37,813 nucleotides of DNA from Desulfobulbaceae bacterium (GTDB taxonomy: Bacteria; Desulfobacterota; Desulfobulbia; Desulfobulbales; Desulfocapsaceae), in assembly GCA_009773475.1 (NCBI GenBank), contig WSXV01000021.1, forward strand, positions 1-37,813. Direction: 5' to 3'. The notes under the pieces were generated by a model. The model worked only from the letters and a program-made list of their open reading frames with translations, did not search any database and was not told the DNA's origin. This document shows positions 1 to 37,813 of the stretch, piece after piece. How positions within the stretch are numbered: the stretch's first letter is position 1; each line of letters opens with the position of its first letter. Made by a program: the position numbers and the translations under genes.

Positions 1-53
1 ACTCCTCTTTCGTCGTGGTTAGAAGAGCGCTGAGAATAACACAGCTTGCCCAT
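1..53 (-). CDS. Possible start of the next gene, cut by the window edge
   Basis: An ATG at 53 reads leftward and stays open to the edge (MGKLCYSQRSSNHDERG). An AGG lies about eight bases upstream. It begins just after the ATP-binding protein stops, on the same strand, so it could be the third gene of the cobalamin-regulated transporter operon. Seventeen residues are too few to assign a family, and a chance open frame of this length is quite possible. Confidence 0.25.
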   Translation of the reverse strand, partial: MGKLCYSQRSSNHDERG

Positions 54-58
54 TTAAC

Positions 59-988
59 CTACATTAGAGAGAGTTGCATTTGCGACTTGAATTCACCTTC
101 AGTGGTTGAATGCAGCAGCGCATTTTCGGGTTCTGATTGTTCGGATTCAACGGCCTCCTGTGGTGGAGAGCATATGGGCGCAGGACATGAACCCATATGT
201 GATGATCGCTCCAAGGAGGGAAAAAGGGCCATCTGCACCTCCGGTTCTACCTGAAAAACATCGGTGATCAACCCTGATGTCAAAACGTCTGCCACTGCCC
301 CGGTTTTAAATATGCGCCCCTCATTCAAAACAATCACCTGATCACAGAAGGCCGCGGCCAGATTCAGATCATGGATGGCGGCAATGACTGTCCGGCCCTG
401 ATCCTGCACCAGTCTCCGAATCACGTGCATAATCTCAATGGTGTGATGGATATCCAGATTGGCCGTGGCCTCATCAAGCACCAGAACCTCCGTATCCTGA
501 GCCAGTGCCCGCGCCACCACCACCCGTTGTTTCTCGCCGCCGGACAGATCGGTGATCAGACGATGCCGTAAGGACTGAATCTGCATCTTCTCCATCGCAC
601 CCTCAACCAGATCGAGGTCCCGAACCGTTGGATTGCTGAACCTGGGGATATGCGGATAGCGTCCCATAAGCACTACCTCCGCCACAGTGAAATCAAAGCC
701 CATGGCAAATTGCTGGGGCACCAGGGAAATCTTTCGGGCCAGCTCTTTTTTGCCATAGCTGCCAAGGGGCCGGCCCTGAAACAGAAGCTGGCCGCTCTTT
801 AAAAATCTAGTCGCCGTCAGCAGATCAAGCAGGGTGCTCTTACCGCTGCCATTGGGGCCGATGAGCCCATAAAACCGGCCGGGCGCAAGTTCCAGATCAA
901 TATCATGGAGGACATTCTCCGCCCGGTAGGCAAAACAGCCCTTGCTGACCGCAAACACTGGCACGGCATTTTTATCTAAGCTCATCAT
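59..988 (-). CDS. btuD: ABC transporter ATP-binding protein, probable cobalamin importer (BtuD-type)
   Basis: This is the cytoplasmic ATPase of a FecCDE/BtuCD-type importer. Visible motifs are the Walker A GPNGSGKST (residues 44-52), the Q-loop PQQ (91-93), the signature LSGGEKQ (148-154), the Walker B VLVLDEA (168-174) and the switch histidine in AAIHDLNL (about 206). The 309 residues exceed the usual 255-265; the excess is a C-terminal tail rich in Glu and Ser with no recognised domain. Its ATG overlaps the TGA of the upstream permease by four bases, so the two are translationally coupled. The family also carries iron siderophores and haem; the vitamin B12 assignment rests on the cobalamin riboswitch upstream of the operon. 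Confidence 0.88.
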   Translation of the reverse strand: MMSLDKNAVPVFAVSKGCFAYRAENVLHDIDLELAPGRFYGLIGPNGSGKSTLLDLLTATRFLKSGQLLFQGRPLGSYGKKELARKISLVPQQFAMGFDFTVAEVVLMGRYPHIPRFSNPTVRDLDLVEGAMEKMQIQSLRHRLITDLSGGEKQRVVVARALAQDTEVLVLDEATANLDIHHTIEIMHVIRRLVQDQGRTVIAAIHDLNLAAAFCDQVIVLNEGRIFKTGAVADVLTSGLITDVFQVEPEVQMALFPSLERSSHMGSCPAPICSPPQEAVESEQSEPENALLHSTTEGEFKSQMQLSLM

Positions 989-2022
989 TGCACCCCCAAC
1001 TGTTTCCGACGAAAGATATAGCAGAAGAATGGGCCGCCGATCAGTGAGGTGAGCACCCCGATGGGTAGCTCCGTCGGCAGCCAGGCCCTGGTTATGGTGT
1101 CTGCGGTGAGCAGAAGAATGGCACCGCCAAAGAAACAGGCGGGAATCAGGAGTCGATTATCCGGCCCCAGAACAAGGCGCAGAAGATGGGGGACAATCAG
1201 GCCGACAAAGCCAATGATCCCGGACACCGAGACACAGATGGCAGTCATCAGTGAGGCGCAGACCAGCAGAATCTTTTTCACCCGGCGGCTATCCACCCCG
1301 ATGGTCTCCGCCGTTCGCCCGCCAAAGGCCATGACATTTAAATCCCTGGCAAAATAGAGCATTACCAGCAGGCAGGGAAAGGCAAACAAAGCAGTGAGCA
1401 GCACATCACTCCAGGTCTTCCCCACCAGACTGCCCATCAGCCAGAAGATAATCACCCCCACCTGTTCGTCGGCCAGATATTGAATAAACCCGATCCCTGC
1501 CGAGAGGATAGCTGCCACAATCACCCCGGACAGGATAAGGGTATTGGAAGAAAGCCTGCCATCGGGAGCGGCCAGGGAAAATACCGCGGCCAGAGTAACC
1601 ATGGCTCCAAGGAAAGCGAAGAAGGGAACGGAAAAAAAGACCGGAATCGTAACCCCGAGAATCCCCAGCACCAGCGCCAGCGACGCGCCAAAGGCGGCGC
1701 CAGAGGAAACCCCGAGGGTATAAGGATCAGCCAGGGGATTAAGAAGAATGGCCTGAAACACGGCCCCGGCCATGGCTAGTCCGCCCCCGACGATGGCCGC
1801 AGTCAGAATACGGGGCAACCGAACCTCCAGGATAACAAAGGGAAAGGTGGGGTTCATATCCGCCGCAAACGTCCCCCCACAGACCTTTAACCACAACACC
1901 CGGACCACCTCTGCCGGGGATATGGAAATAAACCCCATCCCCGTTGCGAGGATAATTGCCAGGGTCAAGATCAGAGCAAGGGAGAGCAGGGTAAGTGGCG
2001 GCTTAGCAGACATGAATTTCAA
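985..2022 (-). CDS. btuC: FecCD-family permease, probable cobalamin importer (BtuC-type)
   Basis: This is the inner-membrane permease of the importer, about 345 residues and strongly hydrophobic, with the nine to ten membrane helices usual for the FecCD family. Family signatures include the LPRILTAAIVGGGLAMAGA segment near residue 70 and the GFVGLIVPHLLRLVLGPD segment in the C-terminal half that contacts the ATPase. Two starts are possible: TTG at 2022 or ATG at 2013 (MSAKPPLTLLSL). No strong ribosome site precedes either. It is the first gene behind a riboswitch and terminator and overlaps btuD by four bases. The substrate is inferred from the riboswitch. No periplasmic binding protein is visible in the window. 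Confidence 0.87.
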   Translation of the reverse strand: MKFMSAKPPLTLLSLALILTLAIILATGMGFISISPAEVVRVLWLKVCGGTFAADMNPTFPFVILEVRLPRILTAAIVGGGLAMAGAVFQAILLNPLADPYTLGVSSGAAFGASLALVLGILGVTIPVFFSVPFFAFLGAMVTLAAVFSLAAPDGRLSSNTLILSGVIVAAILSAGIGFIQYLADEQVGVIIFWLMGSLVGKTWSDVLLTALFAFPCLLVMLYFARDLNVMAFGGRTAETIGVDSRRVKKILLVCASLMTAICVSVSGIIGFVGLIVPHLLRLVLGPDNRLLIPACFFGGAILLLTADTITRAWLPTELPIGVLTSLIGGPFFCYIFRRKQLGVQ

Positions 2023-2183
2023 TCACAAAATGGGCAACAGGAGGACGAAAGAGGGCCTTGCCCACAACGGAGTATGCCGAAGCTTACGATGAGACGGAGC
2101 TCAATCAGGAAAAATGAGCGACCCAATAGAGGAGGTGAAAATCTTGCAGGATGGAACATGGTGTTCCCTTGACCGATCGGATC

Positions 2184-2233
2184 CGGAAAAAACAAAAAAT
2201 CCCGGATCAATGATAGCAATTGATCCGGGATTT
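2184..2233 (-). terminator. Intrinsic terminator, expression platform of the cobalamin riboswitch
   Basis: A perfect 14-bp stem (2197-2210 pairing with 2220-2233, arm AAATCCCGGATCAA) has a 9-base loop. On the minus strand it is followed by TTTTTTGTTTTTT. It lies between the riboswitch aptamer and btuC, the position expected for a switch that ends transcription when vitamin B12 is bound. Confidence 0.88.
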
Positions 2234-2289
2234 CCCTTCATATCCGAAATCACAGGTATGAACTCTGTCCGCGAGCTCATACCATCCAT

Positions 2290-2500
2290 ATTCAGGCAGG
2301 TCTTCTGACTCCCGGATCTTTCGCACCCCGCGCCTTCCCGTCCGGCTTACTCTCAGACAGTGGCATTCTGCGGGATTTGTCCCCGGTTACAGCGGCGGGC
2401 CCGTCTTCGATTTGCACGAAGTTCCCTTTTCAACCTGTCAGGCTCTTTCTGCTTTCCAGTAAAAGAAAACCTCAGAAAACGCCTCCAGGTACCTGAATTC
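2290..2500 (-). promoter_or_regulatory. Cobalamin (AdoCbl-type) riboswitch
   Basis: Read on the minus strand, the segment holds the hallmark blocks of the cobalamin aptamer in order: AAAGGGAA, the GCCACTG block, the GGGAAGGC-type block and GAGTCAGAAGACCTGCC at the 3' end. The closing helix P1 is visible as ATTCAGG near 2290 pairing with CCTGAAT near 2493-2499. The element starts a few bases after the predicted transcription start and is followed by a strong terminator, then btuC. This fixes the likely substrate of the transporter as vitamin B12 or a corrinoid precursor. Confidence 0.95.
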
Positions 2501-2509
2501 ATGATCTAC

Positions 2510-2538
2510 TCAATACCTGCAATCATCATTTTTGTCAA
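2510..2538 (-). promoter_or_regulatory. Sigma-70 type promoter for the riboswitch-btuCD transcript
   Basis: On the minus strand a perfect -35 box TTGACA (2533-2538) is separated by exactly 17 bases from a weak -10 box TATTGA (2510-2515). The implied start site near 2503 is right at the 5' edge of the aptamer, which supports the call. The -10 box matches consensus at only about three positions. Confidence 0.6.
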
Positions 2539-2622
2539 GCAGGGTTGAATCCCAGGACTTGAACTGGGCCGGAAACTCAGGGCGACAGAGCAAGAGAAGC
2601 GCACCCAACAGGCCATCCATCC

Positions 2623-3792
2623 TCAGCCCTTGATCACCGCCAGAGGGCGCAGAGCCACGAGTACCTCCACCAGATCCAGCTGGTTGTCAATGACCTCGTC
2701 TATATCCTTGTAGGCGCCGGCGGCCTCATCCAGATCCCTGGTGGAACGAACGGCATGAATAATACCCTGGTCATCCAGCCGTTTCTTCTCCCGCACCAGA
2801 TCAAGCTGACGCTGGGCCTGCTTGCGTCCCATCTTTCTGCCGGCGCCATGGGAGCAGGACTCAAAACTCTCAGGATTTCCCTTGCCCTTGACGATATAAC
2901 TGGGACTTCCCTGTGAACCCGGGATAATGCCGATCTCGCCCTCCCTGGCGCTGGTCGCCCCTTTGCGGTGCACCAGTACATGTTTGCTGTAATGCAGCTC
3001 CAGGGCTGCGTAATTATGGGCAATATTGATCATCGGCTCAAAAACCACAGGGGCCGCCGCCAACAAAACAGCATCCTTGACCCGCTCCATCATCATCTTC
3101 CGATTGGCAAAGGCAAAATCGACACAATAACGCATCTCCCCAAGATAGGCCTGGGCAGCGGCGCTGGTAACAGGTAAAAACGCCAATTGCCAGCTGGTCG
3201 GGATCTTTGAGCCCGACTGCCGGTTCAGCTCCATGGCCAGATGGTTATAATAATTGGCAACCTTGAAGCCGAGATTCCGGCTGCCGGAATGGACCATCAG
3301 CCAGATCCGTCCGTCGTCACCCTTCTGGATCTCGATAAAATGATTGCCCCCGCCCAGAGTTCCAAGCTGGGTGAGCGCGGCCTGATATTCCCTGGTTACA
3401 ACCGGCAGGTCCGCCATATCCCGGTCCGGCTTGGGCATGAACTGCGGAGCCTGCTTCTTCTGATGATGATCGAAACCAAGGGGAACCTTCCTTCTGATCT
3501 CCGTCAGCACTTGCGTCAACTGCCTGGTAGAGATGGTGGCAAGGGAAGTCCGCACAGCACACATGCCGCAGCCGATATCCACCCCCACGGCATTTGGGAT
3601 CACCACTTCTTCAGACGCCATCACCCCACCAATGGGCATGCCATAGCCCAAATGAGCATCGGGCATCACCGCCACATGCTGAAAAAGAAAGGGGAGATTG
3701 GCGAGATTCTTGGCCTGTTCCAAGGCACCGGTTTCAATATCGTCAAGCCAGAGTTTGATGGGGAGTTTTTCAGTGACAATGACTTTTTCCAT
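2623..3792 (-). CDS. rtcB: RtcB-family RNA-splicing ligase
   Basis: RtcB joins RNA 2',3'-cyclic phosphate ends to 5'-OH ends using GTP and manganese. Diagnostic motifs are MPDAHLGYG (residues 43-51), GVDIGCGMCAVRT (to about 82) with the metal-binding Asp and Cys, GGGNHF (147-152), VHSGSRN (167-173), HRKGAT and the SHGAGR motif (314-319), whose histidine is guanylylated in the family. I chose the ATG at 3792 because GAGGGTG sits eight bases upstream; a TTG eight codons earlier lacks such a site. The 389 residues match the shorter bacterial RtcB forms. No rtcA, prfH or archease gene is adjacent, so the cellular role (tRNA or rRNA repair) cannot be read from context. Confidence 0.93.
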   Translation of the reverse strand: MEKVIVTEKLPIKLWLDDIETGALEQAKNLANLPFLFQHVAVMPDAHLGYGMPIGGVMASEEVVIPNAVGVDIGCGMCAVRTSLATISTRQLTQVLTEIRRKVPLGFDHHQKKQAPQFMPKPDRDMADLPVVTREYQAALTQLGTLGGGNHFIEIQKGDDGRIWLMVHSGSRNLGFKVANYYNHLAMELNRQSGSKIPTSWQLAFLPVTSAAAQAYLGEMRYCVDFAFANRKMMMERVKDAVLLAAAPVVFEPMINIAHNYAALELHYSKHVLVHRKGATSAREGEIGIIPGSQGSPSYIVKGKGNPESFESCSHGAGRKMGRKQAQRQLDLVREKKRLDDQGIIHAVRSTRDLDEAAGAYKDIDEVIDNQLDLVEVLVALRPLAVIKG

Positions 3793-3882
3793 ATCAGAAT
3801 CACCCTCTTTGACCAACGTTCAGAAATGAAAAAACAGATTCAGGAAGCTTTGAAAAAACAGCCGGAGGCCTAATTACCAGTT

Positions 3883-3914
3883 AAAAAAAAAGCGGGGCCA
3901 TCTTCGGCCCCGCT
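3883..3914 (-). terminator. Intrinsic terminator of the PEP-CTERM gene
   Basis: A perfect 9-bp GC-rich stem (AGCGGGGCC at 3891-3899 with GGCCCCGCT at 3906-3914) has a 6-base loop. On the minus strand it is followed by eight T residues (3883-3890). It lies 32 bases past the stop of the PEP-CTERM gene and separates it from rtcB. Confidence 0.92.
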
Positions 3915-3945
3915 CACATCCAAAACAATTTTTCCAGAAGAAGTA

Positions 3946-4491
3946 TTAGCCCTTCTTCCTTCTCAGCAAACGCCCTGCCAAGCCAGCAAGACCGGTTCCA
4001 AAGAGCAGCATGGTAGCCGGCTCTGGAACTGGGTTTGCTTCAAATTCTCCGAGATGACTTACCTTCCCAATATTCGAAATATTCCTCAAATCAAAACCCA
4101 TTTCGCCAAGATCAATTACTGCCCAATACAAACTATCCAAATTATCAAACAAAAAGTGGGTATAAGAACTTCCGGAATTATTACCGATCTTAACCAAAAA
4201 ATAGTCAGTTGGTGTTGCTAATGCATGGGCAAAGACACCATTATAACCTTCGACACCACTCCATTCAGAAGCTGCAACACTTTGTTGAAAATAATCAGCT
4301 ATAGTATACGATGTACCTAATTTTAAATTAATCCAGTCTACTTCAGTTTGCTCACCAGAATTGGCTAAAGTTGTGGAATACAGAAGATCGTCAATACCAA
4401 CCACTGTTGTAAGAGGAATTGATTGAGCCACCCCTGTCATTCCTACAAAAAATAATCCAATCGCCAAGCCAGTCAATAATGTCTTTTTCAT
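3946..4491 (-). CDS. PEP-CTERM sorting-domain exported protein
   Basis: The 181-residue product has a signal peptide (MKKTLLTGLAIGLFFVGMTG, cleavage likely after VAQS) and a classic C-terminal PEP-CTERM signal: NPVPEPAT, a short hydrophobic helix (MLLFGTGLAGLAG) and a basic tail RLLRRKKG. Proteins of this class are exported, processed by exosortase and linked to exopolysaccharide or the cell surface. The middle part (about residues 25-150) is rich in Ser, Thr and Asn and resembles no domain I recognise. The start is the ATG at 4491 after GGGGGGTG; an upstream GTG at 4500 is less likely. A sigma-54 promoter lies upstream and a terminator downstream, so it is a single-gene unit. No exosortase gene is in the window. 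Confidence 0.88.
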   Translation of the reverse strand: MKKTLLTGLAIGLFFVGMTGVAQSIPLTTVVGIDDLLYSTTLANSGEQTEVDWINLKLGTSYTIADYFQQSVAASEWSGVEGYNGVFAHALATPTDYFLVKIGNNSGSSYTHFLFDNLDSLYWAVIDLGEMGFDLRNISNIGKVSHLGEFEANPVPEPATMLLFGTGLAGLAGRLLRRKKG

Positions 4492-4573
4492 TAATAACAC
4501 CCCCCTTTATTAATTTTTCTTTCTACATCGAAAATTGATCATTACAGAAAAATCAACGACCTTGTGTATATTA

Positions 4574-4589
4574 AGCAAAATTCATACCA
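4574..4589 (-). promoter_or_regulatory. Sigma-54 (RpoN) promoter of the PEP-CTERM gene
   Basis: On the minus strand TGGTATGAATTTTGCT matches the -24/-12 consensus TGGCACG-N4-TTGCW with both the GG and GC elements at correct spacing. The implied start site is about 70 bases before the ATG at 4491. PEP-CTERM genes in exosortase-bearing bacteria are often controlled by the PrsK/PrsR two-component system acting with RpoN (established knowledge), which fits. Confidence 0.7.
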
Positions 4590-4692
4590 AGATCCATCCA
4601 AACAAGATTGAAATATTAAATCCTGCAATTCCAAAGACATACCAAGAAAAAATTCTCGTCAGCCGCAATAAATCTAAAAAACACAAAATCTC

Positions 4693-4809
4693 TTTTCCGC
4701 CTTTTCCGAAAAATCCTGTTCGGTTTTCAGGAAAAGTTCCCATTTTCCGGAAACAACAACTTTTCCCGCCTGCAAAAAAAGGTCGAGAAAAATTTGCCAT
4801 CAATTTTCC
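4693..4809. promoter_or_regulatory. Cluster of TTTTCC boxes, candidate enhancer sites for the sigma-54 promoter
   Basis: In this AT-rich spacer TTTTCC recurs at 4693, 4702, 4743, 4761 and 4804 and in reverse as GGAAAA at 4730. GGAAAAGTT (4730-4738) and AACTTTTCC (4758-4766) form an inverted repeat around a central TTTCCGGAAA palindrome. The cluster lies 100-230 bases upstream of the -24/-12 promoter, the usual distance for an enhancer-binding protein. That it binds a PrsR-like activator is inference. The rest of the 432-base gap to the kinase gene shows no gene. Confidence 0.4.
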
Positions 4810-4923
4810 CAAGTGCTAGCATATACTATAAAGGAGACGTAACACAACCCCATTTCAGCCCCTGGAAATGCCACATCAGCTGGTATGCTTCTCACTCGCC
4901 GCCCATCAGCAAGGAGGATTGTC

Positions 4924-5928
4924 GTGACAACACAACCTGCTGCCCCCCTGCAACAAGCTGATATCAAAGAGCTCATCGCCAAACATGGTGGCGCGGATCG
5001 GGTTCCTTCCCACTTCAAGATCATCACCGACACCAGTGACTTTTTCAAAATTGAGTATAACGATGTGGTGCTTCTTGACAATGTCCCGTACTGGATGAAA
5101 CGCTGTGAAAAGGAGGGTCGCTTTGGCCTCGATGACGAGCCCAAATTCTGGGTTCGCCGGGCCATCGAACTGCCCACCGGTGCCACCAGAATCCTCAAGT
5201 TGGTCTTTTACGAAGAATTTAAAACCGTGATCGCCGGGGTTAAGATGACCTGTTTTCGCAGCCCAAAAAAGGAGGCTCGGCTTCTTGACCTGGTTGCAGG
5301 ACACAAAAACTTCATGCATGGCCGCTGGGTCCTCGATGCCGCCGGCAACAACGTCCGCATCCTCGAATTCATCCGCGGCCCCCGCTTTGACGATGTCATT
5401 ACGGGTTACGGCAGTAACCATCATGACTACTTCCACAAATACTTTCCTCAAGTTCTTGATCACTTCATTGAGCTCGTTCAGTCCATCAAATTCCTACACG
5501 ATCAAGGTGAAAAACACGGCGATATCCGCCGGGATCATATCATCTGGGACGAGGCAACACAGGTTAACCGCTGGATCGATTTCGACTACAACTTTCAGCA
5601 AGGCGAATCGCTGTTCAGCTTTGACATGCAGGGATTGGGCAACATTCTCATCTTTCTTGTCGGCCGTGGAGACGTCCTGGTGCCGGACCTCTACCACAAG
5701 CAGCGGGCGCTCTTTGACACCCTCTGGGGCGAGGACCTGAGTATTGCCTACAAAAACCGGGTGGCCAATCTCAAAAAAATCTATCCCTATATCCCGGATT
5801 CCTTAAACCGAATACTGCTCCACTTTTCCTATGGAGCGAATATTTTCTATGAAAATACCGACCAGATACTGGAAGACTTAGGCTTGGCCCGGGAAGACAT
5901 GATTTCACTGACAGGGAGGCAATTATGA
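4924..5928 (+). CDS. Atypical protein-kinase-fold protein, function unknown
   Basis: The 334-residue soluble protein keeps the main kinase landmarks. These are a candidate ATP-anchoring lysine (K92 in ILKLVF), a possible helix-C glutamate (E117 in KKEARLL), a catalytic loop HGDIRRDHI (198-206) and a metal-binding IDFDYN (218-223) in place of DFG. The HGDIRRDH loop resembles the RIO/Kdo/lipopolysaccharide kinase side of the superfamily rather than classical Ser/Thr kinases, so the substrate may be a small molecule, a lipid or a protein. The start is GTG 4924 because AAGGAGG precedes it by six bases. It overlaps the next gene, a universal stress protein, by four bases (ATGA), which suggests they act together. 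Confidence 0.75.
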   Translation: MTTQPAAPLQQADIKELIAKHGGADRVPSHFKIITDTSDFFKIEYNDVVLLDNVPYWMKRCEKEGRFGLDDEPKFWVRRAIELPTGATRILKLVFYEEFKTVIAGVKMTCFRSPKKEARLLDLVAGHKNFMHGRWVLDAAGNNVRILEFIRGPRFDDVITGYGSNHHDYFHKYFPQVLDHFIELVQSIKFLHDQGEKHGDIRRDHIIWDEATQVNRWIDFDYNFQQGESLFSFDMQGLGNILIFLVGRGDVLVPDLYHKQRALFDTLWGEDLSIAYKNRVANLKKIYPYIPDSLNRILLHFSYGANIFYENTDQILEDLGLAREDMISLTGRQL

Positions 5929-6413
5929 GCGAACAAGATTTTGGCGATCTCGCCCGCAGGGACACGGAACGCCACCTGCTGCTGGCTGTGGATGAATCTG
6001 AAAACTCAAAGCGAGCGGTCATGTATGTGGCGGATTTTTTCAGCGGCAACCCGGATGTATTTGTCACCCTGCTTTCCATCATCCCCGAGCCCACCGATGA
6101 TTTTTTCCCCACCGAGGAAAAACGGCAGCAATGGCTGACGGAACAAAAAAAAGCCATGGACAGAGCCCTGGCCAATTACAAGGGAATTCTTCTCAGTGCC
6201 GGCTTAAAAGAGGAACAGATCGAAGTGCGCCTGATAATCAGGCATTGCACTTCCATCGGTGACGCAATTCTGGAGGAACAGGCAAAGTTGCGCTGCTGCA
6301 TCGTGGTAGTGGGGCGCCGCGGCATCACTCGGAACGAGGAGTTCTTATTCGGCTCCACCTCCAATCGGATTCTGCATCACGCCACGCACTGCGCGGTCAT
6401 GATTGTGGAATAA
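5925..6413 (+). CDS. Universal stress protein (UspA family)
   Basis: This is a single Usp domain of 162 residues. It opens with RHLLLAVDESENSKRAV, the usual first strand with its DxS motif, and ends with VVVGRRG followed by nine residues and GSTSN. That matches the G-x2-G-x9-G-[ST] pattern of ATP-binding Usp proteins, so nucleotide binding is likely. The last strand, HCAVMIVE, is the normal family end. A roughly 20-residue insert after the first strand (DFFPTEEKRQQWLTEQKK) is charged and probably helical. It is coupled by a four-base overlap to the kinase-like gene upstream; Usp proteins can be phosphorylated in other bacteria, so a kinase-target pair is a reasonable but untested idea. Confidence 0.9.
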   Translation: MSEQDFGDLARRDTERHLLLAVDESENSKRAVMYVADFFSGNPDVFVTLLSIIPEPTDDFFPTEEKRQQWLTEQKKAMDRALANYKGILLSAGLKEEQIEVRLIIRHCTSIGDAILEEQAKLRCCIVVVGRRGITRNEEFLFGSTSNRILHHATHCAVMIVE

Positions 6414-6516
6414 TCATGAGATGCTGATTGCATCAGGCTGAAGGCAAAATAACTGAAGGTTTCTCAAAACAATAACTCTTTGTACGGCATTTATCCTTCA
6501 GGCTTTAGCATGTTTC

Positions 6517-8451
6517 TTACACAGCTTTCTTCCGAAGAACCCGAGTATCTCCGATACGGATGGTCAATTTAATCCTGTCGAAATACTCAAGGAGGGGAAT
6601 GGAGAACTTACGGGTCAGACCCGTTAATTCCTTGAAGCGAGGGGCATCGATATCCTTCTCACGCGTTAAAAACGCGGTCAAATCCTGGGCTAGTTTATCA
6701 ATCGTATCGGCATGGTAATAAAGACTTTCGCTGATCTTGACCAGCTTTCCCTGACGCAGCAGCAAGGCCAGAACCTCCTTCACCATGGATTCGGGAATGT
6801 CGGAAAATTGTTCCCAGCTCTCCCGGATGGTGGCAGTGCTCAGCCCTTTCTGCCGGTACCACCCCTCCAGTTTAAGCTGGAAGGCCTTTTCATCCACCTG
6901 TAGGACAATCCGATGCGAGCTCAACCGCACCTCAGACTCTTCTTGAATCACCAGTTCTTTTTTCACCAGTTCCCCCAGGCAGAACTGAAAGACCTTCAAT
7001 TCCAGTCGCTTGCCCAGGCTTGAGCGCAACTCTTCCTTGGACAGGCCGCCCTGCAGGGGATGTTCACGATGAAAGGCGGTGAGATTCAAGAGCAGGGCCT
7101 CTTCCACCTTATCGCTTACCGTCTTTGCCAGATAGCGCTGGGCGGCGGAATCCACCACCACGATCTTGCGAGTGGAAAGCGGCGCATTCATCACCTTTTT
7201 CAACTGCTTACCAAAAGTCCCCAGCCGGATAGAGAGCTCATCGGCCGTCAACCCTGCGGTGTGACTTTCTTCAAGAAAAAGGAGAATTCTGTCTTCAATG
7301 GTTCCATGTTGAAGAATTCGGAAGACTCCGGCATTTAACTGCCGATCCTCTTCCGTGGCCCGTTTTCGCTTTCGAGGCGGCTGGTTGCCCAGCACCTCGC
7401 CACCGCCGATGGTTGTTGCCGGAGAATAACTACGGACCACATATCGATCCCCCGGCCATACGGCAATGGGCTCCTCAAAAAGAAGCTGGACGGCAGCCGA
7501 TTGCCCTGGCCTCAGCTCGTCTTGCTGGAGCAGAGAGATGCGACCCATAACCTCGGCGGTGCCCAGATGGACGCGTACCCTGGTGCGGTGCTTGAGCGGT
7601 TTTTCATTACCGGCAAGATAGAGAAAATCACAATCCAGCATGAATCCTGCCTGCAAAGCGCCGGGAGTTGCCGCCACCATCCCCCGCTCGATGAGGGCGG
7701 TATCGACCCCCTGCAGATTGATGGCGGTGCGGTGTCCTGCCTCCACCTCTTCCACGGACTGGGAATGGACTTGCAGCCCGCGAACTTTGGCTACCAACTC
7801 GGCAGGATAAAAACGCAGCTCCTCACCAATGGCAACCCGCCCGGAGATAGAGGTCCCGGTAATCACCGCCCCAAATCCCTTCATGGCAAAAATTCGATCC
7901 ACCGGCAGCCGAAACGGGCCATGGACCTCCTGGAGCTGCTGCCGGCTGACGAAGCGATCAAGCTCTTCCTTCAGTTCAGCAATGCCTTCCCCGGTGATGG
8001 AGGAGACCCGCACCAGTGGCGAGTCTTCAAGAAAACTGCCGACACAGAAATCTCGGACCTCTTCTTCCACCAGGTCCAGCCAGTCCGGCTCCACCATATC
8101 TACCTTGGTGATAACAATGATCCCTTGCTTGACCCCAAGCAGACGACAGATCTCGAAGTGTTCCCTGGTCTGGGGCATGATCCCTTCGTCCGCCGCCACA
8201 ATAAAGGACACCAGATCCATTCCCATGACCCCGGCAACCATGTTTTTAACAAACTTTTCATGACCGGGAACATCGACGATCCCGAGGCGATGCCCGCAGG
8301 GAAGGTCTAGGTAGGCAAAACCCAGCTCAATTGTGATGCCGCGTTTTTTTTCTTCCTTCAGCCGGTCGGTTTCGATACCGGTGAGGGCCCTGATCAAACT
8401 GGTCTTGCCATGATCTACATGGCCGGCGGTGCCGAGGACGATTTCACGCAT
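6517..8451 (-). CDS. selB: Selenocysteine-specific elongation factor SelB
   Basis: SelB delivers Sec-tRNA to UGA codons marked by a SECIS hairpin. The 644 residues show an EF-Tu-like GTPase domain with GHVDHGKT (10-17), DVPGH (60-64) and TKVD (115-118), then EF-Tu-like domains, and a long C-terminal part with the winged-helix repeats that bind SECIS RNA. Length and order match full-length bacterial SelB. It is the last of three minus-strand genes (mrp, hydrolase, selB), with an 82-base gap before it. selA, selD and the Sec tRNA are not in this window, so the machinery is dispersed. Its presence means any TGA-interrupted frame in this genome should be checked as a possible selenoprotein. Confidence 0.96.
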
Positions 8452-8533
8452 TTTAAAAGACAGAGGTCAGAAGACAGGAATCAGAAGACAGCGGGAGCGA
8501 AGCAGGGATAAATCCGTCACTTCCGCTGAAGGC

Positions 8534-9163
8534 TTATTGGAGATAGGGGTTTGTACGTTTTTCCTCAGCAATGGTCGATCGACTGCCGCCATAGCCATGG
8601 CCAGGCCAGACGACGGTCTCTGGAGGCAGGATCATGAGCTTGGTGGCAATGGAGGCCATCAGTTCACTATGGGACCCGCCGGGAAAATCAGTGCGGCCCA
8701 CTCCCCCGACAAAGAGGGTGTCGCCGGTAAAAAGATCCGAAGCATTATATAAACAGATCCCGCCAGGAGTATGACCAGGGGTATGGATCACCCGTAACTT
8801 TTCATCACCGATGGTAATCACATCCCCATCCAGAACCTGGATATCAACCGGAGGCGATGCCTCCAGGCCAAGCATGGAAAAATATTTAATCACCTCAGGC
8901 CTGGCAAAAAAAACGGCATCTGCCTCATGCATGACAATCGGTGCGCCGCTTGCCTCCTTGAGTCGCCGATTCCCACAGACATGATCAGCATGGCCATGAG
9001 TGGCAATGATATACTCAATGCTCAAGCCGGCCTTCTTCACCTCGGAGAGAATCCGCTCTTCGTCACCGCCGGGATCAATCACCGCGCCCTTGCCGGTCTT
9101 GGTACAGCCGACAATATAACAGCAGACACCCATCGCACCAACGGTCAGTTGTTTGACAAACAT
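8534..9163 (-). CDS. Metallo-beta-lactamase-fold hydrolase (glyoxalase II-like)
   Basis: The product is about 209 residues with the metal-binding signature THGHADH (55-61), a second histidine in HTPGHTPG, the FTGDTLF aspartate strand and a final GHGYGGSRSTIAEEKRTNPYL. This pattern belongs to the short glyoxalase-II-like branch (YcbL type) that hydrolyses thioesters; the true substrate is unknown. The start is uncertain: ATG 9163 (MFVKQLTVG) has AGG nine bases upstream, while ATG 9169 and an upstream in-frame codon at 9199 are also possible. It lies between mrp and selB on the same strand. Confidence 0.88.
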   Translation of the reverse strand: MFVKQLTVGAMGVCCYIVGCTKTGKGAVIDPGGDEERILSEVKKAGLSIEYIIATHGHADHVCGNRRLKEASGAPIVMHEADAVFFARPEVIKYFSMLGLEASPPVDIQVLDGDVITIGDEKLRVIHTPGHTPGGICLYNASDLFTGDTLFVGGVGRTDFPGGSHSELMASIATKLMILPPETVVWPGHGYGGSRSTIAEEKRTNPYLQ

Positions 9164-9202
9164 AGGCATACCTATTGACAATATTTTTGTTTTACACAAC
9201 GA

Positions 9203-9256
9203 CAGCGATCTTATCCGAGGCCCATTTTAGCGCATGGGCTCCAGATAAGATCGCTG
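9203..9256. repeat. Long compound hairpin between mrp and the hydrolase gene
   Basis: CAGCGATCTTATC (9203-9215) pairs perfectly over 13 bases with GATAAGATCGCTG (9244-9256). Inside, GCCCAT (9220-9225) pairs with ATGGGC (9234-9239). It lies downstream of mrp but has no clean T-tract on the minus strand, so it may stabilise or process the transcript, or be a palindromic repeat, rather than act as a classical terminator. Confidence 0.7.
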
Positions 9257-9307
9257 TTAGACACAAAAAGCTCCGCCTGGTTGCAAGACGAAATCAGCAA
9301 CCGTAAA

Positions 9308-10276
9308 TCAGCAGTTGCATTTAGAGGTATTGCATCCACCACTGCCGCATCCGCAGCTACCGGCGGGGGCAATATTGATCGGAGACTTCACGGCGCTGAT
9401 GGGTGGCAAACGGACTTCCACAGCGGTCACCACCTCGGCAAAGGCCTTGGCGGCAGGACTGTCCACGTCGGAAGAGAGATACGGGGCGCCATCATCACCG
9501 GCAATAACCACCTTGGGATCCATGGGGATTTTCCCTAAAAATGGCAGATCCAGTTCACGGGCCAGATCTTCTCCGCCACCGGTTTTGAAGATATCAACGG
9601 TCTGATTGCAATGCGGGCAGACAAACCCGGACATATTCTCAATCACCCCAACGATATCCATCTCCACGGTCTTGCAGAAGTTAATGGATTTACGAACATC
9701 GGCCAGCGCAACCTTCTGCGGGGTGGTTACCACAATCGCCTTGACATTGGGAATGGTCTGGGCCACGGACAGCGGCTCATCACCGGTTCCTGGAGGAGCA
9801 TCAATAATCAAATAATCAAGCTCGCCCCAATCCATGTCCGCAACGAACTGGCGAATCGCCTGAATCTTCAAAGGGCCGCGCCAGATAATGGCCTCGTCAC
9901 GATCCTTCATCATATATTCCAATGACACAACCTTAAGATTATCGTTGTATTTGAGTGGCGGTACCAGAGCGTCCGGGGTTGCGGGGGGAACAAGGTCTCC
10001 CTTGAGATCCAGCATCCTGATTACATCCGGACCATGCAGATCCACATCCATCAGTCCCACCTGATGTCCTTTCTTGGCAAGTCCGAGGGCCAGATTAACA
10101 GAAACGGTGGATTTCCCCACCCCGCCCTTACCGCTCATAACCAGGATCTTGTGTTTAATCTTTCCCAAGGAACGGGTAATGGCGTTATCCTGTTGGGCCA
10201 TCCGGGCCTGTTGTGACTCCTGACTATTACAACTACTGCTTGAGCAGGAACTGCTCGTTCCACATGAACTCGACAT
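9308..10276 (-). CDS. mrp: Mrp/ApbC-type Fe-S cluster carrier ATPase with cysteine-rich ends
   Basis: This deviant-Walker P-loop ATPase has GKGGVGKST (49-57), DVDLHGPD, IIDAPPGTGDE and the dimer-bridging CPHC motif (C220, C223) that holds a transferable Fe-S cluster in Mrp/Nbp35 proteins. Unusual are the two ends. The N terminus is a Ser/Cys-rich stretch with C5, C11 and C16, reminiscent in position of the Nbp35 ferredoxin-like site though with different spacing. The C terminus ends in a Gly/Cys tail with C308, C310, C315, C320 and C322. The start at 10276 follows a good GGAGG. It is the first of a minus-strand run with the hydrolase and selB. A role in Fe-S enzyme maturation is likely. Confidence 0.92.
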   Translation of the reverse strand: MSSSCGTSSSCSSSSCNSQESQQARMAQQDNAITRSLGKIKHKILVMSGKGGVGKSTVSVNLALGLAKKGHQVGLMDVDLHGPDVIRMLDLKGDLVPPATPDALVPPLKYNDNLKVVSLEYMMKDRDEAIIWRGPLKIQAIRQFVADMDWGELDYLIIDAPPGTGDEPLSVAQTIPNVKAIVVTTPQKVALADVRKSINFCKTVEMDIVGVIENMSGFVCPHCNQTVDIFKTGGGEDLARELDLPFLGKIPMDPKVVIAGDDGAPYLSSDVDSPAAKAFAEVVTAVEVRLPPISAVKSPINIAPAGSCGCGSGGCNTSKCNC

Positions 10277-10627
10277 ACGACTACCTCCTGAAATATGAAA
10301 TATTAGACCAACGATTATTTAGTACAAACAATGATTTTTCACGATCGGTCATGCGCCAACAGATAAAGCTAACCAGCAGCTCATCCCGATCCATGGTGAC
10401 AACTTGCCGACACATTAATCCTGATATCGGTAAATGCAAATAAAATCCTGAAAGCCCATTGAGGGCCTCCCTAAAAACGCTGTTTTTGTTGCTTTCTTGT
10501 CCTTCTAACCGTAATATATTTTTCTCAATCCTAACCCCGATGAACGGGATAATCTGTAAGTCACTAAATGCTCCATAAAAATAACCCCCTTTCAACAAGG
10601 ACAGCAAAATCGTCTTAAAGGAATCCC
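10277..10627. other. Divergent intergenic region between mrp and ftsY
   Basis: This 351-base spacer separates two divergent genes and must carry both promoters, but I see no clear -35/-10 pair. A frame of 108 codons reads leftward through it and ends inside the mrp ribosome site; it has no recognisable domain and overlaps a dispersed repeat, so I do not call it a gene. The only clear structure is the repeat copy at 10521-10570. Confidence 0.5.
10521..10570 (+). repeat. Dispersed repeat, internally deleted copy
   Basis: The segment TTCTCAATCCTAACCCCGAT and its continuation GAACGGGATAATCTGTAAGTCAC match the element at 16374-16470. The match breaks exactly where that copy has its left hairpin arm and loop: after GAACGGGA this copy goes straight into TAATCTGTAAG. 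The small stem CCCGATGAACGGG is kept. Confidence 0.7.
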
Positions 10628-11800
10628 ATGCTCGGCTGGTTCAAAAAAAAATTCGGCAAGAAACAAGAAGAACTTCCAACTCCCTCTGAAGAACAACTGG
10701 ACCTTCCAGAACCTGCATCCCCGGAGCCTCCGCTTACCACCGACCTTTTTTCTGAACCTCCTCTCCCAGACCTTGAAACAACAGCAATTCCAGAGCCAGC
10801 TGTGGAAACAGCTCCCCTGCAGCCCCTCGTAGTGCCGGATAGAGTGGAACCTCTGCCAAAAAAAACCAGCTCCCTGTTTCAACGGCTCTCTGAGCAGCTG
10901 AGCAAGACCAAAGAGGCCTTTGTTTATCGCATTGACACCCTCTTTCTGGGCAAGAAAGAGATTGACCTGGAACTCCTTGATAATCTCGAAGAGATCCTGA
11001 TCACCGCTGATCTTGGCGTGAGCACCACCGAAGAACTCCTGGACGAGGCCCGGCGCAAGCTTAAACGAAAAGAACTCGCTGATCCGCAGACCCTTAAAAA
11101 AGTGCTCAAAGAAAAAATCCGCGCCTTTATCATGGAAACCGACCGGCCCGCTGAACTGGTCATGCCCGAGAAGGGCCCTTTTGTGATCATGGTGGTCGGA
11201 GTGAATGGGGTCGGCAAGACCACCACCATCGGCAAGATTGCCCATAAATTCACCAAGGCCGGACAATCGGTGCTACTGGTGGCAGCCGACACCTTCCGGG
11301 CGGCTGCCGTTGCCCAACTCAAGATCTGGGGAGAACGCAATAATGTCCGGGTTGTCTCCCAAAACGAAGGGGCAGATCCCTCGTCGGTGGTCTTTGACGC
11401 CATGGATATCGCCATCGCTAAAGACTATGATGTGGTCATTGTCGATACCGCCGGACGGCTGCATACCCAAGTCAATCTCATGGAAGAGCTGAAGAAAATC
11501 AAAAGGGTCATTGCCAAGAAGATCCCAGCTGCCCCCCATGAGGTGATGCTGATCCTTGATGCCACCACCGGCCAGAATGCCATCTCCCAAGCCAAGCTCT
11601 TTAACGCCACCGTGGACATCACCGGCCTGACTCTGACCAAACTGGACGGCACCGCCAAGGGCGGGATTGTGGTCAATATCTGCCGGGAGCTCAGGATCCC
11701 CATCCGTTTTATCGGGATCGGCGAACAGCTTGAAGACCTCCGCGACTTTGATCCGGGCGAGTTTGTCGAGGCACTTTTCCAGGAAAAAGGCAAACCATAA
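10628..11800 (+). CDS. ftsY: Signal recognition particle receptor FtsY
   Basis: FtsY is the membrane-associated GTPase that receives ribosome-nascent-chain complexes from SRP. The N terminus (about residues 1-80) is the variable acidic, proline-rich A domain, starting with an amphipathic basic stretch [12 protein letters not shown] that may touch the membrane. The NG domain follows, with GVNGVGKTT (191-199), the insertion-box strand [22 protein letters not shown] and [10 protein letters not shown]. The 390 residues are normal. The start is ATG 10628, preceded by AAAGGAA. ftsY is first in a plus-strand run with the DnaJ/TerB gene, 59 bases downstream. Confidence 0.96.
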
Positions 11801-11859
11801 TCATATGTTCCTCCCACACTTTGTAATCATTTCACCGTTCACTAGAGACTAACATCCCC

Positions 11860-12705
11860 ATGCCCCCCTATCAACGACACAACCAGCCCGGCTGCGGCGG
11901 CTGCCTGCTCATTCTAATGCTCATCGTCCTGCTCACCGGCGGCGCTCCGGCACTGCTTAATTTTGTCGGCGCCCTGGTCTTTTCCGGAATGGCTGGCGTC
12001 CTCATCTTTATTGCCATCTTTTGGGGTTTTACTTACTGGATCCAGAAAAAGGTCTCGACCTACGAGGCCTCCCAAAGCGAAAGCCACAATCGTTTCGTCT
12101 GGCTGCTGATCCAGGTCCTCATTAATATCGCCAAGATCGACGGCCAGATCACCAAAGAAGAGATATCCACCATCCACCGTTTCTTCCAGTATAACCTCCG
12201 CTATTCCCAGGCTCAGATGTTCTGGGTCAAGGATCTGATCAAGGAGGCTGCGGCCGCCACCCAACCCCTGGAATCGCTCCTCCAGGAGTTCCGCGACACC
12301 TTCGCCTACGAGCCCCGCCTTATCCTGCTGGAGCTGGTCTATCAGATCCTCTACACCAAGAGCGCGGTCTCGGAGGCCGAACTGGTCGTGGCCCGCAACA
12401 TCGCCGCCTACCTGCAGATTTCGGCCATTGACCAGCGAACCATTGAGGCCAAATACATGTACCACCGGCAGCAACAGCAGCGGCCCGGCGCCACTCCCAG
12501 AGATTCCGCCGCTCAGTATTATGCAGTGCTGGGCCTGGAGCCGGGAGCACCGATGGAGGCAATCAAGAAGGCCTATCGGGCTCTGAGCATGAAGTATCAT
12601 CCCGATAAGGTGGTGCATTTAGGCGAAGAGTTCCGCCGCGTTGCCGAAGAAAAGATGAAAGAGATCAATGTTGCCTATGAGTATTTCAAGAAACGGGAAC
12701 AGTAA
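11860..12705 (+). CDS. DjlA-like membrane-anchored J-domain protein with TerB-like domain
   Basis: The 281-residue protein has two hydrophobic segments near the N terminus (about 16-36 and 38-60), a TerB/DjlA-like helical domain (about 75-200) and a C-terminal J domain with the HPD tripeptide (247-249) needed to stimulate DnaK. This is the layout of DjlA, a membrane co-chaperone, though here the N-terminal region carries two membrane spans rather than one. A QQQQ-rich linker joins the TerB and J domains. It follows ftsY closely, which fits a role at the membrane, but the client is unknown. Confidence 0.85.
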   Translation: MPPYQRHNQPGCGGCLLILMLIVLLTGGAPALLNFVGALVFSGMAGVLIFIAIFWGFTYWIQKKVSTYEASQSESHNRFVWLLIQVLINIAKIDGQITKEEISTIHRFFQYNLRYSQAQMFWVKDLIKEAAAATQPLESLLQEFRDTFAYEPRLILLELVYQILYTKSAVSEAELVVARNIAAYLQISAIDQRTIEAKYMYHRQQQQRPGATPRDSAAQYYAVLGLEPGAPMEAIKKAYRALSMKYHPDKVVHLGEEFRRVAEEKMKEINVAYEYFKKREQ

Positions 12706-12736
12706 TTTGAACCATATCCAATGAAAAAGGAGAATT

Positions 12737-13921
12737 ATGTCTATTTCCGATAAGATGCGGGCATTTGCCGAGAAGTCTTCCTGGATCCGCAAGATGTTTG
12801 AGGAGGGCGCGAAAATGAAGGCCCAGTTCGGGGCCGAGAATGTCTTTGACTTCAGCCTTGGCAACCCCGACGTGCCCCCGCCGCCGGAATTTACCACTGT
12901 GCTTATAGAACTGGCCGCGGACGAAACCCCCGGCACCCATGCCTATATGCCCAATGGCGGCTACCCATGGGTGCGCGACATCCTGGCCTCCAAACTCTCC
13001 ACCGAGCAAGGGGTCACCATCCAGGGCAACGATCTGCTGATGACCTGCGGAGCCGCCGGCGCCATCAATATCGTCATGAAATCCCTGCTCAACCCCGGCG
13101 ATGAAGTGCTCCTCCTGGCCCCCTATTTTGTCGAGTACAACTTCTACGTGGACAATCATGGTGGAGTCAGTAAGGTCGTTGCAACCGATCAGGAATTCAA
13201 CCTTGATCTAGGCGCCATCGAGGCGGCCATCACCAGCACAACCAAGGCCGTGCTCATCAATTCACCCAACAACCCCACCGGTCAGGTCTATTCGCAGGAA
13301 GATCTGAATAAACTTGGGAAATTGCTCGACGAGGCTGGTAAACGGCTGGGCACCACCATCTACCTTATTGCCGACGAGCCCTACCGCAATATTGTCTTTG
13401 ACAACCATCAGGTGGGCAGCGCCTTCCTGGCCACAAAGAACAGCATCGTGCTTTCGTCCTATTCCAAAGCACTTTCCCTGCCGGGGGAGCGCATCGGCTA
13501 TGTGGCCGTCCATCCCGAGATCACGGACAAGACAGCTCTTTTGGGTGCACTCACCCTGGCCAACCGGATTCTCGGCTTTGTCAACGCCCCGGCCCTTATG
13601 CAGCGAGTGGTGGCCAGGCTTCAGGAGGCGAGCGTTGACAACTCCATCTACAGCCGCCGGCGTGACCTTTTTTGCTCCATCCTCAAGGATGCGGGCTATG
13701 AGTTTATGGCCCCCAAAGGCGCCTTCTATATCTTCCCCAAGTCCCCCATAGCCGATGACGTGGCCTTCTGTGCCATTCTCCAGGAACACAAAATTTTGGC
13801 AGTTCCCGGCTGCGGGTTCGGCGCACCGGGCTACTTTCGCCTCGCCTTCTGCATCTCCGACGACGTCATCGGCCGCTCCGCCGAGGCCTTCCAGAAGGCC
13901 ATCGCCCAGGCCAGGGGATAA
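12737..13921 (+). CDS. Class I/II pyridoxal-phosphate aminotransferase
   Basis: This fold-type I aminotransferase has 394 residues. Visible are LGNPDVPPP, NAP-type substrate loop SPNNPTG (176-182), ADEPY (212-216) and the Schiff-base lysine in SYSKALSLPGERIGY (K244). It resembles the aspartate/aromatic aminotransferase group, but the sequence alone does not identify the amino donor or acceptor. A good AAAGGAG precedes ATG 12737. The gene lies 31 bases after the J-domain gene on the same strand and ends the run. The close spacing may reflect co-transcription only. Confidence 0.9.
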   Translation: MSISDKMRAFAEKSSWIRKMFEEGAKMKAQFGAENVFDFSLGNPDVPPPPEFTTVLIELAADETPGTHAYMPNGGYPWVRDILASKLSTEQGVTIQGNDLLMTCGAAGAINIVMKSLLNPGDEVLLLAPYFVEYNFYVDNHGGVSKVVATDQEFNLDLGAIEAAITSTTKAVLINSPNNPTGQVYSQEDLNKLGKLLDEAGKRLGTTIYLIADEPYRNIVFDNHQVGSAFLATKNSIVLSSYSKALSLPGERIGYVAVHPEITDKTALLGALTLANRILGFVNAPALMQRVVARLQEASVDNSIYSRRRDLFCSILKDAGYEFMAPKGAFYIFPKSPIADDVAFCAILQEHKILAVPGCGFGAPGYFRLAFCISDDVIGRSAEAFQKAIAQARG

Positions 13922-14255
13922 CTATCGGCAAAGAACGGGAAACAATTATTATCCTGCATCATAAAAAGGGACTGTGTCCCATAAATTTCCTGAATATGTC
14001 ACCCTTTTCAATACTGTCAAGCGAATGGTCCGAGATGTTGGAGTATCCGTTTATGTGTGCGTTTAACGGTTCGTATTCAAGAAGAGCCGGAAATGCCAGC
14101 CGATTAATATCATTGAAAACCAAGCTTAAAGTAGGACTTAACAGCTTGCAATCCCGGCCCCATATCTGCACTTATCTGCACGCAATAGGCCCGTCTTTCT
14201 AAGCAAAAGCAGCCCTTCTTACACCGTAAATCATGCCTAGGGGAGATTTTCACAA
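13922..14255. other. Intergenic region at the left border of the KAP gene
   Basis: No gene is supported in these 334 bases. A short stem GGGAC-TGT-GTCCC at 13969-13981, preceded by AAAAA, could be a weak terminator of the aminotransferase gene or the end of a decayed insertion element. Frames of 68-70 codons on both strands show no known domain. Base composition turns AT-rich toward the KAP gene. Confidence 0.4.
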
Positions 14256-15659
14256 ATGGAGTTTAAGGCCAGAAAAATAACTATTGACCCATCCGATCCC
14301 TATAGAGATGATACACTTTCAAGAAAAGAAAATATTGACAATATGTCATTGCTTTTAAGAAATATTTCCACGCCTATTGTGTTATCAGTAAACGCTCCAT
14401 GGGGTCAGGGAAAGACGACCTTCTTAGAAATGTTGCATGCAGATTTAATGAATAATCACTGCAACTCCATTTATTTCAGTGCATGGGAAACAGATTTCGC
14501 AAGTGATCCGTTGTTGGCATTCCTAGGGGAAATGAGCCAGGGCCTAAACACTCTAATCAATGGAGATGATAAGAAAAATGAAGCTTGGGAAAAAGCTAAA
14601 AAAGCTGGGGTACATATTCTCAAGAAAGGGATACCTGCCTTAATTAAAATTGGAACTGCTGGGATAATTGATGTTGACAAAAGTCTCGAAGATGAAGCTT
14701 CAAAGCTCATGGAAGGTATCTCCAAAGATATAATAACTGAGTATTCGAGGAATAAAGATGAAATTATTCGGTTTAAGGATAGCATTGCCAAACTTCTGTG
14801 TAATGAAGATGGCACAAAAACAAAATTATTCATCATTATTGACGAACTTGATCGTTGCAGACCTACATATGCCATTGAATTTTTAGAAAGAATTAAACAC
14901 CTATTGGACATAGAAGGCTTGGTGTTTGTATTAGCATTAGACAAACAGCAGTTATCACATAGTGTCAAAGGTATTTACGGTGCCGATTTTGATGCTTTAG
15001 GCTATTTGAGACGATTTATTGATATTGAATACAGTCTACCAGAATGTGACATTGGTAAATTTATCGACCAATTATATCAAACGTTTGGATTTGATGATTT
15101 TTTTGAGCGGAGAACAAAGTATCCTGCATTACGATACGAAGTAGAACATCTGAAAAATGTGTTCAAAATGTTTGCTTCAGCATTAAAATTATCTTTGCGC
15201 GAGATGGAACAAATTTTTTCAAAAATGAATTTAGTTATTCATTCAACAAATGAAACCAGCTATTTATATCCAGCGTTATTAGCCTACTTGCTCGTAGTAA
15301 AAGAATCTAATCGTACGATTTACTTGGACTATGTACGCAAAGAAAGCACGCCGGAGAAAATCATTGAATATCTATACGAACTAATTCCAAGGAGTACACG
15401 CAATGAATCATTTGAATGTGCTCTCATTGAGGGTTTTTTAATCGCAGCAAAAAACAGTGCGTATAATAGCACGCTCGGCTTGGCACTTGACAAACACAAT
15501 GAATGCTTAGCCGATGAACAAAGTGATGACAAGCAAAGACAATATTCCCATAGAATTATAGAAATCGTTAAAAAGCCTACTGAATCTTTTGGCTATGGAG
15601 TGAATTTAAGTAACCTTGTATCTCGAATAGAAATGTCCGAAAGTTTCAAATTTGCTTAA
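14256..15659 (+). CDS. KAP-family P-loop NTPase
   Basis: The 467-residue protein shows the KAP NTPase signature. It has a Walker A APWGQGKT (47-54), a Walker B with acidic extension IIIDELDRCRP (193-203) and the family strand LRRFIDIEYSLPE (251-263). Many KAP proteins have membrane helices inserted between the Walker motifs; here that insert holds only a weakly hydrophobic stretch (about 115-142), so the protein may be soluble or peripheral. The gene is visibly AT-rich against GC-rich neighbours, stands alone and is flanked by gene-free DNA, all signs of transfer. KAP NTPases include the phage-exclusion protein PifA, so a defence role is possible but unproven. The ribosome site GGGGAG is 11 bases before the ATG. 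Confidence 0.87.
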   Translation: MEFKARKITIDPSDPYRDDTLSRKENIDNMSLLLRNISTPIVLSVNAPWGQGKTTFLEMLHADLMNNHCNSIYFSAWETDFASDPLLAFLGEMSQGLNTLINGDDKKNEAWEKAKKAGVHILKKGIPALIKIGTAGIIDVDKSLEDEASKLMEGISKDIITEYSRNKDEIIRFKDSIAKLLCNEDGTKTKLFIIIDELDRCRPTYAIEFLERIKHLLDIEGLVFVLALDKQQLSHSVKGIYGADFDALGYLRRFIDIEYSLPECDIGKFIDQLYQTFGFDDFFERRTKYPALRYEVEHLKNVFKMFASALKLSLREMEQIFSKMNLVIHSTNETSYLYPALLAYLLVVKESNRTIYLDYVRKESTPEKIIEYLYELIPRSTRNESFECALIEGFLIAAKNSAYNSTLGLALDKHNECLADEQSDDKQRQYSHRIIEIVKKPTESFGYGVNLSNLVSRIEMSESFKFA

Positions 15660-15677
15660 AGTGAAAACCTACAGGAA

Positions 15678-15720
15678 GCAGTGTCAGGCTTGTGAAGTTG
15701 CACCGAGCAGCGTCAGGCTT
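15678..15720 (+). repeat. Short direct repeat after the KAP gene
   Basis: GCAGTGTCAGGCTT (15678-15691) recurs as GCAGCGTCAGGCTT (15707-15720), 13 of 14 bases identical, with a 29-base period. It lies 19 bases after the KAP stop codon. It could be a footprint of the insertion that brought the KAP gene in, or chance. The rest of the 209-base gap shows nothing else. Confidence 0.4.
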
Positions 15721-15868
15721 ACAAGACGATAATAAAAAGGCTCAGAGTTCTTTTAAATCTTTAGAAAAATAAGATGCGATTATTTCCTTTTACCCATCGG
15801 CTGAGGGACATTCGACAGAAAAACTTCATTCCAACCACCATGTCTGGTCAGGAAGGAGATCCAGAGAG

Positions 15869-16114
15869 TTATTTCTGAACCTCCTTCCAGTCAGTTACAA
15901 AATTACGAAGATACCAGTCCTCAACCTTTTTTCGGGCCCAGGGGGTTTTCCGCAGAAACACCAGACTGGACTTGATGCTTGGCTCACTGAGAAAACACTG
16001 AAGCTTAATCTTCCTGCCCATTTTCTCCCAGCCATACTTCTCCAGCAGCCGGACCAGGATCATCTCCAGAGTGACACCATGCAGAGGGTTATTTATTTGC
16101 TGGTCATCTTTCAT
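15869..16114 (-). CDS. VF530-family DNA-binding protein (DUF2132)
   Basis: This 81-residue protein has the highly conserved family core NNPLHGVTLEMILVRLLEKY, GW, a C-x2-P-S-x-KSSL segment (here CFLSEPSIKSSLVFLRKTPW) and ARKKVEDWYL. The VF530 family was defined structurally and annotated as DNA-binding; its cellular role remains unclear. It begins two bases after the stop of the small lysine-rich gene, so the pair is almost certainly co-translated. The length is the family norm. Confidence 0.88.
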   Translation of the reverse strand: MKDDQQINNPLHGVTLEMILVRLLEKYGWEKMGRKIKLQCFLSEPSIKSSLVFLRKTPWARKKVEDWYLRNFVTDWKEVQK

Positions 16115-16116
16115 GC

Positions 16117-16233
16117 TCAGGGCATCTGTCCTTTTTTGTCTTCTTTCTTGGCCTTTTTCTCCGCCTTCTTTTCTTTCATAGTCTTGGCTGGCTCTTTTTT
16201 CGTTTCTTTTCTCGTATTTTGTTCCTTGCTCAT
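16117..16233 (-). CDS. Small lysine-rich protein upstream of the VF530 gene
   Basis: A 38-residue frame starts at ATG 16233 with a strong GGAGG eight bases upstream. It encodes MSKEQNTRKETKKEPAKTMK and then a run of Lys, Glu and Ala ending in GQMP. About 40 percent of residues are lysine, so it should be disordered and bind nucleic acid or acidic partners. It ends two bases before the VF530 start. No family is recognised. The ribosome site and tight coupling argue for a real gene despite its size; a longer upstream start at 16317 has less support. Confidence 0.65.
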   Translation of the reverse strand: MSKEQNTRKETKKEPAKTMKEKKAEKKAKKEDKKGQMP

Positions 16234-16373
16234 GATCCTGCCTCCATTCAATGCGTGTTGAACTTCCCCGAAGACCCTTTGCCTCCGAAGCGACAACACA
16301 AAGGTATTAAATTTCACTGCACCATTCGATTTGCTGCTCTCAACTCCAACTTCTTCACTCGGTCTTCTTTCTT

Positions 16374-16470
16374 CTCAAAATAGACCTTAACCCCGATGAA
16401 CGGGACAAGTGCCTTTCGCAGATTATTTTCTTGCAAAGAAAACAAGAAAATAATCTGTAAGGCACTAATG
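16374..16470 (+). repeat. Dispersed repeat, full copy with long hairpin at the end of der
   Basis: The element contains the small stem CCCGATGAACGGG and then a long imperfect palindrome. AGTGCC plus TTTCGCAGATTATTTTCTTG (16408-16433) pairs with CAAGAAAATAATCTGTAAGG plus CACT (16443-16466) around a 9-base loop. The right arm ends within the der stop codon, so the hairpin forms right at the 3' end of der and may serve as a transcript end. A second copy, lacking the left arm and loop, is at 10521-10570. Confidence 0.75.
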
Positions 16471-17808
16471 TTTCTTTTCTTTCTCTCGATTTTTATCACG
16501 AATAACAATCTGCACAGGCACCTTATCCAGCCCCAGCCCTTCCCGGTAGCGGTTTGTCAGATAGCGCTGATAGGAAAAATGGACGCCCTTGGAGCTGTTA
16601 CTCATGATCACAAATTGCGGCGGCTTGGTGCCGATTTGCGAGGTAAAATAAAACTTGAGCCGTTTATTCTTGTAAATGGGCGGGCTGTGATATGCCACCG
16701 CATCCTGCAACAGCTGGTTCAAAGCAGCCGTTGGAAACTTGGCGGTAAACTGCTTGAAAATCGCTCCGATGGTCGGAAAAAGCCGCTTGATCCCATATCC
16801 TGTAAGTGCCGAGACATGGAGTATGGGAGCAAACCCGACGAAGGGAATGGCCAACCCGATATCGGCCCACAACTTTTCCTGGCGCTTCTTGTCATCCTTG
16901 ATCAGATCCCACTTGTTCACCAGGATAATCAGTCCCCGCCCCTGTTCCTGGGTGTACCCGATCACCGTTGTATCCTGCTCGGTGATTCCTTCAGCGGCAT
17001 CAATGAGAACCACGGCGATGTCACATTTCTCCATGGAGGAGAGCCCTTTCAAGATGCTGAATTTCTCCAGCTTCTCCGTAGTCTTGCCTTTGCGGCGGAT
17101 ACCGGCGGTATCAATGAGCAGATAGTTATACTGGTCATAACTGAGCAGGGTATCCACCGAATCGCGGGTGGTACCGGAGACCTCGGAGACAACCATCCGC
17201 TCCTGGCCCAGAATCTGGTTAATCATGGATGACTTGCCGACATTGGGACGCCCAAAAAAAGCGACCTTAATGGTGTTTTCAGGCAGAGCGACCTCATCTT
17301 CATTTTGCTTGACCTGTTTACTCAAGGCATCCATCAGGGTGTAAAAACCAAAACTGTGCTCTGCGGAGAGCGACCACAAAGGCTCCACCCCCAGTTCATA
17401 AAAAGGGGAGAGCAGCTTTAGTTCCTGCTCCGGGCTGTCGATCTTGTTCACCACGTGAAAGATGGTTTTATTGGTGCGGCGCAACATATCCACTACTTCC
17501 AGGTCAGCCGGCATAATGCCTTCCCGACCATCCATAAGAAAGACGATGATGTCAGCCTCTTCAATGGCGGCCATGGCCTGCTCCCGGATATGATCCACCA
17601 TCAGGTCATCAGGGTTATCATCAATGCCGCCGGTATCAACGAGCATGAACATTTTTTCATCCCAGAGTACGCGCGCGTAATGACGGTCACGGGTTACACC
17701 GGGAGTGGGATCAACGATGGCCTGCCTGGATTTGGTGATCCGGTTGAACAAAGTTGATTTCCCGACATTGGGACGCCCAACCAGAGCGACGATAGAGTAC
17801 GTTGGCAT
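16465..17808 (-). CDS. der: Ribosome-assembly GTPase Der (EngA)
   Basis: Der acts in 50S ribosome maturation. The 447-residue protein has two tandem GTPase domains, each with GRPNVGKS (residues 11-18 and near 188), DTGGI/DTAGI and NKxD motifs (NKID, NKWD), and a C-terminal KH-like domain with the usual VPVQIVIRDKNRE ending. Length is typical. The start is ATG 17808. It is monocistronic as far as visible, and a long hairpin begins at its stop codon. Confidence 0.97.
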   Translation of the reverse strand: MPTYSIVALVGRPNVGKSTLFNRITKSRQAIVDPTPGVTRDRHYARVLWDEKMFMLVDTGGIDDNPDDLMVDHIREQAMAAIEEADIIVFLMDGREGIMPADLEVVDMLRRTNKTIFHVVNKIDSPEQELKLLSPFYELGVEPLWSLSAEHSFGFYTLMDALSKQVKQNEDEVALPENTIKVAFFGRPNVGKSSMINQILGQERMVVSEVSGTTRDSVDTLLSYDQYNYLLIDTAGIRRKGKTTEKLEKFSILKGLSSMEKCDIAVVLIDAAEGITEQDTTVIGYTQEQGRGLIILVNKWDLIKDDKKRQEKLWADIGLAIPFVGFAPILHVSALTGYGIKRLFPTIGAIFKQFTAKFPTAALNQLLQDAVAYHSPPIYKNKRLKFYFTSQIGTKPPQFVIMSNSSKGVHFSYQRYLTNRYREGLGLDKVPVQIVIRDKNREKEKKH

Positions 17809-18221
17809 TTCTTCCTTTCTTTCTATGATCCGATCATCGGAATTCGTTACGTGGAGTCGGCACAGGAGCTTACAATGCGATGAGATTCAAGAGTCAGATA
17901 TACTGAGCGATACACCGTTTGCATATAATTTTACCTACCATACACGAAAAGACCAGATATTGCACCCTGATGCCAAGGCCTGACACTTTTTTTTATTCAT
18001 TTTGCTGTCTTACCAAGCAGTTGGCACAAGTTCATAGTGATATGATAGCCTGGCTGAATTCACAAGCTCTTCCTCTTCTCGAAGTGTGTGCATTATGGCC
18101 GGAAGAGTATTAACCCTTGCTTATGAAATGATATCCGAGTTTAATTTTAAATTTGAAACCCTTTGCCACCCTGACGACTCCGTTCTTTTTTTCCTTTCCT
18201 CTTTATTCTTCAAGGCCTCCT
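17809..18221. other. Intergenic region upstream of der and of a membrane-protein gene
   Basis: The 413 bases separate two divergent genes. A TATAAT at 17924-17929 (plus strand) is a possible -10 box but lacks a good -35. A frame of about 64 codons here has no recognisable domain. No RNA gene was seen. Confidence 0.4.
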
Positions 18222-18845
18222 ATGAACGACAAACTGCAAAGCCTGATCGAGGCCATAAAAAAACTGGAGCAGGAACTGACCCTAGAATTTCAGAGAAAAG
18301 AAGCGGAGTTCTCTTACCACGTTCGCGGCAAAAAGATACTCTTCGACCAGGAGATCAAACGGCAGCACAAGCTCATTGCCATACGGATCTCCCGATATCT
18401 GAAGGAGTCGGAGCTCCTCAACATCCTCACCATTCCCTTTATCTGGAGTTGCCTGTTTCCGGCCCTGCTCATGGATGCCTTTGTCTCCCTGTTCCAGGCC
18501 GTCTGCTTTCCCATCTACAAGATCCCCAAGGTCAAACGAAGCAGCTATATCGTCATCGACCGGCACGCCTTGAGCTATCTCAACGGCATTGAGAAGTTAA
18601 ACTGTTTGTACTGCGGCTATTTTAACGGGCTGCTCGCCTATATTCGTGAGATTGCAGGGAGAACTGAACAATTCTGGTGTCCGATCAAACACGCGAGACG
18701 AACCAGTGATTTTCACAGCCGCTATAGCAAATTCCTGGAGTATGGTGACGCCGAAGGCTACCGCAGGGAGTTAGACAGAGTACGCCATGCCTTTGAGGAT
18801 ATACAGACGGAAGAAGAAACCGCAGAGGGACGGGAAGGAATTTAA
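18222..18845 (+). CDS. Conserved hypothetical membrane protein
   Basis: The 207-residue protein starts with a charged, probably coiled-coil stretch (about 1-50). Next come one or two membrane segments (about 66-100, ILTIPFIWSCLFPALLMDAF and following). A notable cytosolic or periplasmic part follows with RSSYIVIDRHALSYLNGIEK, a LNCLYCGYFNG motif and FWCPIKHARR. The CxxC and the later Cys-Pro could bind a metal or be redox-active. I recall similar proteins of unknown function in proteobacteria but cannot name the family. The ATG at 18222 has no strong ribosome site; upstream in-frame starts exist at 18153. Confidence 0.65.
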   Translation: MNDKLQSLIEAIKKLEQELTLEFQRKEAEFSYHVRGKKILFDQEIKRQHKLIAIRISRYLKESELLNILTIPFIWSCLFPALLMDAFVSLFQAVCFPIYKIPKVKRSSYIVIDRHALSYLNGIEKLNCLYCGYFNGLLAYIREIAGRTEQFWCPIKHARRTSDFHSRYSKFLEYGDAEGYRRELDRVRHAFEDIQTEEETAEGREGI

Positions 18846-18909
18846 CACCAAGGTTTTAAAGCTGAATCTTTCGGAATACGGTTGCCGGCATAATCCCACC
18901 GGTTCTCGC

Positions 18910-20028
18910 TCACCGCCCATGCCGCAGAAGTTTCGTGGCCCGACCCACCAGATCTGGCAGAACCCGCAAATCGCGAAACTCCTCTTCTCCTAATCGCCCA
19001 TTCAAGGAGGCCAAGGCGGGAGCAATAAAACGGGCAAAAAAGTCCTTGCCCCGGACCCGGCTCAAGAATGAGAAGGCACCAATGATCTGTAGATTCCGCT
19101 GCAAGGCAAGGATGGCATATTGCCGCCGAAACAATCCGGCATCCATTGGATGCAAGACATTCAAGGCATCAAGGTAGATCCCCAGGAGTTCCTCCTGCAA
19201 AAACAAAGGCAGGGCGGTATAGGGGTCAATGAGCAGGGAGGCCAGATCGTAGCCCAGAGGCCCCATTCTCCCCCCCTGAAAATCAATAAAGCAAACCTGC
19301 CCATCCTGTAGCATGATGTTTCGCGACTGAAAATCCCGGTGCAGAAAAAATACAGAGGGTGCCTCCGAGGCCATCGTGGCAATCTGCTCAAACTCCTCTT
19401 CAACCCCCTCCATTATCGACTGGCCCAGCAGTTCCTGCCAGAATGCCCGCAGAAAATACCCGGATTCCCGGCTCAACATCAAGGGACGATCATACTCCCT
19501 GGTGTCCCAGCACCAGTCACAGTCAAAATTCATCGCCCCGCGAATCTGCATCACCGCCAGTTCCTGCACGGCCTGGACATAGAAGGGACGAACCACTTGT
19601 AGATCAATCTCACCGCTGGAGCTTCGAGTAACCTCCACCAGATCATGGAGTTTCACGTCCCCCAGATCCTCAAATAGAAGCAGCCCCGACTCCTCATCCC
19701 AGCCATATTGGGCCGGAACCCGAATGCCATGGGCATGAAGATGGCTGCCAATCATTCTCGCTGCTTTCGCTTCCCTAAAATCCTGTTCTGTCTGCCCCGC
19801 TGGAGCTACAGCCAAACAAAGCTTCTCTCCATTTTTCCGCATCACCCGAAAGAATCGACGACTTGAACCATCGCCACTCAGGCGCTGGATCACCAGGGAT
19901 GCCAATAACCCATCAGCCTCATTTCGGGAAGCAAGACCGGCGGCCTGGAGCAAGGAGGCCAGGATCGGGATAATTTCACTTTCATTTTCTTGATTCATGT
20001 CTACAGTTGTACTGATTGCTTTAACCAT
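18910..20028 (-). CDS. APH-fold sugar kinase, AmgK-like
   Basis: The 372-residue protein has the aminoglycoside-phosphotransferase fold. Its motifs are LLLFEDLGDVKLHDLV, catalytic loop FLHRDFQSRNIML and metal site CFIDFQGGRMGPLGYDLASLL. The pattern fits AmgK, which phosphorylates N-acetylmuramate or N-acetylglucosamine at the anomeric position for cell-wall recycling. Support comes from a MurU-like nucleotidyltransferase on the same strand less than 2 kb upstream, the partner in that pathway, although a plus-strand gene separates the two. Other small-molecule kinases share this fold, so the substrate is inferred. The start at ATG 20028 has no strong ribosome site; ATG 19998 is an alternative. 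Confidence 0.72.
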   Translation of the reverse strand: MVKAISTTVDMNQENESEIIPILASLLQAAGLASRNEADGLLASLVIQRLSGDGSSRRFFRVMRKNGEKLCLAVAPAGQTEQDFREAKAARMIGSHLHAHGIRVPAQYGWDEESGLLLFEDLGDVKLHDLVEVTRSSSGEIDLQVVRPFYVQAVQELAVMQIRGAMNFDCDWCWDTREYDRPLMLSRESGYFLRAFWQELLGQSIMEGVEEEFEQIATMASEAPSVFFLHRDFQSRNIMLQDGQVCFIDFQGGRMGPLGYDLASLLIDPYTALPLFLQEELLGIYLDALNVLHPMDAGLFRRQYAILALQRNLQIIGAFSFLSRVRGKDFFARFIAPALASLNGRLGEEEFRDLRVLPDLVGRATKLLRHGR

Positions 20029-20093
20029 CGTAAAGAAAATAACAAAGCAGGTTTGCTGTCCATTTCACCCCTTACCAATAAGCTCAGCCCCGT

Positions 20094-21650
20094 ATGCCTC
20101 TCTTACAGTCAAGCGATATCTTCAGGGAATCCCTCTTTAAAACCGACGAATTCACCCTCACCTTTGAGCTGGTGCCTGGCCGGGGATCAGGGGGAAAACA
20201 ACTGGAAGGCACCCTCAGGTTTGCCGAAGAGGCAAAAAAAGATGGACGGATCAAGGCCCTCTCCATCACCGACAATCCCGGAGGCCACCCGGCCCTTGCC
20301 CCTACCTCCTTAGGTCTGGAGATTCAGGCATTGGGCATTGCCCCGCTGATCCATTTTTCCCTGAAGGACAAGAACCGGAACATGGCGGAAAGCCAGCTCT
20401 TTGAATGCCATCGTCACCAACTTCTCAACCTGCTGGTGCTAAGTGGTGACTATCCCCGATACGGCTACCAAGGTCAAGCCATGCCGGTCTTTGACCTTGA
20501 TTCTCCCCAGCTTCTGGCCCTTATTCAACGCCTGCATTGCTCCCTCCCCTTGGAAAGGCAGGCTCCCGGTGGCCTGATGCCGCTGCCGACCATGGATTTT
20601 CTCGCCGGCTGCGTGGTCTCGCCCTTTAAGATAACCGAGGCGGAACAGATCTTCCAGTATGCCAAACTGCTCACCAAAGTCGATGCCGGAGCCCATTTTG
20701 TCATCAGCCAGCTTGGCTTTGATATGAAGAAATATGAAGAGCTGCTCCTCTTTTCCCGCCAGAACGACCTCAGTGTCCCCTTGATTGCCAGTGTCTTTAT
20801 CCCCGGCTTAAAGGTTGCCGAGATGATGATTCAGGGAAAGGTTCCCGGCATCGTTTTTCCAGAGTCTCTACTCAATCGCATGCGCCAGGAAAAGACGACG
20901 CAGGATAAAGGGGAAGAGGCCCGATTGCTGCGGGGGGCAAAGATGGTGGCGATTCTCAAACACATGGGCTACGCCGGGGTTCATCTGGGCGGCAACAATC
21001 TGGACTTCAGCAAGATTGCCTTTCTTCTGGACCAGGCGGAATCCTACGCTAGGACCGCTGATCTGGAAGAGCTGCACCAAGAAGTGGACTTTCCCGCTCC
21101 CGCCAGCTGGTATCTCTTTCCCAAATCTGGACGACAGCTGGACAGGCCACGATCATCCATAGCCGCTGCGGCGCTCTATAACATCAACCAACAGATCCAC
21201 GACAGCGCCTTCAAGCCGGAAGGACTCCTATTCTCCCTGGCCCGGGCAATCAGCCTGCGAGCGGATCCACACAGGGTGATGCGCCGTCTCTACACCACCT
21301 GTGAACAGCTGGTCAAGGCCATTCTCTTTCGCTGCCGTATGTGCGGGGACTGCACCCTGGCTGAATCCAACTATCTCTGTCCCCAGTCCGGCTGTCCCAA
21401 AAAAATGATCAACGGCCCCTGCGGCGGCTCTCTGTATGGCTTTTGCGAGGTCTACCCCGGGGAGAGGCTGTGTTTCTGGGTCAAGGTCTATCAACGCCAC
21501 CCCATCAGTTCCCCGAAGAAACTGTCCCTCCGGTCCCCCCCCCTCCCTCCCAAGGATTGGGCACTGCAGGGGAGTTCTTCCTGGCTAAATTATTTTACCG
21601 GACGCGACCACAAAAAACTCGGCCCTGAATCATCAAAGCCGAAACAGTAG
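20094..21650 (+). CDS. Methylene-tetrahydrofolate reductase with fused MetV-type C-terminal domain
   Basis: The N-terminal part (about 1-300) is a MetF TIM barrel: FTLTFELVPGRGSGGK at the start, LLVLSGDYPRYG, GCVVSPFK, FVISQLGFDM and VPLIASVFIPG. The C-terminal third carries a cysteine-rich domain (C414, C417, C420, C429, C434, C443, C451), in CRMCGDCTLAESNYLCPQSG and the NGPCGGS segment. This is the zinc-binding MTHFR C-terminal domain known as MetV in acetogens, where it is usually a separate subunit. The enzyme should reduce methylene- to methyl-tetrahydrofolate, or run in reverse in a sulfate reducer oxidising via the Wood-Ljungdahl route. The 518 residues fit a fusion. The electron donor is not deducible. 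It stands alone on the plus strand. Confidence 0.85.
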   Translation: MPLLQSSDIFRESLFKTDEFTLTFELVPGRGSGGKQLEGTLRFAEEAKKDGRIKALSITDNPGGHPALAPTSLGLEIQALGIAPLIHFSLKDKNRNMAESQLFECHRHQLLNLLVLSGDYPRYGYQGQAMPVFDLDSPQLLALIQRLHCSLPLERQAPGGLMPLPTMDFLAGCVVSPFKITEAEQIFQYAKLLTKVDAGAHFVISQLGFDMKKYEELLLFSRQNDLSVPLIASVFIPGLKVAEMMIQGKVPGIVFPESLLNRMRQEKTTQDKGEEARLLRGAKMVAILKHMGYAGVHLGGNNLDFSKIAFLLDQAESYARTADLEELHQEVDFPAPASWYLFPKSGRQLDRPRSSIAAAALYNINQQIHDSAFKPEGLLFSLARAISLRADPHRVMRRLYTTCEQLVKAILFRCRMCGDCTLAESNYLCPQSGCPKKMINGPCGGSLYGFCEVYPGERLCFWVKVYQRHPISSPKKLSLRSPPLPPKDWALQGSSSWLNYFTGRDHKKLGPESSKPKQ

Positions 21651-21681
21651 CGGAGGCTTTCACTGGCCGTTGATCATGAGG

Positions 21682-22611
21682 CTACAAGGCCACCAATTGA
21701 TCCACGACCTTGCGCCCCTCGGCAATCCTCACACCATCCCACACCACTGACCGCTGGAGTTGAACCTGCCTTTCAATAACAGCATCGTCCCCCACACAAA
21801 CCCAATCGTGCAGGGTAACATCCCTTTCCAATTGTGTCGTATCGCTCAAGCAGCACCTTGACGATGAGGTAAATCTATCTCCACCCTGACCATGCGATAA
21901 CCTTCCGGCAATCTCCATAAGCTCCGGCCAGATTGGAATCCTGCCGGTCAACAGACTGCCATGCAGTGCCAGATAATCTTCCACTGTTCCCATATCCGTC
22001 CAGAAGCAATCATCAACCCGCACGGCGACAATCCGCTGCCCCTGCTCCAACAGTCTCCGATAGCCATCAATAATAGAATACTCCTCAGCGACTGGAATCA
22101 CCTCAAGTACCTTCGGGTCAAGAACATGCAAACCGGTAAAAGCCAGGACCTGCCCCTGAGAGCGATCATCAAAACTGTAAATATGGCCATCCCGAACTGC
22201 CACCGTATTGAAACGGGGACAATCATGCATCGCCATGGTCACCGCCCCGCCATTTTGAATATGGCTTTCATAGAGATAGCGATAATCAATGGTATGATAA
22301 ATATCCCCATTGGTCACCAGAACCGGTTCGTCACGAAACTGCGGCAGGGCAAGCCGCAAACCTCCGCCAGTCCCAAGGATAGAGGTTTCTTCCTGCACCA
22401 GCACACCGGAGATTTGCTGGAGAGCATGCACGATCTGTTCGCGCAAATGATGACAGTTGACCACGATATGATCAAAACCTGCCCGCTGCAGACGCCGAAT
22501 GGTGAGCAGCAGTAGAGGTTGATTGAGGATGGGAAAGAGGGGTTTGGGGCGAGAGAGGGTGTAAGGAAGCAGACGGGTCCCGAACCCGGCTGCCAAGATC
22601 ATGGCCTGCAT
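21682..22611 (-). CDS. Sugar-phosphate nucleotidyltransferase, MurU-like
   Basis: The N-terminal domain shows MILAAGFGTRLLPYTLSRPK, the nucleotide-binding signature, followed by NQPLLLL and VTNGDIYHTIDY with the metal-binding aspartate. A C-terminal stretch with hexapeptide-like repeats (ERDVTLHDWVCVGDDAVIER) extends it beyond minimal MurU. MurU makes UDP-MurNAc from MurNAc-1-phosphate; the AmgK-like kinase nearby supports this over mannose or glucose substrates, but those remain possible. I chose ATG 22611 (MQAMILAAG), 41 bases after the lpxI stop; a start at 22686 would add 25 unlike residues overlapping lpxI. It is the last gene of the lpxA-lpxI run. Confidence 0.75.
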   Translation of the reverse strand: MQAMILAAGFGTRLLPYTLSRPKPLFPILNQPLLLLTIRRLQRAGFDHIVVNCHHLREQIVHALQQISGVLVQEETSILGTGGGLRLALPQFRDEPVLVTNGDIYHTIDYRYLYESHIQNGGAVTMAMHDCPRFNTVAVRDGHIYSFDDRSQGQVLAFTGLHVLDPKVLEVIPVAEEYSIIDGYRRLLEQGQRIVAVRVDDCFWTDMGTVEDYLALHGSLLTGRIPIWPELMEIAGRLSHGQGGDRFTSSSRCCLSDTTQLERDVTLHDWVCVGDDAVIERQVQLQRSVVWDGVRIAEGRKVVDQLVAL

Positions 22612-22651
22612 CAGAAGCGCGAAAAGGCTATATTTGAAGGGAAAAGAGGCA

Positions 22652-23494
22652 TCAAAACACCAGCGTTCCGTCAGGATTTTCAACAACCCCGACCACGACC
22701 AGGCCAGCCTTGTCAGCGGCCTTCACCGTGGCCTCAGGATCAAAGAGCAGCGATTGACCAGCCTCCACCGCCAGCACCGCCCCGTTCACACTTGCCAGGG
22801 TTTCTACTGTCTTCAGTCCGGTGGCCGGCAAGTCAAAACGAAAATCCTGGGAAGGCTTCTTAACCTTGACCACCACCGCCTTTTCCTTGGCCAGTCCGCC
22901 GCCTCGGATAATGGTGGCGTCTGTCCCTTCGATGGCCTCCACGGCCAACACTGTTCGATTTCTCACCACCACGCACTGCCCGATATCCAGCCGACCTACG
23001 GCCCGGGCGTTCTGCCAGCCAAACTCAATATCCAGGCGCTGTTCATGGCTGAGCTTCTTTTTGGTCAGCACTCCAGCGGGAAACAGGAGGTGCTGCAGAT
23101 ACAGGGTGGACTCCAGCACCTTGATCTCCTCGCTTTCAAGAGCTCCGGCCACTGCCCGCAGAATAGCGTCGTCCTGTCTGCGATCGATCTTGTTCCACAG
23201 GGCCAATCCCTTTAAATCAGGAAAGACATCGCGGAAGACCTGGGTCTTGGTAATCGCTCCGAGAAAAACGGTCTCCCCAACCCCTTCTTCACGGAAAAAT
23301 TTTATTATCTTACCAAGCTGACCAAGCTTTACCCAACAGACCACATCCGCCGCTTCGGCCACCTCAGGGAGGGTTTCCCCCTTATGGGCAATCACTGCGA
23401 CCACCCGGCCCGCCTCTTTGGCGGCCTTGATGAAGAGAAGGGGAAACTGACCACTTCCGGCAATCACGCCTATTTTTTCAGGATACACATGCAT
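22652..23494 (-). CDS. lpxI: UDP-2,3-diacylglucosamine pyrophosphatase LpxI
   Basis: LpxI makes lipid X from UDP-diacylglucosamine in lipid A synthesis and replaces LpxH in many non-enteric Gram-negatives. The 280-residue protein has the two-domain LpxI (DUF1009) pattern: IGVIAGSGQFPLLF at the start, CWVKLGQLGKIIKFF, KTQVFRDVFPD, RRQDDAILRAVA, and in the second domain GRLDIGQCVVVRNRTVLAVEAIEGTDATI cut by conserved acidic residues. Length is standard. It follows lpxA on the same strand after a 389-base repeat-filled gap and precedes the MurU-like gene. Confidence 0.93.
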   Translation of the reverse strand: MHVYPEKIGVIAGSGQFPLLFIKAAKEAGRVVAVIAHKGETLPEVAEAADVVCWVKLGQLGKIIKFFREEGVGETVFLGAITKTQVFRDVFPDLKGLALWNKIDRRQDDAILRAVAGALESEEIKVLESTLYLQHLLFPAGVLTKKKLSHEQRLDIEFGWQNARAVGRLDIGQCVVVRNRTVLAVEAIEGTDATIIRGGGLAKEKAVVVKVKKPSQDFRFDLPATGLKTVETLASVNGAVLAVEAGQSLLFDPEATVKAADKAGLVVVGVVENPDGTLVF

Positions 23495-23883
23495 GGGATA
23501 TGTCGGATTAAAACAGCATTGAGCCGTTGTTGTGAGGGGATGGTTGTTTAGATGTCAGCAATGACGGAACCAGGGAGTTGTGTTTGAGCCACTGCTGGAG
23601 CGAGCTATGAAATGAGATGAAAAGAGCGATCATTTCATGCTATCCTTTTGCTTATTGGGAGCGGCCACGCCATGAAACAGCCGGAAAAAATGGCTGCTTC
23701 ATGGACGCGGCATAAGGTGCCGTAATAAAATGAGCTTAAGGAACTGCTCATTTCATGCTATCTTTTTTGCTTATTGGGAGCGTCCACGCCATGAAACAGC
23801 CGGAAAAACTGACTGTTTCATGGACGCGGCATAAGGTGCCGTAATAAAATGAGCTTAAGGGACTGCTCATTTCATAACGGCAC
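23495..23883. other. Repeat-filled gap inside the lpxA-lpxI gene run
   Basis: The 389 bases hold no gene. From about 23604 to 23884 they consist of the two-hairpin repeats described separately. The rest (23495-23603), next to the lpxI start, shows no clear promoter. Whether transcription from lpxA reads through this highly structured stretch is open. Confidence 0.6.
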
Positions 23884-23884
23884 C
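23612..23884 (+). repeat. Two tandem units of a two-hairpin palindromic repeat
   Basis: CATTTCATGCTATC starts at 23631 and again at 23749, giving a 118-base period over two near-identical units. Each unit has hairpin 1 with arms around GAAACAGCCGGAA, a linker GCGGCATAAGGTGCCGTAA (23707-23725 and 23826-23844), then hairpin 2 (AAATGAGC pairing with GCTCATTT, loop of 10). The last hairpin is extended: GGTGCCGTAATAAAATGAGC (23835-23854) pairs at 18 of 20 positions with 23865-23884, ending exactly at the lpxA stop codon. A third, diverged copy is at 37385-37488. Confidence 0.9.
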
Positions 23885-24678
23885 TAATCATCGCTGCGTT
23901 TCGCAACTCCGCGTTTTGAATGTTCCAGGAAGTGAAGCAGATTCATCACCTCTGGACAATCGGCAAATTCCTGCCGCACCTGGGCATAAGCATCTGCCTG
24001 GAGCAGATCAGGGGAGCGAAATAGAATCCGAAAGGCCTGGTCAAGTTTACTGATGGTCTCTTTGCTGAAGCCATGCCGTTTAAGCCCGACCTTATTGATT
24101 CCCGAAACTCGCATCCGATCCCTGGTACCGGTGACAATCATATACGGGGCAACATCAAGACCAATCCCGGACATTCCACCGACATACGCATGCGTCCCGA
24201 TACGACAGAACTGATGGACACCCACCAATCCGCTGATCGTAGCATAAGAATCCACCTCGACATGACCGGCAAGGGTGGCAACATTGGCCATGATCACGTG
24301 ACAGCCGATATGGCAATCATGGCCGATATGGCAGTAAGCCATAAACAGATTATTATCCCCAATGATCGTCTTCCCCCCACCCTTAACCGTTCCCCGATGG
24401 ATAGAGGTATATTCGCGAATATGATTATGATCCCCGATCACCAGTTGCGTTGGCTCTCCAGCGTAACCAAGATCCTGGGGAGGAGTACCGATGGAAGTAA
24501 AAGAGCCAATCACATTGCCGGTACCGATGGTTGTGTGGCCCGCGACAACCGCATGCGGTTCAATGCGCGTTCCGGCTCCAATCCGAACCCCTTCCTCAAT
24601 AACGGAATACGCTCCCACATACACTGTGGAATCGAGCTCTGCCTTGGTATCAATAACTGCTGTTGGATGTATGGACAT
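23884..24678 (-). CDS. lpxA: UDP-N-acetylglucosamine acyltransferase LpxA
   Basis: LpxA adds the first acyl chain of lipid A. The 264-residue protein is mostly left-handed beta-helix hexapeptide repeats (IHPTAVID, VYVGAYSVI, IGAGTRIEP). It contains GTPPQDLGY, HIREYTSIHRGT, the catalytic histidine region YCHIGHDCHIG and a C-terminal helical part with KVGLKRHGFSKETI, all specific for LpxA over LpxD. Length is normal. A candidate promoter lies just upstream and an unusual structured repeat starts at the stop codon. Confidence 0.96.
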   Translation of the reverse strand: MSIHPTAVIDTKAELDSTVYVGAYSVIEEGVRIGAGTRIEPHAVVAGHTTIGTGNVIGSFTSIGTPPQDLGYAGEPTQLVIGDHNHIREYTSIHRGTVKGGGKTIIGDNNLFMAYCHIGHDCHIGCHVIMANVATLAGHVEVDSYATISGLVGVHQFCRIGTHAYVGGMSGIGLDVAPYMIVTGTRDRMRVSGINKVGLKRHGFSKETISKLDQAFRILFRSPDLLQADAYAQVRQEFADCPEVMNLLHFLEHSKRGVAKRSDD

Positions 24679-24702
24679 AATCTTCTCTATTTATGATTAA
24701 AA

Positions 24703-24730
24703 ATTAAACCTAGGGGTAATCGTTAGTCAA
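24703..24730 (-). promoter_or_regulatory. Candidate promoter of lpxA
   Basis: On the minus strand TTGACT (24725-24730) is followed after 16 bases by TTTAAT (24703-24708), 25 bases before the lpxA start. Both boxes match consensus at five of six and about four of six positions. It lies just after the terminator of the upstream gene, which is the expected place. Confidence 0.45.
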
Positions 24731-24747
24731 TTTCAGCACCGATAAAC

Positions 24748-24785
24748 AAGGGCGGTTGCTCCCGCTCGGGGGAACAACCGCCCTT
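24748..24785 (-). terminator. Terminator after the mglB-mglA-scaffold genes
   Basis: AAGGGCGGTTG (24748-24758) pairs with CAACCGCCCTT (24775-24785), extended inward past one mismatch by TCCC and GGGA. On the minus strand it is followed by the moderately T-rich TGTTTATC. It lies 38 bases past the stop of the 792-codon gene. Confidence 0.7.
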
Positions 24786-24822
24786 ATCATCCAGATCATA
24801 TGAAACGCACTTAAACCATTTG

Positions 24823-27201
24823 CTACTTATCACCAAAAAAATCGGTCAAATCATTCATGATCCGAGATTCGGCGTCATTTGTCTCTTTACTTCCCTTTTC
24901 GGCCAGCACAGACAGAATCAAACCCTGTTGCCAGCACAAAACTCGGCCCATTTCAGCGAAAAGGATCTTTTCCTCCCCTTCCCTTGCCGGGGCTTTCCCC
25001 TGAAATACCAACTCAAGGGACTCTCCAAGCGATTGTAACAAGGCCAACGTTTCAGTATCAGCCCCAACGCGATCAATATACTGACACACGGTTACCAGAA
25101 GCTGAAGAAAACTCATCTTCACATACTGGGTCTGCCATATCTGGATCAGACTGTTTGCCTCATCTAAGAAAGCCGGGAAGTCCGTATAATATTTCTTCTC
25201 AAGCATGGAGGCAAGACATTCCCGAAACCTTGCCAGGAATTCCTGCTCTACAACCGATAGACCACCTGTCCCTAAAATCCTCTGTAAAACAGGGAGTTCG
25301 TCAACGTCAACATCATCACCAACAGGCTCAAAAACTACCCCCCGCCCAACATCCAGGACACCAGCCGAGACTTGAGCGCCAGCCTCTTCAACAATAAATT
25401 GAGCAACGCTGGAAGTTACACCCTGAACTTCTGCGAGCAATCCAGCATCGCTGCCACCCTCTGTTTTTATCCCGTATGACTCTTCTACTGCCAAGGGAGT
25501 TGATGAGGAGCGCACTTGCTCAAACGCTGTGGGATAAAGGTCTTCTACGACTGCCACACCTGGCGGCAAAGTATCCTCGTCTTCATCAATCTGAGCAGGA
25601 ACACCCTGCGAGGCCTCTTCAATTTCCGCACCAAAAAAAGAATCCAGTCGATCTTCAAGATCATAATCATCCCCATCGACGTCGTCGGCTAACTCTGTTT
25701 CGCGAAAACCATATCCTTCATCGCTGAACATCAAGGCCGGAGCGACCCAGCCTTGCTCTCGAGGAAGGGGCGCCTCTCCTGATTCATCATCGGCTTCCGT
25801 CTCCACATCAACACCGGGGATAACGGCTGCAGCCACGGCAGAAACAGTCTCGGCAAATTGCTGGTGAACATCTTCGCGCTCACCACCAGCCTCAGCCAGG
25901 GCCGGCGCCAACTTCCCACCTTCAAACAAAAGGGCCTTTTCACCGGAGTCATCATCAGCCTCCGTCTCCACATCAACCCCTTCCATGGCGATGTCAGATG
26001 CCACACCCGTCTGCCCGAATTGTTCCACCTCTCGATCATCTCCAAAGAGATCATCCAGTCTGGAAGCAACCTCGGAGCCCTCCGGCATCATCTCTGGTGA
26101 GACGGCCACTTCCTCGGCTACCGGCTCGACTACAACCTCATCTTCACCAAAGAAACTGGCTACGCGCTGATCAATATCGCTTTTGACCACCTCGGCATCC
26201 ACAGCAAATCCATGCACATCCTCAGGCATGTCAGCAAAGGCAGGAGTGACAACCCCTCCCTCTTCATACTCCTCTTCTTCCTCATCCGCCTCCACATGCA
26301 CTTCTCTGCCGGAAGCAACAGCTGTTGTGGCTTCAGCTGAAACCACAACAGCCGAGGCAACTGCGGAAATCACTGCCTTAAAAGCATTAAATTTACTCAC
26401 CTCGGCCAGTAAGATTTCCTTTTCCTTACCACTGGACAGATCCTCCACACAGATTCTCTCCAATCCCTCAAAAAAAGAATGAAGCAACTTAAAGGCGTCG
26501 GGATGGGCTTTGTCTTTTGTCGAACGGATATAACTGCCAAGGGCACCGATACCCTGAAGAAAGATCAATTTTGCCCTGTTCTCAGCAAAGTCTTTTTCCA
26601 GCCTGGCCACTTCTTCACCAAGACGAACCAGTTCTTTATCACTGATCTCCCAGTCAATACCAAGCACAATCGCTTTTAAGGGGGTGAGAACATTTTTTGT
26701 CTCTGGAGGGGGCGCGACTGGGACAGATTTTTTCTCTTGAGGAACGGAGGAGGTGATTTGCAGCTTAAATTGCTCAAACTTCTTTACATCCTGAAGCAAT
26801 AACTGTTTCTTTGTCTCGTCAGTCATTGAGGCGGAAGAAACTATTTTTTCCAGATCGTAATAAAAGGCAAGAAGCAGTTTGATCGCATTGGGATGGGCGT
26901 TGGCTTTTTCAGCACAGATATATTGACCGATCTTTTCCAGAGCCTGGATATAAACCAGGTTAATCTTGTTGCCGGCCCAGACATCTTTCAAGTCCTGCAG
27001 TTCATCGTTTAACTGATGCAGAATATCATCGGTAATCTCCCAATCTATCGACAAGATAATTGTCTTCAACTTGGCGATCGGCGCGTCGTCATCCCCGAGA
27101 GGTTCAAACAGGTCAACAAATTCGGTTGAAAACGACTCACTATACTCATCTGCACCAACGGTCAGATCATCGTCATATAGACGTCCAGTATGCTGTGCCA
27201 C
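24823..27201 (-). CDS. Large acidic protein with three helical repeats, partner of MglA/MglB-like proteins
   Basis: This 792-residue soluble protein has no name I can give. Two clear repeats of about 110 residues (41-150 and 171-280) share LKxIxLxIDWEI, a tryptophan or aromatic helix, a YI ending and AHPxAxKLL. A third, diverged copy occupies about 640-768 (IQIWQTQYVKMSFLQLLVTV then CQYID). Between copies two and three is a long acidic, probably disordered region. A short motif recurs: RVASFFGEDE (346-355), RLDDLFGDDR (381-390), RLDSFFGAEI (518-527) and NDLTDFFGDK (783-792, the very C terminus). A second repeat, GVDVETEADD-[DE]-SGE, occurs at 408 and 463. The start is GTG 27201, 12 bases after mglA stops. 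A scaffold or effector role is inference. Confidence 0.75.
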   Translation of the reverse strand: MAQHTGRLYDDDLTVGADEYSESFSTEFVDLFEPLGDDDAPIAKLKTIILSIDWEITDDILHQLNDELQDLKDVWAGNKINLVYIQALEKIGQYICAEKANAHPNAIKLLLAFYYDLEKIVSSASMTDETKKQLLLQDVKKFEQFKLQITSSVPQEKKSVPVAPPPETKNVLTPLKAIVLGIDWEISDKELVRLGEEVARLEKDFAENRAKLIFLQGIGALGSYIRSTKDKAHPDAFKLLHSFFEGLERICVEDLSSGKEKEILLAEVSKFNAFKAVISAVASAVVVSAEATTAVASGREVHVEADEEEEEYEEGGVVTPAFADMPEDVHGFAVDAEVVKSDIDQRVASFFGEDEVVVEPVAEEVAVSPEMMPEGSEVASRLDDLFGDDREVEQFGQTGVASDIAMEGVDVETEADDDSGEKALLFEGGKLAPALAEAGGEREDVHQQFAETVSAVAAAVIPGVDVETEADDESGEAPLPREQGWVAPALMFSDEGYGFRETELADDVDGDDYDLEDRLDSFFGAEIEEASQGVPAQIDEDEDTLPPGVAVVEDLYPTAFEQVRSSSTPLAVEESYGIKTEGGSDAGLLAEVQGVTSSVAQFIVEEAGAQVSAGVLDVGRGVVFEPVGDDVDVDELPVLQRILGTGGLSVVEQEFLARFRECLASMLEKKYYTDFPAFLDEANSLIQIWQTQYVKMSFLQLLVTVCQYIDRVGADTETLALLQSLGESLELVFQGKAPAREGEEKILFAEMGRVLCWQQGLILSVLAEKGSKETNDAESRIMNDLTDFFGDK

Positions 27202-27213
27202 CTTATATTCTCT

Positions 27214-27819
27214 CTAAAGTAGTTTTTTCTGTATTGAGACAACAGTTGAGGAGATGATCTTCTTCAACGTTGCGGCTACATTATATCCTGTGATGGCGCT
27301 TGCCTCGAAATAAGGCACCTGCAATCTGCTGTTCAAATCCTGCTGCAGAACAGAGATTGGCAGTACCGGAATTCCATGTTCCTTCAAATCCACTTTATTG
27401 TATTGCATCACCAACGGAATCTTGAAGATTGATTCCTTGTAGGACTGGAGATTTTCATGCAGCTGATTCAATGAACGAATATTTTTTTCGCGCTGCTTTT
27501 CCATGGCATCGGCGACAAAAACAATCCCATCAACTCCCTTGAGCACTAACTTTCTGGTTGCGTTATATTTTACCTGACCGGGAACAGTATACAGCTGTAT
27601 CTTGATGTCGTATCCTTTAATCTGGCCCATATTGAATGGAAGGAAGTCAAAAAAGAGGGTCCGGTCGCCATGGGTCTTCAAGCTCACCATTTCAGACTGG
27701 ATCTGGTCCCTGAATTTGCGATTGATATATTCAAGATTTGTGGTTTTCCCACAACGCCCTGGACCGTAATAAACAATTTTTACCTGGACCACCTTGTCTT
27801 TTAAGTTGATAAAACTCAA
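27214..27819 (-). CDS. mglA: MglA-like small Ras-family GTPase
   Basis: The 201-residue protein is MglA-like throughout: MSFIN at the start, P-loop GPGRCGKT (19-26), GDRTLFFDFLP with R53, TVPGQ (78-82) in which threonine replaces the usual aspartate, LVLKGVDGIVFVADA, and NKVD (141-144). R53, T78 and Q82 sit at the positions known to matter in the Myxococcus protein (recalled from the family). In Myxococcus MglA marks the leading cell pole and MglB is its GTPase-activating protein. The start is TTG 27819, supported by homology and a GGGGGTGG ribosome site. A roadblock gene precedes it and the 792-residue gene follows after 12 bases. An FNR-type site lies upstream. Confidence 0.93.
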   Translation of the reverse strand: MSFINLKDKVVQVKIVYYGPGRCGKTTNLEYINRKFRDQIQSEMVSLKTHGDRTLFFDFLPFNMGQIKGYDIKIQLYTVPGQVKYNATRKLVLKGVDGIVFVADAMEKQREKNIRSLNQLHENLQSYKESIFKIPLVMQYNKVDLKEHGIPVLPISVLQQDLNSRLQVPYFEASAITGYNVAATLKKIISSTVVSIQKKLL

Positions 27820-27848
27820 CCTGCCACCCCCAAACTATTTTTTCTTCT

Positions 27849-27887
27849 AGAATACATGGCTATTGAACACTCTTTGATCACGATCAA
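27849..27887 (-). promoter_or_regulatory. FNR/CRP-type operator and -10 box upstream of mglA
   Basis: TTGATCACGATCAA at 27874-27887 is a perfect match to the FNR pattern TTGAT-N4-ATCAA, extended by one base on each side (TTTGAT...ATCAAA). On the minus strand TATTCT (27849-27854) is a fair -10 box. With a start site near 27840 the palindrome centre falls about 40 bases upstream, the class II activator position. This would give mglA and the scaffold gene their own oxygen- or redox-responsive promoter, separate from mglB. Confidence 0.6.
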
Positions 27888-27919
27888 AACCCTGCAAACT
27901 CCCTGAACCTTGGGTTATA

Positions 27920-28321
27920 TTATTCCTGCCGTGCCCAAACCTTACGAATCTGGTCTATGGCCTCAACCACATTCAATCTGAGAAACCCCAAAGAAATGTC
28001 CTTTCCAAACATGGAAATCAAGAGAAGTTCATCGTCGATTTTACTGAAATGTATATTCGAATCTTGTCCTTTATGAAACAGCAGAGAGAATTCCGTCTCA
28101 CCGACTAATTTGGCCATGGCATCGACTGTCGCAAAGTTTCCTGCAGCTAAGGCGGCAAACGAATAAATATCATATTTATTCTTCCCATTATCTTTAACGG
28201 TAATGATATTTCCGGCCATATCAATAATGATAGCGCAATCAACCCCGAGCTTTACCAGCTTCTGGAATAAAATATCCTCAATCAGCTCAAGTTGCTCCTG
28301 ACTCACAATGCCATAATTCAT
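27920..28321 (-). CDS. mglB: Roadblock/LC7-domain protein, MglB-like
   Basis: The 133-residue protein is a single roadblock/LC7 domain: a first helix (EQLELIEDILFQKLVKLGVD), strands CAIIIDMAGNIITV, helix FAALAAGNFATVDAMAKLVG, strands EFSLLFHKGQDSNIHFSKI and LLLISMFG, and a last helix. This is the fold of MglB, the GTPase-activating dimer that acts on MglA. Adjacency to an MglA-like gene supports that role. A 100-base gap with an FNR-type site separates the two, so they may be separately regulated. AGAGG precedes the ATG by six bases. Confidence 0.87.
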   Translation of the reverse strand: MNYGIVSQEQLELIEDILFQKLVKLGVDCAIIIDMAGNIITVKDNGKNKYDIYSFAALAAGNFATVDAMAKLVGETEFSLLFHKGQDSNIHFSKIDDELLLISMFGKDISLGFLRLNVVEAIDQIRKVWARQE

Positions 28322-28933
28322 ATTTACCTCTGTATTCTTAATTGAAGCCCGCTGGAATCGGAACCTGCTTTTTCTTCAATCCACCACATGAGACGCGGGG
28401 GAATTGTTTTTACGAAACAGCTAGTAGTGCGCAACCCAATGCCGGTTTTAAGATTGCCTGAAGCGTTGACCATTCCTTGACAACGCAGTCAATCAACCCT
28501 GCCACTTTCGTTCTTTATGCAATGTATGAGGATATCACAACTCATGGACAGGTATCAACAATTTGACACCAAATAATGACATGCAATGAGTGTCACCTAT
28601 TTTTGTCTATACATGACAGTTTTTTTGAGATAAAGCTCTTTTTTTATTTATTATCAATATGTCCTGCTTCTAAGGATCAGAAAGAACAGTTCGCATGTCA
28701 AACTTATTGTTCAGGAGAGTCAGCGAAGGACAGGATGAAGTTCTGTATTGCACAACTCGTTCAATGGAAGAACCAGCAGTGGACAGTAAAGGCACCCCCT
28801 TTCCATAAACCTTCTGTCTGGGAAGAGATCCAAATGTAACAATCTGAGATGTTACACAATATTGGAAGCATAGCCCAGAATAAAAGAAAAATGCAACATT
28901 TTCTCTCTTAATTTTCCAACATTGCGACAAAAA
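28322..28933. other. 612-base divergent intergenic region between mglB and tatD
   Basis: The region is AT-rich and must hold divergent promoters. The clearest structure is the palindrome at 28835-28856. A plus-strand frame could encode 34 residues from ATG 28734 (MKFCIAQLVQWKNQQW and on, ending at 28838) with AAGGA upstream, but no family is recognised and I do not call it a gene. No tRNA or other RNA gene was seen. Confidence 0.45.
28835..28856. promoter_or_regulatory. Candidate operator palindrome upstream of tatD
   Basis: TGTAACA (28835-28841) and TGTTACA (28850-28856) form a perfect inverted repeat with an 8-base spacer, 78 bases before the tatD start. The 22-base span and symmetry are typical of a dimeric helix-turn-helix regulator site. 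The regulator is unknown. Confidence 0.4.
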
Positions 28934-29803
28934 ATGGCCACTGACAATGAGGGCCGCAAGGAAATTCATGTGATAAAGCAAAAAGCCCAGCTTCCACAGC
29001 TCACCGAGGACACCTTTCTCATCGACAGTCACTGTCATCTTGACATGGATGACTACGCTTGCGACCTGGAATTAATCCTTGAACGAGCCCGACAACACCA
29101 TATTCGGACGATCATCAGCATCGGCATTGACGAAAAAAGTTCCAGGCAGGCCATCGCCCTTGCCAGAAAATATCCCATGGTCAAGGCCACGGTGGGAATC
29201 CATCCGCACGATGTCACCAATATCGAGCCAAACACTTTGGATATTCTCGCAGGGCTTGTCGAAAACAATCGCGATCAGGTTGTCGGCTACGGCGAAATCG
29301 GCCTGGATTATGTCAAGAACTACGCCCCGCCTGATCTTCAACGCCGCTTTTTCCGTGCACAATTGAGCCTTGCCAAAGAGTTGGGATTGCCAGTCATCAT
29401 CCATGACCGTGAGGCCCATGCTGACACATTGAGCATCCTGCGTGAAGAAGCGCCGTTCAAACACGGAGGGGTTATGCATTGTTTTTCAGGCAACCTGGCC
29501 TTTGCTGGACAGGTTCTTGAGTTGGGGTTCCACCTCTCGATCCCCGGAGTTGTTACCTTCAAAAATGCTGCCGATCTCCAGGAAACAGCACGACTTGCTC
29601 CCCTGACCTCCTTGCTCCTTGAAACCGACGGCCCGTTTTTGTCTCCTGTACCTCGCCGCGGCAAGCGGAACGAACCGGCATTCCTGCTCTATACCGCCAG
29701 GATGATTGCTGAACTCCGGGGTATTTCCATTGATGAAGTCGCAAGACAGACCAGCGCCAACACCATGGCCCTCTTTCGACTCCCTGAAACTATAACACCA
29801 TAA
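28934..29803 (+). CDS. tatD: TatD-family metal-dependent hydrolase/DNase
   Basis: The 289-residue TIM-barrel protein carries the family motifs: DSHCHLD (metal site), GIHPHD, GEIGLDY, VIIHDREAH, MHCFSG and ETDGPFLSPVPRRGKRNEP. TatD/YcfH enzymes act as metal-dependent 3'-5' DNases in DNA repair and may have other hydrolytic roles. I place the start at ATG 28934; an upstream in-frame TTG at 28922 is less likely. The first 30 residues precede the usual family start and look poorly conserved. yggS follows after six bases, so the two form an operon. Confidence 0.93.
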   Translation: MATDNEGRKEIHVIKQKAQLPQLTEDTFLIDSHCHLDMDDYACDLELILERARQHHIRTIISIGIDEKSSRQAIALARKYPMVKATVGIHPHDVTNIEPNTLDILAGLVENNRDQVVGYGEIGLDYVKNYAPPDLQRRFFRAQLSLAKELGLPVIIHDREAHADTLSILREEAPFKHGGVMHCFSGNLAFAGQVLELGFHLSIPGVVTFKNAADLQETARLAPLTSLLLETDGPFLSPVPRRGKRNEPAFLLYTARMIAELRGISIDEVARQTSANTMALFRLPETITP

Positions 29804-29809
29804 ACGCCA

Positions 29810-30502
29810 ATGATTCTCTCCAATCTGCAAACTATCCGCCTGCAAATCCAGGAAACCGCCAGCAAATGCGGCCGGGATCCGGCTGCCATTCGGCTTGTCG
29901 CCGTCTCCAAAAAATGTCCAGTATCCTCACTGCAAGAGGCTATGCAGGCCGACCAGTTCCTGTTTGGAGAGAACTATATCCAGGAAGCCGTGCAGAAAAA
30001 GGCAGCGACAGGAGGTGTAGCCCTTTTTCACTTTATCGGCCACCTACAGAGCAACAAGGTCAGGCCGGCGGCTCAAACATTTCAGATGATTGAAACCATT
30101 GATCGCTTCAAGCTTGCTGCCGCTCTTGACAAAGAGCTCAAGCTTCAGGGCAAAATCATGGACATTCTCGTCCAAGTAAATATTGGTCGAGAACCTCAGA
30201 AGTCAGGGGTTCTTCCCGAGGATACCGAGAAACTGTTCACCCAGATTATCCCCTTATCCAACTTGAGGATACAGGGCCTTATGACCATTCCGCCCTTTGT
30301 CGAGGACCCGGAACAGACTCGCCCCTACTTCCGGGACCTGCGCCTGCTCGCCGAAAAGTTGCAGGAAAAGAAGTACTTTTTTGACAACACCCATGTGGAA
30401 TTATCCATGGGAATGTCCAGTGACTACGTTATTGCCATCGAAGAAGGCGCCACCCTTGTTCGGGTCGGAACCGCCATTTTCGGTAATCGCCCTGAGAAAT
30501 AA
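29810..30502 (+). CDS. yggS: YggS/PLPBP pyridoxal-phosphate homeostasis protein
   Basis: This is a single-domain, fold-type III PLP protein of 230 residues without known catalytic activity; it buffers the vitamin B6 pool. Motifs are RLVAVSKKCP with the PLP lysine (K34), FGENYIQEA, FHFIGHLQSNK, VQVNIGREPQKSG, GLMTIPP and the phosphate site LSMGMSSDYVIAIEEGATLVR cut at the usual place. It lies six bases after tatD. A perfect hairpin follows 42 bases after the stop. Confidence 0.95.
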   Translation: MILSNLQTIRLQIQETASKCGRDPAAIRLVAVSKKCPVSSLQEAMQADQFLFGENYIQEAVQKKAATGGVALFHFIGHLQSNKVRPAAQTFQMIETIDRFKLAAALDKELKLQGKIMDILVQVNIGREPQKSGVLPEDTEKLFTQIIPLSNLRIQGLMTIPPFVEDPEQTRPYFRDLRLLAEKLQEKKYFFDNTHVELSMGMSSDYVIAIEEGATLVRVGTAIFGNRPEK

Positions 30503-30543
30503 GCAGATTTGAAATATATTATCTTAAGCATTGTGCCAGGACC

Positions 30544-30588
30544 TCTCTGCCAGTGAAATATTTCATGGAGATATTTCACTGGCAGAGA
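30544..30588 (+). terminator. Perfect 18-bp hairpin after yggS
   Basis: TCTCTGCCAGTGAAATAT (30544-30561) pairs without mismatch with ATATTTCACTGGCAGAGA (30571-30588) around a 9-base loop. It follows the tatD-yggS operon. A T-tract is not immediate (AGGGAAAAAGTTTATAC follows), so it may be a bidirectional or processing structure rather than a strong intrinsic terminator. Confidence 0.6.
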
Positions 30589-30696
30589 AGGGAAAAAGTT
30601 TATACTATTATGGGCCTTACCTCTAAGGATAAAGAATAGGAACCTTGAGCAATCAGTCTTTTTAGTGAGGATTAAGGAACGCAAAGAATATCTTTT

Positions 30697-30846
30697 ATAT
30701 GAGCCACTTGCAAAACTAAAACTTATTTCCCTCAACCGTCATTTCCGCGCAGGCGGGAATCCAGAGCATACGGAATTGAAGAAAGATGAATTCCCGATAT
30801 AAACCCTCGGGAATGACGCTCTGGTCTTTTTGCAAGAACCTCATAT
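30697..30846. mobile_element. MITE-like element with terminal and nested inverted repeats
   Basis: The 150-base element begins ATATGAGCCACTTGCAAAA and ends with TTTTTGCAAGAACCTCATAT. These are imperfect terminal inverted repeats: ATATGAG and TTGCAAAA match, with about three differences between. Nested inside are CGTCATTTCCG (from 30737) and CGGGAATGACG (808-818 of this kilobase, i.e. 30808-30818), plus a short stem CCGCGCAGGCGGG. There is no coding capacity. This resembles the CGTCATTCCCG-type small repeats common in proteobacterial intergenic regions. It fills much of the yggS-purC gap (30503-30984), which otherwise holds no gene. Confidence 0.7.
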
Positions 30847-30984
30847 CTCCAGACAAATACAATGTTTAATCTCCAAACAATGGGAAGTAAATGAAGCTGA
30901 TGGTACGGGGCTCTTCCAGCGATGATGTGAGCAGCCTTCTTTTTTTTTAACTGAAAAACTCTTTTTGAAAGGAGTTGTGAACAA

Positions 30985-31878
30985 ATGACTCAGACGATTG
31001 TGACAACTGATTTTGCCGGACTGAACCTGGTACATCGGGGAAAGGTCAGGGATATGTATGCCATTCCCGGCCATGAGGATAAGCTGCTGATGGTGGCCAC
31101 CGACCGAATCTCGGCCTATGATGTGGTGATGGACGATCCGGTGCCGGGCAAGGGCCGAATCCTGACCCAGATCTCCCTTTTCTGGTTTGATCTGCTTGGC
31201 GACATTGTCGACAATCATTTGATCACCGCTGATGTCGAGGCCTATCCCGCCCTCTGTCAGCCCTATGCCGAGCAGTTGCGCGGACGTTCCATGCTGGTGC
31301 GTAAAACCCAACCCCTGTCCATTGAGTGCATTGTCCGGGGCTATCTGTCCGGATCATTCTGGAGCGCCTACCAGAAAAACCCGACGGTCTGTGGATTTGC
31401 CCTGCCTGCCGGAATGCGCGAGTCGGATCAGTTTGACCATCCCCTCTTTACCCCTTCCACCAAGGCAGCCTTGGGAGCCCATGACGAAAACATCTCCGTT
31501 GGCGCGATGGAAGAGATCGTCGGCAGTAAACGGGCCCGTAAGATTGCCGAGATCAGCACTCAACTCTACAGCCGGGCTGCTGATTTTGCTCGCAAGAAGG
31601 GGATTATCATTGCTGACACCAAATTTGAGCTTGGCCTGCTCGATGACCGTTTGATTTTGATCGATGAGGTCCTGACTCCTGATTCCTCCCGTTTCTGGCC
31701 GGTGGATGACTACCAGCCGGGCCGAGGCCAGGCAAGCTTTGACAAGCAATTCCTACGCGATTACCTCTCCTCCCTGGATTGGGACAAGACCCCGCCGCCC
31801 CCGAAACTGCCGGCAGAAATCATCGCCAAAACCCAGTCCCGTTATGAAGAGGCTCTGCGCATACTTACTGCAGAATAA
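30985..31878 (+). CDS. purC: SAICAR synthase PurC
   Basis: PurC joins aspartate to CAIR in purine synthesis. The 297-residue protein has HRGKVRDMY near the N terminus, DRISAYDVVM, IECIVRGYLSGSFW, GAHDENIS, IIIADTKFELG and LIDEVLTPDSSRFWP, all conserved in the longer, yeast-like PurC form. The start is ATG 30985, with AAAGGAG ten bases upstream. It stands before marC (70-base gap) on the same strand. Confidence 0.96.
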   Translation: MTQTIVTTDFAGLNLVHRGKVRDMYAIPGHEDKLLMVATDRISAYDVVMDDPVPGKGRILTQISLFWFDLLGDIVDNHLITADVEAYPALCQPYAEQLRGRSMLVRKTQPLSIECIVRGYLSGSFWSAYQKNPTVCGFALPAGMRESDQFDHPLFTPSTKAALGAHDENISVGAMEEIVGSKRARKIAEISTQLYSRAADFARKKGIIIADTKFELGLLDDRLILIDEVLTPDSSRFWPVDDYQPGRGQASFDKQFLRDYLSSLDWDKTPPPPKLPAEIIAKTQSRYEEALRILTAE

Positions 31879-31948
31879 CGCAGGATCACACCCCTTGCGG
31901 CAATAGGGGCACATTTGCTCTGAGATCTTCCTATAAAGGATAAAGATC

Positions 31949-32578
31949 ATGATTGATTTTACTGAATATACGAAGATCTTTATCACCCTGGTGGCCATCG
32001 TCAATCCCATCGGAGCCATCCCCATTGTCATGGCGTTGACGGAAAATGCTTCCGAAGAAGATTTTAAACGAACCACCAAGACCACGGTTATCTCGGTTCT
32101 GGTGATCCTCACCACAGCCCTGCTGACCGGTGAATTCCTCCTCGCTTTTTTTGGGATCAGCGTCAACTCGTTCCGGGTGGGCGGTGGCATCCTCCTTCTG
32201 CTTATGGCCATATCCATGCTCCATGCCAAGCAGAGTCGTATCACCTTCAGCAAAGAAGAGGCCAACGACGGCAATCGTGAATCGGTGGCCGTCGTCCCCA
32301 TCTCCATGCCCCTGCTTGCCGGGCCAGGAGCCATCAGCACGATCATTCTCAATGCCAACAAAAGCCACGCCCCACTCCATTACCTGTTTATGGGCGTGGA
32401 TATCATCCTGCTTGTACTGGTTCTGTGGCTGGCCTTTCTCTCCATCCCCTGGATCTCCCGCCATACAACCCAGACCGGTATCAATATTTTTTCACGAGTC
32501 ATGGGACTGATTCTGGCGGCCATTGCCGTAGAGTTTATCGCCAACGGCTTGAAAGGACTCTTTCCAGCCCTTGGCTAA
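31949..32578 (+). CDS. MarC-family (UPF0056) integral membrane protein
   Basis: The 209-residue protein has six predicted membrane helices and the family motif VNPIGAIPIVMALT near the N terminus and SMPLLAGPGAIST in the second half, an internal near-repeat typical of MarC/YhgN. Function in other bacteria is not settled; early links to antibiotic resistance were not upheld. A ribosome site AAAGGA precedes the ATG. It shares the strand with purC but a functional link is unlikely. Confidence 0.92.
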   Translation: MIDFTEYTKIFITLVAIVNPIGAIPIVMALTENASEEDFKRTTKTTVISVLVILTTALLTGEFLLAFFGISVNSFRVGGGILLLLMAISMLHAKQSRITFSKEEANDGNRESVAVVPISMPLLAGPGAISTIILNANKSHAPLHYLFMGVDIILLVLVLWLAFLSIPWISRHTTQTGINIFSRVMGLILAAIAVEFIANGLKGLFPALG

Positions 32579-32718
32579 CAGGACATCAAGAGCTGGCCCA
32601 AAGAAATATCTCCAGAGCAGAGATCTCCTCCGCCCTTCACACTTTTCCTTTCTTTACTCCTTTTATTTTTTTCGTAACGTTACAGTCCATTGCTGGTTCC
32701 TGAGCAGGCTTCTTGCCC

Positions 32719-32937
32719 TTATACCCACTGGTAACTTTCACCCAGGGAGCAATGGCACCGGCCGCAACCGCCACCGCAACTCGTTTGTACCGGCACCTTT
32801 ATAATTCTGCCTTTATTGATCCAAATCTGAAGCATACCGCGAATAGATTCAGGGTCAGCATCAAAATGAATGGCAAGATCGTTCAAGGTCGCAGTTTGAT
32901 GGTTTGCAAGATAGTGTCTGATATCAACAAGGATCAT
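32719..32937 (-). CDS. feoC: FeoC-like small winged-helix protein with cysteine cluster
   Basis: The 72-residue protein has a winged-helix part (HQTATLNDLAIHFDADPESI then RGMLQIWINKGRI) followed by a loop TSCGGGCGRCHCSL with four closely spaced cysteines, the Fe-S site of FeoC proteins. FeoC modulates or stabilises FeoB. AGAGG lies five to six bases before the ATG at 32937. It is the last gene of the feo operon, 78 bases after feoB. That gap contains a CGCCGG/CCGGCG stem. The 140 bases toward marC show no clear terminator. Confidence 0.88.
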   Translation of the reverse strand: MILVDIRHYLANHQTATLNDLAIHFDADPESIRGMLQIWINKGRIIKVPVQTSCGGGCGRCHCSLGESYQWV

Positions 32938-33015
32938 GGAAGCCCTCTTCTTTTTTCGATGAAATTATACCCGCCGGCCTGATACTCTAATGACGGTGGA
33001 CCGGCGAGTTATTGT

Positions 33016-35340
33016 TTAGCCCTCTGCGTGTAGAAGGCCGGTAGCTGAATTGTTTCCTTGCGCACCAACATAGCGCAGCGTCAGAAAAATCAAGACGCAG
33101 ACGCCGGCTTCACAAGCGATCCAGAGGAGTGAACGCACTGGGGTTGTCCCAATATTTACCGCCTGATAGAAAAAAGTAGCGGTCATATAGGCGACCCCTG
33201 TGGTCCAGCCCCCGGCAAACATTGTCCACTTCAGGTTCGTCTCCCTGTACACGGCGGCAATGGCTGCAGAACAGGGGAAATAAAGAAGAATAAACAAAAG
33301 ATAGCTGAATGCTGCGGCCTGACCACCGAATAAAGTGGCCATGGAACCAAAGGTGACTGTGTTAACCTCCAACTCTTTGGCAGCACTGTCAGGATTGCTG
33401 ATATCTCCCACCGACAGGCCCAGAGGATCGGCAAAGGTTCCCACAATCCCCATAAGACCTTCAGGGATGCTGGCCAGGGCCTCCTGCACACTCTTCCACA
33501 AGCTGTATTCCTCATCGGCCTCCTTCTCAGTGCTTGCTGCCGCGTCCATCTGACCATAGAGGGAATCGAGGGTGCCGACCACCGCTTCCTTGGCAAAGAT
33601 GCCGGTAAAAATCCCCACTGTGGCGGGCCAGTTATCATCTGAGATCCCCATGGGCCTAAAAATCGGTGTGATGGTTTTGCCGATGGATGCGAGGATGGAG
33701 TTTTCGCTGTCCTCATTGCCGAAACTCCCGTCCCGGCCTGTGGAGTTAAGGATGGCAAGCACCATGACCACCGGCACCAGGATTCGGCCCGCCCTGGTAA
33801 TGAAGGATTGCAGGCGATCCCAGGTGCGAAGCAAGATGCCGCGCAGCGTAGGAATATGATACGGGGGCAATTCCATAACAAAGGGGGTAATTTCTCCTTT
33901 GAGCAGGGTGTTTTTCAAGATCAGTCCGGTGAGAACGGCAAAGAAGATCCCGATCAGATACAGGAGAAAAACCAAGTTCTGACCACCGCTGGGGAAAAAT
34001 ACTGCCGCAAACAGGGCATAAACCGGCAGACGGGCGCCACAGGACATAAATGGATTCATCATGATGGTGAGGAGCCGGTCACGCTCATTTTCCAGAGTTC
34101 GGGTAGCCATGATGGCCGGCACATTACAGCCGAATCCTACCAGCATTGGGATAAAAGATTTCCCTGACAGCCCCACCGAGCGCATGAGACGATCCATAAC
34201 AAAGGCGGCCCGAGCCATGTAACCGGAGTCTTCGAGGATGGAGAGGGCAATGAACATGAAGCCAACTGGGGGAATAAAGGTGGCAACGGTCTGGAGGCCG
34301 GAGCCAATGCCGCTGGCAATAATCACTGAAAGCCATTCCGGGGCAGAGACAAGGCTAAGAAGCCAACCGACACCATCGACAAAAATCGCGCCGGCGAGGA
34401 TATCAAAGAAATCAATGAACGCCCCGCCCAAGTTAATGGTGAACATGAACACCAGATAAATGGCGAGCAGAAAGACAGGGATTCCGTAAAGCCGGTGGAG
34501 AACAACACCGTCAATCCGGTCGGAGACAGTCTTGCCGAGCTTCCCGATCCTGGTCACGGCATCATTGGTAATCGCTTTGATAAAACCGAAACGGACATCG
34601 GCAATGAGGATATCGGTTTCTTCACCCAGCTCCGCTTCCGTGGCGGAAAGCTGATTATCAATCTTCTCTCTGGACTCCAGCGCCACCTTCTCCAGTGCAA
34701 CACTGTCTCTTTCCATGAGCTTGATCGCAAGCCATTGGTTATCCACATTAGCGGGAGCCAGATTCTCGGAGGTCAGCAAGCGCACCAGCCCATCCAGCGC
34801 TGTCTGGATTTCAACGGGCCATGGCGGCTGGACCGGCGACACCTTGGGGTGGGCCACCCCTTTGTTGACCACTGACTTGAGATGATCAACCCCTTCTCCT
34901 TTGCTTGCCACAAGGGGAATCACCGGGCAGCCCAGCTTCTTCTCCAGCATCTTGACATCAATGACAATCTGTCGATCTTTGGCTGCATCCATCATGTTGA
35001 GGGCGACGATCATAGGCACCTTCATCTCCAGCAGCTGGGTGGTCAGGTAGAGATTTCTTTCGAGATTGGCGGCATCGACAATATTAACAATCAAGTCGGC
35101 CTCATGGGAAAGCAGATAATCCCTGGCCACCTGTTCATCCACCGAGGTGGCATTGAGGGAATAGATGCCGGGCAAATCGACCACCTCTACACTCTGGGTT
35201 TCATGGGAATAGATGCCGGATTTCTTATCCACCGTCACTCCCGGCCAGTTGCCTACCTGCTGCCGGGCACCGGTCAGGGCATTAAAAAGGGTGGTTTTAC
35301 CGCAGTTTGGGTTGCCCACAAGGGCGATGTTCTTATTCAT
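33016..35340 (-). CDS. feoB: Ferrous iron transporter FeoB
   Basis: FeoB imports Fe2+ across the inner membrane. The 774-residue protein starts with a G domain: GNPNCGKTT (8-16), VGNWPGVTVDKK, DLPGIYSL and NMMD. A helical GDI-like region follows, then two Gate domains with GFGCNVPAIMATRTLE and conserved cysteines, and a last membrane helix. Length and layout are standard. Its ATG overlaps the feoA stop by four bases. The operon order is DUF2325, feoA, feoA, feoB, feoC. Confidence 0.97.
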   Translation of the reverse strand: MNKNIALVGNPNCGKTTLFNALTGARQQVGNWPGVTVDKKSGIYSHETQSVEVVDLPGIYSLNATSVDEQVARDYLLSHEADLIVNIVDAANLERNLYLTTQLLEMKVPMIVALNMMDAAKDRQIVIDVKMLEKKLGCPVIPLVASKGEGVDHLKSVVNKGVAHPKVSPVQPPWPVEIQTALDGLVRLLTSENLAPANVDNQWLAIKLMERDSVALEKVALESREKIDNQLSATEAELGEETDILIADVRFGFIKAITNDAVTRIGKLGKTVSDRIDGVVLHRLYGIPVFLLAIYLVFMFTINLGGAFIDFFDILAGAIFVDGVGWLLSLVSAPEWLSVIIASGIGSGLQTVATFIPPVGFMFIALSILEDSGYMARAAFVMDRLMRSVGLSGKSFIPMLVGFGCNVPAIMATRTLENERDRLLTIMMNPFMSCGARLPVYALFAAVFFPSGGQNLVFLLYLIGIFFAVLTGLILKNTLLKGEITPFVMELPPYHIPTLRGILLRTWDRLQSFITRAGRILVPVVMVLAILNSTGRDGSFGNEDSENSILASIGKTITPIFRPMGISDDNWPATVGIFTGIFAKEAVVGTLDSLYGQMDAAASTEKEADEEYSLWKSVQEALASIPEGLMGIVGTFADPLGLSVGDISNPDSAAKELEVNTVTFGSMATLFGGQAAAFSYLLFILLYFPCSAAIAAVYRETNLKWTMFAGGWTTGVAYMTATFFYQAVNIGTTPVRSLLWIACEAGVCVLIFLTLRYVGAQGNNSATGLLHAEG

Positions 35341-35579
35341 ACCATTTCCTCCCGCCGCACCATGATGGTGGCGGCTTCTTCCCGCCGCAGACTGAGGGCA
35401 AACCCGCGCACCTCAATTTCAACCGGATCACCTAAAGGGGCCAGCCGGGTGACCGTAAAGCTGGTATCCCTGGTCAGACCCATGGCCAGAAGCCGCGCCC
35501 TGTAAGTCCTGCTCTCTTTCGTGTAACCGGTTACAATGCCACGGTCACCGACAGTCATGCTTCCTAAATGCAGATTCAT
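35337..35579 (-). CDS. feoA: FeoA (SH3-like) subunit, copy 1
   Basis: The 80-residue protein has a single FeoA domain with GIVTGYTKESRTYRARLLAM then GLTRDTSFTVTRLAPLGDPV and IEVRGFALSLRREEAATI, the classic pattern. It likely acts with FeoB in Fe2+ uptake. GGAG lies six bases before the ATG. It overlaps feoB by four bases and follows the second feoA by 31 bases. Confidence 0.94.
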   Translation of the reverse strand: MNLHLGSMTVGDRGIVTGYTKESRTYRARLLAMGLTRDTSFTVTRLAPLGDPVEIEVRGFALSLRREEAATIMVRREEMV

Positions 35580-35610
35580 TTTTTCTCCTTTTTGCAGTGC
35601 TCAAAATGGT

Positions 35611-35856
35611 TCAACTTTGACTGATAACAACCTCGATCTTATGGGCCATGCCTCCGCCGAGGATATATCTATTTTCCTGCTTCATGATAAGAATGGGACC
35701 ATGCCCATGATTGGAGACGATCTCTACCACATCGCCCATTCCTAAAGACATGGAGGCCAGTTTTTCCCGCAGCTTGCCGTGAACATTGATCAGCTTTACC
35801 CGTTCCCCATCCTGAGCCAGGGTTAGGGGAAAAGAGCTGTTAGACGGTTGTGACAT
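35611..35856 (-). CDS. feoA: FeoA-domain protein, copy 2
   Basis: This is a second, more diverged FeoA domain of about 81 residues: FPLTLAQDGERVKLINVHGK, LASMSLGMGDVVEIVSNHGH and GPILIMKQENRYILGGGMAHKI. The start is taken as ATG 35856 because GGAGG is eight bases upstream; ATG 35862 is too close to that site. Two FeoA proteins before FeoB are common in anaerobic sulfate reducers; one may bind FeoB while the other has a distinct role. Confidence 0.9.
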   Translation of the reverse strand: MSQPSNSSFPLTLAQDGERVKLINVHGKLREKLASMSLGMGDVVEIVSNHGHGPILIMKQENRYILGGGMAHKIEVVISQS

Positions 35857-35894
35857 GGGCATTCCTCCTTATTTTCTTCAATATCCACCTGAGA

Positions 35895-37142
35895 TTAATG
35901 AACAAGACATTCAAGCTCTCTGGCCAGGGTTGACAGGCCGGAACTGCGCATCATGACAAAGGGCTTCTGGTAGTGTTTGCACATCTTCTTCACGCAGGTG
36001 CAGGCATCATGGCTGACGCAGTCCACCGGGCAAAAGACAATATCGGCGCTGCCGAGCATCTTCGGCAATAGATTTCGGGCGACCTCAACCCCGCCGTCAT
36101 GGTGCATAAATTGACCACCATGACTTTCCACCAGCTGCTGATAATGGGGCACCATCTTATGCAGGCCCCCAACGTATAGAATCTTCTTACCGCACAGATC
36201 CGGGCCGGGACAGCGGCCTGATTCCTGTAATTCACAGGTCCCACATTCAGAAGCGGAATTCTTTAAGATCAGCGCTGCCTCCAGTGAAATCAGCTCCCGC
36301 CGCTGTTCCTCTTTTTCCAGCCCGAGACGGCTATTGATTTCCTCCAGATCGGAAATATCACTCTCGGCGCTGCGAAGTGATTCGTTGGTTTTGTCGATAT
36401 CAGCGCAATGGATAGCGTTGCATTGACGGAGATAGGCAATCTGGCTTTTCAACTTATTTATCATTTCCAGGCTGTTATTCTCCAGGACCGAGGTTTGCAC
36501 CATCGTTTTTTCACGCACCAGCCGCACATTTTCCTTTTCAAGCAAGGCATAATTTTTCTGCATCAGAATATAATTGGAAACTCTTTCTTCGATCTCTGTT
36601 CTCTGACGCAGAAAATGCTGCCGCTCGGAAACCAGGATATCCTGGAAGAGGCCATTTTTTTCACGCAAATCTTGGATCTGCTGGAGATTTCTTTGGTGAT
36701 CTCCGAGAAAATCATGCCCCAGCATATGGATCTCACCATAAATTCGATGCACCTGATCGGCAGAAGGCGCCAGATGGGTCATAATCGCCCAGAAGGCCCC
36801 GGCGATTGCGCCACGGGCGACATCGAGCCGCCATAATGTTTCAATGGCCTCATCGGTTTTTACCCTGGAATAGCGAATCACCGCCGACTGATACTTGGCA
36901 TCGAACAGGGTATGCAGAGCCTTTGCCCTGGCAGTGTTCTCAGCCGCCAAGCCCACCACTTTCGTGTGCAGCTCAAAATCACTGACCTCAGCAGTCAGAT
37001 CGAAGACCTTCTTTCTGGAAATCTTACGGAGTTCATCACGGCGCAGACAGGTTCCGACAATGGAGCAATGATATCCGGAATAAACATCCCATATTCTTTT
37101 ACGAAACCCGGCACCACGGATATTTTTAGTTCCTAAATTCAT
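35895..37142 (-). CDS. DUF2325 protein with coiled coil and cysteine cluster, head of the feo operon
   Basis: The 415-residue protein ends in a DUF2325 domain (about 320-415): KKILYVGGLHKMVPHYQQLV, HDGGVEVARNLLPKMLGSAD, VFCPVDCVSHDACTCVKKMC. Before it lies a four-cysteine cluster CGTC-x7-C-x5-C, able to bind Zn or an Fe-S cluster, and a long coiled coil (about 150-300, many Leu/Glu/Arg heptads). The N-terminal third is helical and unassigned. I chose ATG 37142 because AGGAGA precedes it. It opens the feo operon, 33 bases before feoA. DUF2325 proteins often neighbour feo genes, so a sensor or regulatory role in iron uptake is plausible. Confidence 0.8.
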   Translation of the reverse strand: MNLGTKNIRGAGFRKRIWDVYSGYHCSIVGTCLRRDELRKISRKKVFDLTAEVSDFELHTKVVGLAAENTARAKALHTLFDAKYQSAVIRYSRVKTDEAIETLWRLDVARGAIAGAFWAIMTHLAPSADQVHRIYGEIHMLGHDFLGDHQRNLQQIQDLREKNGLFQDILVSERQHFLRQRTEIEERVSNYILMQKNYALLEKENVRLVREKTMVQTSVLENNSLEMINKLKSQIAYLRQCNAIHCADIDKTNESLRSAESDISDLEEINSRLGLEKEEQRRELISLEAALILKNSASECGTCELQESGRCPGPDLCGKKILYVGGLHKMVPHYQQLVESHGGQFMHHDGGVEVARNLLPKMLGSADIVFCPVDCVSHDACTCVKKMCKHYQKPFVMMRSSGLSTLARELECLVH

Positions 37143-37249
37143 GATAGATTCTCCTGTTGCGTGTGTTTTTCCGTGAACCCCGTCCAAGGGCCTGGGGGAA
37201 TGCAGTCTTTGTCGATCATCAGTTGGACTCCACTCAATGAAACAGCTTA

Positions 37250-37279
37250 AAAGCCCCCTCCTTTTTTCAAGGATGGGGG
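37250..37279 (-). terminator. Probable terminator upstream of the feo operon
   Basis: On the minus strand CCCCCATCCTT pairs with AAGGAGGGGG (one unpaired base) around GAAAA, followed by CTTTTAA. This would stop transcripts coming from the porin gene before the feo operon. Confidence 0.5.
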
Positions 37280-37384
37280 TGGGGGTGGTGCTGTTTTTGG
37301 AGCTTGGTGTAAGAAGGCCGGCGTTTTTTTTCTATTTTTTGGAAAAGGAGATTCGGGGGCTACTTTTTTGATCATTTGCTGAAC

Positions 37385-37488
37385 GCCGCTTGGTAGAAAC
37401 AGCCGGAACCGATTGGCTGTTTCTACCAAGCGGCATAAGAGTCCGTAACCCTGCAAGCAAGAAAAAGACCTTGCTTGCAGGGCAACGG
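37385..37488 (+). repeat. Third copy of the two-hairpin repeat, with changed but paired stems
   Basis: Hairpin 1 has a perfect 20-bp stem (37385-37404 with 37415-37434, arm GCCGCTTGGTAGAAACAGCC) and a 10-base loop starting GGAA. The linker GCGGCATAAGAGTCCGTAA (37430-37448) matches the linker of the units near 23.7 kb except at three central bases. Hairpin 2 is CCCTGCAAGCAAG (37449-37461) with CTTGCTTGCAGGG (37470-37482), 13 perfect pairs, flanked by CCGT and ACGG. It ends just past the porin stop codon. Confidence 0.85.
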
Positions 37489-37491
37489 TCT

Positions 37492-37813
37492 CTAAAACTC
37501 ATACGCAAGTTTTGCAGTAACCACACTGGCATTCTCCCCAGTCGCATCCATATTCTCAATACCTACATTGCCAGTATCTTCACTGTCGTAATCGTTGTCA
37601 TAATAGTATTCCAATGTCAGGACGGTTTTCGGCAAAATCTCCATGCCGACGGAACCAAGATACCGTGACTCCGGCAGCCCGATGGCCAAGGCCTCATCCG
37701 TCTGCTGCCAGCCGATGGCAAAGATGGTCTCCCGGCCTAAGAGCTCTGTGGTGTAAGCAAGCTCCGCATTCCAGGCACTGGGCTCGGCCCCTTGACCGAG
37801 AAAATCAATCTCT
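37492..37813 (-). CDS. C-terminal end of an outer-membrane beta-barrel protein (porin), cut by the edge
   Basis: The frame is open from the right edge to a stop at 37492, giving about 106 residues. Alternating polar and hydrophobic strands (AELAYTTELLGRETIFAIGW, TVLTLEYYYDNDYD, SVVTAKLAYEF) and the final phenylalanine are typical of a beta-barrel ending recognised by BamA. The pattern and a DATGENAS-type loop recall LbtU-like siderophore porins, which would fit the iron genes next to it, but this is a guess from a fragment. The true start is beyond the window. Confidence 0.75.
   Translation of the reverse strand, partial: EIDFLGQGAEPSAWNAELAYTTELLGRETIFAIGWQQTDEALAIGLPESRYLGSVGMEILPKTVLTLEYYYDNDYDSEDTGNVGIENMDATGENASVVTAKLAYEF

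Follow-up and report, generated by a model that had tools for sequence, protein, structure and literature searches.

The window, by which we mean the whole 37,813-nucleotide stretch of DNA that was analysed, carries on its minus strand an operon of mglB, mglA and a third gene that encodes an acidic protein of 792 residues. All three open reading frames lie where the original prediction had placed them (Table 1), and the gap between mglA and the third gene is 12 bases (27202-27213), as that prediction had it. The terminator that had been proposed for the end of the run stood in part: an imperfect inverted repeat is visible there, but our consensus terminator scan did not list it, and the promoter and terminator counts of that scan were not above those of shuffles. 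The genome, which is 91% complete, contains one MglA match and one third-gene match. Also present are two PilT/PilU-type ATPases, PilM, and genes whose single reading frame encodes both CheW and Hpt domains, the arrangement of CheA.

Table 1. Features of the mglB-mglA-third gene operon in the window. The E values of the three domain copies come from a profile partly built from these very copies.
Feature	Residues	Coordinates	Strand	Description
mglB		27920..28321	-	Roadblock/LC7 protein, 133 aa, presumed GTPase-activating protein of MglA
mglA		27214..27819	-	Ras-like GTPase, 201 aa, TTG start; P-loop, TVPGQ, Group 1 Asp-Arg-Thr motif
third gene		24823..27201	-	acidic multi-domain protein, 792 aa, GTG start
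domain copy 1	42-148	26758..27078	-	profile E 3e-43; predicted five-helix bundle, CheA-P1-like
domain copy 2	172-277	26371..26688	-	profile E 1e-40; helices predicted as in copy 1
acidic linker between copies 2 and 3		25237..26370	-	25.5% D+E, 4% K+R
motif RVASFFG	346-352	26146..26166	-	
motif RLDDLFG	381-387	26041..26061	-	
motif RLDSFFG	518-524	25630..25650	-	
domain copy 3	656-760	24922..25236	-	profile E 2e-28; divergent; sequence match alone
imperfect GC-rich inverted repeat 3' of third gene		24750..24783	-	possible terminator; read from sequence

MglA and MglB form a model bacterial polarity switch, and most of what is known of its downstream partners comes from Myxococcus. In M. xanthus it is established that MglB sets the GTP state of MglA. 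The window MglA matched the Pfam Ras model with E 3.6e-12 and the M. xanthus MglA structures with E 1e-52. Its P-loop residues, its D52-R53-T54 motif with the arginine finger and its TVPGQ signature were invariant in the 34 rows compared. It belongs to Group 1, having Ras-type G motifs with TVPGQ and an intrinsic arginine finger beside the G2 threonine, the arginine finger being taken from the definition of this group in the part of PMC4316618 used here. A clear C-terminal signature peculiar to MglA from operons with the third gene was not found. The window MglB matched M. xanthus MglB structures at 4.8e-14 (the PDB structures of MglB span 4.8e-14 to 2e-7), scored 22.1 bits against Pfam Robl_LC7, just under the cut-off of 23, and matched the NCBIfam MglB model at 2.7e-13, below the cut-off of that model. 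In relatives, too, mglB adjoins mglA.

Domains and linker of the third protein

The third protein has a pI of 4.1. It gave no Pfam or NCBIfam match above cut-off and no NCBIfam family whatsoever up to E 1, and the Pfam scan returned no TPR, receiver (Response_reg), Roadblock, CheW or LysM match. As far as tested, then, it is unlike known MglA partners, as had been suggested: none of the named domains, TPR and receiver among them, scored above its cut-off. We also tried to assign a known domain by searching Pfam, NCBIfam and PDB sequences, and the results were unconvincing (the best PDB row was H-NS, at E 0.006).

By a profile search we recognised three copies of an unnamed domain of about 107 residues flanking an acidic linker. 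The "IDWEI repeat" of the original prediction was therefore right but understated, as it stands for three full domain copies. Outside the domains, an R-L-D-x-L/F-F-G motif occurs 42 times in 27 long-form rows, whereas 200 linker shuffles gave 0.08 on average and never more than 2; these 42 counts are not independent events, because the long-form rows are related, and the 27 include L028, in fact a short form whose second match is spurious. The short forms, from Desulfosarcina and similar genomes, have 202 to 348 residues and one domain. The motif is found in 11 of the 15 rows classed as short, near the N-terminus, and the aligned short forms end in a short helix-like tail with no CheW seen by eye. 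The acidic linker, together with the name "pilus assembly protein FimV" that a JGI source gives to many database relatives, could suggest a FimV-like polar hub. However, the absence of any NCBIfam family up to E 1 and of a Pfam LysM match makes such a hub very improbable. Homology to FimV is unlikely, there being neither a FimV model nor a LysM match; an analogy is conceivable.

In models of copies 1 and 2, the domain was predicted as a five-helix bundle. The five top structural matches were all CheA P1-type (HPt) chains that aligned across almost the whole domain, although Z stayed below 13 and the Foldseek E was 0.48. An independent profile comparison gave a register compatible with the structural alignment. 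In the Pfam comparison, the Hpt model was absent from the best 25 of 84 matched families. These models predict a fold like that of CheA P1 (HPt) for the repeated domain, with its helix 2 predicted to correspond to the helix that bears the phospho-histidine there. The phospho-histidine position of CheA P1 aligns with mostly Glu or Gln in the third-protein domain. Across positions 30-38 of helix 2, His was present in at most 1 of 87 rows at any position; elsewhere in this helix it reached up to 6 of 87 rows, at position 25. The domains of the third protein are thus likely to be without a phosphate-accepting histidine. The P1-like fold might instead be a coincidence among helical bundles, the third protein being an unrelated scaffold of the MglA operon. 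Such a coincidence is at odds with five P1-type top rows over nearly the full domain, with the compatible profile register and with the CheW domains of relatives described below, and we regard it as somewhat unlikely.

We also built a fused-chain AlphaFold model of MglA and the third protein. It was uninformative on contact with MglA, because the MglA part itself came out unmodelled. In a fold search with this model, the best 50 matches were MglA and other small GTPases.

Conservation of the operon

A first scan, with one genome per species, yielded 41 loci from Desulfobulbaceae, Desulfocapsa, Desulfosarcina and similar records. With the window added, all 42 loci had mglB and 40 of the 42 had mglA, upstream and in the same orientation. 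The mglA of L012 is broken into pieces; in L031 and L034, mglB and the third gene are there with no mglA in between.

The second survey covered a sample of 247 genomes, all of the window's phylum. At E<=1e-4, the domain profile found 56 genes in 53 of the 247 genomes; 28 of the 87 alignment rows came from genomes of this sample, and these particular genomes match by construction, though the neighbouring genes do not. Ten matches at E 0.001 to 0.01 were excluded from the 56, and only the one in G101 adjoins mglA. The original prediction was to fall if the large protein occurred mostly without mglA. Instead, a same-strand mglA was found within 1.5 kb of 47 of the 56 domain genes and within 8.5 kb of 50. 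The six domain genes off mglA comprise three in genomes without MglA at 1e-40 (G171, G067 and G195) and three second copies (G135, G145 and G240).

The same survey can be seen from the side of MglA, using a table of the best 126 matches, down to E 3.8e-52, and an MglB table that omits the two weakest matches. The MglA subgroup closest to that of the window (E<=1e-60, plus one truncated MglA, G078:C567, E 4e-55, added by hand) has 71 genes, and mglB lies within 600 bases in 51 of them. The domain was found within 8.5 kb in 47 of these 51 mglBA operons. In the other four (G181, G217, G101 and G066), the third gene gave a weaker profile match, E 3.5e-6 to 3.6e-5, scored against small local ORF sets and with a profile that did not include the G181 locus L101. 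Altogether, a third gene with the domain is present in 51 of 51 operons, four by weaker match, and the original prediction survived both counts. The adjacency of the third gene and mglA is ruled out as chance by this conservation of the operon, across the loci of the first scan and in the 247-genome sample. The other 20 genes of this MglA subgroup have no mglB next to them; the domain accompanies 3 and is missing from 17, some of which lie near contig ends. As for more distant MglA genes, 55 were entered and 37 had mglB, none of the 37 with the domain nearby.

That the third gene tracks the mglB-mglA pair rather than mglA by itself could also point to control of MglA's nucleotide state by its product, in place of an output-scaffold role, either as an exchange factor like RomR/RomX or as a partner of MglB like MglC. 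The 17 MglA genes without both mglB and the domain are in line with such a regulator, and so are the two loci that retain mglB and the third gene with no mglA between. On the other hand, the window third protein has no Roadblock or receiver domain, and the PilB-type and pilM genes downstream and the CheW-like C-termini in relatives point to a link with output or input. We consider a nucleotide-state regulator unlikely.

Relatives, pilus genes and the proposed role

Third proteins from other families of the phylum retain the L-x-W-E core, as 9 aligned members show. The N-terminal motif of these divergent proteins has an invariant Asp and Phe and often reads I-D-x-L-F (again in 9 aligned members). 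A CheW domain scored over cut-off in 3 of 10 proteins of one scanned set (L071, L072 and L089) and was matched in 4 of 9 divergent relatives of a second scan, L072 and L105 being the same gene twice. Of 37 database hits, 26 have PF01584 listed, and no kinase domain is listed for the family members scanned. Since some relatives end in a CheW-like domain, the family looks like CheA without the kinase.

Such features raise the question of whether the third protein is purely a chemosensory adaptor, a kinase-less CheA that sits on a receptor array and shares the mglBA operon without contacting MglA. Consistent with this are the P1-like fold, the CheW-like domain in part of the family and the receiver and DUF4388 genes just upstream of mglB in L104, L105, L182 and L184-L187 (identified by Pfam in L104 and L105). 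Nevertheless, CheW was neither matched in the window form nor seen by eye in the aligned short forms, yet the operon order is kept, and we find a purely chemosensory role quite improbable. Among the 16 short-form loci of the first scan, receiver/DUF4388 matches were found within the stretch covered in L027, L028, L030, L032, L035, L039 and L042, and a PilB-type match downstream in L030, L035 and L039.

Of the 52 loci that have both mglA and the third gene, 25 also carry a pilus gene downstream in the same orientation, a PilB-type ATPase gene in 15 and pilM in 10. In 13 of the 52, no more than 60 bases separate the third gene from the start of the PilB-type gene. Neither gene was found in the stretch covered for the remaining 27 loci, where some stretches end at contig ends. 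For this count, L190 is a repeat of L110, L107-L109 (no mglA) and L112 (no third gene) were excluded, a weak PilB-type match in L177 (3.2e-19) was left uncounted, and G134 came without an extended stretch. The PilB-type neighbour has T2SSE and MshEN in 4 of 4 proteins scanned and TPR in 3 of 4, and NCBIfam PilB was its best model in 7 of 7, below the cut-off of that model. The pilM neighbour was over cut-off in 3 of 3 scanned, and several of the pilM loci also have a pilQ-like gene. In the window's own long-form lineage (L002-L026), no PilB-type, pilM or receiver/DUF4388 genes were found within the up to 6 kb examined. PilM, being matched in 236 of the 247 genomes, was useless as a genome-wide discriminator. 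The original prediction did not extend to the CheA-P1-like fold, to CheW in relatives or to the linkage with pilus genes.

With moderate confidence, we propose that the third protein is a dedicated scaffold or adaptor, pseudo-HPt in type and likely lacking a phospho-histidine, that couples MglA/MglB, together with input from chemosensory or receiver proteins, to type IV pili. This reading is drawn from the TPR on the PilB-type neighbour, from the position of the pseudo-HPt gene between mglA and that neighbour, and from the precedents of FimL (PMC3019171) and SgmX (PMC7668184), as described in the parts of these papers used here. The steps of binding, polarity and pilus output we infer as follows. 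MglB would set the GTP state of MglA, by extension from M. xanthus. The pseudo-HPt domains would take no phosphate and would serve as docking sites for MglA, MglB or a receiver-domain protein, and the acidic linker, with its RLDxLFG/FFG repeats, would bring several partners together at one pole. As output, the pilus ATPase PilB or the PilM-PilQ complex, whose genes share operons with the third gene in relatives, would be positioned or activated. CheW-ended forms may act as a CheA that lost its kinase, and given the CheW-like end in some relatives, the third protein could tie the switch to a chemosensory array.

The simplest account is that of a degenerate CheA-type part, made up of the P1-like domain and a linker, with a CheW-like end in some lineages and no kinase. 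The role of effector or scaffold that had been put forward for the third protein is plausible, and it is strengthened by the pilus genes in the operons of relatives. Only tentatively do we go further and suggest that a kinase-less, phosphate-less CheA serves as a built-in output arm, which would join MglA directly to PilB/PilM, would reach the chemosensory array through the CheW end in some lineages and would form a multivalent polar hub in the window lineage, through its three pseudo-HPt domains and the repeats of RLDxFFG. An operon-fixed partner across much of the phylum, often beside pilB-type or pilM genes, makes the route from a Ras-like GTPase to the pilus motor short and open to testing. 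Should the pseudo-HPt reading prove true, a two-component part has been reused without phosphate, wiring chemosensory input to a GTPase.

Comparison with known systems

We found no description of the third gene in the literature searched, that is, in titles and abstract openings among the matches listed. The MglA/MglB module is known; its third component, and the reading of it as pseudo-HPt, seem to be new to this literature. The M. xanthus MglA/MglB module (Group 1) likewise has a Ras-like GTPase with an arginine finger and TVPGQ, and mglB beside mglA; it differs in that the operon here has a fixed third member. According to the parts of PMC4316618 used, neighbourhoods vary widely in MglA Groups 1, 4 and 5, where PATAN genes are occasional only. 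Those parts of the survey name no conserved third gene for Group 1 apart from the occasional PATAN proteins, and they place the downstream partners of Myxococcus MglA elsewhere than beside mglA. The same parts describe the actinobacterial conservon (CvnA-D), which is similar in that MglA/MglB-type genes share an operon with partner genes. However, CvnA is a histidine kinase, whereas no kinase domain was found here.

RomR differs in having a receiver domain, of which the window third protein has none. SgmX, a TPR protein, is an effector of MglA-GTP for pili in M. xanthus, according to the part of PMC7668184 used. The proposed link from MglA-GTP to pilus activation is the likeness, whereas the window third protein is without TPR, which in relatives sits on the PilB-type neighbour (3 of 4 scanned). 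Compared with CheW proteins, the CheW domain is absent from the window third protein and present in 4 of 9 divergent relatives scanned. CheA shares with the family the P1-like predicted domain and, for some relatives, the CheW-like C-terminal domain, but the third protein lacks the conserved histidine and the scanned members have no kinase domain.

FimL of P. aeruginosa has two HPt-like domains in which Gln replaces His and acts in the control of type IV pili, as described in the part of PMC3019171 used. It resembles the N-terminus of ChpA by sequence, and that part describes no MglA operon or acidic linker for it. By the published description, to the extent covered here, the two would share HPt-like domains without the histidine (two there and three here, of which two were modelled, with mostly Glu or Gln at the aligned position) and a link to type IV pili.

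Surroundings of mglB and mglA

The genes neighbouring the mglBA operon in the window are, by eye, presumably lpxA and a TatD-type nuclease gene, and the operon therefore appears to be placed amid housekeeping genes. Among the relatives' loci (L numbers), the receiver and DUF4388 protein of L104 additionally carries a Roadblock domain, making it a possible RomR/MglB-like input. The extended MglA proteins of L119, L120 and L122 measure 322 to 427 aa, and no mglB match was found in these three loci.

Coordinates of features in the window and in relatives' loci
Feature	Position	Remark
Presumed lpxA (acyltransferase)	window 23884-24678	
Presumed TatD-type nuclease gene	window 28922-29803	
Receiver + DUF4388 protein	L104:8181-9533	immediately upstream of mglB
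Receiver + DUF4388 protein	L105:5700-6398	immediately upstream of mglB
MglA, long C-terminal extension	L119:4836-6119	
MglA, long C-terminal extension	L120:3835-4929	
MglA, long C-terminal extension	L122:3863-4831	
Solitary second domain copy	L060:1243-1854	genome G135, distant from mglA

The third gene and its domain apart from mglA

In L060 the ~107-residue domain is fused to a further region, which matches AbiEi_4 only at the borderline, scoring 24.4 bits where the cut-off is 25. Despite having the third gene (L107, L108), genomes G171 and G067 yielded no MglA at 1e-40, possibly through loss or an assembly gap.

A PilB-type ATPase after the third gene

A PilB-type ATPase is encoded directly after the third gene in L103, L106, L110, L111, L127, L129, L130, L189, L197-L199, L204 and L205. 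Domain scans of four of these ATPases found MshEN in all four and N-terminal TPR matches in those of L127, L129 and L130, with no TPR match in that of L103. By analogy, the ATPase itself might be an MglA effector, comparable to Myxococcus SgmX, a TPR protein described as an effector of MglA (PMC7668184).
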